Assembly: GCA_024697865.1 (NCBI GenBank)
Contig: JAILSC010000001.1
Location: 1 to 50,194 of the forward strand
From: Candidatus Saccharimonadota bacterium
GTDB taxonomy: Bacteria; Patescibacteriota; Saccharimonadia; Saccharimonadales; Saccharimonadaceae
Length of the DNA: 50,194 bases
Direction of reading: 5' to 3'
The position numbers and the translations under genes were made by a program. Every line of letters starts with the position of its first letter. Positions within the stretch are counted from its first letter, which is position 1. The notes beneath the pieces are model-generated. The model was given only the letters and a program-made list of their open reading frames with translations. It was not told where the DNA came from and did not search any database. Below are positions 1 to 50,194 of this stretch, piece by piece.

Positions 1-175
1 TACAAAGGGCAGAATCAGCTTTCGGCTGAAAGATTAATATTAACTGTTGTAATTTTTACAACAATTAGTATTAGGTAGGAGAGCTAGATACTAGTTGCAA
101 AAGTATTTAGCGATTATCGCTTGATACTGATGTGTTGGAAAATTACAACGCTAACAAGGAAAGGATTTTGACACT
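1..175 (+). promoter_or_regulatory. Leader region upstream of rpmJ with several hairpins
   Basis: No convincing gene is visible in these bases. Three inverted repeats are seen: CAGC/GCTG near 18-30, a perfect GTTGTAA/TTACAAC hairpin near 45-61, and a long hairpin at 103-127 (GTAT..AGCGA, loop TTA, TCGCT..ATAC). A weak promoter-like pair (TTGTAA near 46, TATTAG near 69) could start transcription here. The clustered hairpins could be a ribosomal-protein autoregulatory leader, as is known for the alpha operon (S4), but no match to a known leader is claimed. The ribosome binding site for rpmJ is AAGGAAAGGA near 157-166. Confidence 0.3.
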
Positions 176-292
176 ATGAAAGTACGTGCAAGTGTTAAAA
201 AAATCTCCCCTGATGATATCATTGTGCGCCGGAAGGGTGTACTCAGAGTCATCAACAAGAAAAAACCTAAGAATAAGCAAAGGCAGGGTTAA
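176..292 (+). CDS. rpmJ: 50S ribosomal protein L36 (bL36), zinc-less form
   Basis: A 38-residue protein beginning [11 protein letters not shown] and ending KNKQRQG, which matches bL36 at both ends. L36 is a tiny protein of the large ribosomal subunit. The classical form binds zinc through three Cys and one His; here those positions carry Ser, Asp and Ile ([12 protein letters not shown]), so no zinc site remains and this is the C-minus type. The gene sits 2 bases ahead of rpsM, the usual rpmJ-rpsM order at the end of the spc/alpha cluster. A purine-rich ribosome binding site (AAGGAAAGGA) lies about 10 bases upstream of the ATG. Confidence 0.93.
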
Positions 293-294
293 AT

Positions 295-681
295 ATGGCT
301 AGAATAGCTAGTGTAGTTATCCCTTCAGATAAGCAGGTCTGGATTGGACTAACTTATGTGTATGGGATTGGTCGTACGACCAGTAAAAAAATCCTTGCGG
401 AGGCTAATATCGAGCCTACCACTCGGGTGAAAGATCTCACCGAGGCTGACGAAAAGAAACTTAACGACATTATTTCGCAGAAATACCATGTTGAAGGTGA
501 TTTGAAGCGCCTGGTGAGCAATAATATTAAACGAATAAAGGATATTAATTCCTACAAGGGAATGCGTCACAAGGCTAAGTTACCAGTCAACGGCCAGCGT
601 ACTCGGACGAATGCACGTACTCGGAAGGGTAAGGCGATCGCGGTCGGTGGAGCACAACCTAAGGCAGCGAGCAAGACTTAA
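295..681 (+). CDS. rpsM: 30S ribosomal protein S13 (uS13)
   Basis: A 128-residue protein of normal S13 length. It starts [21 protein letters not shown], has the helix-two-turn-helix core ([12 protein letters not shown]) and ends with the diagnostic basic tail containing [21 protein letters not shown]13 lies in the head of the small subunit and contacts the P-site tRNA and bridge B1. It is 2 bases from rpmJ and 9 bases from rpsK, so it is co-transcribed and probably translationally coupled. Confidence 0.97.
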
Positions 682-690
682 GGAGTAAAC

Positions 691-1125
691 ATGGCAGAAG
701 AAGAAGTAAAAAATACAACTAATACTGAGGTGGAAGCGCCTAAGGCGACCAAACGCTCGAAGAAAGCCAAGCGAATTGTGAATGCCGGTGCGGTACACAT
801 CCAAGCCACTTTTAACAATACGATTATCACCGTATCTGATAAGAACGGGGGTGTGCTTTCGGCTTCGAGCGCTGGAGCTAATGGTTTCCGCGGTTCGAAG
901 AAGGGCACAGCTTTTGCGGCTGGTGTAGCAGCAGAAAAGGCTCTATCTATCGCTAAGAAGAACCACGCGTTGAATTCGGTAGACGTATACGTAAAAGGTA
1001 TCGGCTTAGGTCGAGATGCCGCAGTGCGTGCTATTTCGGCAGCTGGAATTAGAATTGACAGTATTACTGATGTAACCCCGATCGCTCACGGTGGTGTGCG
1101 ACCGAAGGGAGAAAGGAAACCATAA
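691..1125 (+). CDS. rpsK: 30S ribosomal protein S11 (uS11)
   Basis: A 144-residue protein. The core beginning VNAGAVHIQATFNNTIITVSD, then GFRGSKKGTAFAAG, and the C-terminal DVTPIAHGGVRPKGERKP identify S11, a platform protein beside the Shine-Dalgarno/anti-Shine-Dalgarno helix. The first ~25 residues (MAEEEVKNTTNTEVEAPKAT...) are an acidic then basic extension beyond the usual S11 start. The ATG follows AAGGAG (680-685). The stop overlaps the start of rpsD as TAATG, a coupling arrangement used repeatedly in this window. Confidence 0.97.
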   Translation: MAEEEVKNTTNTEVEAPKATKRSKKAKRIVNAGAVHIQATFNNTIITVSDKNGGVLSASSAGANGFRGSKKGTAFAAGVAAEKALSIAKKNHALNSVDVYVKGIGLGRDAAVRAISAAGIRIDSITDVTPIAHGGVRPKGERKP

Positions 1126-1742
1126 TGGCAAGAGATCATTCTCCAATTGTAAAGCAGAGTCGCCGTGAAGGTGTAGCCTTGGCTCCCAAAGCTCACAAGG
1201 TGATGGCCAAGAAATCTGGCATTCCAGGTGAGCATTCAGGGATGCGGGTACGTGGTGGCAGTCTATATTTGACACAGCTACGCGAAAAGCAGAAGGTGCG
1301 CCGCATGTACGGTCTCTTAGAAAAACAATTTGCAAAATTAATGAAAGAAGCTACGAAAGCTGAAGGCTTGACGGGTGAAAAACTCTTAGAGTTCTTGGAG
1401 CGACGAGCAGACAACGTGGTATTCCGCGCTGGATTTGCTCTAACTCGCCGACAAGCACGGCAATTAGTCAGCCATGGACATTTTCTATTGAACGGTCGCA
1501 GAGTTGACATTCCGTCAATTCGCTTGAACCCGGGTGATGTTCTGGAAGTCCGCCCAAAATCGGGTAAAACTGAATATTTCAAGAATCTTCCGAATGTCAT
1601 CGGTGCTGCAAATGCAGTAGCGGTCTCATGGTTAAAGGTCGACGGCAAGAAAATGAAAATCGAAGTTACTGGTTTACCGAAACGCGAAGAGGCTGAGCCA
1701 GGTATTAATGAACAACTAATCGTTGAGTATTACTCACGTTAA
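1125..1742 (+). CDS. rpsD: 30S ribosomal protein S4 (uS4)
   Basis: A 205-residue protein of normal length. The N-terminal part is followed by an S4 RNA-binding domain (RRADNVVFRAGFALTRRQAR, then QLVSHGHFLLNGRRVDIPS) and the terminal LIVEYYSR typical of S4. S4 nucleates assembly of the 16S 5' domain and in many bacteria represses the alpha operon. The N-terminal zinc knuckle of the C-plus form is absent: there are no cysteines in the protein. The start codon shares its A with the rpsK stop (TAATG), and GAAAGGAAA just upstream can serve as ribosome binding site. Confidence 0.97.
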   Translation: MARDHSPIVKQSRREGVALAPKAHKVMAKKSGIPGEHSGMRVRGGSLYLTQLREKQKVRRMYGLLEKQFAKLMKEATKAEGLTGEKLLEFLERRADNVVFRAGFALTRRQARQLVSHGHFLLNGRRVDIPSIRLNPGDVLEVRPKSGKTEYFKNLPNVIGAANAVAVSWLKVDGKKMKIEVTGLPKREEAEPGINEQLIVEYYSR

Positions 1743-1753
1743 GGAGAAAGAGC

Positions 1754-2704
1754 ATGACAATAAAAAATATTCACGAAGCCAGACTCGACAGTGTGAAAGA
1801 AATCAGCAGCACTAGCGCCGAGTTTGTGATCAAGCCACTATATTATGGTTATGGTAATACGCTTGGTAATTCCTTGCGCAGAGTACTACTTTCTAGCGTC
1901 AAAGGCGCAGCAATCACGGCATTTTCAGTCGAAGGTGCCACCCACGAATTTACTACTATTCCAGGGGTACGTGAAGATGTGCTCGATATCATGCTGAATT
2001 TGAAGAATATTCGATTCAAGATGCACACTGACGCTCCGGTTGAGCTAACCCTAGAGATGAAGGGTGAAGCCCAGTCTGAAAAGAATGGTGAAAAGCGAGT
2101 AGTTGCCGGTGATATTAAATTGCCAGCAGAAATCGAATTGGCTAACCCGAATCAGGTAATTTGCCACATCGATGACCCCAAAACGGTGGTTAAAATGCAC
2201 TTCGTAGTAGAAAGCGGTCGCGGCTATTTGACGATTGACCAGGCTAGTGAAGAGCGTTTGCACTCAGATATGATTGCGGTAGACGCGGTGTTTACCCCAG
2301 TACTTCGCGTACGTTACAAGGTAGAGAACACTCGTGTGGGCCAGGATACTAATTTGCAACAATTGACTTTGACGGTAGACACTGACGGCACTTTGTCGCC
2401 AAAGGAAGCCTTCGAAGAAGCAGCAGCGATTTTGGTCAACCAATATACCGCACTAGCGGGTAGCACAAAAGTAGAATCAGCTCCAACTCCAGGCACTACG
2501 GATGACGAAGATGATTCTGGCTTAATGTTGCCAATTGAAGAGTTGGATCTTTCCGCTCGCACAGCTAATGCTTTAGTCAACAATGATATTCGAACTATTC
2601 GGGACCTCGTGACTTTGTCGGAAGGTGACTTGAAAGATTTGAAGGGCTTTGGTCAGAAAGCATTAGACGAAGTAAAAGAAAAGTTAACGGAGTTAAATAT
2701 TTAA
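1754..2704 (+). CDS. rpoA: DNA-directed RNA polymerase subunit alpha
   Basis: A 316-residue protein of normal length. The N-terminal dimerisation domain includes YGYGNTLGNSLRRVLLSS, the universal alpha-NTD signature, and the following GVREDVLDIMLNLKNIRFK. A flexible acidic linker (near residues 240-255, TTDDEDDSG) leads to a complete alpha-CTD (LPIEELDLSARTANALVNND..IRDL..LKGFGQKALDEVKEKL), so activator and UP-element contacts are probably kept. The gene lies 11 bases after rpsD and 1 base before rplQ. Confidence 0.98.
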   Translation: MTIKNIHEARLDSVKEISSTSAEFVIKPLYYGYGNTLGNSLRRVLLSSVKGAAITAFSVEGATHEFTTIPGVREDVLDIMLNLKNIRFKMHTDAPVELTLEMKGEAQSEKNGEKRVVAGDIKLPAEIELANPNQVICHIDDPKTVVKMHFVVESGRGYLTIDQASEERLHSDMIAVDAVFTPVLRVRYKVENTRVGQDTNLQQLTLTVDTDGTLSPKEAFEEAAAILVNQYTALAGSTKVESAPTPGTTDDEDDSGLMLPIEELDLSARTANALVNNDIRTIRDLVTLSEGDLKDLKGFGQKALDEVKEKLTELNI

Positions 2705-2705
2705 A

Positions 2706-3188
2706 ATGCATCGCCATGGATATAAAGGCCGAAAGTTTGGCCGAGAAACAGACCAGAGACGAGCACTCCGTCGTGGGCTAGTGTGCTCTCTCATTGAATA
2801 TCAATCTATAACTACAACTTTGGCTCGGTGTAAAGAGATTCGTCGAGAAGCCGAAAAGCTAATTACTTTAGCACGTAAAGGTGGTTTGCATAACCGACGC
2901 ATGATTATTGCTCGGCTAAATAGCCTAGAGACAGCAAATTTGTTGGTAGACGTAGTTGCGCCACAAATTAAGCGTGACAGCGGTTATTTGCGAATCGAAC
3001 GAGCAGGTTACCGTCGCGGAGATAATGCGGAAATGGGAACAATTAGCTTTGTAGATGAAATCGACTTCGAAGTAAAACCAGAGAAGCCGGCTAAGAAGAC
3101 TACTGAAGCTAAGAAGCCTGCTGCAGCCAAGAAATCTGCTACGGCAGACAAGAAAGCCGCTAAACCAGCCAAGAAGGAGGACAAGTAA
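2706..3188 (+). CDS. rplQ: 50S ribosomal protein L17 (bL17)
   Basis: A 160-residue protein. The first ~115 residues are canonical L17 (MHRHGYKGRKFGRETDQRRAL, YRRGDNAEMGTISFVDE). The last ~40 residues are a low-complexity Lys/Ala/Pro tail (KPAKKTTEAKKPAAAKKSA...), longer than in most L17 proteins. L17 sits near the polypeptide exit tunnel. Its ATG comes one base after the rpoA stop and its own stop overlaps the rplM start as TAATG. Confidence 0.96.
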   Translation: MHRHGYKGRKFGRETDQRRALRRGLVCSLIEYQSITTTLARCKEIRREAEKLITLARKGGLHNRRMIIARLNSLETANLLVDVVAPQIKRDSGYLRIERAGYRRGDNAEMGTISFVDEIDFEVKPEKPAKKTTEAKKPAAAKKSATADKKAAKPAKKEDK

Positions 3189-3613
3189 TGAAAACTTATT
3201 CTCAGAAGACAGCTGAAATCAAGCGCGAATGGTGGGTGATCGATGCTTCGACTATGCCACTAGGGAAATTGGCTGTAATCATTGCCGATAAATTGAGTGG
3301 TAAATCAAAAGTTACTTACACCCCACACATTGATAATGGTGATTACGTAGTGGTAATCAACGCTAAAGATGTGGTGGTAACCGGTGACAAGATGGTACAG
3401 AAGAAGTACTATCGTCACAGTGGTTACCCAGGTGGGTTGAAAGAACTCAAATTAGAGGAAGTATTAGAGAAAGATCCAGCACGGGTCATCACTCAGGCAG
3501 TGAAGGGGATGCTCCCGAAGAATAAACTAGCTGCTGAGCGATTGAAGAGACTCCGCGTTTTCGCAGGGGCTGAACACGCTCACACAGCACAGAATCCAAA
3601 GGAGATTAAGTAA
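3188..3613 (+). CDS. rplM: 50S ribosomal protein L13 (uL13)
   Basis: A 141-residue protein with the L13 pattern: WWVIDASTMPLGKLAVIIADKLSGK near the N-terminus (excerpt W-W-V-I-D-A), then HIDNGDYVVVINAKDVVVTG and the C-terminal MLPKNKLAAERLKRLRVF with AEHAHTAQNP. L13 is an early-assembling large-subunit protein. It overlaps rplQ and rpsI by TAATG junctions on both sides. The preceding AAGGAGG at 3174-3180 is a strong ribosome binding site. Confidence 0.97.
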   Translation: MKTYSQKTAEIKREWWVIDASTMPLGKLAVIIADKLSGKSKVTYTPHIDNGDYVVVINAKDVVVTGDKMVQKKYYRHSGYPGGLKELKLEEVLEKDPARVITQAVKGMLPKNKLAAERLKRLRVFAGAEHAHTAQNPKEIK

Positions 3614-4017
3614 TGGCAGAGACGAAGAAAAAATACACCTACGGCCTAGGTCGACGCAAGGCAGCTACGGCTACTGCACGTTTGTATAAGGGTAAAGGTG
3701 AAATCACGATCAACAACAAGCCAGCGCTAGAATATTTGTCTGATAACAAGACTTATTTAGCGGAGATTACTGATCCATTAGCCCTAGCTGGAAAGCAGAA
3801 GGAATACGATATCACGATCTTAGTTAAAGGTGGGGGCTTGGCTGGACAGGTAGACGCAATCAAGCTAGCTATCTCAAAAGCTTTAGTTACTGAGGCGCCA
3901 GACCTACGTCCGATGCTAAAGAAGGCAGGGATGATGAAGCGCGATCCACGCGAGAAGGAACGCAAGAAATATGGTTTGCGTTCGGCGCGTCGACGCGAAC
4001 AGTTCTCCAAGCGTTAA
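3613..4017 (+). CDS. rpsI: 30S ribosomal protein S9 (uS9)
   Basis: A 134-residue protein of normal length, starting MAETKKKYTYGLGRRKAATA and ending in the diagnostic SARRREQFSKR tail, whose last Lys-Arg reaches the P-site tRNA. It is the last gene of the operon: the stop at 4015-4017 is followed immediately by a rho-independent terminator. Start ATG overlaps the rplM stop (TAATG) and is preceded by AAGGAG at 3599-3604. Confidence 0.97.
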   Translation: MAETKKKYTYGLGRRKAATATARLYKGKGEITINNKPALEYLSDNKTYLAEITDPLALAGKQKEYDITILVKGGGLAGQVDAIKLAISKALVTEAPDLRPMLKKAGMMKRDPREKERKKYGLRSARRREQFSKR

Positions 4018-4047
4018 AAATAATCCCCTTTACGGGGATTATTTTTT
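4018..4047 (+). terminator. Rho-independent terminator of the alpha operon
   Basis: A perfect hairpin AATAATCCCC / GGGGATTATT with a TTTA-type loop is followed by a T run, starting right at the rpsI stop codon. It separates the ribosomal operon from the downstream tRNA gene. Confidence 0.92.
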
Positions 4048-4048
4048 A

Positions 4049-4057
4049 TGGTAAAAT
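4049..4057 (+). promoter_or_regulatory. Extended -10 promoter of tRNA-Ala(CGC)
   Basis: TGGTAAAAT, a TGn-extended -10 box, ends 9 bases before the tRNA 5' end. No clear -35 is seen because the terminator T run occupies that space. Confidence 0.6.
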
Positions 4058-4066
4058 ATGGTTGAT

Positions 4067-4142
4067 GGGGCGTTAGCTCAGCTGATAGAGCGCAGCATTC
4101 GCATTGCTGAGGTCGCGGGTTTGATTCCCGCACGCTCCACCA
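4067..4142 (+). tRNA. tRNA-Ala(CGC)
   Basis: A 76-base cloverleaf with acceptor GGGGCGT/ACGCTCC, D-arm GCTC..GAGC, anticodon stem CAGCA/TGCTG around loop TTCGCAT (anticodon CGC), T-arm GCGGG/CCCGC, discriminator A and encoded CCA. It reads GCG codons for alanine. A run of seven T follows the CCA and may act as a simple terminator. Confidence 0.95.
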
Positions 4143-4162
4143 TTTTTTTGGCCGAAAAACTC

Positions 4163-4192
4163 TTGACGGGAATGGCATAAGCAAGTTATAAT
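4163..4192 (+). promoter_or_regulatory. Consensus promoter of the first FISUMP gene
   Basis: TTGACG at 4163-4168 and TATAAT at 4187-4192 are separated by 18 bases. The -10 box covers the upstream ATG at 4191, so that ATG cannot be in the mRNA; this decides the downstream start at 4221. Confidence 0.8.
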
Positions 4193-4220
4193 GGAGGTAT
4201 TAAAGAGAGGAGTTGCGATT

Positions 4221-5582
4221 GTGCTAAGGCTGACAGACAAGTCTGTAGATGCGTCGAGATTGTTTTTGGCTTTTTTTGGGATTTTATTTAGTTTTACAGC
4301 TTTGGCTGGGGCATTTTTGGCTAATTCAAAGGTGAATGCCGACGATACGACCAAGGCTGATACCGTCAATATTTCAGTTTCGGCGGCTTGTACTATGATC
4401 AGCGGAGACAACACGTACTCCACTATCCTGAATCCTGGACAGGAGTCTGCTGACTTAGGGCCCTCTAACATTAAAGTAGTCTGCAATGATCCTAATGGGT
4501 ATTCGATTTACGCAATCGGTTATTCTGGTGATACCTATACTGGAACAAATCATACTAAGCTGATTGGAACCAACTCAACAATTTCTACAGGGACTTCTGG
4601 CGATAACTCTTGGTGGGCAATGAAACTAAGTGCCGTGACTGGGACTTATACCCCGAGTATTATGAACGGTTATAGTTCTTATAGTGTAGTACCGGATACT
4701 TTTACCCAGGTAGCTAGATTGACCGGTGCGACTGACGTTGGCGATAGCGCCGAAGGTTCGAATTTGCAGGCTTTTTATAAAATTAAGTCTTCGACCTCAC
4801 AGATAGCGGATGATTATGCTGGGAAAGTAAAATATGTATTGGTGCATCCGAATACTGCTGTGCCGACCATCCCACCGGACATGCAAGACTTTACACTGGC
4901 TCAATGCCAAACTAATGCTACAGACCATGATTATATAGTCAGAGATCGTCGTGACGGCAGTGAATATACGGTGCGCTATCTTAGTGGTAGATGCTGGATG
5001 ACGCAAAACCTCCGGATTACTCATTCTATGGGTCAACCGGAGGGCACGATTCTTGGAACAGATTCTAATTTTAGCGCTACTAGTATCACTTTTGATGGTG
5101 ATTTGACTCTGGGGAGTGATTATACTCAAGCTTATTACCATACGCCTACTGCAGCTGACATTGCCGCTTCTGAAAATCAATACACTGCCGAACAGCTAGG
5201 TGTTTGGTATAACTTCTGCGCCGCGTCTGCTAAAGATGCTACCAACCATGGATGTGATAACTCTACTGCTTACTCTGGTTCTGAAGATATTTGTCCATCT
5301 GGCTGGCGTTTACCTAATAATACCGGCAATACTACGGGTGGTGAAATGTACGATCTTAAAACCGCCTTGGCTTCAGACCCTAGCCCGTTTTCCCCAATCT
5401 ATGGAGGGTATTATAGCGGCGGCGGGATTGTTTCAGCCGCTACGAGTGGAAACTGGTGGTCTTCTACTTCGACGAGTGTCGCCTTCCAATATCGTATGTA
5501 TGATTACAACAATACCTTGTACACCGGACCTCGCAATGCTAAATACCAGGGTTATTATATTCGTTGCATCCGCAGCACATAA
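4221..5582 (+). CDS. Secreted FISUMP-domain surface protein
   Basis: A 453-residue protein of the family named after Fibrobacter succinogenes major paralogous proteins (FISUMP). A hydrophobic N-terminus (about residues 12-36) looks like a signal peptide or anchor and is followed by a beta-rich region with DPNGYSIYAIGYSG. The FISUMP domain starts near QDFTLAQCQ and includes YTVRYLSGRCWMTQNLRI, GVWYNFCAASA, ICPSGWRLPNNTGNTTGGEM, GNWWSSTSTS and the terminal YYIRCIRST. No C-terminal sorting tail is present. I chose GTG 4221 because AGAGAGGAG lies 8 bases upstream and the ATG at 4191 falls inside the -10 box. Family role is unproven; adhesion or recognition is inference. It has two paralogues in the window. 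Confidence 0.85.
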   Translation: MLRLTDKSVDASRLFLAFFGILFSFTALAGAFLANSKVNADDTTKADTVNISVSAACTMISGDNTYSTILNPGQESADLGPSNIKVVCNDPNGYSIYAIGYSGDTYTGTNHTKLIGTNSTISTGTSGDNSWWAMKLSAVTGTYTPSIMNGYSSYSVVPDTFTQVARLTGATDVGDSAEGSNLQAFYKIKSSTSQIADDYAGKVKYVLVHPNTAVPTIPPDMQDFTLAQCQTNATDHDYIVRDRRDGSEYTVRYLSGRCWMTQNLRITHSMGQPEGTILGTDSNFSATSITFDGDLTLGSDYTQAYYHTPTAADIAASENQYTAEQLGVWYNFCAASAKDATNHGCDNSTAYSGSEDICPSGWRLPNNTGNTTGGEMYDLKTALASDPSPFSPIYGGYYSGGGIVSAATSGNWWSSTSTSVAFQYRMYDYNNTLYTGPRNAKYQGYYIRCIRST

Positions 5583-5641
5583 TTTTAATGAGCTTGTGCT
5601 GGTAGCTGTCCTTTTTAAAGCGGGTTGCCGTGTGTTGTTTG

Positions 5642-5650
5642 TGATATAAT
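5642..5650 (+). promoter_or_regulatory. Extended -10 promoter of thyA-folA-glyA
   Basis: TGATATAAT, preceded by TGTG, lies 20 bases upstream of the GTG start of thyA. It also lies inside the longer open frame that begins at TTG 5625, which rules that start out. No good -35 is visible. Confidence 0.75.
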
Positions 5651-5669
5651 AGAAAAAAAGGAGGCAGGT

Positions 5670-6635
5670 GTGAGCAAATTTGATGAGCAATATATTGATC
5701 TTTGTCGGCGGATTTTGGCTGAAGGCGAAAAAGTGCAGAATTACCAGGGGCAAGATAAGCGTTCAAGAGCGGTAGCTTCGGCGATTCCGGACCATACTGC
5801 ACAGAGGTCGAGCGGAGCCAGAACTATTCGTTTACCGCACGAGATGATGAGGTTCGATCTTTCAGAGGAATTCCCGATTTTGGTTAGTAAAAAGGTGGGC
5901 TGGAAGTCGGCAATTTTGGAAATTATGTGGATTTTTCAAGCGGCGTCGAACGACGTGAGATGGTTGCAGGAGCGAGGGGTACATATCTGGGACGAATGGG
6001 AGGCCGCTGAAAATGGCGAATACCAGGGGCGCAGTTTAAACCAGATTTTCAAAGAGCGTCATCCTAATGAGCCAGAGGAGGATTTTAATCATACCATCGG
6101 TACGGCCTATGGCTGGATCGTCAAAAAATATGGCTTGATTGACAATTTGATAGAAACATTGCGTAATAATCCAGGGAATCGGCGGATGGTGCTATCTTTG
6201 TGGCAGAATGAATGGCTAGAGACGGCGGCGTTGCCGAGCTGCGTGTGGAATAGTCAATGGAACGTAACTGATGGGCGATTGAATGTGCTAGTGACTTCAC
6301 GCTCTACGGATACCCCTCTGGGACTGCCTTATAACATTGCTCAATACGCGGCGCTTTGTCAGATGATCGCTCAGGTGACGGGGTATCAGCCGGGGCAAAT
6401 GACTTTTATCACTAACGATGCGCATATCTATGAGAACCAAATCGAAGGAATTAAGGAACAGATTGCTCGCTATGACCAGGCAATAAAAGAAGGTACTTTG
6501 CCGAAGGCACCCAAACTGTGGCTAAGTCCAGAAATCAAGGAATTTAAAGATTTTGACAATTCGAAAGAACTGAAAGATATGAAGCTGGAAGGGTACGAGC
6601 ATTTAGGGGTAATTAAAATGCCAGTTACGGAGTAG
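5670..6635 (+). CDS. thyA: Thymidylate synthase ThyA
   Basis: A 321-residue folate-dependent thymidylate synthase that methylates dUMP to dTMP using methylene-tetrahydrofolate. Seen: phosphate-binding NRRMVLSLW, the catalytic Cys near residue 191 in LPSCVWNSQWNV, then RSTDTPLGLPYNIAQYA with the conserved Arg, Ser, Asp and Asn, and NDAHIYENQ with the His and Tyr that hold the nucleotide. The residue after the catalytic Cys is Val rather than the usual His (PCH), placing it in a less common ThyA subtype. GTG 5670 is the start because GGAGG lies 5 bases upstream. It is the first gene of an operon with folA and glyA. Confidence 0.93.
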   Translation: MSKFDEQYIDLCRRILAEGEKVQNYQGQDKRSRAVASAIPDHTAQRSSGARTIRLPHEMMRFDLSEEFPILVSKKVGWKSAILEIMWIFQAASNDVRWLQERGVHIWDEWEAAENGEYQGRSLNQIFKERHPNEPEEDFNHTIGTAYGWIVKKYGLIDNLIETLRNNPGNRRMVLSLWQNEWLETAALPSCVWNSQWNVTDGRLNVLVTSRSTDTPLGLPYNIAQYAALCQMIAQVTGYQPGQMTFITNDAHIYENQIEGIKEQIARYDQAIKEGTLPKAPKLWLSPEIKEFKDFDNSKELKDMKLEGYEHLGVIKMPVTE

Positions 6636-6637
6636 AG

Positions 6638-7120
6638 ATGTTTAGTTTGATTGCAGTAGTAGGGAGAAATCGAGAATTAGGTAAACAGGGGCGACTACTT
6701 TTTAGATTACCCGAAGATATGGAATTTTTTAAACAAACTACGATGGGACATAAGGTGCTTATGGGGCGAAAAACCTGGGAATCTTTGCCGGGGAAGCTAC
6801 CGGAGCGAGAAAATATTGTAGTGTCGCATCACGAGGTTCAGGGGGCAGATAAGACAGTGACGGATTTGGCGCAATTTATCGAGGAGAACAAGCGGTCACC
6901 GGAAGAGATTTTTGTGATTGGGGGTGGCGTAATTTACCAAGAATTATTACCGTATGCGGATAAGTTGTATTTAACGGAGGTAGAAGCAGATGTGCCCGAG
7001 GTAGACACTTGGTTTCCAGAGTTTAACCTTCAGGAATTTAATAGAGAAGTGTTAAAAGCGGGCCAAAAAGATGAGTTAGAATATCAATTTGTAAAATATG
7101 AGAGAAAGGAAAAAAGATGA
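6638..7120 (+). CDS. folA: Dihydrofolate reductase FolA
   Basis: A 160-residue protein of normal length that reduces the dihydrofolate made by ThyA. Motifs seen: MFSLIAVVGRNRELGKQGRLLF (start and adenine-side loop), LPEDMEFFKQTTMGHKVLMG with the active-site acid, RKTWESLP, and the NADPH-binding FVIGGGVIYQELL. The gene starts 2 bases after thyA and overlaps glyA by 4 bases (ATGA), so the three products are likely made in step. The TGA stop is read as stop, which bears on the genetic code of the organism. Confidence 0.95.
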   Translation: MFSLIAVVGRNRELGKQGRLLFRLPEDMEFFKQTTMGHKVLMGRKTWESLPGKLPERENIVVSHHEVQGADKTVTDLAQFIEENKRSPEEIFVIGGGVIYQELLPYADKLYLTEVEADVPEVDTWFPEFNLQEFNREVLKAGQKDELEYQFVKYERKEKR

Positions 7121-8466
7121 AAGATCCAGTATTCGACTTAATCGAGAGTGAGAAACAGCGCCAGGCAGAAGGATTGGAGCTGATCCCCAGCGAAAACTAC
7201 GTGTCGAAAGAGGTGCTAGAGGCGATGGGCTCGGTGTTGACCAATAAATACTCCGAAGGATACCCGAGCTTTAAGGGTGTGCCAGGAGAGAGCGAAGAGC
7301 AGATTGCTGAGGAGATTTTGCCGAATTATCGTTATTACGGGGGGCAGGAGAATGTGGACCGAATAGAGAGATTAGCGATTGCGCGAGCCTGTGAGCTGTT
7401 TCACGCGGATCATGCGAATGTGCAGCCACATTCAGGAGCCAATGCTAATGAGGCGGTATATTTTGCCTGGTGTGAGCCAGGGGATAAGATATTGGCTATG
7501 TCTTTGCCGGCTGGTGGGCATTTGACTCATGGGGCACCAGTAACCAGGAGTGCCAAGATTTATAACTTCATTAGCTATGGAGTGACAGAGGACGGCGACA
7601 TTGATTACGAGGAATTAGAAAAGAAAGCTTTAGCCGAAAAGCCCAAAATTGTGTTAGTGGGGTATTCGGCCTTCATGAAAATCCCGGATTTCGCACGAAT
7701 TGGGGCCCTCAGCGCAAAATTACCTGGAACCTTATTTATGGCCGATATGGCGCACGTAGCGGGTCTAATTGCAGGCGGTGTGCATCCAAATCCTTTAGAT
7801 TATGGTTTTCAGGTGATGACGACTACTACGCATAAAACTTTGCGGGGCCCCAGAGGTGGATTGATCTTGTCTAAGGGAAATGTAGCTTCACCTTTGAAGA
7901 AGCCAGAAAAAACTCTAGAGAACATCCCGATTTTGGTTGATCGGGCGGTATTTCCAGGGACTCAGGGTGGACCCCTGGAGCACGTGATTGCGGCTAAAGC
8001 GATAACGTTTAAGGAAGATTTGCAGCCGGAATTCAAGAAATATGCGGCTAAAATTGTCGAAAACGCCAAGGCTTTGGCTGGGGAGCTGATAGAGAAAGGA
8101 TTTGTCTTGCAGGGAGGTGGGACAGAGAACCATTTGGTGTTAATTGATATGAAAAAAAGCTTCGGAATTGACGGAAAACTATATGAGATAGCACTAGATA
8201 AAGTTGGTTTGACTCTGAATGCCAATGCCTTGCCGTCGGACAAGGGAGGGGCTTATCGTCCATCAGGGGTGAGATTAGGGACGCCGGCCATAACAACCAG
8301 GGGCCTAGGAGTGGCCGAAATGAAGAAATTGGCTGGCTGGATGAGGGTAGTGGCAGATATTTGTGTAAAAGCGGGAACAGAGGCGGAACTGGATGCTTAC
8401 GGGGAAGATTTGGCAGTAATTAGAGAAGAAGTGCGAAAAGTGGCCTTAGAATTCCCTTTGCCATAG
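7117..8466 (+). CDS. glyA: Serine hydroxymethyltransferase GlyA
   Basis: A 449-residue PLP enzyme that converts serine and tetrahydrofolate to glycine and methylene-tetrahydrofolate. The PLP lysine is about residue 240 in TTTTHKTLRGPRGG. Other conserved parts are LIPSENYVS, RYYGGQENVD, NVQPHSGANANEAVY and the C-terminal GVRLGTPAITTRG. An insertion of about 18 residues (SFKGVPGESEEQIAEEIL) splits the normally contiguous GYPGKRYYGG motif near residues 50-75. With ThyA and FolA it completes the thymidylate cycle. The ATG overlaps the folA stop. Confidence 0.95.
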   Translation: MKDPVFDLIESEKQRQAEGLELIPSENYVSKEVLEAMGSVLTNKYSEGYPSFKGVPGESEEQIAEEILPNYRYYGGQENVDRIERLAIARACELFHADHANVQPHSGANANEAVYFAWCEPGDKILAMSLPAGGHLTHGAPVTRSAKIYNFISYGVTEDGDIDYEELEKKALAEKPKIVLVGYSAFMKIPDFARIGALSAKLPGTLFMADMAHVAGLIAGGVHPNPLDYGFQVMTTTTHKTLRGPRGGLILSKGNVASPLKKPEKTLENIPILVDRAVFPGTQGGPLEHVIAAKAITFKEDLQPEFKKYAAKIVENAKALAGELIEKGFVLQGGGTENHLVLIDMKKSFGIDGKLYEIALDKVGLTLNANALPSDKGGAYRPSGVRLGTPAITTRGLGVAEMKKLAGWMRVVADICVKAGTEAELDAYGEDLAVIREEVRKVALEFPLP

Positions 8467-8585
8467 AAAAAACAGGGATAGGCGCTAGCTCTAGATGTAA
8501 TCTCCATTTTGTGATTTAAACATTGACATTTTAGCGATTGTATGCTATAATTAGGGTGTAAATTGGTCATAAATGGGAGTTTACT
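8467..8585 (+). promoter_or_regulatory. Intergenic region with consensus promoter of sortase gene
   Basis: TTGACA at 8523-8528 and TATAAT at 8546-8551 are 17 bases apart, and the -10 is also TG-extended (TGCTATAAT). GGGAG near 8575 serves as ribosome binding site. No obvious terminator follows glyA; nothing else is seen here. Confidence 0.85.
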
Positions 8586-9155
8586 ATGGGCAAGCGCCTT
8601 TTTTTGTTATCGTTTGCGGGGATTATGGGGCTAGTCAATGCGTCTGGGATTTTGACGGCTGCAGATACGATACAACTGACCGGTATTAGTGACGCTGGGG
8701 TGGTGGAGACCGTTGAGCCTGAACCCGAACCTGTAGTAGTTGAGACTATGCCCGAGGTGGCTTATACGCCGGTAGTGGCGCCGCAAGCTACTTATACCGT
8801 GACTGGTTATAGCAGTGGCGTAATGGTAAACCCGGCTGGGATTATTAAGACTGGTAATTTGATTTATGGCCATAATTCTGGAAATATTATGGGCAGCTTG
8901 GCTTCCCGATACATAGGGGAAATGATTACTATTAACGAAGGCGGAGTGATTCAAAGTTACCAGATCACTGGTATGATCACCTATGAAAAGACCAGCGATG
9001 GTGAATATGATTATTTGAACGGCGATCCGTTTATTATGAACGATTTGATCGACGGGGCGATGGGCCATTCGGTGGCTTTAATGACCTGTGCGGGCCAAAT
9101 GCTCCCTGATAATGATGCCACGCATCGTTTGGTGGTGTTTGCCGATCGAATCTAA
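8586..9155 (+). CDS. Sortase-like transpeptidase (1)
   Basis: A 189-residue protein with a hydrophobic N-terminus (about residues 4-26), an acidic Pro/Val/Glu linker (VEPEPEPVVVE) and a compact C-terminal sortase-type fold. The catalytic set is visible: His ~96 in LIYGHNSG, Cys ~168 in VALMTCAG and Arg ~181 in DATHRLVVF. The short domain resembles class E/F-like or CPR sortases. Family knowledge: sortases cleave a Pro-x-Thr-Gly type signal and join the protein to an amine on the cell surface. It stands alone with its own promoter and no substrate gene beside it. A second sortase is at 24740. Confidence 0.8.
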   Translation: MGKRLFLLSFAGIMGLVNASGILTAADTIQLTGISDAGVVETVEPEPEPVVVETMPEVAYTPVVAPQATYTVTGYSSGVMVNPAGIIKTGNLIYGHNSGNIMGSLASRYIGEMITINEGGVIQSYQITGMITYEKTSDGEYDYLNGDPFIMNDLIDGAMGHSVALMTCAGQMLPDNDATHRLVVFADRI

Positions 9156-9181
9156 ATAAATAGTAGATTTTGCCAAAAGTG

Positions 9182-9190
9182 TGATATAAT
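9182..9190 (+). promoter_or_regulatory. Extended -10 promoter of tRNA-Ala(GGC) and downstream genes
   Basis: TGATATAAT preceded by TGTG, ending 9 bases before the tRNA. No other promoter or terminator is seen before the next two genes, so it probably drives all three. Confidence 0.75.
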
Positions 9191-9199
9191 AGAGGCAGT

Positions 9200-9276
9200 G
9201 GGGCGTTAGCTCAGCTGATTAGAGCGCTACTATGGCATAGTAGAGGTCATGAGTTTGAATCTCATACGCTCCACCA
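9200..9276 (+). tRNA. tRNA-Ala(GGC)
   Basis: A 77-base cloverleaf: acceptor GGGGCGT/ACGCTCC, anticodon stem CTACT/AGTAG around loop ATGGCAT (anticodon GGC), T-arm ATGAG/CTCAT, discriminator A and encoded CCA. It shares its acceptor and D-arm almost exactly with tRNA-Ala(CGC) at 4067, suggesting duplication. It lies 21 bases upstream of a protein gene without a terminator between. Confidence 0.95.
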
Positions 9277-9297
9277 CTTAGGCAATCAGGAGGTAAA

Positions 9298-9744
9298 ATG
9301 AATAGATATCCAGAATCCAATCAGTGGCAAGATGATTACCCAGATGATGACTGGGATTTTTTAGGCCCAGATTCAGGAATGGATTCGGAAATTGAAGCAG
9401 AACGTACGGCCTATGCGGCGGAATCTTTAAATAGATATATGAAGGAAGATACCCCTGATCATCCTTGGCGAAAAGTTGCGCCACGCCAATTGAATCCTAA
9501 TGTGGTAGGAACATTGTGTGCAATTTTCGTGGGGGCTGCCTTGACGCTAGATGTGGTGGTTGGCGGAAACCCGTCCGATTTAGTAGTGGATAATCCAGCA
9601 GTGGCTACGTTGGGTTTGGCTGCAGTATCGGGGGCGGCTGGCGCTGTGGCCAGTAAATTAACTAGGGACGCGAATGCAGAAGAATTAAATAGGGCTAGAC
9701 GAGAAGAACGTGAACGGAGAAAGGAGGAATCAGAAAGATGGTAA
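9298..9744 (+). CDS. Small membrane protein of unknown function
   Basis: I do not recognise this 148-residue protein. The first ~60 residues are acidic and polar (DDYPDDDWDFLGPDSG), followed by two hydrophobic stretches (about residues 69-90 and 99-122) that could form a membrane hairpin, and an arginine/glutamate-rich helical tail (NRARREERERRKEESERW). A strong AGGAGG lies 6 bases upstream of the ATG. It overlaps the next gene by 7 bases and appears to be co-transcribed with tRNA-Ala(GGC). Confidence 0.7.
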   Translation: MNRYPESNQWQDDYPDDDWDFLGPDSGMDSEIEAERTAYAAESLNRYMKEDTPDHPWRKVAPRQLNPNVVGTLCAIFVGAALTLDVVVGGNPSDLVVDNPAVATLGLAAVSGAAGAVASKLTRDANAEELNRARREERERRKEESERW

Positions 9745-9986
9745 ATAGAGGTGATTGCATTACGCTGGAAAATGATCGAGAGTTCTTGTGCTTTGATGGT
9801 GTAGAATTAGACGGTAAACAATATTTATTTTTGATTTCAGTAGAGGAGCCGACGGATATTTGTTTTGCTGAACAAGCGATGAAAGACGGTGAAGTTCAGG
9901 TTCGAGTAATCGGCAACCAAGAAGAAAAAATGAAATTAGCAGCGACTTTACAACGTAAAGTTGAAAGCAACGCTTTAGATAATTAA
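9738..9986 (+). CDS. Small acidic protein, weakly DUF1292-like
   Basis: An 82-residue protein, not firmly recognised. The pattern ITLENDREFLCFDGVELDGK followed by YLFLISVEE resembles the beta-strand repeat of DUF1292-type small proteins; this is a weak comparison from memory. It overlaps the preceding membrane protein by 7 bases, and AAAGGAGGA within that gene provides its ribosome binding site, so the two are likely made together. Its stop shares the palindrome TTAA with the stop of the convergent TPR gene. Confidence 0.65.
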   Translation: MVNRGDCITLENDREFLCFDGVELDGKQYLFLISVEEPTDICFAEQAMKDGEVQVRVIGNQEEKMKLAATLQRKVESNALDN

Positions 9987-10777
9987 ATTCGTTTACGGCC
10001 AGCGTGAGGTTTAATGATTTTGGGGCTGGTTTTGGTTTTGGGGGCAACAGGTTTGGTTGTGGCGGGAGCTTTAGGGGCAGTATTGGGACGCGCCATACGG
10101 CGAGATTTTTGAACAGTAGCGCCACGGGCGCGAGTAGCGGTACGGCGCTTTTTGGCTTCGTTGTCACGGACGATTTGCTCTTCGATGCGAGCAGCAGTAG
10201 CAGCAGCGGCTTCGGAATCGCCAGTGTTTTCGTAAATGGCCAAGATATGTCTAAGGGTGGAGGCTTTAGGGTCTAGCTCGTAAGCACTTTCCAGGGCGTT
10301 GATAGCCTTCTTGTTATTGCCGAGCTTTTCTTCGGCTTTGGCCAGCGCGATATAACGGGTGGGGACGTCACCTTCGAGCTCGATGGCCTGATTGAAGGCC
10401 ATGGCGGCTTTTTCGTAGGCGCCAGTTTCGAGATAAATTAAACCGACGTTATGAATGGAGGCGGGGTTGTTATCTAGGGACTGGGCAATCTCGAAACATT
10501 CAACGGCCTCATCATATTTTTGACTTTTGGCATATAAAATTCCTAGTCGGTTGTAGGCAGCGGCGTTTTTCTCGTCGAATTTAAGGATAGTCAGCAAGGC
10601 CTTTTCAGCACGGAAGGGCTTGCGCTCCTTCATAGAAGTTTGGGCAACTTGCCAAAGTTTTTTCATCTGAGCGGTGTATTTGGGGGATTTTTCTTCTTCC
10701 TCGACGACTTTTGGCTCCATAGGGAAGAAAAAGATTAAATACACGATAAATAATAAAATCACAAAAACTGCTAACAT
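9983..10777 (-). CDS. Membrane-anchored TPR-repeat protein
   Basis: A 264-residue protein. Residues 1-18 form an N-terminal membrane segment (MLAVFVILLFIVYLIFFF). Residues ~35-195 hold about four tetratricopeptide repeats, for example AAAYNRLGILYAKSQKYDEA and ASIHNVGLIYLETGAYEKAA. The last ~60 residues are a basic Ala/Pro/Lys/Arg tail (KPVAPKTKTSPKIIKPHAGRKRI is its end), possibly nucleic-acid or envelope-polymer binding. TPRs usually mediate protein contacts; the partner is unknown. The -10 box ends 9 bases before the ATG, so the leader is only a few bases. Confidence 0.8.
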   Translation of the reverse strand: MLAVFVILLFIVYLIFFFPMEPKVVEEEEKSPKYTAQMKKLWQVAQTSMKERKPFRAEKALLTILKFDEKNAAAYNRLGILYAKSQKYDEAVECFEIAQSLDNNPASIHNVGLIYLETGAYEKAAMAFNQAIELEGDVPTRYIALAKAEEKLGNNKKAINALESAYELDPKASTLRHILAIYENTGDSEAAAATAARIEEQIVRDNEAKKRRTATRARGATVQKSRRMARPNTAPKAPATTKPVAPKTKTSPKIIKPHAGRKRI

Positions 10778-10786
10778 AGCAAGACC

Positions 10787-10795
10787 ATTTTAACA
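10787..10795 (-). promoter_or_regulatory. Extended -10 promoter of the TPR gene
   Basis: On the minus strand TGTTAAAAT ends 9 bases before the ATG at 10777. It overlaps the stop codon of the upstream holB-like gene. Confidence 0.6.
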
Positions 10796-11449
10796 CAAAT
10801 TGGCGACAATTTGTAGCTTCAAATGCCCATTTTTGCTGATATTCTCATAGGCGGCGAGATAATTAGGGAGTTTGCGTAGAAAAATATCTTTTTTAGTGAT
10901 GAAATAGGATTTATAAAGCATCTCGATAGCGAGACTGAGAATATCTAAGGCGGCAGTGCGAGGGGATTTTTTCTTAGCGAGAGCCTCAGCAATTTCGATT
11001 AAATCTTGCGGGCGGGCAGATAATAGTTTCTTGGCTTGAGTTTTTTGGATTTCACTAGCCTTGATTTCTAAGTTAAAATTGGCGGCGCCTTTTAGAAAAT
11101 AAATAGCGGCGCGAGAAAGAATGGTGGGGAGCAATTTGGATGGAGTGTCAGTAATTAAGATGTAGTGGATGTTCTGGCCGGGCTCCTCGAGATTTTTAAG
11201 TAGAGCGTTGGCGGCTTCAAGTCCGAGCTTGTCGGCGGGACGAATAATCAAAAAGCGATCAGTGGTTTGCTTTAATCCCAGGCCGGCGGTGGCTTGACGA
11301 ACTTGCTCGATAGTAATAATGGTGCGGTCCTCTGGCTCCAAAATAATTGCACCGGGGATGTTTATTTGCGTATCAGGTGAAAGTACGAAAATCGAAGTGC
11401 CGTTTTTGGCGGCGATTTCGCTAATTTCGGAGGCGCTATTAAACCACAT
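10790..11449 (-). CDS. holB: DNA polymerase III delta'-type clamp-loader subunit
   Basis: A 219-residue protein with the clamp-loader pattern LGLEAANALLKNLEEPGQNI, then ILITDTPSKLLPTILSRA. This matches the delta'/gamma sensor region (ANALLK.LEEP and SRC-like SRA). No Walker A is seen and the usual SRC is degenerate, as expected of a non-ATPase delta' subunit. The protein is short next to the usual ~330 residues, lacking part of domain I. The open frame extends upstream into the pseudouridine synthase, but ATG 11449 fits best: it overlaps that gene's stop by 11 bases (ATGTGGTTTAA). The exact start is inference. Confidence 0.75.
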   Translation of the reverse strand: MWFNSASEISEIAAKNGTSIFVLSPDTQINIPGAIILEPEDRTIITIEQVRQATAGLGLKQTTDRFLIIRPADKLGLEAANALLKNLEEPGQNIHYILITDTPSKLLPTILSRAAIYFLKGAANFNLEIKASEIQKTQAKKLLSARPQDLIEIAEALAKKKSPRTAALDILSLAIEMLYKSYFITKKDIFLRKLPNYLAAYENISKNGHLKLQIVANLC

Positions 11450-12320
11450 ATTGGCGAAAGCTTTCTGGTAATTTTGACTTAAAAGTAGTGCGTTTGCCGC
11501 CAGGTAGAGTAATTTCGAGCTCGCAGGCATGTAAGAAGAGACGCTTGGCGTTGCCATCACCATAAACTGGATCACCAACAATGGGGTGACCTAAGTATTG
11601 CATATGAACCCGAAGTTGATGGGTGCGACCAGTAGTGGGTTTGAGCTCGATTAAAGAATAATCGTTGTTGGATTTTAATACCTTGTAAAAAGTTTCAGAT
11701 TCTTTACCGTTAGGGTCGACGCGGAAGGTGGTAGGACGTTTTTTGTCCCGAAGGAGAGGTAGGTCAATACGAGCGGCATCAAGCTTGGGTCGGCCGTGGA
11801 TTACGGCGCAGTAAGTCTTATGGACTTTACGGTCTTGGAACTGCTTTTTTAAGAATTTTTGAACCTCCTCGGTTTTGGCTAAGATCATTACGCCGGAAGT
11901 ATCGCGGTCTAAACGATGGGCGATAAAACCGAAATCGGCTAAAGTCCGCTCAGGACAGTATTCGCCTTTCGCTTCGGAGAGTAAACCAGCAGGTTTATCA
12001 ACCACCAGAACGTTGTCATCTTCGTAGATGACTTTAGGTTGAACGTCGGAATTTTTGAGCTTTTCGGGGACGTTGAGTTCGATTTTAACACCGTCAGGGA
12101 ATTTTTGATTAGGTTTAGTGGCTGGCTCCCCGTCAACCTTAACGAAGCCGTTTTCAATGAATTTTTGCAAGGTGGAACGGTTATAGCTTTTGTAAATTTC
12201 GACCATGATGTGGTCTAATCGTTTTTTTGGAATTTCCTCTGGAGTTTCCGGCAAAATAGTGTCGCCGTTGACTACGCGCGACATGGCGGGTTTGCTGAAT
12301 TTTTTCCCTGTACGAATCAT
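11439..12320 (-). CDS. RluA/RluD-family pseudouridine synthase
   Basis: A 293-residue protein. An S4 RNA-binding domain (about residues 32-85, RLDHIMVEIYKSYNRSTLQKF) precedes the catalytic domain. The catalytic Asp is in AHRLDRDTSGVMILAK, with further family motifs KTYCAVIHG, KPTTGRTHQLRVHM and GHPIVGDPVYG. Such enzymes isomerise uridines in 23S rRNA or tRNA; the exact site cannot be told. TATAAT lies 6 bases before the ATG, so the mRNA is predicted to be leaderless. The 3' end overlaps the holB-like gene. Confidence 0.92.
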   Translation of the reverse strand: MIRTGKKFSKPAMSRVVNGDTILPETPEEIPKKRLDHIMVEIYKSYNRSTLQKFIENGFVKVDGEPATKPNQKFPDGVKIELNVPEKLKNSDVQPKVIYEDDNVLVVDKPAGLLSEAKGEYCPERTLADFGFIAHRLDRDTSGVMILAKTEEVQKFLKKQFQDRKVHKTYCAVIHGRPKLDAARIDLPLLRDKKRPTTFRVDPNGKESETFYKVLKSNNDYSLIELKPTTGRTHQLRVHMQYLGHPIVGDPVYGDGNAKRLFLHACELEITLPGGKRTTFKSKLPESFRQYVV

Positions 12321-12326
12321 ATAGAT

Positions 12327-12335
12327 ATTATAGCA
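12327..12335 (-). promoter_or_regulatory. Extended -10 promoter giving a leaderless pseudouridine synthase mRNA
   Basis: Minus-strand TGCTATAAT ends 6 bases before the ATG at 12320, so the start site of transcription should fall on or next to the start codon. Confidence 0.75.
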
Positions 12336-12352
12336 TATTTTACAGTATTAGA

Positions 12353-12474
12353 GGTAGGTCTGTGCTTTTGCTTTAGCAAAAGCACACCTTTCGGCGTCAC
12401 TCGAAGAAAGAAAAGTAAACTTTCTTTTCTTGCTCGTTTCCTTGAAAGGGCGAACTTACGGTTCGCGACCTACC
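12353..12474 (+). other. Structured element: perfect four-way junction (candidate ncRNA)
   Basis: These 122 bases hold four nested or adjacent helices with no unpaired base at the junction. Outer helix: GGTAGGTC (12353-12360) with GACCTACC (12467-12474). Arm 1: TGTGCTTTTGC (12361-12371) with GCAAAAGCACA (12376-12386), loop TTTA. Arm 2: CCTTTC (12387-12392) with GAAAGG (12444-12449), enclosing an internal loop and an imperfect A/G-rich hairpin (12404-12431). Arm 3: GCGAAC (12450-12455) with GTTCGC (12461-12466). A terminator-like hairpin follows at 12488-12521. The strand is undecided since the fold exists on both. It may be a small RNA or a small mobile or recombination element. Confidence 0.55.
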
Positions 12475-12487
12475 CCAAGCATATCAG

Positions 12488-12521
12488 AAATAAAATAAGC
12501 CCTAAAGGGCTTCTTTTATTT
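12488..12521. terminator. Bidirectional rho-independent terminator
   Basis: AAGCCC / GGGCTT with loop TAAA is flanked by AAATAAAAT on one side and CTTTTATTT on the other, so it can end transcription in both directions: tRNA-Tyr on the minus strand and any plus-strand transcript of the four-way-junction element. Confidence 0.8.
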
Positions 12522-12524
12522 CTA

Positions 12525-12610
12525 TGGTGCTGGAGGTAGGACTCGAACCTACGAAGCGCGAAGCGCGAGAGATTTACAGTCTCTTGTCATTGCCACTAGA
12601 CGACTCCAGC
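12525..12610 (-). tRNA. tRNA-Tyr(GTA)
   Basis: An 86-base class II tRNA: acceptor GCTGGAG/CTCCAGC, anticodon arm AGAGA/TCTCT with loop CTGTAAA (anticodon GTA), a long variable arm with CGCGCTTCGCGC, T-arm GTAGG/CCTAC, discriminator A, encoded CCA. It lies 41 bases downstream of tRNA-Thr on the same strand and likely shares its promoter. Confidence 0.95.
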
Positions 12611-12640
12611 TTGATAAGCTTCTGCTACGATAGGTTGGTT

Positions 12641-12658
12641 TGGCTCCAAAGTGGAGCC
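12641..12658 (-). other. Hairpin overlapping the 3' end of tRNA-Thr
   Basis: On the minus strand GGCTCC (including the end of the acceptor stem and part of CCA) can pair with GGAGCC just downstream across the loop ACTTT. There is no T run after it, so it is not a normal terminator; it would compete with the acceptor stem in the precursor. Confidence 0.45.
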
Positions 12659-12728
12659 GCGAACGAGACTTGAACTCGTGACCTCATCCTTACCATGGAT
12701 GCGCTACTACCAACTGAGCTATCGCGGC
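12652..12728 (-). tRNA. tRNA-Thr(GGT)
   Basis: A 77-base cloverleaf: acceptor GCCGCGA/TCGCGGC, D-arm GCTC..GCGC, anticodon arm CATCC/GGATG with loop ATGGTAA (anticodon GGT), T-arm ACGAG/CTCGT, discriminator T, encoded CCA. Confidence 0.94.
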
Positions 12729-12736
12729 ATACAACT

Positions 12737-12745
12737 ATTATACCA
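12737..12745 (-). promoter_or_regulatory. Extended -10 promoter of the tRNA-Thr/tRNA-Tyr unit
   Basis: Minus-strand TGGTATAAT ends 8 bases before the tRNA-Thr 5' end. It is divergent from the gpsA promoter about 50 bases away. Confidence 0.7.
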
Positions 12746-12790
12746 TAACTAAAGAAAAAAATGCAAAAATCAACAAAGCCAAAACTTGAA

Positions 12791-12799
12791 TGGTATAAT
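12791..12799 (+). promoter_or_regulatory. Extended -10 promoter of gpsA
   Basis: TGGTATAAT lies 18 bases upstream of the gpsA ATG at 12818. It is inside the longer open frame from 12761 and so excludes that start. Confidence 0.75.
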
Positions 12800-12817
12800 A
12801 GACATAACGGAGGAAAC

Positions 12818-13588
12818 ATGAAGATAGCGATTTTAGGAGCGGGGGCGTTTGGGACAGCGCTAGGCGGAGTACTGGCTGATAATGGGTATGATATTGATTA
12901 TTATGATGCATACAAAGAAAAGGAGCGACTGTCTGATGCGGTAAAGGAGGCAAAATTTATTTTGCTGAGTGTGCCTTCTGTCGTGGCGCCGCATATGTTA
13001 CCGCATTTACCTAAGAACATTCCCTTAATCGTGGCAACGAAGGGAATTTTGACGGATGCAATTTTTGCAGAATTTAAAGACTGGATGGTGTTGTCGGGCC
13101 CAGGGTTTGCGGCGGATATTAAAGCGGCCAAGCCAACTCATTTAACGGCCACGGATTTACGCATAACGGAATTATTTAAGATAGGCTGTTTGGATTTTGA
13201 CCAGACTTTGGATAAGAAGGGGGTATTAATGTGCGGAGCGCTGAAGAATGTTTATGCTATTGGGGCAGGATTGAGAAATTTACAATCAGGGACTAAGGAG
13301 CACGAAGCGTATTTGCGCGAAGCCGCGGCTGAGATACAAGCTCTACTACTAATTAATGGGGCAGATCCGCGCACGGTAGAGTTAAATTGTGGACGAGGTG
13401 ATTTGAGAGTTACTTGCTCTTTGATGTCGCGAAATTATAAATATGGGCAGAAATTAAGGAGACATTCGCAGGTCGAGCCGGAAACAGTGGAAGGTTTAGC
13501 GGCGATTCGCCGAATCAAACGAGGCGAGATTAGTTTACCGGGAAATTCAAAAATTTTGGAGGAGATTCTAGATGAAATTGAATGCTAA
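12818..13588 (+). CDS. gpsA: NAD(P)-dependent glycerol-3-phosphate dehydrogenase, compact
   Basis: A 256-residue protein with the Rossmann motif MKIAILGAGAFGTALGGVLA, the LIVATKGI and VLSGPGFAADI elements, and the catalytic-domain MCGALKNVYAIGAGL and GDLRVTCSLMSRNYKYG. It interconverts dihydroxyacetone phosphate and sn-glycerol 3-phosphate, the backbone for glycerolipids. It is about 75 residues shorter than typical GpsA, with losses in the middle, yet the key lysine (ALKN) is kept. ATG 12818 follows GGAGG at 12809-12813. Its 3' end overlaps the helicase gene by 17 bases. Confidence 0.88.
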   Translation: MKIAILGAGAFGTALGGVLADNGYDIDYYDAYKEKERLSDAVKEAKFILLSVPSVVAPHMLPHLPKNIPLIVATKGILTDAIFAEFKDWMVLSGPGFAADIKAAKPTHLTATDLRITELFKIGCLDFDQTLDKKGVLMCGALKNVYAIGAGLRNLQSGTKEHEAYLREAAAEIQALLLINGADPRTVELNCGRGDLRVTCSLMSRNYKYGQKLRRHSQVEPETVEGLAAIRRIKRGEISLPGNSKILEEILDEIEC

Positions 13589-16500
13589 TCAAAAGCAAGC
13601 CGTAGAATATTTAGCGGGGCCACTTTTAGTGATTGCCGGGCCGGGCACAGGTAAAACACAGCTACTTTCGAAAAAAGTGGAACATATTTTGCAAAATACG
13701 GATACTAACCCGGAGAATATTTTGTGTATGACTTTTACCGAGACTGGGGCCTCAAACATGCGAGAGCGCCTGAAAACTTTGATTGGCCAGGCGGCGATGA
13801 AAGTGAATATCAGTACTTATCATTCTTTCGGTAGTGAGATTTTGGCTAAATATGCCAATTACGCGGAGGATTACGACCGACGCCTGGAGGCCGCGATTGA
13901 TGAAGTCCAACGCTTCAAGGTCGTGAAGAAAATTCAGGGTAGTTTGCCGGGAAATGACATCTTAAGGAAGGACAATGTTAAAGATATCGTGGAAGTGATC
14001 TCGGCGGCTAAGGGAGCGGGGCTCTCAGCGCGAGATTTGGCAAAGATTGCTGAGCAGAACATGGACGATTCTCGGGTGTTATCAGCAAATATTGCACCAC
14101 TATTATCGAAAGTAGTACCGCGGAAGTTTAAAGAGTCCTACGAAAATGCGTATTTACCAATTTATGAGCTACTCAAATCTTACACTGAAGCGGAAATGAT
14201 TTGCAAAAATGTAGAACGCTCGATCGGTGGATTAGCTCGGGATTTGAAGAAGGCGATTGCTGAGGCGGAAAGTTCTGAAAAAATCAAACCGTTGACTAGC
14301 TGGAAAGATGCCTATTTTGAAAAAGACGGAAAGGGTAAATATCGTCTAAAGGACCGTGTGGCCAATAAAAAATTAGTTAGTGTAGCTAAGGTGATGGAGC
14401 AATACGACCGGCGGCTAAAAAAAGAAGGTTGGTATGATTTTGACGATATGATTCAAGAGGCGGTACGGGTGTTAAATAAAGATGCTGGATTTAGAGCGAC
14501 GATGCAAGAACGCTATCAATTTGTGATGTTAGACGAATTTCAGGACACTAATCCGTCGCAGTTTGCGATCATCAAGGCTTTGACCGATTATGAGCAACCG
14601 CAAGTGATGGCGGTGGGGGATGACGACCAGGCGATTTATGAATTTCAGGGGGCGGTTTCAACCAACTTAACGGATTTTCAGGCTCACTACGGAGCCGAAG
14701 TGATTGCCCTCGTGGATAATTATCGGAGTACGCAGGAAATTTTAGATTTTTCGCGAGAGATTATCAATCAAGCACCGGACCGGTTTGCTGACAAAGAGCT
14801 GATGGCGCATAAAACTGAACCTCAGGATTCGCAAATCTATCGCTATGAATTTTTGTCTAGCGATATGGAATATGACTGGGTGGCAAATAAGATTGATGAG
14901 TTGGTGAAAGGGGGAGTTCCACAAAGTGAAATTGCAGTGATTTCCTATAAAACAAAATATTTTATGCCACTACTGCCATATTTGAAGGCACGGTCGGGGA
15001 TCAATATTGCCTACGAAAAGAAGGACGATTTGTTTGAAATTGAGCCAATGCGCCAAATTTTTACGATTGCACGATATGTATGGGAGCTGGCTAATGAAAA
15101 ACGGGTAGATACTGCAGCTCTAGAGATTTTGTCGTATCCTTGGTGGGATTTACCAATATTGGAAGTACTAAAAATTTCAACTAAGGCTAAACACGACCGC
15201 AAGTCGCTGTTTGACTATTTGGGCGCGTCGGAAATTAGCGAAATTAAAGAGGTGGGTGAGTTTTTGGCCGGGTTAGTGGCGAAGTCGTTTACTGAACCTT
15301 TAGAAATTTGGTTGGATTATTTGATTGGCGCGGTGGAGCTGAACGGCTATCGATCACCGTTTTTGAAGTACTATACGAACAAAGGTGAATATTCGACCTT
15401 TACTTTGTATGAAAACCTGGCAGCACTAAGGGGAAAAATGAAAAAACATTTCGGCGAGAAAGCGGTGCGACTAGATGATTTAATTGCAATGCTGAATGAT
15501 TATTTGGAAGCGGAAATGGCCCTTAATGTGACTTCACCTTACCGAGATGCAGAGGAAGCGGTGCAAATATTGTCGGCACATAAGGCTAAAGGGTTGGAAT
15601 TTCAGTATGTTTTCGTTATTTCGACGGATCACACAGCCTGGGGTAAAGGCAAGGGCAATAATAATTTGCTAAGTTTGCCGAAAAATCTGACTCAAATTCG
15701 GCACACAGGGATGACCGACGGAGAGCGGCTAAGGGTGTTGTATGTAGCTTTGACTCGGGCAAAAGAAGGGCTATTTATTACTAATTCAGTAAAGGATTTT
15801 AACGGTAAGTCGCCGGAACGATTGGAATATTTAAATGAATATGTCGAGGGTGATGACGTGATCTCGGAATTTTTGCCTCGGAAAAAGGTGGTTTGCGAGT
15901 ATGAAATGTGTACGTCGGAGATTGGCGAAAAGAATTTGCAAAACTGGTTAAAGCCTTATGCAAAATTGGACCCAGATATGCGAGCGATTTATGCAGAAAG
16001 GGTGGCGAATTGGCGAATGAGCGCTTCAAGCTTGACTGAGTTTATTGATGTAGTAAACGCAGGACCACAGGCGTTTTTCCGAAATCACCTATTACAAGCG
16101 CCACGTGAGCCGGAGAATCAGATTTTAGCGATGGGGAATTTGGTACACGCTACTTTTGAAGCGGTTACCAATAAGGGTTTAAGTGACGAAGCGGCGATAG
16201 AATTTTTTCTAAAAACTTTAGAAGAGAAAGATTTGCCAGCGGAAATCAAACAGGCTCTCGCTGAGGAGGGGCCAGAGAATTTGGCGGTGGCTCTAAAAGA
16301 GTTCGGCGGATTATTGCGACAAGGGCGAGCCGAGGTAGACTTAGCTTCTGAAAAATTAACAATTGCTGGCGTGCCAGTAACCGGCAAAATTGATCATATT
16401 ATAGTGGATGATGCGACCAAAACGATTGAGATCTATGATTTCAAGACTGGCGGTTATCATAAGGAAAAATGGCAAAGTCATGCAACTTTATATAAATACA

Positions 16501-16799
16501 TGTTGCAGCTAGAATTTTATAAGTTGCTTTTGAATACTTCTCCGACTTATCGGAGATATAAAGTAGAAAAAGCGCATATTTTATTTGTGACGCCAGACAA
16601 GGATGGGCATGTGTACGATAAAGTATATGAATTTAATGAAACGGAGGAGCAAGAACTGATCGCGTTGATGCGAGCCATATACGAACAGGTGTCAACCTTG
16701 AAGTTTATGGATGATCCGGAGATTTTCGTGGAGTCAGACAAAGGTAAGAAGCTAAAGGATATCAAGGAATTCATCGAGCTACTGCTTGCGAAAAGTTAG
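13572..16799 (+). CDS. UvrD/PcrA-type helicase fused to RecB-type nuclease
   Basis: A 1075-residue SF1 helicase. Motif I is GPGTGKTQLLSKK (near residue 23), motif II DEFQDTNPSQFA, motif III GDDDQAIYEFQGA, motif IV NYRSTQEIL, motif V VQILSAHKAKGLEFQYVFV and motif VI RVLYVALTRAKEGLF. The last ~250 residues carry a PD-(D/E)xK nuclease pattern: HATFEAVTNKG, then GKIDHIIVDDATKTIEIYDFKTGGYH, with the Asp and DxK motif. This layout is AddA-like, for double-strand-break end processing, but no AddB partner gene is adjacent. ATG 13572 follows GGAGGA and lies inside the end of gpsA. Confidence 0.93.
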   Translation: MKLNANQKQAVEYLAGPLLVIAGPGTGKTQLLSKKVEHILQNTDTNPENILCMTFTETGASNMRERLKTLIGQAAMKVNISTYHSFGSEILAKYANYAEDYDRRLEAAIDEVQRFKVVKKIQGSLPGNDILRKDNVKDIVEVISAAKGAGLSARDLAKIAEQNMDDSRVLSANIAPLLSKVVPRKFKESYENAYLPIYELLKSYTEAEMICKNVERSIGGLARDLKKAIAEAESSEKIKPLTSWKDAYFEKDGKGKYRLKDRVANKKLVSVAKVMEQYDRRLKKEGWYDFDDMIQEAVRVLNKDAGFRATMQERYQFVMLDEFQDTNPSQFAIIKALTDYEQPQVMAVGDDDQAIYEFQGAVSTNLTDFQAHYGAEVIALVDNYRSTQEILDFSREIINQAPDRFADKELMAHKTEPQDSQIYRYEFLSSDMEYDWVANKIDELVKGGVPQSEIAVISYKTKYFMPLLPYLKARSGINIAYEKKDDLFEIEPMRQIFTIARYVWELANEKRVDTAALEILSYPWWDLPILEVLKISTKAKHDRKSLFDYLGASEISEIKEVGEFLAGLVAKSFTEPLEIWLDYLIGAVELNGYRSPFLKYYTNKGEYSTFTLYENLAALRGKMKKHFGEKAVRLDDLIAMLNDYLEAEMALNVTSPYRDAEEAVQILSAHKAKGLEFQYVFVISTDHTAWGKGKGNNNLLSLPKNLTQIRHTGMTDGERLRVLYVALTRAKEGLFITNSVKDFNGKSPERLEYLNEYVEGDDVISEFLPRKKVVCEYEMCTSEIGEKNLQNWLKPYAKLDPDMRAIYAERVANWRMSASSLTEFIDVVNAGPQAFFRNHLLQAPREPENQILAMGNLVHATFEAVTNKGLSDEAAIEFFLKTLEEKDLPAEIKQALAEEGPENLAVALKEFGGLLRQGRAEVDLASEKLTIAGVPVTGKIDHIIVDDATKTIEIYDFKTGGYHKEKWQSHATLYKYMLQLEFYKLLLNTSPTYRRYKVEKAHILFVTPDKDGHVYDKVYEFNETEEQELIALMRAIYEQVSTLKFMDDPEIFVESDKGKKLKDIKEFIELLLAKS

Positions 16800-16814
16800 T
16801 CTTGTTTGTATAAT
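16786..16814 (+). promoter_or_regulatory. Promoter of the small zinc protein gene
   Basis: TTGCGA (16786-16791) and TATAAT (16809-16814) are 17 bases apart; the -35 lies inside the helicase stop region. Confidence 0.6.
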
Positions 16815-16861
16815 ATCAGAGATACTGGTTGGGAGTGTGGCAATTTAAGGGGGTGAGATGA

Positions 16862-17071
16862 GTGGCACATGAAACCTGTCCGCATTGTGGATATGTGGTG
16901 TATGGTGATAGTTTTGAAATCAGCAAGAAATTAGCTCAACACATTGAGCGCGAGCATGTTCAGGGCTATCGGGCGTCGTCTAGCTGGGGCAAATGCAGAT
17001 ATTGTGATGGCCGTGGCAAAGATGTTTGGGGGATACCTTGCACCTATTGTAGGGGCAGTGGCATAGCCTAG
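16862..17071 (+). CDS. Small zinc-finger protein with DnaJ-type CxxCxGxG motifs
   Basis: A 69-residue protein, function unknown. The N-terminal half has CPHC followed by HIEREH, a plausible C2H2-type zinc site. The C-terminal half has CRYCDGRG and CTYCRGSG, two copies of the CxxCxGxG motif that in DnaJ builds a zinc centre. GTG 16862 is the only in-frame start that fits; AAGGGGG lies upstream, somewhat distant at about 10 bases. It has its own promoter and a terminator downstream. A role in protein folding or RNA binding is speculation. Confidence 0.75.
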   Translation: MAHETCPHCGYVVYGDSFEISKKLAQHIEREHVQGYRASSSWGKCRYCDGRGKDVWGIPCTYCRGSGIA

Positions 17072-17080
17072 CTCATCAAC

Positions 17081-17116
17081 AAAAAGGCGGGAGCGTTGCT
17101 CCCGCCGACATTTTTG
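17081..17116. terminator. Bidirectional terminator between zinc protein gene and rpmG
   Basis: GGCGGGAGC (17086-17094), loop GTT, GCTCCCGCC (17098-17106), flanked by AAAAA on the left and ATTTTT on the right. The T run is tighter on the minus strand, so it mainly serves rpmG. Confidence 0.92.
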
Positions 17117-17120
17117 TTAT

Positions 17121-17330
17121 TTAGCGCTTCTTTTCTTTGACTTCGTTGCGACCCAAGTTCTTCTTAGTTTCGACAAACAAGACGTGCTTGCGTAGCACCG
17201 GGTCATACTTCCTGAGGCTAAGTTTATCAGGGGTATTCATGGTGTTTTTCTTGGTATAGTAAGCACGCACCCCAGATTCCTCGGAAACGAGGCCAACTAA
17301 TTTACGCTTGGTATTATTCTTCTTTGCCAT
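17121..17330 (-). CDS. rpmG: 50S ribosomal protein L33 (bL33), zinc-less form
   Basis: A 69-residue protein starting MAKKNNTKRKLVGLVSEESG and containing YYTKKNTMNTPDKLSLRKYDPVL, the L33 signature (TKKN..NTPDKLELKKYDP). The two CxxC zinc pairs of the C-plus form are missing. The last ~12 residues (NLGRNEVKEKKR) extend beyond typical L33. The start at 17330 matches known L33 N-termini; an upstream ATG adds an unlikely extension that covers the promoter. Confidence 0.92.
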   Translation of the reverse strand: MAKKNNTKRKLVGLVSEESGVRAYYTKKNTMNTPDKLSLRKYDPVLRKHVLFVETKKNLGRNEVKEKKR

Positions 17331-17340
17331 AATTCTTATA

Positions 17341-17349
17341 ATTGTATCA
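17341..17349 (-). promoter_or_regulatory. Extended -10 promoter of rpmG
   Basis: Minus-strand TGATACAAT ends 10 bases before the rpmG ATG. Confidence 0.55.
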
Positions 17350-17373
17350 TAGAAAATGAAAAAAGGCAATAGT

Positions 17374-18588
17374 TTATATTTTGGGGGCGCTGACAAAATT
17401 TTTTAATCTATATTCAATGTCTCGAAGAACGTTCATATAATACATGAAGGCTTCATAGGGGGAGGCGTAGGCGGAGAAGTAGGCATGGACATCGCCGTCA
17501 TGCCAATATTTAGTACACATGGCGTAAGTGTGGTCGGAAGTAGTTAGGTGGCGCCAGTCAGAAATAAGTTTGGGGTCTTGAGTAGCTAAAATTTTGGGGC
17601 GAAGGGCATAAAGATCTTGAGTGGCAGAGTTTTGCATGGCGTTAGAGGCCCAGGCAGAAAGATCGCGCTCGGTGTCGGCCCAGGTGACGGTCTCGGGCAT
17701 GGAAACCTCAGCTACGGGCGGCTCTATCTCGGCAGCTTCGGAGACGGTGAGGAATTTGTTGTCGTATTGGCTAAGCCACGAATCAATGAATTGGTCTAGG
17801 AAATTGAAAATTCCGGTTTCGACCCATTGGTGCTCGCCGAAAGTCTCAAAATCCATAAAAAGATTAATTAAAGAGCCACGGAGGCAGTCGTCGTTGATCC
17901 ATTGTTGGTATTTGGCAACCGTAAGCGGCCACTCGGTCCAACCGCGATTAGAAAAACGGAAGGCAATGTCGTCGGAAAGACGGTAATTTTTAAGTAAGAG
18001 TTTGGTATTAGAGCAACCCGTAGGCAAAAAGACGTGATTGGGACTGTGCTGGCCGAGGATTTTATCCCAACCTTCAGCTAAGATGGCCTTATAATTATGG
18101 GTCTCAGCCCATTTAGCAAGTTGGTCGTTATAGGCCAACTCAGTATTGCGAAAAACCTGAGGCGTAACGCCGAATAAAGCTTGGATTTTTTGTTGATGGG
18201 CCATGACTTGGGCGTTGAATTCGTCTAGATCATGAAAGAACGCCAGGGAATGATAATATGTTTCGCCGACGATTTCGACTTGGCCACGCTGAACTAAACG
18301 ACGAATTTGGGCAATTAGTTCTGGGTCCCATTTTTCGGCTTGCTCGCACCAAGTGCCAGTGATGGATAAAGAGACCTTAAAATCTGGGTGCTTTAACATA
18401 GATTTTTCGAGGAGATTAAGCATCGGATGATAGCTTTTATTAGCTACTTTTTTAAAGATACGCTCATTAGACTGTCGACCGTAGTAGTCATCGTTGAAAT
18501 AATTAGTGCTATTGCCGACATCAAAAATTGAATATTCGCGATAACGAATCGGTTGGTGCATATGAAGATATAGACAGATTGCCCGCAT
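17374..18588 (-). CDS. Glycoside hydrolase family 57 (alpha-amylase-like)
   Basis: A 404-residue protein. GH57 motifs seen: LYLHMHQPIRY at the start (HQP motif), VEIVGETYYHSLAFF (region 2), PQVFRNTELAYND with the catalytic Glu (region 3), and LINLFMDFETFGEHQW with the catalytic Asp (region 4). Family enzymes act on alpha-1,4 or 1,6 glucans as amylases, glucanotransferases or branching enzymes. No signal peptide, so cytoplasmic. Its ATG shares a base with the stop of the upstream glycosyltransferase (TAATG), so the two form a translationally coupled alpha-glucan pair. Confidence 0.92.
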   Translation of the reverse strand: MRAICLYLHMHQPIRYREYSIFDVGNSTNYFNDDYYGRQSNERIFKKVANKSYHPMLNLLEKSMLKHPDFKVSLSITGTWCEQAEKWDPELIAQIRRLVQRGQVEIVGETYYHSLAFFHDLDEFNAQVMAHQQKIQALFGVTPQVFRNTELAYNDQLAKWAETHNYKAILAEGWDKILGQHSPNHVFLPTGCSNTKLLLKNYRLSDDIAFRFSNRGWTEWPLTVAKYQQWINDDCLRGSLINLFMDFETFGEHQWVETGIFNFLDQFIDSWLSQYDNKFLTVSEAAEIEPPVAEVSMPETVTWADTERDLSAWASNAMQNSATQDLYALRPKILATQDPKLISDWRHLTTSDHTYAMCTKYWHDGDVHAYFSAYASPYEAFMYYMNVLRDIEYRLKNFVSAPKI

Positions 18589-19811
18589 TAATTACCTCGC
18601 TTATAGTTTATAGTATTATTGTAAACGCGTAAACATTTTTTGGCAACTTTGGTCCAAGAAATTTGATGATATTCTTTCTGAATGTGATTTTTCAAAGTGT
18701 GAGAAAGAGCTGGGTTATTAGCAATAGCCAAAATTTCGTCGGCAAGTTTCTTGGTGTCCCAAAAATCGTATTTTAAGGCTGACCAGATAATTTCGGAAAC
18801 GCCAGATTGATTGGTGAGAATCAGAGCATCACCGTGATGAGCGGCTTCAAGAGCGGTAAGACCAAAAGGCTCGGAGACTGAACTCATTACAAAAATGTCC
18901 GATAAGGAATAGATGTCGCGGAGTTTTTGCCCACGAACAAAACCGGTAAAAATAACGTTTTTGGCAATGCCGTATTCAGCAGATAGATTGATTAGCTGGT
19001 TGCGTTCTTCGCCGTCGCCGGCAAAAATAAAGATAAGTCGTGGATTTTTAGCTAGAGCTAATTTGGCAGCTTGCATAAAATAAGGTAGGCCCTTCTGAAT
19101 AGTGAACCGTCCGACAGTTGAAACGATAGTATAGCCAGATTTTTTAAGACTAGTAACGTAGTTATAAAGGCTAGTGTCAAAATGATAATCGGACTTTTCG
19201 TAATTTTCATCGAGAGAATTATAGACTACCTCAATTTTATTTAGAGGGATGTGATATTTTTGGTGAATAATGCGTTTGGTAGATTCAGAAACAGCGATAA
19301 TGCGGTCGGCCAGCATTAGGCCTTCTTGCTCAACTTCGTGGATAAGCGGATTTCCGGTATGCATGCCGGCGCGATCATACTCAGTAGCATGAACGTGAGC
19401 GACGAGCGGTGTGTGATGCTGTTTTTTAGCGAGAATACCGGCTTCATAAGTCAGCCAATCGTGAGCGTGAACAACATCTGGCTTATGAGTTTTTAAATAC
19501 TTGCGAACATACTGACAATAACGTTTTTGGACGTCGCGGATAGAGAGAGGCTTAGTGTCTAGGCCGGGAATGATTTTGGCGTCGATTTGCATAGAGGCGT
19601 ATGAGCCGCCACCGTAGCGATGAATCGGATCGAGGCTGGTGGCGGATAAAATTCGCATAAAATCAACATCAGGATGCTGGGCGAGGTAAGGGACGACGAA
19701 ATCGATTTCGGCACCTTGTCTAGCTAAGGCCTTGGCCATATTGAAGCAGGCCACGCCGAGTCCACCGCTGTTGTGGGGCGGCAATTCCCAACCTAGCATA
19801 AGTATTTTCAT
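18588..19811 (-). CDS. GT4-type glycosyltransferase, glycogen-synthase-like
   Basis: A 407-residue GT-B protein. N-terminal MKILMLGWELPPHNSGGLG is typical of starch/glycogen synthase-like enzymes; the middle has VVHAHDWLTYEAG and AVSESTKRII; the donor-binding domain has STVGRFTIQKGLPYFMQA, FIFAGDGEER and the EX7E motif SEPFGLTALEAAHHG. Pairing with GH57 suggests synthesis or remodelling of an alpha-glucan; whether the donor is ADP- or UDP-glucose cannot be seen. TAAAAT lies 7 bases before the ATG, so the mRNA is probably leaderless. Confidence 0.9.
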   Translation of the reverse strand: MKILMLGWELPPHNSGGLGVACFNMAKALARQGAEIDFVVPYLAQHPDVDFMRILSATSLDPIHRYGGGSYASMQIDAKIIPGLDTKPLSIRDVQKRYCQYVRKYLKTHKPDVVHAHDWLTYEAGILAKKQHHTPLVAHVHATEYDRAGMHTGNPLIHEVEQEGLMLADRIIAVSESTKRIIHQKYHIPLNKIEVVYNSLDENYEKSDYHFDTSLYNYVTSLKKSGYTIVSTVGRFTIQKGLPYFMQAAKLALAKNPRLIFIFAGDGEERNQLINLSAEYGIAKNVIFTGFVRGQKLRDIYSLSDIFVMSSVSEPFGLTALEAAHHGDALILTNQSGVSEIIWSALKYDFWDTKKLADEILAIANNPALSHTLKNHIQKEYHQISWTKVAKKCLRVYNNTINYKRGN

Positions 19812-19818
19812 CTATATT

Positions 19819-19827
19819 ATTTTACCA
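19819..19827 (-). promoter_or_regulatory. Extended -10 promoter of the GT4-GH57 operon (leaderless)
   Basis: Minus-strand TGGTAAAAT ends 7 bases before the ATG at 19811. Confidence 0.65.
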
Positions 19828-19854
19828 TGTTTTTGGTGATTTGCGGGAAAAATA

Positions 19855-19863
19855 TGGTAAAAT
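19855..19863 (+). promoter_or_regulatory. Extended -10 promoter of tRNA-Trp
   Basis: TGGTAAAAT lies 16 bases upstream of the tRNA 5' end. Confidence 0.6.
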
Positions 19864-19879
19864 AAGATTAGAACTTTGT

Positions 19880-19955
19880 AGGGGTATAGCTCAGTTGGTA
19901 GAGCACAGGTCTCCAAAACCTGGTGTCGGGGGTTCAAGTCCCTCTGCCCCTGCCA
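19880..19955 (+). tRNA. tRNA-Trp(CCA)
   Basis: A 76-base cloverleaf: acceptor AGGGGTA/TGCCCCT, D-arm GCTC..GAGC, anticodon arm CAGGT/ACCTG with loop CTCCAAA (anticodon CCA), T-arm GGGGG/CCCTC-type, discriminator G, encoded CCA. A T5 run follows. Its 3' end is only 10 bases from the stop codon of the convergent cutinase-VWA gene. Confidence 0.95.
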
Positions 19956-19965
19956 TTTTTGTTGA

Positions 19966-21642
19966 TTATAATTTGCCGGTGTTGGGCGCTCCAGGAATGA
20001 ATACTGCTGAGGAGAGATCAACAGTGGCGGGGTTGCCGCGAGAGTCTGAATCTAGCGGAATTAGAGTGAGAGTGTTGGTTTTTGTGTAATCTAAATCAGC
20101 AACAGTGACCTTGATATCGTTAGTTAGGCCAAGAATTTGGTCGTTGAGCACGATGATGGCTTGATTACCGGTGTTGGCGAATTCGACTATCGCAGAAGCG
20201 GGGCCGTTTTGGACAGCAGCAGTGACTTCAATTTTCGGCAATTCTTTAGGCGCTGGGATTTCTTCTACTCGGGGTAAACTATCGTATCGCTCCATAATAT
20301 GATCGGTAAGTAGATTTAGGGCGTCGAAATTCGTCTCTACTTTTCCATCGGTGGCTGAGGCGAATTTTGTGTATGCAGCTGCAAATTCAGGCTCAGTGAT
20401 AATGTAGAAGTTGACTGGGTCAATACGTTTGCTAAGTTTGATAACGTCGTCCATGGTAGTCCCATCGAGATCGGGTGAAAGAAAATCGGCGTCGGTCAGA
20501 ACCACGACGGATTTGGTGGAGCCTTGTCGCCAATTTAGAGTCTGCATAGTGTGGAAGGAAGCCGAAAGCAAAGATTCGGGGATATCGCCACCACCACCCA
20601 ATTCGATAGCGTTGAGCTCTCGCCAAAACTTGGTCAAAGTACAGTCCTCGAAACCGCAGTGTTGCTTGAGTTCATAAGGATCGCTTAAATCGCGATAATC
20701 GAATAGAGCAATACGACCGCCAGATTCGATGGTTTCAGTCGCTAAGCGCATGGCCTCGTTTCTATATTGCTCAAACAAATCCGCCATCGAGGAACTTGAA
20801 TCGATTAAGAAGGCGGTATCGTGGGGAGAAGAAATGCGATTTTCTAGACCAAAGGTCTTAGTGATTTTATCGAAAATGACTTTGGCGGCGTCAGTATAGA
20901 GTTCGTCTTTAACATAGGAAGTGTGGTCTAGGATGTCACCAAGGTTGTAGTGCTTAGAGCTACAGAAAATATCACGATTATTGCACCAAGTGCCGACTTT
21001 ACCTTTAAAATTGTCTGGTTCGTAAGGCTGATAGGCGCCGAGTAGGCCCGTGTAGGCATAGCAATCAGGCACATACATGCGATAGTCAGAAAGATTTTCG
21101 CCGCGACAAGCGGCAGGGAAAAGACCCGCACCTTCGGGCAGATAGATTTTTGGGTCGCCGAAAGTAGCGGCGTAAATAATACGATCGGACTTGATTTGAT
21201 GGAGAGACTTGGAAATAACCATGGCGCCTTGAGAATAGCCACCTAAAATATATTTAGTGTTAGGGCAATGAATGTCGTCGATCATATTTTTAAGATTTTC
21301 GACACCAGTATTAATGCTTTCGCCGAATTCATAAGCGTTGCCGGCGCCGAAGAGGGCTCCGATGGTGGTGTCTAGTTTATCGAGACCGACTCCGACGGCG
21401 GGGTAGTCCAGATCGATAAATTCATAATCCAAATTGGTGGTGCCGAGTTTGCTTTCGATTGAACTCTTGAAGGCTAGATAATTTTGATCAGTCCACCTTT
21501 CGCCGCCGGAACCACGAGCAAATACCAGCCGAAGACTAGGACAGCTGTCGGCGCTAACTTGGTGAATAGGAAACAATATCGCTATGGAGACCAGGCCAGC
21601 AACCAGTAAATAATGAATTTTTAAATGGTTTTTTTCTCGCAT
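19966..21642 (-). CDS. Secreted cutinase-like esterase fused to a VWA domain
   Basis: A 558-residue extracellular protein. Signal peptide residues 1-31 (ends HQVSA). Residues ~33-260 match the cutinase alpha/beta hydrolase: LVFARGSGG, nucleophile Ser137 in GGYSQGAM, FGDPKIY, then Asp224 before a Cys and His240 in ILDHTSY. Residues ~272-480 are a von Willebrand factor A domain with a MIDAS motif DSSSS near 281. A beta-rich C-terminal part follows, and the protein ends in FIPGAPNTGKL: a Pro-x-Thr-Gly signal with no hydrophobic tail. ATG 21642 follows GGAG; the upstream frame lacks a ribosome site. Cutinases cleave lipid esters, including actinobacterial envelope lipids. Confidence 0.85.
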   Translation of the reverse strand: MREKNHLKIHYLLVAGLVSIAILFPIHQVSADSCPSLRLVFARGSGGERWTDQNYLAFKSSIESKLGTTNLDYEFIDLDYPAVGVGLDKLDTTIGALFGAGNAYEFGESINTGVENLKNMIDDIHCPNTKYILGGYSQGAMVISKSLHQIKSDRIIYAATFGDPKIYLPEGAGLFPAACRGENLSDYRMYVPDCYAYTGLLGAYQPYEPDNFKGKVGTWCNNRDIFCSSKHYNLGDILDHTSYVKDELYTDAAKVIFDKITKTFGLENRISSPHDTAFLIDSSSSMADLFEQYRNEAMRLATETIESGGRIALFDYRDLSDPYELKQHCGFEDCTLTKFWRELNAIELGGGGDIPESLLSASFHTMQTLNWRQGSTKSVVVLTDADFLSPDLDGTTMDDVIKLSKRIDPVNFYIITEPEFAAAYTKFASATDGKVETNFDALNLLTDHIMERYDSLPRVEEIPAPKELPKIEVTAAVQNGPASAIVEFANTGNQAIIVLNDQILGLTNDIKVTVADLDYTKTNTLTLIPLDSDSRGNPATVDLSSAVFIPGAPNTGKL

Positions 21643-21670
21643 TTTGACTCCTGTTTTTAAATTTGCAGAG

Positions 21671-21699
21671 AACTTACCATGGGGCAAAATATTTTTCAA
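21671..21699 (-). promoter_or_regulatory. Promoter of the cutinase-VWA gene
   Basis: On the minus strand TTGAAA (21699-21694) and TAAGTT (21676-21671, TG-extended) are 17 bases apart. The -10 is a weak match, so confidence is moderate. Confidence 0.5.
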
Positions 21700-21717
21700 C
21701 CCCCCACCTAGGAAACA

Positions 21718-21726
21718 TGATATAAT
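21718..21726 (+). promoter_or_regulatory. Extended -10 promoter of the dCMP deaminase gene
   Basis: TGATATAAT ends 9 bases before the ATG at 21736; the leader would be only a few bases long. Confidence 0.7.
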
Positions 21727-21735
21727 AGGAACAAG

Positions 21736-22284
21736 ATGAGTAGCAGCCAGCAAACTTGGGACGAATATTTTATGAAAATTGCCGAAACGGTGTCCACCAA
21801 AAGTAAGGATCCGTCGAGCAAAATGGGCTGCGTGATTGTTGACCCGAACAAGAGGGTGGTATCGCTGGGCTATAACGGCATGCTACAGGGCGCAGATGAG
21901 TCGAAAATGACTTTAAGTGAACGGCCAATGAAATATTATTTTGCGATTCATTCAGAAATGAACGCTCTGATTTTTGCGCATCAAGATTTGACTGGTTGTA
22001 CGATTTATAATCGAGTGGCGACTTGTGAAAACTGCCTAAAGTATTGCTTACAGGCGGGGATTAAACGCTTCGTATATGGACAATTAAGAGTGCATTCGCA
22101 TAGCTCTGATCCGAGCAAGTCGATGACCAATGTAGAAACGGATGAAGCGGTAATTCGTCTACTGACCTCAATGCCGGAAGTTGAAACTTTGAATATTACC
22201 AATGGCAAAACTTACATTGAAGATATCCTGGATTCTTATGATAAAGAATCACCAGAATATAAACGACTGGCGACCTGGATTTAG
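21736..22284 (+). CDS. Deoxycytidylate (dCMP) deaminase
   Basis: A 182-residue zinc deaminase that turns dCMP into dUMP, the substrate of ThyA. Motifs seen: the N-terminal TWDEYFMKIAETVSTKSKDP, SSKMGCVIVDP, the zinc/catalytic HSEMNAL (His and proton-donor Glu) and TCENCLKYC with the two zinc cysteines (the usual PCxxC has Thr for Pro). The C-terminal part fits the dCMP deaminase/ComEB family rather than tRNA adenosine deaminases. It overlaps nothing in sense; its 5' end is head-to-head with the cutinase gene. Confidence 0.9.
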   Translation: MSSSQQTWDEYFMKIAETVSTKSKDPSSKMGCVIVDPNKRVVSLGYNGMLQGADESKMTLSERPMKYYFAIHSEMNALIFAHQDLTGCTIYNRVATCENCLKYCLQAGIKRFVYGQLRVHSHSSDPSKSMTNVETDEAVIRLLTSMPEVETLNITNGKTYIEDILDSYDKESPEYKRLATWI

Positions 22285-22289
22285 GGATC

Positions 22290-22937
22290 CTACCAATTAA
22301 TAGGTTCGAGATTGTTCTGAGCTAGAAATTGATTGCATTTCGAAAAATGACGATTACCAAAGAATCCGGAATGAGCAGATAAAGGTGAGGGGTGAGGGGA
22401 CTCAAGGACTAAATGTTTAGAGGTATCAATAAGGGTTTTTTTGCTGCGAGCATCACGGCCCCACAATATAAAAACTAAGTGTGGGCGCTCTTGATTAAGG
22501 TATTTAATGGTGGCGGTAGTAAAAGTTTCCCATCCCTTGTTGGCGTGGGATTTAGGTTTGTGGGCCTCCACGGTGAGCACGGTATTTAAAAGTAGCACGC
22601 CTTGTTTTTGCCAATTGCGCAAACTACCGGTAGGGTTGGCGTGATTGCCAATATCGCTATCGATTTCTTTATAAATATTGACGAGCGAAGGCGGAATGGG
22701 TTGTGAAGGCGGAACGGAAAAAGCTAGACCTTCGGCAGCACCAGGGGTATGATAAGGATCCTGACCTAGAATTACGACTTTAACGTGATTCAGGTCTGTA
22801 GTAAAAGCGGAAAAAACCAATTGTTTTTTAGGAAAAATAGTCTTGGTTTCGTATTCTCGGTGTAGGAATTCTGATAATTCTCTAAAATAAGGCTTAGCAA
22901 ATTCGGACTTTAAAAATGGCTTCCAACTCTCATGCAT
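22290..22937 (-). CDS. ung: Uracil-DNA glycosylase Ung
   Basis: A 215-residue family 1 uracil-DNA glycosylase that removes uracil from DNA. Motifs: the water-activating VVILGQDPYHTPGAAEGLAFSV (Asp in GQDPYH), GVLLLNTVLTVEAHKPKSHA, HLVFILWGRDA and the DNA-intercalation loop HPSPLSAHSGFFG (Ser replaces the frequent Arg). Length is normal. The promoter is shared, by a palindrome, with tmk; the predicted transcription start falls at or next to the ATG. Confidence 0.95.
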   Translation of the reverse strand: MHESWKPFLKSEFAKPYFRELSEFLHREYETKTIFPKKQLVFSAFTTDLNHVKVVILGQDPYHTPGAAEGLAFSVPPSQPIPPSLVNIYKEIDSDIGNHANPTGSLRNWQKQGVLLLNTVLTVEAHKPKSHANKGWETFTTATIKYLNQERPHLVFILWGRDARSKKTLIDTSKHLVLESPHPSPLSAHSGFFGNRHFSKCNQFLAQNNLEPINW

Positions 22938-22957
22938 GTTATAATGATTATAACATG
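22935..22957. promoter_or_regulatory. Palindromic bidirectional promoter of ung and tmk
   Basis: A perfect inverted repeat with 10-base arms CATGTTATAA and TTATAACATG around TGA. Each arm contains a TGTTATAAT extended -10 box on its own strand, and the arm ends carry the ung and tmk start codons. Both transcripts are therefore predicted to be leaderless. It could also be an operator. Confidence 0.75.
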
Positions 22958-23563
22958 TATATAGTGATTGAGGGTCAAGACGGTACGGGAAAATCTACTC
23001 AGGCAAAGCTACTAGTGGACTATTTCGAGAAGAGGGGTTTAGAAGTAGTGATGCTAGAAGAGCCAGATGGGGATTTACCCCAGGCACACGACTTACACGA
23101 TATGATTTTGGCGCGAGGGTATGACTTGGCTCCACTGACTAATGTCCTGTTATTTACGGCGGCGCGAGTAGAGCTATGGCAAAAAATTGCTGAGCCAGTT
23201 TTGAGGCGAGGAGGAGTCGTGATCTCAGCGCGAAATTATTGGTCTACTCTGGCTTATCAAGGTTATGGAGAAGGAGTGTCTCGCAACAAAATTATTCGCC
23301 TGACTAAGGATTTGTTGCCGGAAAAATATTTTACGCCAGATTTAGGATTTATTTTGACGGTATCAGATGAAGAGCGACTGAAAAGACAGAAATCACGCGG
23401 TAAATCTCAAGAAACCTTCGAGGCTAAACCAAATGAATTCCAGCAAAAAGTTAACGCAGCTTATCCCAAAATTGCCAAAGAATTTAATTTGCATCCACTA
23501 GATGCGTCTGGAACAATCGAAGAGATTTTCGCTGAAATTTTGAAGATTATTGAGAATAGTTAA
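22955..23563 (+). CDS. tmk: Thymidylate kinase Tmk
   Basis: A 202-residue kinase that phosphorylates dTMP to dTDP. The P-loop is EGQDGTGKSTQAKLL at the N-terminus; the substrate-binding SARNYWSTLAYQGYG (the DRY/DRF-like region, here ARNYW) and the lid region (RLKRQKSRGKSQETFE) follow. ATG 22955 was chosen because the promoter palindrome occupies the upstream frame. Its TAA stop shares the palindrome TTAA with the convergent metallopeptidase gene. It links thyA output to dTTP. Confidence 0.92.
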   Translation: MYIVIEGQDGTGKSTQAKLLVDYFEKRGLEVVMLEEPDGDLPQAHDLHDMILARGYDLAPLTNVLLFTAARVELWQKIAEPVLRRGGVVISARNYWSTLAYQGYGEGVSRNKIIRLTKDLLPEKYFTPDLGFILTVSDEERLKRQKSRGKSQETFEAKPNEFQQKVNAAYPKIAKEFNLHPLDASGTIEEIFAEILKIIENS

Positions 23564-24105
23564 ACTCCAGGGGAAAAAAGTTTTAATTTGCGTTCGTGGG
23601 CTTTATAGTTGCGGTCATGACTAGCAACTTCGGCCCAGAAGGCTTTAGAGTGATCCATGTGGTTAAGGTGAGCGAGTTCGTGTAAGATGACGTAATCACG
23701 TAGAGGCTCAGGAACTTTCATTAGACCAATGTTTAAAGAAATAGTACGGTTAGAAGAACAGCTACCCCAGCGAGTATTGGCGTGAGAAAGGCGGCATTTT
23801 TCGTATTGATAGCCGTAACGTTTAGCCCAGTATTCTAGACGATAGGGCAAATACTCACGGGCCTTCTTCATTAATTGTTTTTTCTGATAATCGCGGGCGC
23901 GTTGACTAGCTGGGTCTTTCACAGGGAGCTGTTGACGGATGGCGTCGCGACTAGATTTAAGATAGCGTTTGGCGAGAAATTCGGAAGTATATTTAGGCAC
24001 GCTCATTTGCAAACGGCCAGAGGTAGAAATGGAAAATTTAACGCCTTTAACCCACGCATTTTTGCGGACAATAACTTCACCAAACTCGGTATCTTTGATA
24101 ATCAT
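23560..24105 (-). CDS. YgjP-like (DUF45) metallopeptidase
   Basis: A 181-residue protein. The C-terminal half contains CRLSHANTRWGSCSSNRTIS and the zinc-binding VILHELAHLNHMDHSKAFW, with HELAH plus a downstream His (LNHMDHS), which is the YgjP/WLM-like signature. Family members are soluble metalloproteases of mostly unknown substrate. It lies 3 bases downstream of the P-loop gene at 24109-24603 on the same strand, so the two form an operon. It shares a stop palindrome with tmk. Confidence 0.88.
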   Translation of the reverse strand: MIIKDTEFGEVIVRKNAWVKGVKFSISTSGRLQMSVPKYTSEFLAKRYLKSSRDAIRQQLPVKDPASQRARDYQKKQLMKKAREYLPYRLEYWAKRYGYQYEKCRLSHANTRWGSCSSNRTISLNIGLMKVPEPLRDYVILHELAHLNHMDHSKAFWAEVASHDRNYKAHERKLKLFSPGV

Positions 24106-24108
24106 TAA

Positions 24109-24603
24109 TTATTTGTTTAGGTCGGCTAGGCCGGTAACAACGTGACGGCTTTGGGTTTCAAAGGTGTGTTTGCCAGAAAGAATGATGGCGTGCTCGTTCT
24201 CGTTAGGGGCTTCCATGGTGGCCACGGCTTTTTCATAGAAATCTTTAGCTTTGCTGACGGATTTAAAACGGGACTTCAAACGAGTGCGAATAGTGGAAAC
24301 GTCGGTTTGAATCCAGATGAGGCTGGGTTCGTAGCCGTGTTCACGGATAAGGTTGCGCATTTCGATGCGTTCCTTTTCGGTGTTGAGACAGCCTTCAACG
24401 AGGATAGTTTGGCGAGTCTTAAGAACTTCGCCTAAAATAACCAAGACCTCTTCACGGGTAAACTCGTGCTCGGACATGAGTTTATCTAAATCATAGCTAG
24501 CTAGTTTGAATTTTTTACCGAATTTTTCGGCGAAAGTCGATTTCCCACTGCAAGGTGCGCCAAAGATGAGGAGCGCACGCGGTTTTGATTGATTACCTTC
24601 CAT
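24109..24603 (-). CDS. P-loop kinase-like ATPase (AAA_33 type)
   Basis: A 164-residue protein with Walker A LLIFGAPCSGKSTFAEKFG and a later LVEGCLNTEKERIEMRNL that resembles the region after Walker B in AAA_33/zeta-toxin-like kinases. The lid-like RTRLKSRFKSVSKAKDF supports a nucleoside, sugar or nucleic-acid kinase. The substrate cannot be told and no toxin-antitoxin partner is seen. It heads an operon with the YgjP-like peptidase. Confidence 0.75.
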   Translation of the reverse strand: MEGNQSKPRALLIFGAPCSGKSTFAEKFGKKFKLASYDLDKLMSEHEFTREEVLVILGEVLKTRQTILVEGCLNTEKERIEMRNLIREHGYEPSLIWIQTDVSTIRTRLKSRFKSVSKAKDFYEKAVATMEAPNENEHAIILSGKHTFETQSRHVVTGLADLNK

Positions 24604-24612
24604 AATACTTCT

Positions 24613-24621
24613 ATTGTATCA
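24613..24621 (-). promoter_or_regulatory. Extended -10 promoter of the P-loop/metallopeptidase operon
   Basis: Minus-strand TGATACAAT ends 9 bases before the ATG at 24603. Confidence 0.55.
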
Positions 24622-24712
24622 TAGAATCCGGAGCGAATGCAATAATTCGAAAGTTTTCCACAATGAAAATCTATATTTTTCGAAAATAGGCGATAATTCA
24701 ATATCGCGCTCA

Positions 24713-24721
24713 TGGTATAAT
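24713..24721 (+). promoter_or_regulatory. Extended -10 promoter of the second sortase gene
   Basis: TGGTATAAT lies 18 bases before the GTG start at 24740, with AAGGAGGAG between them. It rules out the longer frame starting at 24614. Confidence 0.75.
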
Positions 24722-24739
24722 GAAGATAAGGAGGAGAGT

Positions 24740-25228
24740 GTGGAACTAAAGCGACGCTTAGATCCCAGAGTGGTCTTTATCGGGCTGTATGTGCTGGCCT
24801 TTTTGATTTATGCAGTGGTGGGATTGCAGTCGGTAGCAGCGGTGCGATATGAAGTGTCTGGCGAATTGGAAATTCCTAGCGTTGGCTTAGTTTCAGACGT
24901 CACTACTTTGAGATTTGACGGGCACGAATTAAAAACACCGGATGCAATTGTCGGGAGTTATTCTCAAGCGAAAAATAAGACCCTGCTAATTGGGCACTCC
25001 ACAACGGTATTTAAAGATTTAGGACAGACACAACTAGGGGCGACAATTAATTATGACGGACAGACATATCGAGTAACGGCAATTGATATGGTGCCGAAGA
25101 ACACGATTGACATGCGAGAGATACTGGCTGGGACTGAGCAAGAGACACTAATGATTATGACTTGTGCGGGGGAATTAATTGGTGACGGTGATGCCACGCA
25201 TCGATTGATTTTAACTGCGGTGAGGTAG
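24740..25228 (+). CDS. Sortase-like transpeptidase (2)
   Basis: A 162-residue protein. One N-terminal membrane segment (about residues 10-33, VVFIGLYVLAFLIYAVVGL) is followed by a short sortase domain with His ~86 in TLLIGHST, Cys ~142 in LMIMTCAGE and Arg ~155 in DATHRLILT. The closing motif (TCAG..DGDATHRL) is almost the same as in the sortase at 8586, so the two are paralogues. The substrate is likely a surface protein ending in a PxTG-type motif; the best candidate in the window is the APNTG end of the cutinase-VWA protein. GTG start chosen from AAGGAGGAG. The 3' end overlaps the convergent GH97 gene by 18 bases. Confidence 0.8.
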   Translation: MELKRRLDPRVVFIGLYVLAFLIYAVVGLQSVAAVRYEVSGELEIPSVGLVSDVTTLRFDGHELKTPDAIVGSYSQAKNKTLLIGHSTTVFKDLGQTQLGATINYDGQTYRVTAIDMVPKNTIDMREILAGTEQETLMIMTCAGELIGDGDATHRLILTAVR

Positions 25229-27184
25229 TCGTTTTAATTTGATGGCGAAGCCGCCACCGGGTGCCATGTAGATATTCAGCTCGTCGTCGCGGCTGACTTT
25301 TTTATGTGAAATGTTGATAGCAAAAGGATTTTCACGGTAGTGAGCATCGTTGGCATCTCGATAAATGTCTGCAGCGTAGGCCCCGTCTGCGAGAAAATCT
25401 AGACTGATGCGTATGCGGCGACCCGATTCATTGGTGACCCCGCCGATATACCAATCTTTAGAATCTCGATCTTGACGAGCGACGACGTAATATTCGCCGA
25501 TTTCGCCCATGAGAGGTTTGGTTTGACTGAAATTCACGGGCACGTCGCGGATAAATTGGAAAGCTTTAGGCTGTGCCTCTTCGTAAACGAAGGGGCGATC
25601 GGCAGCCATAGTCATACCAGAATAAATAGTGACAAAATAAGCTAATTGGCGAGCCAAAGTGGTGGCCATACGTTTGACGTTGTTAGTGAGATCTAGGATG
25701 CCCGGAGTGTAATCCATGCCGCCGGCTAATAAGCGTGTATAAGGTAAATAGCAAGCATGGGAGGGCGAGAGTGCTCCACCTTCATATTCTTGACCGCGAG
25801 CACCTTCGCGGGTGAGAAGATTGGGCCAAGTACGTTCAATGCCGGTGCCCTTAATCGGCTCGTGGATATCAAGACAGATATGTTTTTTGGCGGCGAGTTC
25901 GACGGTTTTTTGATAGTGATTGACCCCGAGTTGAGAATGATGATATTCTTTGCGGCCGTTAATTTGCATCATGGAACCAGCGTAGCCGGTTTTGAGATAG
26001 TGAACGCCGTTGGCGGCATAATAGTTGTAAGCGGCTTTAAGTTGAGATTCATAATTATCAACGTACCCAACTGTTTCATGATGACCGACAATTTCAATAT
26101 TTTTGGATTGAGCGTAGCTAGTGACGATAGGTAAGTCAAAGTCATCGGTGGCTGTAGTAAATTGATTGTGCATACCATTTTCTAGCCAGTTGCCCTCCCA
26201 ACCTTCATTCCAGCCTTCGATTAAAAGCCCAGAAATCCCTAGGCGTACGGCGGCGTCAATGTATTCTTTGGCGTGTTTAGTGGTAGCTCCATGACGTTCG
26301 CCGGGGGCCCAAGTCCATTCGCCCACGTACATGGCCCACCAGATACCGATGAATTTAAGGGGTTTGACCCAGCTAAAGTCTGACTTCGGAGGATCATTGA
26401 GGGCGTAAATTAGACGGTTGGTGGTAAGTTCGGTGGCTGAATCAGCAATCATGATAAGACGCCAAGGAGTGCGAAAGGGTAACAAGACATGAGCGATGGT
26501 GCGATCTGAAAGCGGAGTGATGTCGGTGGACAGCACTTGACGTTGATTTAACTTAAGAGTCATGGAGCCGTAATTATAAAGTGCGGCTTCATGGATGGAA
26601 AGAAAATGATCATTAGGCGTATGTATGGTGAGCGGAGTGTGCACGGAGTGTTCTAAGGCGTAGACGTTGGTGCGTTGGTAGTTGTATTCATAGCGATCTG
26701 GTTGATAGGCAGGAATCTGCCAAGCGGTGGCGCCAGGATCGATGTTGAATTCGGTAAGTTCTTGCTTTAGGGTGATTTGGCTAAATTTAGGCTGAGGGGG
26801 AATTTCGTAGCGGAAAGCTACCCCGTTATCAAAAACTCGAAAACGTAGAGTAAAAATACGTTTTTCGTCCTTTTTTTCGGTAAAATAGAAGGCGCTCTCA
26901 TGATAATTATTAGGGATGTACCGATCTTCGCCCCAGGGCATTTCAATAGTTTCTGTGTGGTTGCGGCGTTGTTCGCGGACCAGCCCGAGATTTTGATTCA
27001 GTGGCTTTTCGCCACAAATTTTAAAACCTAACTTAGAAGGGCGCACCAAAAGATGGTCGTCTTTGTAGACACAATAGCTAATCCGACCGTTCTTTAAAGA
27101 AAGCTGACATTTGATATGGCCGTCTGGAGATATGATGTCACGTTCGAATTCATCGCGCGTTAGAAGATTTGCCCACTTGAACAT
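25211..27184 (-). CDS. Glycoside hydrolase family 97 (alpha-glucosidase-like)
   Basis: A 657-residue GH97 protein, of full family length. The N-terminal beta-supersandwich (NYHESAFYFTEKKD, RFRVFDNGVAFRYEIP) precedes the TIM barrel with WTWAPGERHGATTKHAKEYI, SGLLIEGWNEGWEG, IVGHHETVGYVDNY, YLKTGYAGSM, and the C-terminal Glu-rich NLLTREGARGQEYEGG. GH97 members are inverting alpha-glucosidases or retaining alpha-galactosidases; the Glu pattern suggests the former but this is uncertain. No signal peptide is seen, so it is likely cytoplasmic, unlike Bacteroidetes SusB. TATAAT lies 6 bases before the ATG. Confidence 0.9.
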   Translation of the reverse strand: MFKWANLLTRDEFERDIISPDGHIKCQLSLKNGRISYCVYKDDHLLVRPSKLGFKICGEKPLNQNLGLVREQRRNHTETIEMPWGEDRYIPNNYHESAFYFTEKKDEKRIFTLRFRVFDNGVAFRYEIPPQPKFSQITLKQELTEFNIDPGATAWQIPAYQPDRYEYNYQRTNVYALEHSVHTPLTIHTPNDHFLSIHEAALYNYGSMTLKLNQRQVLSTDITPLSDRTIAHVLLPFRTPWRLIMIADSATELTTNRLIYALNDPPKSDFSWVKPLKFIGIWWAMYVGEWTWAPGERHGATTKHAKEYIDAAVRLGISGLLIEGWNEGWEGNWLENGMHNQFTTATDDFDLPIVTSYAQSKNIEIVGHHETVGYVDNYESQLKAAYNYYAANGVHYLKTGYAGSMMQINGRKEYHHSQLGVNHYQKTVELAAKKHICLDIHEPIKGTGIERTWPNLLTREGARGQEYEGGALSPSHACYLPYTRLLAGGMDYTPGILDLTNNVKRMATTLARQLAYFVTIYSGMTMAADRPFVYEEAQPKAFQFIRDVPVNFSQTKPLMGEIGEYYVVARQDRDSKDWYIGGVTNESGRRIRISLDFLADGAYAADIYRDANDAHYRENPFAINISHKKVSRDDELNIYMAPGGGFAIKLKRLPHRS

Positions 27185-27190
27185 ATTCTT

Positions 27191-27216
27191 ATTATAGCAT
27201 ATAACTATGTTATAAT
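27191..27216. promoter_or_regulatory. Divergent extended -10 promoters of GH97 and capA (both leaderless)
   Basis: Minus-strand TGCTATAAT (27199-27191) ends 6 bases before the GH97 ATG at 27184; plus-strand TGTTATAAT (27208-27216) ends 6 bases before the capA ATG at 27223. Only 8 bases separate the two boxes. Confidence 0.75.
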
Positions 27217-27222
27217 TAGGCT

Positions 27223-28668
27223 ATGGAGAGAAAGCGCAGTCAGGTAAAACTGTTCTTGATCAGCGTAGTCTTGTTTGTGGGGGTGTTTAGTGTGGCCTTC
27301 GTGGGGATTCAATTTATCACTAAGACAGGTATTTTCAAAATACCCGGAGTAGTGCGATATGAGGAGAGTGATTTTACTCCAGAACAATTAGCACTGATCC
27401 AGGGGATTTTTACGGATGAGATAACACTGGATAAAGATGTGACGATCAGTACGCGTAATACTTCAGAATATCCAGATTTAGCGAAGGGTGAATATATTTA
27501 TAGTATTGCGGTGCCGGTGACGGATTTTTACGATACGAGAAGCGACCGAAATGAATTTGAAGAAACGGAAATGATTCCAATTGAAGAGCTGGATTTTAGT
27601 AAAAAATTATTAGCAATTGATGGTGAATATTATCTAGATACTTTTGACAAGGGAGCTTACTATCAAGTGATCACTTTTGATTCGGAAAAATTCGACGAAG
27701 AAATTAAGCCATTAGTAGATGCGACTTTTAATAAGACTTGGCCGAGCCAGGATAAAGTACTGACTATGGCGCAGACGGGAGTAACGGCGCTCTCTCGAGG
27801 AATGAATGGTAAATTGAATGAGGTGGGTGATGCTAAATTCTTCAGTGCGGAAATTGCGGATTTTTTACGGGGCTTTGATATCACGCACACCTCAAACGAG
27901 GCTTCCTTCTCAAGCCAGGCGACTAAGGAGAACATCTGTTCGGATCCCCGTTTTATTGATCTATTGGTGGATATTGGGCTAGATGTAGTGGAGTTAACCG
28001 GCAATCACAATCAGGATTGTGGTGATGAGGCAGCCAAAAATACAGTCGATATTTATGCGGAGAATAATATCAAGGTGGTGGGAGGCGGAAAAACGGCAGA
28101 GGAGGCGGCTAAGCCACTGGAGTTAAGTGAAAAGGAAAATAATATCACTTTCTTAGCCTACAATTTATCTACTGGCGGAGCAACGCTTGATGATACGCCG
28201 GGAGCGAATCAATACATAGAGGAGAGGGCCGCCACCGAAATTACGGCGGCGAAAGAGCGAGGTGATTTCGTGATTGTAGATATACAATATTTTGAATGCA
28301 GTGCTTATGTGTCGGAAACGGAAGATCCCACTTGTGACGCCGCGGACTCTGCGGCCGGAGATCAGGTCGGATTTTTCCGGCATTTGATTGACATGGGGGC
28401 AAATGTAGTGGTGGGAACTTCGGCTCACCAGCCACAGACTTTTGAGTTGTATGAAGACGGGGTAATATATTATGGTCTAGGAAATCTGTTCTTTGACCAG
28501 GCTTGGTGGCCGGGAACGACTCGGAGCCTAGTGTTAGCCCATTACTTTTACGATGGCAAATTATTGCAAACTAGAATCATCCCTACAGTCTACGATAAGA
28601 ACTTCCAAACGCGGGTGATGGAGGATCCGGAGTGGTTTTTACAACGCCTAATTAACGTAAGGCCTTAG
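27223..28668 (+). CDS. CapA-family protein (metallophosphatase fold)
   Basis: A 481-residue membrane-anchored protein. One N-terminal membrane segment (about residues 10-33). The CapA/PgsA-type domain contains VVELTGNHNQDCGDEAAKNTVDIY and VVGGGKTAEEA, VVVGTSAHQPQTFELYEDG and IYYGLGNLFFDQ. Family members take part in poly-gamma-glutamate capsule synthesis, but many CapA-like proteins have other envelope roles and no capB/capC lies nearby. An unusual region of ~150 residues precedes the catalytic domain. The stop codon overlaps that of the convergent CAP-domain gene. Confidence 0.85.
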   Translation: MERKRSQVKLFLISVVLFVGVFSVAFVGIQFITKTGIFKIPGVVRYEESDFTPEQLALIQGIFTDEITLDKDVTISTRNTSEYPDLAKGEYIYSIAVPVTDFYDTRSDRNEFEETEMIPIEELDFSKKLLAIDGEYYLDTFDKGAYYQVITFDSEKFDEEIKPLVDATFNKTWPSQDKVLTMAQTGVTALSRGMNGKLNEVGDAKFFSAEIADFLRGFDITHTSNEASFSSQATKENICSDPRFIDLLVDIGLDVVELTGNHNQDCGDEAAKNTVDIYAENNIKVVGGGKTAEEAAKPLELSEKENNITFLAYNLSTGGATLDDTPGANQYIEERAATEITAAKERGDFVIVDIQYFECSAYVSETEDPTCDAADSAAGDQVGFFRHLIDMGANVVVGTSAHQPQTFELYEDGVIYYGLGNLFFDQAWWPGTTRSLVLAHYFYDGKLLQTRIIPTVYDKNFQTRVMEDPEWFLQRLINVRP

Positions 28669-29642
28669 TAGGTACTGAAGAATTGAGACCAGTAAGTTTT
28701 GTAGTCGGCATCCATGTCGAAGACGAAGCCCACGGAGAGTTTAGTGTATTCGGGATTGAGAATGTTGGCGCGGTGAGCAGCTGAGCCCATCCAAAGAGCC
28801 ACAGTAGTGGCAGGAGAGACAGCCGCATTGCCCATGGCTAGGTTTTCGCCACTAGTGCCGCCAGTGCTGGGCGCTGGACAGGCGGTAGACCAACTGGAAC
28901 CATCGGGACGAGTGTGGGCGTAGAGAGTCTTAGTTTCGGTGGCGCGAGTATCGGCGGCGTTAGCACAAGTGTCACCCCAGGAAAGTTGCTCGAGATTGTT
29001 CTTAATACGAATTTTATTGACTAAGGTTAGAACTTCATGTTTCCATTGTTCGACGGGGGGTTCGATTACGGTGACAGCGATGGAATCTTTGCGTCGACCG
29101 TCATAAGTACCGGCGGTGATAGTGGTAGTGCCATAGCCTTTAATTACTGGATAACGGCAAGTATCGTTACTATAACCGAGCCAGGTACGGGCAGTATTGT
29201 AAAACCCAGAGATGACAGAGGTGTCGTCGGTCTGCCAATACATTTCGCCAAGATCGGATAGGCCGCCGCCGACGCAGATATCTACGTCTGGCGTGCCGTA
29301 GATAACGATAGACTTTTCGTTCCAAAGTTCGCCGTCAGGAACGGTGGAATTATCGTATTCGTGGCTAGAGGTGGAGACGTAATCATCGTTACCAATGATA
29401 TCGACATACTCAGTGGCAGTGGCTTCGGAGTCCGAAACGGATTCAAGTAGGGCGACGGATTCGGCGTCTCCTTCTACGATGTCGGAGCGTTCACCGACGG
29501 CGCGGAATTCGATACCACCATTAAAGAGAATCGCGCTAGCAATCAGGATTCCGGCGACCAGAATGGCTGCAGCGTTGATAGACAACATAACCGTCATGTG
29601 CGACTGCTTCTTGCTGGGAGAGTTGTTGATTGTGGGCTCCAT
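28665..29642 (-). CDS. Secreted CAP/SCP-domain protein with Ig-like region
   Basis: A 325-residue protein. An N-terminal membrane segment (about residues 18-42, SINAAAILVAGILIASAIL) anchors it outside. A middle beta region (TTTITAGTYDGRRKDSIAVTV) resembles a bacterial Ig-like domain. The C-terminal CAP domain contains LTLVNKIRIKNNLEQLSW, ETKTLYAHTRPDGSSW, SGENLAMG, HRANILNPEYTKLSVGF and the terminal WSQFF. CAP proteins are extracellular and often interact with hosts or cell walls. Its ATG shares a base with the stop of the upstream 7TM gene. Confidence 0.88.
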   Translation of the reverse strand: MEPTINNSPSKKQSHMTVMLSINAAAILVAGILIASAILFNGGIEFRAVGERSDIVEGDAESVALLESVSDSEATATEYVDIIGNDDYVSTSSHEYDNSTVPDGELWNEKSIVIYGTPDVDICVGGGLSDLGEMYWQTDDTSVISGFYNTARTWLGYSNDTCRYPVIKGYGTTTITAGTYDGRRKDSIAVTVIEPPVEQWKHEVLTLVNKIRIKNNLEQLSWGDTCANAADTRATETKTLYAHTRPDGSSWSTACPAPSTGGTSGENLAMGNAAVSPATTVALWMGSAAHRANILNPEYTKLSVGFVFDMDADYKTYWSQFFSTY

Positions 29643-30586
29643 TATTTATGGTGCTCCTTTTTGGTAGTAGGCTTTTGGCCAGAAATAAGGGAACGAACAA
29701 ACTTGATAAACTCGTTCATGGCGGGCATCAAAGCTAAGAAAATCAGAATCATGATGAAGTTGAGGATAATGACTTCGGTAGAAGGTGTAGAGCCACGGAA
29801 GAGGGCGGCGAAAATAGCCGAGAAAATGACCATATAAATAATCGCGATCGAAGCTAAAATAACAATATAAGATAAGATACGTAACCAAATGGAAGCGAGA
29901 TTAAGAGCTCTGTAGCGCAAAATAGTATAGTAAACAGCGATAATGGTTACGGCAAGAGCGAGAGGACCAAGCCAGATCAAGCTCCAATTACCCAGAATAG
30001 GGAGGATGAGATTAAAAATTAGGACTACTAAACTGGAAGTGCCAAAGCAACTCATGGTGATAATGTCGCTACCTTTGCGACGGCTGGAACGAGCGCGAAG
30101 GTATTGTTTCAGGAAAGTCCCAACGATAGCCGGAACGATAATAGAGAAAAAGGCAATGTAGGAGAAGTAAAGCGGACCGATGTTCATGGTGACAGTATTG
30201 CCAGTGTATTGTAAGTCGACGGCCGAATAGAGACTGGACGGGCTGATAAAAATGGCGGAAGAAACAACTAGACCAAAAAGCAAGAATGCTAAGGTGAGAA
30301 TTTTGCCGTATTTTTGATTCCATGCGGCATAGCCGAGGAAGGCGACGTCGAGTAGGATGGCGCTAATAAAAGTCCAGTTGACTGGCCCGTAGATACTTTC
30401 GATCGCATCGGGTTTAGCGGTGAGGAAGATTGATATTGATGCCATCCAAACGGTGGCAAAAATCGCAGCCATAAAGTACCAGAGCGAGCGAATCCGATCA
30501 CCTTTGGATGAGCCAAAGAAGACGATGGAACCCGACAGGAACGTTAATACGGCTACTGTAGCTAATAATATAATAATTAGTTGCAT
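29642..30586 (-). CDS. Seven-helix membrane protein, sensor-like, without kinase
   Basis: A 314-residue membrane protein with about eight hydrophobic segments. The layout and sequence style (FTAKPDAIESIYGPVNW..., YYTILRYRALNLASIWLRIL) resemble the N-terminal 7TM sensor region found on some histidine kinases, but the protein ends after the membrane part with GQKPTTKKEHHK and has no kinase domain. It is translationally coupled (TAATG) to the CAP protein gene downstream. ATG 30586 has AGGAGG 3 bases upstream. Function unknown; a receptor or a transporter helper are possibilities. Confidence 0.75.
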   Translation of the reverse strand: MQLIIILLATVAVLTFLSGSIVFFGSSKGDRIRSLWYFMAAIFATVWMASISIFLTAKPDAIESIYGPVNWTFISAILLDVAFLGYAAWNQKYGKILTLAFLLFGLVVSSAIFISPSSLYSAVDLQYTGNTVTMNIGPLYFSYIAFFSIIVPAIVGTFLKQYLRARSSRRKGSDIITMSCFGTSSLVVLIFNLILPILGNWSLIWLGPLALAVTIIAVYYTILRYRALNLASIWLRILSYIVILASIAIIYMVIFSAIFAALFRGSTPSTEVIILNFIMILIFLALMPAMNEFIKFVRSLISGQKPTTKKEHHK

Positions 30587-30607
30587 ATACCTCCTTATAT
30601 ATAATAT

Positions 30608-30616
30608 ATTATAGCA
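30608..30616 (-). promoter_or_regulatory. Extended -10 promoter of the 7TM-CAP operon
   Basis: Minus-strand TGCTATAAT lies 21 bases before the ATG at 30586. It sits between the end of the large FISUMP gene and this operon. Confidence 0.7.
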
Positions 30617-30645
30617 TAAAAAGCTTGGCGTGGGGGGATCATATA

Positions 30646-33600
30646 CTAGGTGCTGCGGACGCAACGGACATAATGTCCATAAGCCTTGCTGCGAGCGTTA
30701 CTGGCCAGACTGTCATCATGATAAAACAGATGGTATTGAGCATTAGTATTGTAGGCAGTAGCAGACCACCAATAACTGTACGTAGTAGGATTACGAATTG
30801 TACCAGCATAATAACTCCCACCATAGATAGGAGAATATTGAGAAGGATAACTCTTGGCATCAACTTGTTGATAATAAGATGGCAAATGCCAGTTAGCCGG
30901 ACAAATATCTTGAGTGGCATCTATTTGAGTTTGGCTACAAACCTGGCCAGCCGAAGCAGCGCAATAATTATACCAAGCACCTAACATATCAGTAGTGTAA
31001 CCACTAGGAGCAGAAGCAACGTCAGTACTATCCGCCTGGTGAGATTGAGCGTCAGTAAAAGATATACTGCTACCTCTCAGGTCTCCACCAGCAGCGGTAT
31101 TGAAATTGGCGCCAGAGAAATTAGAGTCTGTAGCGGAAATGGCACCAGTAATTCTTAGATTCTGCGTCATCCAACAAACGCCGTTGATATAACGTACAGT
31201 ATAGTCCGACTCATCACGACGATCATAAACAGTAAGCGATGCACTAGAGGCTCTCGCTTGACATTGCGAAGCTGTGAAATCTTGCATGTAAGTCTTCCCC
31301 TCTATTACCCATGGGTCTGTCGCTGTCCCAGAACCAGAAGCAGGTGTGACTCCAGATTTAAGTGAAATGACCGGACGTACTCCGTATGAATTACTGGCAC
31401 CGCTATAAGTAATGCTTGCGCCACCCGAGGAGAAGTAGGTGGTACTTGACCCATACGAACCATAAGCCGGAGTGAATAAATGATAATTTGATCCTGACCG
31501 CAAGAAGCTATTATCATGATAAGCTGAGCCATAAGAGGCATGAGCTCCAGAGCCGGCAAAAGAAGCCTCGTCTGCCGTGAGCAGAGCTGCCGGATACTTT
31601 AATTGGTTAGAGACCCCTGTACTATTTTCTACATATCGATATAGATCTACGGTGCTACGTGAACAATTCAAGCTCGGAGTTAAATTGTTGCCAACAAGGT
31701 TTCTTCCATAAGCCCCAAAATACGCAGAGGTAGAAGAAGACACATATGGCGTGATACTTGTAAGAGGAGTGGTAGTAGTATTATAAGATTGATAGACGGA
31801 ACGATCATTGCAATAGCCGGCACTAGCTTCCAGTAAACTGGTAAAGTTCGCTATCCCATTAGCACTAGTATACCAAGTATCTTCTATGTAGGTCTTGATT
31901 TGGGAGCGAGTATTATTTATGGAAGGATTGGCGTCGCTACCAAAGACTGTATCCACACTTGTTGAGGTGGTACTATCCTGAATACTGGAATCATTATTAA
32001 AAGTATATCCTACTCGGTTTACATTCCTATACCACTGAGATTGTGCCGAATTACCTTTCAGGGCAAAAGGCTGAGTGGTGACTTGAGCACTAGTGGTAGC
32101 GTTAGCACAAGAATTGACTGTGGTCCCGCCAGAATAAAGACCATTGTAAATCATCTTTACCCCGCCTGAACCAGTGGTTCTCACAATTCGCCAGCAGGTG
32201 TTGCCTAATTTTACGTAATTAGGATAATTGGCCCCATCGCCATTAGAACCATACGTATTGCTAGTCCCATCCAGATTATCATCCAAAATTCCGCGATAAA
32301 GATAGATAGTACTAGTATTAGCAGCGTCACTAGAAGTGCCAAAAATACTAGAATCGTAAGTAAATACACCCGAATTCTCCTTAGTAATCGTACTCGCTTT
32401 CATGCCTGCTTTAGCGCTTAAGCCAGATCCATTGACACTAGTATTGTCTAATGTACGACTATTATTAAGCGAGGCTATAATATCATAAAGGCTAGTATTA
32501 GTACTGTTGCCCCAGACCGCATAAAGTGTCATGTTTCCAGACGGACTAATAGCCTGACCAGCACGATAAGTAACCGTGGTGGTACTAGAAGAAGTCCCCC
32601 AGCCCTTGAAGTAATAACCAGTACGAGTGAAGTGGTTACCCGCAAGATAGTCTGTAGTATTTCTAACCATGTCTTGTGTATAGTTACTACCGCTTCCACC
32701 ATTAGCATTGAACGTAATCGTCCAAACTGGGTCCCACTGAGCATAGAGAGTAATATTGTGGTTGGCTGTTCCTACCATTGAGACGTAACGATAAGCGTCG
32801 GCGAAAGAATCTCCACTCCCATCCGCTTTGGTATTCCAACTCTTAAAGGCATAACCCGAGCGAACGAAAGTATTTGCAGGGAGAGTATGAAGCGTATATG
32901 CATTATAAGTTTGGCTAGCCATAGTACCGGTAGCGTCGCTGGCATTCTTATTAAATGTAATCGTAGTACTGCCAGTATTGTTTTGTTTAGCCACACAGCG
33001 AATCGAGTTGCCGTAGTATCTTGATGTATAGACTTGGCTTGGATTGGCACTTGAGGTTCCGAAAAGGCCAGCAAACATATTGCTCGTCGAATTAGATGTA
33101 TTAGTTTGATAATAATTATATGAACCACCCATAGACGGATTGCTACCTGGGTATGTTTTGGCGCCGACCCGAGCCATATAAAGAGGAGCGTTACTAATAT
33201 TCAGGTAGCCATTGGTATTATATGGAGCAGCATTACCTATGCTTACCAGTGCGTCTATAATGCCCTGTGCTCTCCAGGTATGATTGAACTCAGAATAATA
33301 GTCAGCCTCACCATAGCTCTCATAAGGCGTTACATTGGCAGTAGGCAACTTCCATCCGGCTGGACAAACAGAGTTGCTCATTATGGTCCTATTAGTAATT
33401 GTAGATGTAGAATTAGAAGCTACTGCGGCAGTAAAGTTATAATAGTTGCCAGTATGGTAGTGGGGACAAGTCCCGTCGTTATGAGCAGCAGTACAGGCTT
33501 CTTTTGTCTCGTAGGCGGTGTTAGAGCCTGAAGTGTTAGTATAATAGTAATAATCTTCATAGTCGTAAGAATATGGAATATTATTGTCGTTAACCCAAGA

Positions 33601-34605
33601 GCTACCAGCGGATTTGGCTATAGTAGTGTTGGCTGGGACCCAAGTAATCACCTCGTCGGTCCCAGTGCAATTTGTAGTGGTGGCGGCGTTAGAACAACTA
33701 TAGCCATTGGCGGTAGTGTAACCCTGACTCCCGAAAGTCGTAAGATCTGTGTTTTCAGAGGTCAATGGTCTATAATTTTCTGCTGTAGTATCCGAGATCA
33801 AGTCTAAATCCAAATTCTGTGTCATCCAAACTCGTCCATCTTTCATCTTGGCGACGTAATAGACTTTATCGTCCCTTTCGTCAATTAGTTGATATTGCTG
33901 GTTCATAACCATAGAGTTAGCCACGCTATCATTCATGTCTTGCATACAACCGGCTTCGGAGATAGTGGTGGCCTCCGGGTTACACTTCTGAATACCTACC
34001 GCCGCAATCACGAAAGTGTCACTCAAATAACTCCCCTTCGGGGTATCCAAATTAGCTCTAGCGCCAATGGCAAGAGTATAGTTTTTGGTGCCACTAGGAG
34101 ATTCATTGATGTCTAAAATTTCTCCGTTGCTATCTGGAATCCGACGGAAGACCGCATTGGCGCCAGTGTTATCTATTACGGTGCTAGTAGTACCATCACT
34201 GGTGACGTATTGACTAGGTTTATAGCCCCAGTGATCATTGTAACCAGTGTAGCTAGCATTGGAGAAAGCTGCTTCCGTAACATTAGAGCTAATGGATAAT
34301 ATATTATTTACGCCACTAGTTAAGCTAGTAGATCCGTTAACTGATGCAATACTTAAGGTATAACCACCAGTAGCAGTCACTGCGATACTCCCATTTTTAG
34401 ATTTAGAAAAGTCACCAGCGGTAGTTTTAGGCGCCAAGTTCATTAGCATGTCCGAAGTATCCACGACTACGGTGATGGAAGAAGCAGCGACGTTGTTAAC
34501 TATAAATAAGGCCGGCAAAATGAAGAAACTGGCAATGAACAGTTTAAAATGAGATCGCAAATTAGTTTTTGCAAACTTTCTTACTTCATTAAAATCTTGA
34601 AACAT
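30646..34605 (-). CDS. Giant mosaic FISUMP surface protein
   Basis: A 1319-residue secreted protein. Residues 1-42 are a signal peptide. About 45-205 is a beta-rich head with GGYTLSIAS. About 215-545 is a first FISUMP-like domain (GRVWMTQNLDLDL, VCPAGWKLP, NSIRCVAKQ). About 547-700 holds two Listeria-Bacteroides repeats ending LYAQWD and LYAVWG. About 705-1100 is a module with NTCWRIVRTTGSGGVKMIYNG and YGVRPVISLKSGV, a style known from gut Firmicutes. About 1107-1319 is a second FISUMP domain (GVCWMTQNLRI, WYNYCAASA, YWWSATAY, YVRCVRST). No C-terminal anchor. Its large size and mixed modules suggest recombination or transfer. Confidence 0.88.
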   Translation of the reverse strand: MFQDFNEVRKFAKTNLRSHFKLFIASFFILPALFIVNNVAASSITVVVDTSDMLMNLAPKTTAGDFSKSKNGSIAVTATGGYTLSIASVNGSTSLTSGVNNILSISSNVTEAAFSNASYTGYNDHWGYKPSQYVTSDGTTSTVIDNTGANAVFRRIPDSNGEILDINESPSGTKNYTLAIGARANLDTPKGSYLSDTFVIAAVGIQKCNPEATTISEAGCMQDMNDSVANSMVMNQQYQLIDERDDKVYYVAKMKDGRVWMTQNLDLDLISDTTAENYRPLTSENTDLTTFGSQGYTTANGYSCSNAATTTNCTGTDEVITWVPANTTIAKSAGSSWVNDNNIPYSYDYEDYYYYTNTSGSNTAYETKEACTAAHNDGTCPHYHTGNYYNFTAAVASNSTSTITNRTIMSNSVCPAGWKLPTANVTPYESYGEADYYSEFNHTWRAQGIIDALVSIGNAAPYNTNGYLNISNAPLYMARVGAKTYPGSNPSMGGSYNYYQTNTSNSTSNMFAGLFGTSSANPSQVYTSRYYGNSIRCVAKQNNTGSTTITFNKNASDATGTMASQTYNAYTLHTLPANTFVRSGYAFKSWNTKADGSGDSFADAYRYVSMVGTANHNITLYAQWDPVWTITFNANGGSGSNYTQDMVRNTTDYLAGNHFTRTGYYFKGWGTSSSTTTVTYRAGQAISPSGNMTLYAVWGNSTNTSLYDIIASLNNSRTLDNTSVNGSGLSAKAGMKASTITKENSGVFTYDSSIFGTSSDAANTSTIYLYRGILDDNLDGTSNTYGSNGDGANYPNYVKLGNTCWRIVRTTGSGGVKMIYNGLYSGGTTVNSCANATTSAQVTTQPFALKGNSAQSQWYRNVNRVGYTFNNDSSIQDSTTSTSVDTVFGSDANPSINNTRSQIKTYIEDTWYTSANGIANFTSLLEASAGYCNDRSVYQSYNTTTTPLTSITPYVSSSTSAYFGAYGRNLVGNNLTPSLNCSRSTVDLYRYVENSTGVSNQLKYPAALLTADEASFAGSGAHASYGSAYHDNSFLRSGSNYHLFTPAYGSYGSSTTYFSSGGASITYSGASNSYGVRPVISLKSGVTPASGSGTATDPWVIEGKTYMQDFTASQCQARASSASLTVYDRRDESDYTVRYINGVCWMTQNLRITGAISATDSNFSGANFNTAAGGDLRGSSISFTDAQSHQADSTDVASAPSGYTTDMLGAWYNYCAASAGQVCSQTQIDATQDICPANWHLPSYYQQVDAKSYPSQYSPIYGGSYYAGTIRNPTTYSYWWSATAYNTNAQYHLFYHDDSLASNARSKAYGHYVRCVRST

Positions 34606-34660
34606 TCCTGCACCAAGCCTCCAAATAATACTCCACTAAATGTTGTCGTTTATGTTTACT

Positions 34661-34689
34661 ATTTTAGATTAACACTTATGGTATGTCAA
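34661..34689 (-). promoter_or_regulatory. Consensus promoter of the giant FISUMP gene
   Basis: Minus-strand TTGACA (34689-34684) and TAAAAT (34666-34661) are exactly 17 bases apart. A leader of about 50 bases with GGAGG follows. Confidence 0.85.
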
Positions 34690-34711
34690 GAATTTAAATT
34701 TATGGTTTTTA

Positions 34712-34720
34712 TGTTATAAT
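34712..34720 (+). promoter_or_regulatory. Extended -10 promoter of the MacB-like gene
   Basis: TGTTATAAT ends 9 bases before the ATG at 34730, so the leader should be only 2-3 bases. Confidence 0.65.
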
Positions 34721-34729
34721 AATGTTAAT

Positions 34730-37700
34730 ATGTTGGAAGTTCGGGGTGTTTCGAAGGTCTATAAAACGGGTGGGGCTAAACGCACTGTGCTAAATAAAGT
34801 ACGGATTAATTTTCGCAAAAATGAGTTTGCGGCAGTGCTAGGGCCATCGGGTTCCGGCAAAACGACTTTACTCAATATTATCGGTGGATTGGATGAATAT
34901 ACTACTGGTGATTTAGTAATTAATGAAAAATCTACCAAGAAGTTTCGGGATAAAGATTGGGATAGTTATCGGAACCATCGAGTAGGCTTTGTGTTTCAAA
35001 GTTATAACTTGATCCCGCACCAAACGATTTTGAATAATGTACGACTGGCATTGACTCTGTCAGGAATTTCTAAACGCGAATCAGTGCGACGAGCCAAAAA
35101 AGCTTTAAATGAAGTGGGCCTAGCCGAGCACATCCATAAAAAACCAGCCCAATTATCTGGTGGACAAATGCAAAGAGTAGCAATTGCTAGGGCATTAGTT
35201 AATGACCCAGACATTTTGCTCGCAGACGAGCCAACCGGGGCTTTAGACTCAGAGACTAGTATTCAAGTGATGGATTTACTGGCGCAAATTGCAAAAACTA
35301 GATTAGTGGTAATGGTGACGCACAATCCGGAACTGGCGGACGAATATGCAACACGAATTATCACCCTAAAAGACGGAAAAATTACTTCGGATTCTGATCC
35401 TTACGACGGGAAATCCAAGACGAATCTAGATTTGCTAGAGTCAGAACGGAAAAGCAAGAAGACTCGGATGTCGTTTATCACGGCGGCCGGGTTGTCTTTG
35501 AATAACTTGTTGACTAAAAAAGCGCGGACGATTTTAATTGCGGTGGCGGGATCGATTGGTATTATTGGAATTGCTTTGATCAGCGCCGTATCAACTGGTT
35601 TCCAGAATTACATTAACAAAATCGAAGAGGATACTTTAACTTCTTATCCATTGGCCTTACAGAAAGAAACGGCGGATATTTCTGGTATATTATTGAGCCT
35701 AACAGGGGATTCTGAGACCGGAATGGATGATGGCAAATTGCACGAAAATCAAATTTTGACTTCTACTCTCGGGACGGTATCGAATAACGATTTGCCCAGC
35801 TTCGTGGAATATTTGAACGCACATCAGCAAGACCTGAATGACGACATTCGTTTAATGGAATATGAATATAATGTAGATCCGTTAATATATACAGAAGATG
35901 CAACTGGCGAGATTGCTAAAATGAACCCTAGCAATATGTTTACTTCGTTGATTGGTGAAACTTCGCTACTCCGAAATTATTCTACGATGACGTCGGTATT
36001 TCGACAATTCGAACTAGAAAATTTGGAAAATGATACCGAGATATTAGCGGGGCGCTATCCGGAAAAATACAACGAAATGATGGTGGTGCTGAGTAATAAA
36101 GGTGAGATTTCTGAACTTTTGACCTACTCGTTAGGGTTTCATAATACGAATGAGCTAAACGAAGTAGTTTCTAAAATCATGAGTGGTGAGAAAGTGGCGA
36201 TCAATAATGAACCGCTAGAATTGACTTATGAAGATTTGATGGGAGTTGACTTGCGTTTAGTGCCGGCGACAGAGACTTATAAATATAATGATAAATACGA
36301 AGTCTACGAAGATATGTCGAGCGATAAAGATTACGTGCGCGGAATATATAATGAGGCGGAAAAATTGAAAATCGTGGGGGTGGCGGTGATGAATTCGGAA
36401 ATGTTGTCGGCGGGAAGTGGAGTGGCTTATTTGCCATCTCTAGTGACGCATATTATTGAAAAATCTGGTGAGACGGAGATTGTAAAAAAGCAATTAGCTA
36501 GTCCGGAAGTTGATATTTTCTCGAACAAAAGATTCGATGAGGAAGGGAATGATTATAATTTTGAATTTTCGGACTTGGTGAGCGTAGATGAAAATGCTTT
36601 GTCGCAGGCGTTCGGGATGAGGATCGATCAAAATGCGATTAGCGCTCAAGTGGCGACATATATGCAACAAATCGCTAACGATATTACGGTGGACGTATCG
36701 CCGATTAAGAATGTTTTGATTGATAGATATAAAGATCTGGCGGATTCGTTTATGAATGAACTAAACTTACATGAACCATTCAAGAAAGCCGATGTAGAGG
36801 GGCTACTTAGTGACTTTATTTCAAAGCAAGATTTTAGTGATATTGAAGCGAATTATTACATTCCGCAAAGTGATGCACGGGCGATGTATCAAGGGTTATT
36901 GTCAACGACGATGGAGACTTATATCACCATCTATACTGAGGTACAACAGAAATTTAATCCAACATTCAACCCCGAAACAGCCGATTTTACCATGGAGGAA
37001 ATATTGTACGAGCAAGCGATGAATTTACTACTCGGCAGTACGGCATTTGACGGCGTGTTTGAATCAGTAGCAGCACCGATCACGCAAGGACTAGTGCAAA
37101 AAGAGGTGCTCACTAAAGTGAGTGGGCTAGCGACCTATTTGTCATCTAGTTTTGCTAATGCGTTTAGCGTGGATCAGGATGCAATTATCGGGGCGTTTAA
37201 ATTGAACTTTAGTGAAGATGAACTGTCACGAGTGGTAACGGCGATGTTTACGAAAAAGAAATCGACTTTAGCTACGAATTTATCGACGTTGGGTTATCAA
37301 GAATTGAATGATCCGACGCAGATATCCTTCTATTTTTGGAGTTTTGACGGCAAAACACACTTCATCGATTCTCTAGAGAAATATAATGAGTTAATGCGCT
37401 CCTATGGTGACGAATCAAAAGTGATTGATTATACCGACACAACGGGGGTACTGATGTCCTCAGTCAAAGCAATTGTGGATGCAGTATCATACGTGTTGAT
37501 TGCGTTCGTGTCGATCTCATTGGTAGTGTCGTCGATTATGATTGGAGTAATTACTTATATTTCAGTATATGAACGAACCAAGGAAATTGGGATTTTGCGG
37601 GCGATGGGGGCCTCGAAACACAATATTTCTTCAATCTTTAATGCAGAGACGTTTATTATCGGTTTCTTAAGTGGAGTGATTGGCGTAGGAATTTCATACT

Positions 37701-37888
37701 TACTGATTCCGCCGATCAATTTGGTGTTGCATAGCTTTATCGGCGATATACCTTTGAGCGCGGCTTTGGACCCGAAAATGGCGGCGTTTCTGATTGTATT
37801 GTCGATTATATTAACTTTGATTGGTGGATTGATCCCAGCCAGAGCGGCGTCGAAAAAAGACCCAGTGGAAGCACTTAGGTCTGAATAA
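34730..37888 (+). CDS. MacB-type ABC transporter, ATPase fused to permease
   Basis: A 1052-residue protein. Residues ~1-235 are an ABC ATPase of the LolD/MacB type: [18 protein letters not shown]-loop FQSYNLIPH, signature [15 protein letters not shown], Walker [16 protein letters not shown] and the H-loop VTHNPELA. A first membrane helix follows ([18 protein letters not shown]), then a very large external region of ~600 residues, and three C-terminal helices of the FtsX type with [20 protein letters not shown] and [17 protein letters not shown]. Such proteins move substrates or signals across the envelope without a transport cycle through the membrane. No MacA-like partner is adjacent. The substrate is unknown. 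Confidence 0.9.
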
Positions 37889-37890
37889 GC

Positions 37891-37909
37891 GTGGCTGGGA
37901 TGGAGGGAT
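37891..37909 (-). repeat. Duplicated tRNA-Gln 3' end (19-base direct repeat, copy 1)
   Basis: GTGGCTGGGATGGAGGGAT at 37891-37909 is identical to 37969-37987, the 3' end of tRNA-Gln (CCA, acceptor and part of the T-arm) plus one base. A 59-base spacer lies between. Such partial tRNA copies are typical of past integration at a tRNA or of a duplication remnant. Confidence 0.8.
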
Positions 37910-37932
37910 AGTTATCCCATACCATCCGCACG

Positions 37933-37958
37933 AAACAAAAATCGAGAGCAAGCTCTCG
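37933..37958 (-). terminator. Rho-independent terminator of tRNA-Gln
   Basis: On the minus strand CGAGAGC, loop TT, GCTCTCG, then ATTTTTGTTT. It lies 12 bases beyond the CCA of tRNA-Gln. A second hairpin (GGATGG...CCATCC with inner GGGAT/ATCCC) follows at about 37899-37927. Confidence 0.82.
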
Positions 37959-37969
37959 TTTCTGTTCCG

Positions 37970-38044
37970 TGGCTGGGATGGAGGGATTCGAACCCCCGAA
38001 TGGCGGGACCAGAACCCGCTGCCTTACCGCTTGGCGACATCCCA
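37970..38044 (-). tRNA. tRNA-Gln(CTG)
   Basis: A 75-base cloverleaf: acceptor TGGGATG/CATCCCA, anticodon arm CGGG/CCCG-type with loop TTCTGGT (anticodon CTG), T-arm GGGGG/TCCCT-type, discriminator G, encoded CCA. The U1-A72 style first pair is typical of tRNA-Gln. Confidence 0.92.
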
Positions 38045-38054
38045 TTCTTGATAT

Positions 38055-38063
38055 ATTTTATCA
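38055..38063 (-). promoter_or_regulatory. Extended -10 promoter of tRNA-Gln
   Basis: Minus-strand TGATAAAAT ends 10 bases before the tRNA 5' end. Confidence 0.6.
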
Positions 38064-38078
38064 TATTTTAGTAAAAAA

Positions 38079-38087
38079 TGCTATAAT
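38079..38087 (+). promoter_or_regulatory. Extended -10 promoter of the acyltransferase-like gene (leaderless)
   Basis: TGCTATAAT ends 6 bases before the ATG at 38094. Confidence 0.75.
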
Positions 38088-38093
38088 TTAGTT

Positions 38094-39053
38094 ATGGCTA
38101 AAAAGAAAACGTTTACTTTGAAAGAACTAGAGGAATTGTCCGCGGAAGAAGTAATCAACAAAATAAAATACGAAAATTATTCTCTCTTGACTTCGCTTGG
38201 TTCAGAAGATTTAAGAAAAGAAATGGTGCCAGTGGGTAAAGCTTGTAATGCGGCAATCAATTATTTTTTCCGTACGACAGGACCAAAAAATAACCCCAAG
38301 AAGCATAACGAAGCAGCGCGCAAGAAGCTGGTGAAAGTATTAAATAAATTGACGCCCGGAACTTATCAGAAAATACCAAAAGATTTGCCAGAAGGCCTGG
38401 TGATTGGCTACAACCACCCTTCGTTGGGTGAGATTGCGCGGATTTTGATGATGAAAATTGATGTAATGGGTGACAAGCCAATGTATTTTCCGGTGAATTT
38501 GCCTTGGTATGAGGCTTTGGCGCCAAATTCGGACCGAATTGAGAGGCTGGGAATTATTATTACGCCGACGATTACGCCTTCGACCTGGAGTAAAATGAAG
38601 CTGAAAGAAGGTACAAAGAAATATGCGGCGGGGAATCGTCTGAAAAAAGATTTCCGCAATATTTATACCGATTTGTCGCATGCGGCGGTTAAAAATGGTG
38701 GAGTGATTTTCGTGGCGCCATCGGCTACGCGACAAGCTACAGTATTTAAAAACGAAGACGTATACAATCAAAAAGAAGACATTATTCCTACCATGGCGAT
38801 GTTGGCGGTAAAACTATATTCAGATCCGGAAGTCAATTGTAGTTTTCTGCCGCTAGCGATCCTCCCACCGGAAGGATACGGACGGGGTCTGAATTTTCGT
38901 AAGAAATACCGATTGATTCCTGGCGAGATGATGACGGCAGATTATGTTCGGAAAAAATACTTTAAAACCAAAAGTCCGAAACGTTTAGATGGGTTCGATT
39001 GGGAGTTCCATCAGCGGATTGCCAATCAACTACCGAAAAAGTTTTGGTATTGA
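38094..39053 (+). CDS. Acyltransferase-like protein (PlsC-type, tentative)
   Basis: A 319-residue soluble protein. VIGYNHPSLGEIARILMM has an HxxxxE motif reminiscent of the HxxxxD catalytic motif I of glycerolipid acyltransferases, and GVIFVAPSATRQA sits where motif III (FPEGTRS) would be; PVNLPWYEALAP lies between. The match is partial, so the family assignment is inference. With gpsA in the same window a role in phospholipid acylation is possible. The gene is followed after 27 bases by the glucan phosphorylase gene, which has its own -10 box. Confidence 0.5.
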   Translation: MAKKKTFTLKELEELSAEEVINKIKYENYSLLTSLGSEDLRKEMVPVGKACNAAINYFFRTTGPKNNPKKHNEAARKKLVKVLNKLTPGTYQKIPKDLPEGLVIGYNHPSLGEIARILMMKIDVMGDKPMYFPVNLPWYEALAPNSDRIERLGIIITPTITPSTWSKMKLKEGTKKYAAGNRLKKDFRNIYTDLSHAAVKNGGVIFVAPSATRQATVFKNEDVYNQKEDIIPTMAMLAVKLYSDPEVNCSFLPLAILPPEGYGRGLNFRKKYRLIPGEMMTADYVRKKYFKTKSPKRLDGFDWEFHQRIANQLPKKFWY

Positions 39054-39061
39054 TGATTTTG

Positions 39062-39070
39062 TGCTAAAAT
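39062..39070 (+). promoter_or_regulatory. Extended -10 promoter of the glucan phosphorylase gene
   Basis: TGCTAAAAT ends 10 bases before the ATG at 39081; only a few bases of leader are expected. Confidence 0.6.
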
Positions 39071-39080
39071 AAACATAAGC

Positions 39081-40838
39081 ATGATCGACGAAACTCAAGC
39101 TGGGCAAGAGTACTATTATTATCCTCTGGAAAATATTGAGGACGTGGATATTTTTTATGAGGCAGTAGAGCGTGAACGGTTGACTAAGGCTGTTTCCGAG
39201 GAACGGCCCTATACTTATTGGACGATTGAAATCTACGATCAAGCAAATGGCATTCGTGGCGGCGGTGGCTTAGGTACTTTAGCCGCAGATACACGACGCG
39301 TAGCGGAAAGAATGGGGGTACCTTTTGCCTTGATTACGCCGTTTTATCCTTATGAATCGCGCCAAGAAATCAAAGACGGAATAGTAGTAGACGAACACCG
39401 ACCAGTAGAATATAGAAAATTTGGATTTAAATTCGTCGATAAAGTAAACATTAAGTGTTGTGGGCAATTATGTAGTTTAGACGTGATTGAAAAAAAATTC
39501 AAACATACCAGAATCATCGCTGTGACTGAGCCAAATTTTGGAGAATTATATTCTGGCGTGAGCGGAAGTGACCACCGATTATACCAAGAGGTGGCTTTGG
39601 GGTTCGGTGGTTATGCGGCGCTAAAATTAATCGGCTTAAAACCTGCGGTTATGCAATTGAACGAAGTGGCAACTTTCTTTGCGGCGTTAGCGCGATTAGA
39701 CGAGTTAGCCTCCAACGGAATGGACTTTTACGAAGCGGTAGTTTACACACGTAAACACACTTTATACACTAATCATACTTTAGTGCAGGCAGCGGAAGCC
39801 GAGTTTACCCGTGAACAGTTTGAGCGTTATGTTTTTCCGAATGTTAAATCGCCAGCCGTACGTAAATGGCTAAGCGATAAATTTGATGGCGACCGAATTA
39901 AATTATCGTCCGTAACAATTGAGATCGCTGAAATGCGATCGGGCGTATCTAAACTACATGCGCGAGTGGCAAATTATCGCGATATTGCTGGCAATAAAGT
40001 GAAATTCAGGGCTGTGACCAACGGGATTGATATGGACTACTGGGTTTTGCCGGGAATTATGGAATTTATGCGGAACGCCGGGATAATTGACGCTAAGGGA
40101 TTTCCAACAGTAAATTACTCGGATAAATTAGAGTTGTTAACGGCGGACAAAATCCGTGAATTTAAACGACAGGGACGAAGGCTGTTGAATTCGACCTTAA
40201 AAAAGAAGCCAGATCATCAGGGGAGGATCTTAAAGTTTAAAGATGACGATTTGGTTTATGATTTTCGGCGAAGATTTGCCGACTATAAGCGTCCAGAACT
40301 GGCATTTCGCGACCCCATGCGATTAAGGAATATATTGGAGAGCCATAACGCACATTATTTGATGGCCGGACGAGTACATTCAGGCGATCAGACCATGCAA
40401 GAAAAATTGCGGCAAATATTAGAAATTGTAGAAAAAGATGATTATCTGCGTGAACACGTGCATTATTTACCGGATTACGATGAAAAATTGGCTTTGGCCC
40501 TATCGGCAGGCTGCAATGCTGCAATCAATGTGCCGATCGTAGGATTAGAAGCTTGCGGTACGTCCTGGATGAAAGATGTGGCGAACCTAGGGGTGTTAAT
40601 TTCAACCCATGATGGTGGAGTGGCGGATGGCCCAACGCGAGCATACTTGAATGTTTCAGGAAACGATGAAAGTGAAGAAATAAATATGCTTTATCAACGA
40701 ATGGAGGAAGCGGCGGCGATTTGGGAGAGTGATTTTGATTTAGAGTATACCATGCGCGAGCAGCTAAAGGAATATTTGCCGGTGATTTCAGGTGCCAGAA
40801 TGTTGCAAGATTATCTTGACTTTCTCTTCCCAACGTAG
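39081..40838 (+). CDS. Alpha-glucan phosphorylase (GT35), short type
   Basis: A 585-residue protein. Motifs in order: GIRGGGGLGTLAADT (N-terminal glycine loop), MQLNEVATFFAALARL (the HxNEGH-like site, with changes), HTLYTNHTLVQAAEAEF, RAVTNGIDMDYWV (VTNGV), DFRRRFADYKRPEL, LMAGRVHSGDQTM, and VGLEACGTSWMKDVAN, where the Lys matches the PLP lysine of phosphorylases. The enzyme would release glucose 1-phosphate from glycogen or maltodextrin. It is shorter than the ~800-residue classical form, as in the thermophile-type subgroup. It fits with GT4, GH57 and GH97 in this window. A terminator lies 12 bases after the stop. Confidence 0.82.
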   Translation: MIDETQAGQEYYYYPLENIEDVDIFYEAVERERLTKAVSEERPYTYWTIEIYDQANGIRGGGGLGTLAADTRRVAERMGVPFALITPFYPYESRQEIKDGIVVDEHRPVEYRKFGFKFVDKVNIKCCGQLCSLDVIEKKFKHTRIIAVTEPNFGELYSGVSGSDHRLYQEVALGFGGYAALKLIGLKPAVMQLNEVATFFAALARLDELASNGMDFYEAVVYTRKHTLYTNHTLVQAAEAEFTREQFERYVFPNVKSPAVRKWLSDKFDGDRIKLSSVTIEIAEMRSGVSKLHARVANYRDIAGNKVKFRAVTNGIDMDYWVLPGIMEFMRNAGIIDAKGFPTVNYSDKLELLTADKIREFKRQGRRLLNSTLKKKPDHQGRILKFKDDDLVYDFRRRFADYKRPELAFRDPMRLRNILESHNAHYLMAGRVHSGDQTMQEKLRQILEIVEKDDYLREHVHYLPDYDEKLALALSAGCNAAINVPIVGLEACGTSWMKDVANLGVLISTHDGGVADGPTRAYLNVSGNDESEEINMLYQRMEEAAAIWESDFDLEYTMREQLKEYLPVISGARMLQDYLDFLFPT

Positions 40839-40844
40839 TATACT
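40816..40844 (+). promoter_or_regulatory. Consensus promoter of secE-nusG
   Basis: TTGACT (40816-40821) and TATACT (40839-40844) are exactly 17 bases apart and overlap the end of the phosphorylase gene. The predicted start is near 40851. Confidence 0.8.
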
Positions 40845-40850
40845 ATTGAC

Positions 40851-40872
40851 AAGTCTGGTATCAGACTTTTTT
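40851..40872 (+). terminator. Terminator hairpin located at the secE transcription start
   Basis: AAGTCTG, loop GTAT, CAGACTT, then TTTT. It ends read-through from the phosphorylase gene. Because it starts at about the +1 of the secE promoter, the secE transcript would carry the hairpin at its very 5' end. Confidence 0.75.
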
Positions 40873-40894
40873 GATACTAAAAAAGAGGAGTAAA

Positions 40895-41287
40895 ATGGCA
40901 AAAATTACAAGAATTAAAGCGTCGGACGGGCCCGCTAAGAAGGGGGAGAAGTCTGATGCGCCGGCAATTACTCGCAAAAAAGTTGTCGTCAAAGACAAAA
41001 AGACCGAAAAAGTAAAACGAGAAAAGGCCAAAGCCGCCGAGAAAAAGGTCTCCGCTCCTAAAAAAGAGGAGAAAAAGCCATTTATCCTGGTAGCGCCGTT
41101 TGTCTATCTGTGGCGATATATCCGCGATTCGTGGATGGAGCTCAGACAAGTACGGTGGCCGAACCGTAAAACCACTTGGAAGATGGTGCTTGCGGTAGTG
41201 GTTTATTCCGCCTTCTTCATGGTGATAATTTCACTACTTGATCTCTTCTTCTCGTGGCTATTTGGATTAATATTAGGTAATAAATAG
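40895..41287 (+). CDS. secE: Preprotein translocase subunit SecE
   Basis: A 130-residue protein. The first ~70 residues are a Lys-rich soluble extension (KKVVVKDKKTEKVKREKAKA). The SecE core follows: YIRDSWMELRQVRWPNRKTTW and one C-terminal membrane helix (about residues 96-122, LAVVVYSAFFMVIISLLDLFF). SecE stabilises SecY in the translocon. ATG 40895 follows AAAGAGGAG. It is 11 bases upstream of nusG, the universal secE-nusG pair. Confidence 0.93.
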   Translation: MAKITRIKASDGPAKKGEKSDAPAITRKKVVVKDKKTEKVKREKAKAAEKKVSAPKKEEKKPFILVAPFVYLWRYIRDSWMELRQVRWPNRKTTWKMVLAVVVYSAFFMVIISLLDLFFSWLFGLILGNK

Positions 41288-41298
41288 AAAGGATTATT

Positions 41299-41847
41299 AT
41301 GGCAGTAAACAGATATGACGGTACTCGCGCCTGGTACGCAATCTCTACCTATAGCGGATACGAAGACAAAGTAGCTGATTCGATTAATCAGCGAGTAGGC
41401 TCAGTCGAGATGAGTGGTAAAATTTTCGAGGCGATCGTACCTAAAGAAAAGCAAATCGAAATCAAAAACGGTAAGCGCAAAATTGTGGATCGCAAGATTT
41501 TACAAAATTATGTATTAGTAGATATGAAATTGTCAGATGAAACCTGGTATATTATTCGTAACACTCCAGGGGTGACCGGGTTCGTAGGCACCGGTACACA
41601 GCCAACTCCAGTTTCGGAAAAAGAAATTAAGAAAATCAAGAAACGAATGGGCGTAGAAGACCCGAAGTTCTCAGTGAAATACGAAGTCGGCGAAGTAGTA
41701 TCGATTACCGATGGTCCATTTAAGGGCTTTGACGGTTCAATCTCTGAAATTGATGCCGCTAAGGGCAAGATTAAGGTAATGGTTTCGATGTTCGGACGAG
41801 AAACTCCGGTGGAAATAGACGCTTTGCAGGTAAAACAGTTGAATTAA
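41299..41847 (+). CDS. nusG: Transcription termination/antitermination factor NusG
   Basis: A 182-residue protein of normal length. The NGN domain starts RAWYAISTYSGYEDKVADS and includes MKLSDETWYIIRNTPGVTGFVG; the KOW domain contains GEVVSITDGPFKGFDGSISE. NusG binds RNA polymerase and couples it to Rho or to ribosomal S10. AAAGGA precedes the ATG. Confidence 0.97.
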   Translation: MAVNRYDGTRAWYAISTYSGYEDKVADSINQRVGSVEMSGKIFEAIVPKEKQIEIKNGKRKIVDRKILQNYVLVDMKLSDETWYIIRNTPGVTGFVGTGTQPTPVSEKEIKKIKKRMGVEDPKFSVKYEVGEVVSITDGPFKGFDGSISEIDAAKGKIKVMVSMFGRETPVEIDALQVKQLN

Positions 41848-41858
41848 TTTGCAATTTG

Positions 41859-41867
41859 TGATATAAT
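41859..41867 (+). promoter_or_regulatory. Extended -10 promoter of rplK-rplA
   Basis: TGATATAAT preceded by TGTG. A leader of ~48 bases with the inverted repeat AGTTAAT/ATTAACT (41870-41876, 41897-41903) follows. Confidence 0.7.
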
Positions 41868-41921
41868 TTAGTTAATTGTTACATAAATGCTTCTATATTA
41901 ACTTTAATAAAGGATTTTGTG

Positions 41922-42350
41922 ATGGCAGAAAAGAAAGTAATTGGTAATTTGAAATTACGTATCCCAGCAGGACGGGCTACGGCTGGACCTCCAGTAGGTT
42001 CTACCCTCGGTCAATGGGGCCTCAACATGATGGATTTCATTAATCCATTTAACGAGGCTACTAAAGATTTGATGGGCAAAGACGTAATCGTACACATTCA
42101 GGTGTATGACGATCGTTCGTTTGACTGGAAGTGTTTGGGGCAACCAGCTGATGATTTGATTCGCGAAGCGATCAAAATTCAGAAGGGTTCCGGCAAACCA
42201 AATACCGACAAAGTTGGGACAATCACCAAAGCTCAACTAAAGGAAATCGCTGAAAAGAAGATGGAACAGCTTAACGCTGTAGATATCGAAGGTGCAATGA
42301 AAATCATTGCCGGTACAGCACGTTCAATGGGCGTAACTGTAGAAGAATAA
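41922..42350 (+). CDS. rplK: 50S ribosomal protein L11 (uL11)
   Basis: A 142-residue protein of normal length. N-terminal VIGNLKLRIPAGRATAGPPV, GQWGLNMMDFINPFN, and the C-terminal rRNA-binding domain (KVGTITKAQLKEIAEKKM, ARSMGVTVEE) identify L11 of the GTPase-associated centre. A GTG lies directly before the ATG; the ATG was chosen from family N-termini (MAEKK). Confidence 0.96.
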   Translation: MAEKKVIGNLKLRIPAGRATAGPPVGSTLGQWGLNMMDFINPFNEATKDLMGKDVIVHIQVYDDRSFDWKCLGQPADDLIREAIKIQKGSGKPNTDKVGTITKAQLKEIAEKKMEQLNAVDIEGAMKIIAGTARSMGVTVEE

Positions 42351-42357
42351 TAATAAA

Positions 42358-42390
42358 GTGTGGGAGGGCATTAGTCCGCTAGGACCACAG
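42358..42390 (+). promoter_or_regulatory. Probable L1-binding regulatory element between rplK and rplA
   Basis: TGTGG (42359-42363) pairs with CCACA (42385-42389) around GAGGGCATTAGTCCGCTAGGA-type loop sequence (bases 42364-42384, with TAG/CTA inside). A GTGGGAGG...ACCAC hairpin at this place resembles the mRNA target that mimics the 23S L1 site in many bacteria. It lies directly before the rplA ribosome binding site (AAAGGA). The assignment is from memory of the pattern. Confidence 0.5.
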
Positions 42391-42401
42391 AAAGGACCAA
42401 T

Positions 42402-43313
42402 ATGGCAGAAGAAAAAGCCACAAAAGAAAATCTAGAAGCAGTAGTTGAAGAAACTACTACTAACGAACCAGAGCAATTTGCTAAATCTGGCAAAAAATCC
42501 AAGAAGCATATTGAAGAAGTAAAGGCTGAGGAAGAGCGCCAGGAGCGCAAGAAAGAGCGTGCAGCTAAGGATGCTGAAGCAGCCAATAAACCTAAGGGTG
42601 CTACTCCGGTGACCCGTCCTTTGATTGAGCGTCGAGGTAAGAAATACCAAGAAGTCGCAAAATTGATCGAGAAGAATAAGGTTTATGGTCTGAAAGAGGC
42701 TTTGGAACTAGCGATTAAAACTTCGCCAGTAAAATTTGACGCTTCAGTAGAGGTGCATGCCCGACTGGGTGTGGATCCACGACAAGCCGATCAAAATATC
42801 CGTACTACTTTGGTACTACCCAATGGCAACGGTAAAACTGTACGCGTAGCTGTGTTTGCACCTCTAGATGTTTGCAAAGCGGCTAAAACTGCTGGCGCCG
42901 ACATTGCTGAGGATGAAGAATTCTTGAAACGATTGGACAAAGGAACGATTGACTTTGACGTATTGATTTCGACTCCGCAATACATGCCTAAATTAGGTAA
43001 ATACGCTCGTCTCTTGGGGCCCAAAGGCTTGATGCCGAATCCTAAGGCTGGCACAGTAACCATGGACGTAGAGAAGGCCGTGAAGGAGGCTAAGGCTGGT
43101 AAGGTCGAATACCGCGTAGACAAGCAAGCTATCGTTCATATTGGCGTAGGTAAAATCTCGTTCGGCGTGGATAAACTCTTAGCCAACGCAGAAGCTTTCT
43201 TCGATTCTTTGAAGGCACAGAAGCCAGCTTCGCTGAAAGGTTCTTATGTGAAGTCGGTATATATTACCACTTCAATGGGCCCATCAATCCAGATTGAAAA
43301 TCTATATAATTAG
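42402..43313 (+). CDS. rplA: 50S ribosomal protein L1 (uL1) with N-terminal extension
   Basis: A 303-residue protein. L1 proper starts near residue 78 (GKKYQEVAKLIEKNKVYGL) and includes FDASVEVHARLGVDPRQADQ, LGPKGLMPNPKAGTVT and YVKSVYITTSMGPSIQIE. The first ~75 residues are a charged extension rich in Lys, Glu and Ala. L1 forms the mobile stalk by the ribosomal E site. Its presence fits Saccharibacteria; some other CPR groups lack L1. Confidence 0.96.
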   Translation: MAEEKATKENLEAVVEETTTNEPEQFAKSGKKSKKHIEEVKAEEERQERKKERAAKDAEAANKPKGATPVTRPLIERRGKKYQEVAKLIEKNKVYGLKEALELAIKTSPVKFDASVEVHARLGVDPRQADQNIRTTLVLPNGNGKTVRVAVFAPLDVCKAAKTAGADIAEDEEFLKRLDKGTIDFDVLISTPQYMPKLGKYARLLGPKGLMPNPKAGTVTMDVEKAVKEAKAGKVEYRVDKQAIVHIGVGKISFGVDKLLANAEAFFDSLKAQKPASLKGSYVKSVYITTSMGPSIQIENLYN

Positions 43314-43314
43314 T

Positions 43315-43396
43315 AAAAAAGGAAATGTCCTTTCTCGGGACCGCTCAAGGGCGCTTGCCCAAGCTTTAGTCCCTCGAAATGGACATTTCCTTTTTT
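43315..43396 (+). terminator. Very long hairpin terminator after rplA
   Basis: A perfect 16-base stem (43315-43330 with 43381-43396, AAAAAAGGAAATGTCC and its complement) is extended inward by TTTC/GAAA, GGGAC/GTCCC, GCT/AGC and GGGC/GCCC helices with small internal loops, to a GCTT loop. It ends in a run of six T. It closes the secE-rplA unit just before the next gene's promoter. Confidence 0.85.
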
Positions 43397-43397
43397 G

Positions 43398-43406
43398 TGA
43401 TATAAT
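43398..43406 (+). promoter_or_regulatory. Extended -10 promoter of the TMEM198-like gene (leaderless)
   Basis: TGATATAAT ends 6 bases before the ATG at 43413, right after the giant terminator. Confidence 0.75.
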
Positions 43407-43412
43407 ATTCTT

Positions 43413-43988
43413 ATGGATAACATATCTGAATTCATTGGACACTTTCAGATGCCGGAATTGTTTATTATGCTAGGGGTAGGACTAGCGGTGCTGTTATTCG
43501 GCTACAGATTGAAGAAAATTGCTTTCTTTATCATTTGGTTTTTACTAGGGTTTATTGGCGTGACCTATTTGATGCCCGAAATTATTAAATTATCGCCGGA
43601 AATAGCCAGCAATGACTTGTACCAGACTTTAATTCCGATTGGCGGGGGGCTACTATTGGCCCTACTTGGATTCTCGATCGAGAAGTTATGTGTGGGTGGA
43701 ATTTGTTTCGTATTAGTAATGCTGGTTTCGACCCAATATTTTGGGGCCGAAATGCAAACTTTGGCCATGTCGGCAGTGGTAGGGGTAGTTGCAGCTGGGG
43801 CGGCGGTGATGCTAATGAAACCAGCTACAATTATCGCAACTGCGGCAGCTGGAGCCTATGCGATTACCTTGGCGCTTCTAGCCTTAATCCCGAATCTTAG
43901 CTTCGGAGAGTTTTATTGGCCATTAATTATTGGGATAGCGGCAGCGGGTTCAATCTTCCAATTCTTGACAACTAAGCGGGTTTCGTGA
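43413..43988 (+). CDS. Multi-pass membrane protein, TMEM198/DUF4203-like
   Basis: A 191-residue protein with about seven hydrophobic segments (for example FIMLGVGLAVLLFGYRLKKI and AFFIIWFLLGFIGVTYLM). The regularly spaced glycines and the layout resemble DUF4203/TMEM198 proteins; the assignment is weak. It sits between rplA and rplJ, an unusual place for a membrane gene, with its own promoter and no terminator before the rplJ leader. Function unknown. Confidence 0.7.
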   Translation: MDNISEFIGHFQMPELFIMLGVGLAVLLFGYRLKKIAFFIIWFLLGFIGVTYLMPEIIKLSPEIASNDLYQTLIPIGGGLLLALLGFSIEKLCVGGICFVLVMLVSTQYFGAEMQTLAMSAVVGVVAAGAAVMLMKPATIIATAAAGAYAITLALLALIPNLSFGEFYWPLIIGIAAAGSIFQFLTTKRVS

Positions 43989-43994
43989 TATAAT
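43986..43994 (+). promoter_or_regulatory. Extended -10 promoter of rplJ-rplL
   Basis: TGATATAAT overlaps the stop region of the TMEM198-like gene; start predicted near 44001, at the first base of the L10 leader. Confidence 0.75.
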
Positions 43995-44000
43995 TGAGGT

Positions 44001-44122
44001 AGTTACCAAAGACAGTAGCGAGGTTTACCTTTAATTATGCTACCGAGGAAATTTTCTTAAATTTATTTGGTGACGCTGTTTAACAATTAGCTAACCAAAT
44101 ATCAAAGTTAACCAAAGGAACT
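44001..44122 (+). promoter_or_regulatory. L10 leader (ribosomal autoregulatory RNA)
   Basis: An outer helix GTTACCAAA (44002-44010) with TTTGGTGAC (44066-44074) encloses AAGACAGTAGCGAGG...TGCTACCGAGG, the conserved L10-binding kink-turn region of the L10 leader family. ACCAAA recurs at 44094-44099 and 44111-44116, so TTTGGT could switch partners; the last copy abuts the rplJ ribosome binding site (AAAGGAA). Confidence 0.82.
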
Positions 44123-44126
44123 TTTT

Positions 44127-44648
44127 ATGGCAATTTCAAAAGATAAAAAGAACGAATTGGTTGCTGATTTAACTGAGCTTCTATCTAACGCTAAGACTAC
44201 AGTTTACGCTAAATATCAGGGCTTAACTGTGGCAGAGTTGCAAGAGTTACGTAAAGATGCCCGGGAAGCTGGCGTGCAGATTAAGGTGGTAAAAAACCGC
44301 TTGGTTCGCGTAGCGATGGGACAAATCGCCGTCTATAAAGATACAGATACTACTGGTTTAACCGGCCAGTTGCTTTATGCCGTATCTAATGACGACGAAG
44401 TAGCTCCAGCGAAAGTTTTGGCGGAATTCGCCAAGAAGCATAACGCTTTAAGCTTGGTGGGTGGTTTCTCGGATTTAGGTGCAAACCTATCAGAAGACGA
44501 AGTCAAGGCTCTCGCAGCCATGCCAAGCAAGAACGAACTAATCGCCCAGGTAGTGGCACAACTCTTGTCACCAATGACCGACAGTATCTCTGGTCTTTCC
44601 GGTGGTTTGTCCGGCATTGTGTCTGGTTTGGAAGCCCAAGCTAAATAA
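44127..44648 (+). CDS. rplJ: 50S ribosomal protein L10 (uL10)
   Basis: A 173-residue protein of normal length, starting MAISKDKKNELVADLTELLS and containing VYAKYQGLTVAELQELRKDA and VQIKVVKNRLVRVAM, the L10 rRNA-binding domain, and a C-terminal helix that holds L7/L12 dimers. It is preceded by an L10 leader RNA and is followed 34 bases later by rplL. Confidence 0.96.
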   Translation: MAISKDKKNELVADLTELLSNAKTTVYAKYQGLTVAELQELRKDAREAGVQIKVVKNRLVRVAMGQIAVYKDTDTTGLTGQLLYAVSNDDEVAPAKVLAEFAKKHNALSLVGGFSDLGANLSEDEVKALAAMPSKNELIAQVVAQLLSPMTDSISGLSGGLSGIVSGLEAQAK

Positions 44649-44681
44649 TTAGCAACTATATATAATTAGAAAGGAATTAAA

Positions 44682-45065
44682 ATGGCTACAGATATCAAGA
44701 AATTAGCTGAGGAATTGGTAAAGTTGACTGTCCTCGAAGTAAATGAACTAAAGAACGTCCTCAAGGACGAATATGGCATCGAGCCAGCTGCGGCTGCCGT
44801 TGCCGTTGCTGCTGGCCCAGCTGCCGGTGGCGAAGCTGCTGCTGATGAAGGCAAATCTGAGTATGACGTAGTGTTGAAAGACGCTGGTGCTCAGAAGATC
44901 GCCGTAATCAAGGCTGTAAAGGAAGCTACGGGTCTTGGCCTCGGTGAAGCTAAGGCTATCGTTGATGGTGCTCCTGCTACCGTCAAGGAAAAAGTAGCTA
45001 AAGACGAAGCTGAGAGCATGAAGAAAGCTCTCGAAGAAGCTGGCGCAACCGTAGAGCTCGCTTAA
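44682..45065 (+). CDS. rplL: 50S ribosomal protein L7/L12 (bL12)
   Basis: A 127-residue acidic protein of normal length. The N-terminal dimerisation part ([20 protein letters not shown]) is followed by an Ala/Gly hinge and a C-terminal domain with [20 protein letters not shown] and [15 protein letters not shown], which recruits translation factors. AGAAAGGA precedes the ATG. Confidence 0.97.
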
Positions 45066-45101
45066 ATTATTAATCAGGTTAGTTAATTGTCAATCTAAAC
45101 T

Positions 45102-45132
45102 AAAAATCCGCTCCTAGATGGGGCGGATTTTT
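45102..45132. terminator. Terminator between rplL and the convergent FISUMP gene
   Basis: AAAAATCCGC and GCGGATTTTT form a hairpin around TCCTAGATGGG. A-rich and T-rich flanks on both sides allow bidirectional use. Confidence 0.85.
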
Positions 45133-45155
45133 AGATGATAGCTAAAAACGACAAA

Positions 45156-46547
45156 TCATGTACTACGTATACAGCGGATATAATATCCGTAGCCTCTACC
45201 ATTATTGTCATGATATAGGATTTGGCTAATATAAGGGGCTACATATTGAGCGTAGGCATTAGATGCAGTAGAAGTCCACCACTCTCCATATGTAGTGGCA
45301 TTCTTGAGCGTACCGGTGGCGTAGGTTCCTCCATAGAGGGGCGAGAAGGCTGCTTTGAGAGTGGAATTGTTATTAAGAGCCTCAACAAGATCATACATTT
45401 CACCACCTGTAGTGTTGCCAGTATTATTCGGCAAATGCCAGCCAGCTGGGCATATATCTTGGGTGGCATTTTGAGCAACGCCACTACTTTGACAAACTTC
45501 GCCAGCCGATGCAGCACAGAAATTATACCAAGCGCCTAGCTGGTTTATAGTGTAACCCCAACTGCTCGATGCAGCTGTATCTGTACTATCCGCCCGATGA
45601 GATTGAGGATCTAAATAGGTATAACTGCCGCCCCTTAGGTCTCCGCCAGCGAGAGTATTGATATTGCTGGTTCCAGAATAGGGGGATGTGGTGAAATTTG
45701 AATCCGTAGCGGAGATAGTGCCAGTAATCCTGAGGTTCTGGGTCATCCAGCAATTGCCATTGATATAGCGGACTGTATAATCGGAACCATCACGGCGATC
45801 ATAGACAATAATAGCTTGATCTGTGGCTCTAGCTTGGCATTCAGAGGCGGATAAATCTTGTATGTAGTAAGCAGGTGCCGGTACTCCAATGGCCGTGAAA
45901 TTAATAACATTATTATACTCCCCAGAAGCCTGGGCACTGGCGGCTTTAGCAGCGATCTTGAATTTAACATTATCGCCACCAGCTGGAGTAGTAGTATCAG
46001 ATTCTTTTAAGGTAGTAATATGTTCTTCGTCGGTGTAGAGAGGCAAACCAGAATAACCAGTATCATTGACATTGCCAGTCTTATTAGCATTGATCCAGGT
46101 AGTACCGCCATCTAAGGAGAAGGAATAACCCCACTGATTAGGGCTAAAGCCATTTAGAGTAGAGACGGTGGTGCCATAATTAATACTAGAGAAAGGAGTA
46201 GCAGAATTGGATGTGGCATGAGTAAGATTACGATTGTTATAAGTACTACTACCTACTGTACTATTTAGAGTATAACCTCGTGGATTATTACTTTGGACAT
46301 TAACTGTAATAATATTACTGTCATTAGCAGCCCCAGGAGCTAGTTCATTGATCACAAGATTAGGAGAAGACAAAGAGATGGTGATAGTATCTTCGATGGT
46401 GAAGCTGACATTGACGTTGTTCTGATAAGTGAGAGCAGAAACTTGAGCTGCTGCGACAACGCCGACTAGACTGATTACCCCCACTCCCAAGGCCGTCTTT
46501 GTCGCGTTCGCAAAGCTAGATTGCTTTTGCCGTACACGCCTCTTCAT
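45156..46547 (-). CDS. Secreted FISUMP-domain surface protein (third paralogue)
   Basis: A 463-residue protein. An N-terminal signal or anchor (about residues 15-38, TALGVGVISLVGVVAAAQVSA). A beta-rich head with NNPRGYTLNSTVG. The FISUMP domain starts near IQDLSASECQARA and has YTVRYINGNCWMTQNLRI, GAWYNFCAASAG, ICPAGWHLPNNTGNTTGGEM, EWWTSTASN and the terminal YYIRCIRST. Part of it (ICPAGWHLPNNTGNTT) is nearly the same as in the protein at 4221. ATG 46547 lies 7 bases after TATAAT, so the upstream in-frame ATG at 46595 is excluded and the mRNA should be leaderless. Confidence 0.87.
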   Translation of the reverse strand: MKRRVRQKQSSFANATKTALGVGVISLVGVVAAAQVSALTYQNNVNVSFTIEDTITISLSSPNLVINELAPGAANDSNIITVNVQSNNPRGYTLNSTVGSSTYNNRNLTHATSNSATPFSSINYGTTVSTLNGFSPNQWGYSFSLDGGTTWINANKTGNVNDTGYSGLPLYTDEEHITTLKESDTTTPAGGDNVKFKIAAKAASAQASGEYNNVINFTAIGVPAPAYYIQDLSASECQARATDQAIIVYDRRDGSDYTVRYINGNCWMTQNLRITGTISATDSNFTTSPYSGTSNINTLAGGDLRGGSYTYLDPQSHRADSTDTAASSSWGYTINQLGAWYNFCAASAGEVCQSSGVAQNATQDICPAGWHLPNNTGNTTGGEMYDLVEALNNNSTLKAAFSPLYGGTYATGTLKNATTYGEWWTSTASNAYAQYVAPYISQILYHDNNGRGYGYYIRCIRST

Positions 46548-46554
46548 GATATCG

Positions 46555-46563
46555 ATTATAGCA
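46555..46563 (-). promoter_or_regulatory. Extended -10 promoter of the third FISUMP gene (leaderless)
   Basis: Minus-strand TGCTATAAT ends 7 bases before the ATG at 46547. Confidence 0.75.
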
Positions 46564-46604
46564 CAACCACAATCATTAACGCAAGATTTTTCCAAAAAGT
46601 CGTG

Positions 46605-46610
46605 TATAAT
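46605..46610 (+). promoter_or_regulatory. -10 box of the desulfurase gene (leaderless)
   Basis: TATAAT ends 7 bases before the ATG at 46618. It is not TGn-extended and no -35 is evident. Confidence 0.6.
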
Positions 46611-46617
46611 AATAAAT

Positions 46618-47781
46618 ATGAAAGACTTTGACTATTTAGGAAAGGGGGAGGTATATCTAGACGGAGCTTGCCAGTCGCTCCGGCCGCGAGCGGTAATTGA
46701 TGCTGTTAATAATTATTACACCAAACATAATTCTTGCGGTGAACGAGTCAAATACAAGTGGGGGGTCGAGACGGATGACAAAGTCGAAGCCACGCGGGAA
46801 GAAATGTTGAAATATTTGAAACTTCCAAAACGAAAATACAACACATCGTTTACTTTGAATACGACCTACGGGATTAATTTGATTTTGTCACAATTGAAAA
46901 CCGATAAATTTACCAAAATTATGACTAGCGAGATTGAGCACAATTCACCTTTTCTGGCTTCGATCGCTTTTGCTAAACGGGCGGGAGTGTCAAGGGAAGT
47001 AATGAAGCGAAATGACGATGGTTCGATTCCTCTAGCGGATTATGATTTTACGGACGCCGTAGTGGTAGTAAATAGCGCGTCGAATTTTGACGGGCGCAAA
47101 CTGAAAAATCTCAAAGAATTAAATAAAGCCGTGCACAAAGCTGGCGGGATTTTGATTATTGATGCAGCTCAGACTCTAGGCCATGCGGCAGAAGTAGTCC
47201 AAGGGATCGAGGTGGATGCAATCGTAACTTCGGCGCACAAAATGTATGGGCCATCTCTTGGTGTGATTGTCTGGCGAGATGATTTAATGGATAAACTAAT
47301 CCCTAGTTGGTTAGGTGGCGGTATGGTGGATGACGTAGAAAAAGAATCCTATTTGTTGTCAGCGGAAGGGAAAGAACACCGTTATACGCGCTTCGAATCT
47401 GGCCTGCAGGCCTGGGGAGAAATTGTTGGTTTTGGCGCTAGTTTAAAATGGCTACAGGAAGTCTCTAAGAAAGATTGGCGGAATTTTAAAAATAATTATA
47501 CGGAGCTATACGAATTTTTACAGAGCTCAGAAAAGGTGCATTTGGTAGGCTCCGAGCCAAACCCCACGATGTCGTTTTACGTAGAGGGAATAGATTCGCA
47601 CTTACTGGGCGCAGCTCTCTCGCGTGAGAATATTATGGCCCGGACGGGATATTTCTGCGTACATTATTATCTGGATCATGTATTGGGGTTGCCACCCTTG
47701 GTAAGGTTTTCGTTAGGACTACACAATAAACCAGAAGATATTGCTAAAGTTAAAAAAATTTTGAAAAACGTGCTAAAATAA
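46618..47781 (+). CDS. SufS-like cysteine desulfurase / class V aminotransferase
   Basis: A 387-residue PLP enzyme. Seen: VYLDGACQSLRPRAV (variant of the YLDNAAT start), TLNTTYGINLI, EIEHNSPFLA, ILIIDAAQTLGHAA with the PLP Asp, the PLP lysine in VTSAHKMYGPSLGVIV, and the C-terminal ARTGYFCVHYYLDHVLGLP with the Cys at the place of the catalytic cysteine, then VRFSLGLHNKPEDI. This fits cysteine desulfurases that supply sulfur for Fe-S or tRNA thiolation, though the N-terminal AAT is changed. No suf or isc genes are adjacent. ATG 46618 was chosen because of the promoter. Confidence 0.82.
   Translation: MKDFDYLGKGEVYLDGACQSLRPRAVIDAVNNYYTKHNSCGERVKYKWGVETDDKVEATREEMLKYLKLPKRKYNTSFTLNTTYGINLILSQLKTDKFTKIMTSEIEHNSPFLASIAFAKRAGVSREVMKRNDDGSIPLADYDFTDAVVVVNSASNFDGRKLKNLKELNKAVHKAGGILIIDAAQTLGHAAEVVQGIEVDAIVTSAHKMYGPSLGVIVWRDDLMDKLIPSWLGGGMVDDVEKESYLLSAEGKEHRYTRFESGLQAWGEIVGFGASLKWLQEVSKKDWRNFKNNYTELYEFLQSSEKVHLVGSEPNPTMSFYVEGIDSHLLGAALSRENIMARTGYFCVHYYLDHVLGLPPLVRFSLGLHNKPEDIAKVKKILKNVLK
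47771..47779 (+). promoter_or_regulatory. Extended -10 promoter of the DsbA-like gene
   Basis: TGCTAAAAT ends 9 bases before the ATG at 47789 and overlaps the end of the desulfurase gene. Confidence 0.6.
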
Positions 47782-47788
47782 AAATATT

Positions 47789-48835
47789 ATGGTGTGTATT
47801 GCAGCTTTTATTATCTTGGCGATTGTCGGTATTTTCGTGGCAGTGGCCTCAATATTTAAGCCAAAATTATGGAAATCTTACACTAAGGCGCTTTCAAAAG
47901 CTTGGGGTTGCCTGTGGAAGAAGGTGCGTTTGCAAAAATGTGAGACCGGCTTTAAGGAAGACGTCAAAAACGGTTTGCTTAGTCGAGTGATGTTAAAGAA
48001 ACCAAAGTTAGTTAAGCCTTTATCAATAATTATTGAAGTACTATCAGTGATAATCGTGGTGGTGGTGATCTGGGCAATTTTGACAGCGATAAAATCTTTG
48101 TTGGCTATTTGGGTCTTAGGTTCTTGTAACGTAACAAAACCTTCGGCTTGTTCTATGGGGGCAGAAATGTGCTCGATCGATGAGCCTGAACCAACTAATG
48201 CCCTGGAAGCTACTGGGCGCTGGTTTACAGAATGGGGCGAGATTTTCGAAGCCATTCCGGATAAATTCCGCAGCTATAATGCTGAAGATTATAATTTTAA
48301 CTACATCACGGTTAATGACAATGCGACCGGGTCGGTAGCGGCGGACATCTTTGACCCAGGATGCTCCGTCTGCATGCAATCCTACCGCAATCAAAAAGCC
48401 TCTGGATTCTTTGATCAGTATAATGTGCGGATGGTGCCACTGGCGATTCAGGACGCGGATAATAATTATAAGTTCAAGAATTCGGAAATTGTAGTGCGAT
48501 ATATGTTTGCGGCCGAACAAGTTCGTTCTGGTTTAGCTATGGTACTATTAGATCACATTTTTACCGACAGGGATGACGACGGTATTAGTTACCAGAATCT
48601 GTTCAACGAAGAATATTCACACGAGGAGGCCACCGCTAAATTGGAGTCTTGGATTAAAGCAGAAGGAGTTGACGATGCCGACGTAGCTGAGATTCGTAAA
48701 ATAACCAACTCTGACGAGGTTACTACTAAAATGCAAGAAAACCGTGAAATCGTCGAAAACCAGATTAAGGTTAAAGGTATCCCGACCATGATTTACGATG
48801 GGCAAAGACACACCGGACTATATAAAGCGGAATAA
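47789..48835 (+). CDS. Membrane-anchored DsbA-like thioredoxin-fold protein
   Basis: A 348-residue protein. Two hydrophobic segments (about residues 3-22 and 75-110) place the C-terminal ~230 residues outside the cytoplasm. That part contains DPGCSVCMQSY, a CxxC redox motif, and VKGIPTMIYDGQRH with the cis-Pro typical of the thioredoxin fold; the insert between them is helical as in DsbA/DsbG. Three further cysteines near residues 112-127 could form an extra redox pair. It may form disulfides in secreted proteins. It follows the desulfurase gene by 7 bases with its own -10 box. Confidence 0.78.
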   Translation: MVCIAAFIILAIVGIFVAVASIFKPKLWKSYTKALSKAWGCLWKKVRLQKCETGFKEDVKNGLLSRVMLKKPKLVKPLSIIIEVLSVIIVVVVIWAILTAIKSLLAIWVLGSCNVTKPSACSMGAEMCSIDEPEPTNALEATGRWFTEWGEIFEAIPDKFRSYNAEDYNFNYITVNDNATGSVAADIFDPGCSVCMQSYRNQKASGFFDQYNVRMVPLAIQDADNNYKFKNSEIVVRYMFAAEQVRSGLAMVLLDHIFTDRDDDGISYQNLFNEEYSHEEATAKLESWIKAEGVDDADVAEIRKITNSDEVTTKMQENREIVENQIKVKGIPTMIYDGQRHTGLYKAE

Positions 48836-48971
48836 CTCGTTCATGTAAAATTTACAACATTTTGCGTTTGACCGAGGTTTTTCCAGTGGAAAACTTTATG
48901 AGAATTTACTTGACTTTACGTGCGGGTTGATATAATATAATATTAATATTATATATAGACAGGATGCGAGG
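48836..48971 (+). promoter_or_regulatory. Intergenic region with promoter of the dnaX unit
   Basis: TTGACT (48910-48915) and TGATATAAT (48928-48936) form a promoter with a short 15-base spacer. An A/T palindrome (ATAATATTAATATTAT near 48937-48952) lies just at the expected start of transcription. Nothing else is seen. Confidence 0.6.
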
Positions 48972-49490
48972 ATGTCTGAAATACCAGAAAAACAAATAAA
49001 AAGATTACGCAGTTTGCTAAGCGAAGCAGAGACCAATGTTTCTGCCGCTAAGGAGTTGTTGATCTCGATTTTGGGTGACGGCGAAGCAATTTCGGCTCCG
49101 CGCGATACGGTAGTATCCAGCCCAGAAGGCAAGATTATTGAGGGGATTTTTGACGGACAAATTATGATTGGCCCAGATGGCAAGAACTATCCAGTTCCTG
49201 CTAACTATGCTTCTAAATCTAAGCTAGTAGAAGGCGATATTATGAAGCTAACCATTACTGAAGATGGTAAATTCCTTTACAAGCAAATTGGTCCGGTGGA
49301 ACGCAAGAGTGTCATCGGCACCTTGACGCATCATGACGATAAATATTTCGTAGAGGTTGCCGGCAAGGAGTATCAGATTTTGTACGCTTCAGTGACCTAC
49401 TTCCATTTGAAAGAAGGTTCACAGGTATCAGTGACGATTCCGGCCAAAAATGAAGATGCAACGTGGGCAGCCGTTGAGGCCGCGCTTTAA
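48972..49490 (+). CDS. Unknown conserved-looking protein upstream of dnaX
   Basis: I do not recognise this 172-residue soluble protein. The first ~35 residues form a helix (EKQIKRLRSLLSEAETNVSA), and the rest is beta-rich with two similar barrel-like halves (GKIIEGIFDGQIMIGPDGKN..., and SVIGTLTHHDDKYFVEVAGK...). The repeated strand pattern could be an OB- or KOW-like fold. Its stop overlaps the dnaX start as TAATG, so its product is made in step with the clamp loader. A role in replication is inference only. Confidence 0.75.
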   Translation: MSEIPEKQIKRLRSLLSEAETNVSAAKELLISILGDGEAISAPRDTVVSSPEGKIIEGIFDGQIMIGPDGKNYPVPANYASKSKLVEGDIMKLTITEDGKFLYKQIGPVERKSVIGTLTHHDDKYFVEVAGKEYQILYASVTYFHLKEGSQVSVTIPAKNEDATWAAVEAAL

Positions 49491-50194
49491 TGAAGAATTT
49501 ATATAGACGGTATCGACCTCTGAAATTAGAGGACGTTGTTGGTCAAAACCAAGTAACAGATGTATTATCGACCGCCTTAAAAGCCGGTAAAATTGGTCAC
49601 GCATACTTGTTTATTGGACCAAGAGGATGCGGTAAGACTTCGGTAGCCAGAATCTTGGCGCATGAGGTAAACGGATTCAAGTACCAATTAGAGGATGACT
49701 ATGTTGATATTATCGAAATCGATGGTGCCTCTAACCGCGGGATTGACGACATCAGGGAATTACGCGAAAAGGCGGCAATTGCTCCCACTAGCGGTAAATA
49801 TAAGATATATATTATAGATGAAGTTCACATGCTAACCACGCCGGCATTTAATGCACTCTTAAAAACTTTGGAGGAGCCGCCAGCGCATGTGATTTTCATT
49901 ATGGCCACTACCGACGCACACAAGGTCCCGGTGACGATTACTTCTAGGTCGCAAGTTTACACATTCAAATTAGCGGAGACAGAAGTATTATTTGAACATC
50001 TTAAGTCTATAGCTAAACAAGAAAAGGTCAAAATTGCCGATGAGGCTCTTAAAATAATCGCCAAACAGGCTAAGGGTTCGTTCCGAGATGCCATGTCATT
50101 GCTCGATCAAATTTCGACTTTATCTAAGACTGAAATTACTAAGGAAATGGTAATTGAGGCAATGGGATTGCCCGAAGACGAAAAGATCAATGAT
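49490..50194 (+). CDS. dnaX: DNA polymerase III subunit gamma/tau, partial
   Basis: The first 235 residues of DnaX; the window ends inside the gene. Seen: MKNLYRRYRPLKLEDVVGQN, Walker A FIGPRGCGKTSVARILA, IIEIDGASNRGIDDIREL, Walker B YIIDEVHMLTTPAFNALLKT (DEVH) and the SRC-like box TITSRSQVYTF, then KGSFRDAMSLLDQ. The zinc module of bacterial DnaX (four Cys between Walker A and EIDAAS) is absent; only about 17 residues join the two motifs. It is coupled to the upstream gene by TAATG. Confidence 0.93.
   Translation, partial: MKNLYRRYRPLKLEDVVGQNQVTDVLSTALKAGKIGHAYLFIGPRGCGKTSVARILAHEVNGFKYQLEDDYVDIIEIDGASNRGIDDIRELREKAAIAPTSGKYKIYIIDEVHMLTTPAFNALLKTLEEPPAHVIFIMATTDAHKVPVTITSRSQVYTFKLAETEVLFEHLKSIAKQEKVKIADEALKIIAKQAKGSFRDAMSLLDQISTLSKTEITKEMVIEAMGLPEDEKIND

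What the first reader, a model, noticed from the sequence alone, without database searches (positions are those of the whole stretch)
12353..12474. A 122-base element that folds into a perfect four-way junction
Four helices meet with no unpaired base at the junction: outer GGTAGGTC/GACCTACC (8 bp), an 11-bp perfect arm, a 6-bp arm leading to an A/G-rich hairpin, and a 6-bp arm. Positions 60/61, 86/87, 449/450 and 466/467 (plus 12300 or 12000 as applies) are all directly abutting. It lies between the pseudouridine synthase promoter and a bidirectional terminator beside two tRNA genes, in a genome that keeps few spare bases. A plus-strand RNA would be about 165 bases and end at the terminator. 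It could be a new structured RNA, or a folded DNA site used by a recombinase or transposase.
Basis: seen in the sequence. Interest (0 to 1): 0.78.

Follow-up and report, generated by a model that had tools for sequence, protein, structure and literature searches.

The report
Tiny mobile element at tRNA ends
The folded 122-base stretch is one copy of a previously unlisted family of tiny (about 165-base) mobile DNA elements that sit exactly at the 3' end of tRNA genes in Saccharibacteria, fold into a perfect four-way junction and carry a strand complementary to the tRNA they sit behind; the enzyme that moves them is unknown.

Summary
A covariance model finds the fold in 138 of 174 genomes of this Saccharibacteria genus (up to 18 copies each) and in other genera of the family, with overwhelming covariation. 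Of 136 copies examined, 107 lie 10-57 nt behind the 3' end of a tRNA gene (13 isotypes), in tRNA orientation (here the minus strand). A unit is: terminator hairpin, spacer, four-way junction, then a repeat of the tRNA's last 18-19 bases (A58/59 to the CCA end). A near-identical sister genome has the exact empty site. Two species with unrelated flanks carry units identical at 169 of 170 bases, while each repeat matches its own tRNA. So it is a non-autonomous mobile DNA element with a target-derived repeat. It does not look like an RNA gene: helices hold few G-U pairs (2.2%, against 6.4% in neighbouring tRNA stems), hardly more than A-C. The left strand of the closing stem is element-borne and complementary to the target T-arm, so the junction sits at tRNA position 57/58. 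The mobilising enzyme is unidentified. The window copy is old (decayed repeat).

The parts
12525..12610 (-). tRNA-Tyr(GTA), the target tRNA gene behind which the unit lies
   Evidence: ARAGORN and Rfam
12486..12524 (-). Palindromic bidirectional terminator, first part of the unit, directly after the CCA of the tRNA
   Evidence: terminator scan on both strands; in the pair L195/L200 the terminator is part of the near-identical unit
12475..12485 (-). Spacer between terminator and four-way junction
   Evidence: alignment of copies
12467..12474 (-). Left strand of the outer stem (GGTAGGTC on the minus strand), element-borne, complementary to the T-stem copy
12450..12466 (-). Arm 2, GCGAAC/GTTCGC: complement and copy of the tRNA T-loop sequence GGTTCG
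12387..12449 (-). Arm 3: 6-bp stem, conserved internal loop with tandem G-A motif (ACGAG/CGAGT), long inner palindrome
12361..12386 (-). Arm 4: 11-bp hairpin TGTGCTTTTGC/GCAAAAGCACA
12343..12361 (-). Decayed direct repeat of tRNA-Tyr bases 58-76 (AGACCTACCTCTAATACTG against AGTCCTACCTCCAGCACCA); its first part (12353-12360) is the right strand of the outer stem

Best explanation
A small non-autonomous mobile DNA element (about 165 bp without its repeat) that inserts precisely at the 3' end of tRNA genes of Saccharibacteria. SHOWN by sequence comparison: the unit starts right after the tRNA's CCA with its own terminator, then the four-way junction, and is followed by a second copy of tRNA bases 58/59-76; a sister genome has the exact empty site with one copy of that repeat; almost identical units occur at the same tRNA in different species with unrelated flanks, each with a repeat of its own host tRNA; units pile up in tandem behind one tRNA. 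INFERRED: insertion uses a staggered (18-19 nt) cut, or equivalent copying of the target, between the T-loop (57/58) and the end of the tRNA (A76). The working form is folded DNA: the left strand plus arm 2 supply the complement of the T-arm, so that folding rebuilds a T-arm-like duplex with arms 3 and 4 branching at 57/58, and an unidentified recombinase or transposase supplied in trans recognises that junction and the conserved arm-3 loop. Among the four enzyme families searched, only tyrosine recombinases occur in nearly all genomes (103 of 108), so a Xer-like tyrosine recombinase is the leading, untested candidate. The window copy is an old, probably inactive insertion.
For: Dispersed copies: 138 of 174 genomes, up to 18 each. 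107 of 136 copies 10-57 nt 3' of a same-strand tRNA of 13 isotypes. Right edge repeats the tRNA end (mean score 14.1, other isotypes' tRNAs 5.3); 48 copies with an exact 17-nt repeat, most extending to 58 or 59 and 31 stopping exactly after the CCA. Exact empty site at tRNA-Leu(CAA) in a 98% identical sister genome; further empty-type matches at tRNA-Tyr. L195/L200: 169 of 170 identical, flanks no better than unrelated sequence, repeats follow each host tRNA. L275: donor-type left strand with host-type repeat. Tandem arrays. G-U 2.2% and A-C 1.5-1.7% in the helices against 6.4% and 0.34% in tRNA stems. Strong covariation of all helices. Nearest relatives sit at the same tRNA in other genomes (47 of 111, 7.5 expected).
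Against: No mobilising enzyme is identified, no excised or new copy was caught, and 44 of 107 tRNA-proximal copies have no recognisable full repeat (decay is the assumed reason). In L211 the repeat resembles a donor tRNA rather than its own. Parts are exchanged at orthologous loci (L250/L244, L271/L249, L179/L339), which a simple insertion does not explain. G028 shows no tyrosine recombinase match yet has copies.
Confidence: 0.72

Rival explanations
1. An attC-like folded attachment site: conservative site-specific recombination by a tyrosine recombinase between the folded single strand and the T-arm of the tRNA gene; the repeat is an att identity block carried by the element, not a target-site duplication.
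For: Folding rebuilds a T-arm-like duplex with the branch point at 57/58. T-loop to CCA repeats are usual for tRNA-targeting integrases (own knowledge). Tyrosine recombinases are nearly universal here. Module exchange breaks at the GTTCG of arm 2 and at the repeat. L211 carries a donor-like repeat.
Against: Repeats follow the host tRNA when the rest of the unit is 169/170 identical and in L275; conservative exchange should leave one donor-type copy.
Confidence: 0.25
2. A structured RNA gene or cis-acting RNA, multiplied next to tRNA genes.
For: Strong helix covariation; conserved tandem G-A loop on one strand.
Against: G-U hardly more frequent than A-C and far rarer than in tRNA stems; a terminator precedes it in tRNA direction and no promoter-like match lies in front of it; mobile behaviour and precise empty sites; no Rfam family.
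Confidence: 0.08
3. A casposon-like or CRISPR-adaptation-like insertion by a Cas1 integrase at tRNA 3' ends.
For: Casposases insert at tRNA 3' ends with target duplications (PMC6977970); polar accretion at the tRNA side resembles spacer addition.
Against: Cas1 found in only 8 of 108 genomes and not in the window genome; casposon duplications are 14-15 bp and include only the last 4 bp of tRNA-Leu in M. mazei, with 31-bp terminal inverted repeats; here 17-20 bp wholly inside the tRNA and no such inverted repeats.
Confidence: 0.03
4. No dedicated mobile element: replication or repair errors (template switching at the T-arm palindrome) duplicate the tRNA end and build palindromes in place.
For: Perfect palindromes and inverted tRNA segments are typical of template switching (own knowledge); other short inserts with the same repeat exist (L301, L383).
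Against: Conserved arm-3 motif and architecture over many species; 169/170 identity between species in unrelated flanks; another species' left strand in L275.
Confidence: 0.08

Closest known systems
Integron gene cassettes and attC sites (IntI)
   Same: Palindromic site with little sequence conservation; arrays of units behind one primary site; an attC is recognised only as a folded single strand (PMC4792948)
   Different: No gene cargo, no integrase beside it, primary site is a tRNA 3' end, repeat of 17-20 bp copied from the target, fold is a four-way junction with element-target complementarity
Casposons (Cas1-solo transposons)
   Same: Insertion at tRNA 3' ends with a target-site duplication (PMC6977970)
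   Different: Duplication 14-15 bp against 17-20 bp and in a different place; no terminal inverted repeats; Cas1 absent from most carriers
MITEs and other small non-autonomous elements
   Same: Under 200 bp, no genes, dispersed, target-site duplication, palindromic
   Different: No terminal inverted repeats and no known parent transposon; insertion restricted to one position in tRNA genes; conserved four-way fold
REP/BIME elements with RAYT (Y1) transposases
   Same: Small dispersed palindromes with structure-based recognition (PMC2817692)
   Different: Target-site duplication and tRNA specificity; Y1 transposase found in only 5 of 108 genomes
tRNA-targeting integrative elements with tyrosine or large serine recombinases
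   Same: Use of tRNA 3' ends; the same tRNA ends here also host roughly 5-9 kb serine-recombinase elements
   Different: Those are kilobase elements carrying their recombinase; here about 165 bp without genes, and the repeat follows the host tRNA

Membership tests
Small non-autonomous mobile DNA element (general) | Dispersed copies at non-orthologous places | tested here: met
   13 tRNA isotypes, many genomes
Small non-autonomous mobile DNA element (general) | Occupied and precise empty sites in close relatives | tested here: met
   G056 against G191 at tRNA-Leu(CAA)
Small non-autonomous mobile DNA element (general) | Mobilising enzyme supplied in trans | tested here: inconclusive
   tyrosine recombinase in 103/108, serine in 61/108, Cas1 8/108, Y1 5/108; no functional link shown
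MITE | Terminal inverted repeats shared with a parent transposon | tested here: not met
   aligned units show no conserved terminal inverted repeat; left ends after CCA are variable terminators; no gene-bearing unit in the 2-kb flanks
Casposon | Cas1-solo integrase in the carrier | tested here: not met
   8 of 108 genomes
Casposon | 14-15 bp target duplication at the tRNA 3' edge | tested here: not met
   17-20 bp, A58/59 to A76; reference
Integron attC | Folded single-strand site with AAC crossover, cassette ORFs and integrase IntI | tested here: inconclusive
   palindromic folded site and arrays seen; no cassette genes in units; IntI not searched separately from PF00589
REP/RAYT | Y1 transposase in carriers | tested here: not met
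   5 of 108 genomes
Structured RNA (Rfam-type) | Match to a known family | tested here: not met
Structured RNA (general) | RNA-type helix evolution with tolerated G-U pairs on one strand | tested here: not met
   G-U 2.2% against A-C 1.5-1.7%; tRNA control 6.4% against 0.34%
Structured RNA (general) | A transcript | not testable with these tools
   no expression data; promoter scan without a match in front of the element

The most novel reading that the evidence does not exclude
Target choice is nucleic-acid guided: the element's left strand (complement of tRNA 59-66 followed by the complement of GGTTC 53-57, never complementary to G57-A58 in 99 copies) pairs with the T-arm of the target tRNA gene, and insertion occurs at that point. 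This would be a minimal guided DNA insertion system of about 165 bp that finds tRNA genes by base pairing.
Probability: 0.2. Interest if true: 0.95.

Novelty: new variant of a known kind. Interest (0 to 1): 0.8.

Why it matters
It would add a class of mobile DNA, present in most genomes of a streamlined episymbiont genus, that lives at the conserved ends of tRNA genes without disrupting them and spreads between species. It makes concrete questions testable: which enzyme reads a DNA four-way junction, how a 17-20 bp copy of A58-A76 arises, and whether a mobile element finds its target by complementarity. Saccharibacteria are naturally competent (PMC10633639), so transfer can be tried in culture, and a precise tRNA-end integrator could become a tool for bacteria that are hard to engineer.

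Tried and rejected
Rfam at gathering and permissive thresholds: no family. Phage and plasmid collections and two motif scans of viral contigs: no copies; an earlier 17-mer scan hit five viral contigs, none with the fold, and most of its genome hits are chance matches outside Saccharibacteria. Y1 transposase and Cas1 as mobilisers: too rare. An element-borne att block as source of the repeat: disfavoured by L195/L200 and L275, though L211 fits it. Homologous recombination through the tRNA as the route of transfer: disfavoured because both repeat copies are host-type in L195 and L200. Gene-bearing units with the same ends: none within the 2-kb flanks; kilobase inserts between three tRNAs and displaced units are serine-recombinase elements. 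The Gln-locus empty-site search was ambiguous, because unit terminators resemble displaced ones. Literature searches found no description; most subscription papers are not held. The whole genome was not available as a file.

Full report
CHECK OF THE OBSERVATION. The four helices at 12353-12474 are present and directly abut, as described. The fold is far more stable than shuffled sequence on both strands (z -8.2 and -6.3). No Rfam family matches the element at curated or permissive thresholds.

HOMOLOGUES. A BLAST survey of 100 related genomes gave dispersed partial copies in the same genus. A covariance model from 12 copies found the element in 138 of 174 genomes of the genus, up to 18 copies per genome, and in further genera of the same family, with only two weak matches in other families. 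Named relatives are Candidatus Saccharibacteria, many from sheep and goat gut. In an alignment of 86 matches 93.6% of cells pair (63.9% shuffled), 43 of 45 pairs change on both sides, and the covariation score is 0.719 (0.184 shuffled, at most 0.136 for slid structures); 59 other matches agree. These alignments were fitted to the model and lean towards it, but the controls do not approach the observed values.

ANATOMY. I took 136 copies with flanks. 107 have a same-strand tRNA gene ending 10-57 nt upstream, mostly 44-56, from 13 isotypes; most others are at contig ends, are second copies of an array, or are displaced. In tRNA orientation (the window's minus strand) a unit reads: CCA of the tRNA, palindromic terminator, spacer, left strand of the outer stem, arm 2, arm 3, arm 4, then a direct repeat of the tRNA 3' end. 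The right edge matches its own tRNA with mean score 14.1, against 5.3 for tRNAs of other isotypes; the left edge, read in reverse complement, 10.4 against 5.7. Of 48 copies with an exact 17-nt repeat (tRNA 60-76), 24 extend to base 58, 17 to 59, 2 to 57 and 5 no further; 31 stop exactly after the CCA. Unit plus repeat is 144-191 bp, median 183. A second terminator often follows the right repeat, as expected for a displaced original 3' flank.

INSERTION. At tRNA-Leu(CAA) the sister genomes G056 and G191 are 98% identical; G056 has a unit and G191 the exact empty site with a single repeat. At tRNA-Arg(CCT), G191 has a unit where G056 has a different short insert at the same place with the same repeat. 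Contiguous empty-type matches exist for the tRNA-Tyr unit of G201. Units L195 and L200 (tRNA-Val, genomes G006 and G018) are identical at 169 of 170 positions including the terminator, while the 200 bp on either side align no better than unrelated sequence and each repeat follows its own tRNA. L275 has the left strand found in another species' tRNA-Ser unit (L047) but a repeat identical to its own tRNA. So the repeat is target-derived and the left strand element-borne. L211 is a counter-example: its repeat is closer to a donor tRNA. By arms 3-4, the nearest relative is the same tRNA in another genome in 47 of 111 cases (7.5 expected), and the same genome in only 3: spread is mainly between species into like tRNAs. 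Arrays of identical or different units behind one tRNA occur.

MODULARITY. Parts are exchanged at orthologous loci: same arms and repeat with different terminators (L250/L244, L271/L249), or same terminator and arm 2 with different arms (L179/L339). Breakpoints lie at arm 2 and at the repeat. In the window's own trio, G028 has lost arm 3 and part of arm 4.

DNA OR RNA. In the model alignments the helices hold 2.2% G-U and 1.5-1.7% A-C; by a separate folding of single arms that rewards Watson-Crick pairs only, G-U is 0.3-0.6% in arms 2-4. Acceptor and T stems of the neighbouring tRNAs have 6.4% G-U and 0.34% A-C. Near symmetry between G-U and A-C argues that the structure is kept at the DNA level. 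The conserved tandem G-A motif of arm 3 exists as such only on the tRNA-sense strand, which I take as the functional strand (inference). The promoter scan gives no match in front of the element on either strand, weak negative evidence.

MECHANISM. Folding places the complements of tRNA 59-66 (outer stem) and 53-57 (arm 2) next to each other, so the point where arms 3 and 4 leave corresponds to tRNA position 57/58, where the repeat also begins. The two left-strand bases opposite G57-A58 are never complementary to them in 99 copies. I infer recognition of this folded T-arm mimic by an enzyme in trans and a staggered or copied target. Tyrosine recombinases occur in 103 of 108 genomes, serine recombinases in 61, Cas1 in 8, Y1 in 5; none is shown to act here. 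Casposases make 14-15 bp duplications, which in M. mazei include only the last 4 bp of the tRNA (PMC6977970). Folded-strand recombination has a precedent in integron attC sites (PMC4792948), and natural competence in Saccharibacteria (PMC10633639) offers a route for single strands; both are analogies, not evidence.

VERDICT. The family is real and is or recently was mobile; I found it in no searched collection or paper. The window copy itself is old: its repeat is decayed beyond the T-stem and it is shared by close relatives. The enzyme and the chemistry are open.

Noticed in passing
L362 5656-7347, L363 6967-8511, L364 2271-3875: Large serine recombinases whose genes end inside a tRNA gene (Glu, Asn, Leu). 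In each case a displaced four-way-junction unit lies at the far end of the insert (roughly 7-9 kb), behind a short tRNA 3' fragment.
   Followed up: partly
L383 (G056:C1 about 30275-30340); L299, L302, L301 (tRNA-Gln loci): Shorter inserts at tRNA 3' ends (some tens of bases) with the same kind of tRNA-end repeat; several start with a T run directly after CCA, and L299/L302 look like reduced versions of the fold.
   Followed up: partly
L346 (G000:C10, behind tRNA-Cys): Second, weak match in the window's own genome (38.5 bits); the arm-3 motif appears in reverse orientation and is flanked by a repeat GGCGCCTCCATTTTTT.
   Followed up: no
L171, L011, L295, L268 downstream of the right repeat: A similar stretch (...TAAATGYCTRTTAAATCYCTCG...) follows units at tRNA-Ile and tRNA-Val in different genomes; perhaps the end of another tRNA-associated element.
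   Followed up: no
L013 upstream, L264 and L223 downstream of tRNA-Tyr, L046: Another repeated sequence near these units (GCCGSCATCTCGGC..TTTTTTCTTG..TCGCTCATCCATAAGATGCACTT).
   Followed up: no
window 43988-44136 (+): Rfam L10_leader above its gathering score, an ordinary ribosomal protein leader.
   Followed up: no
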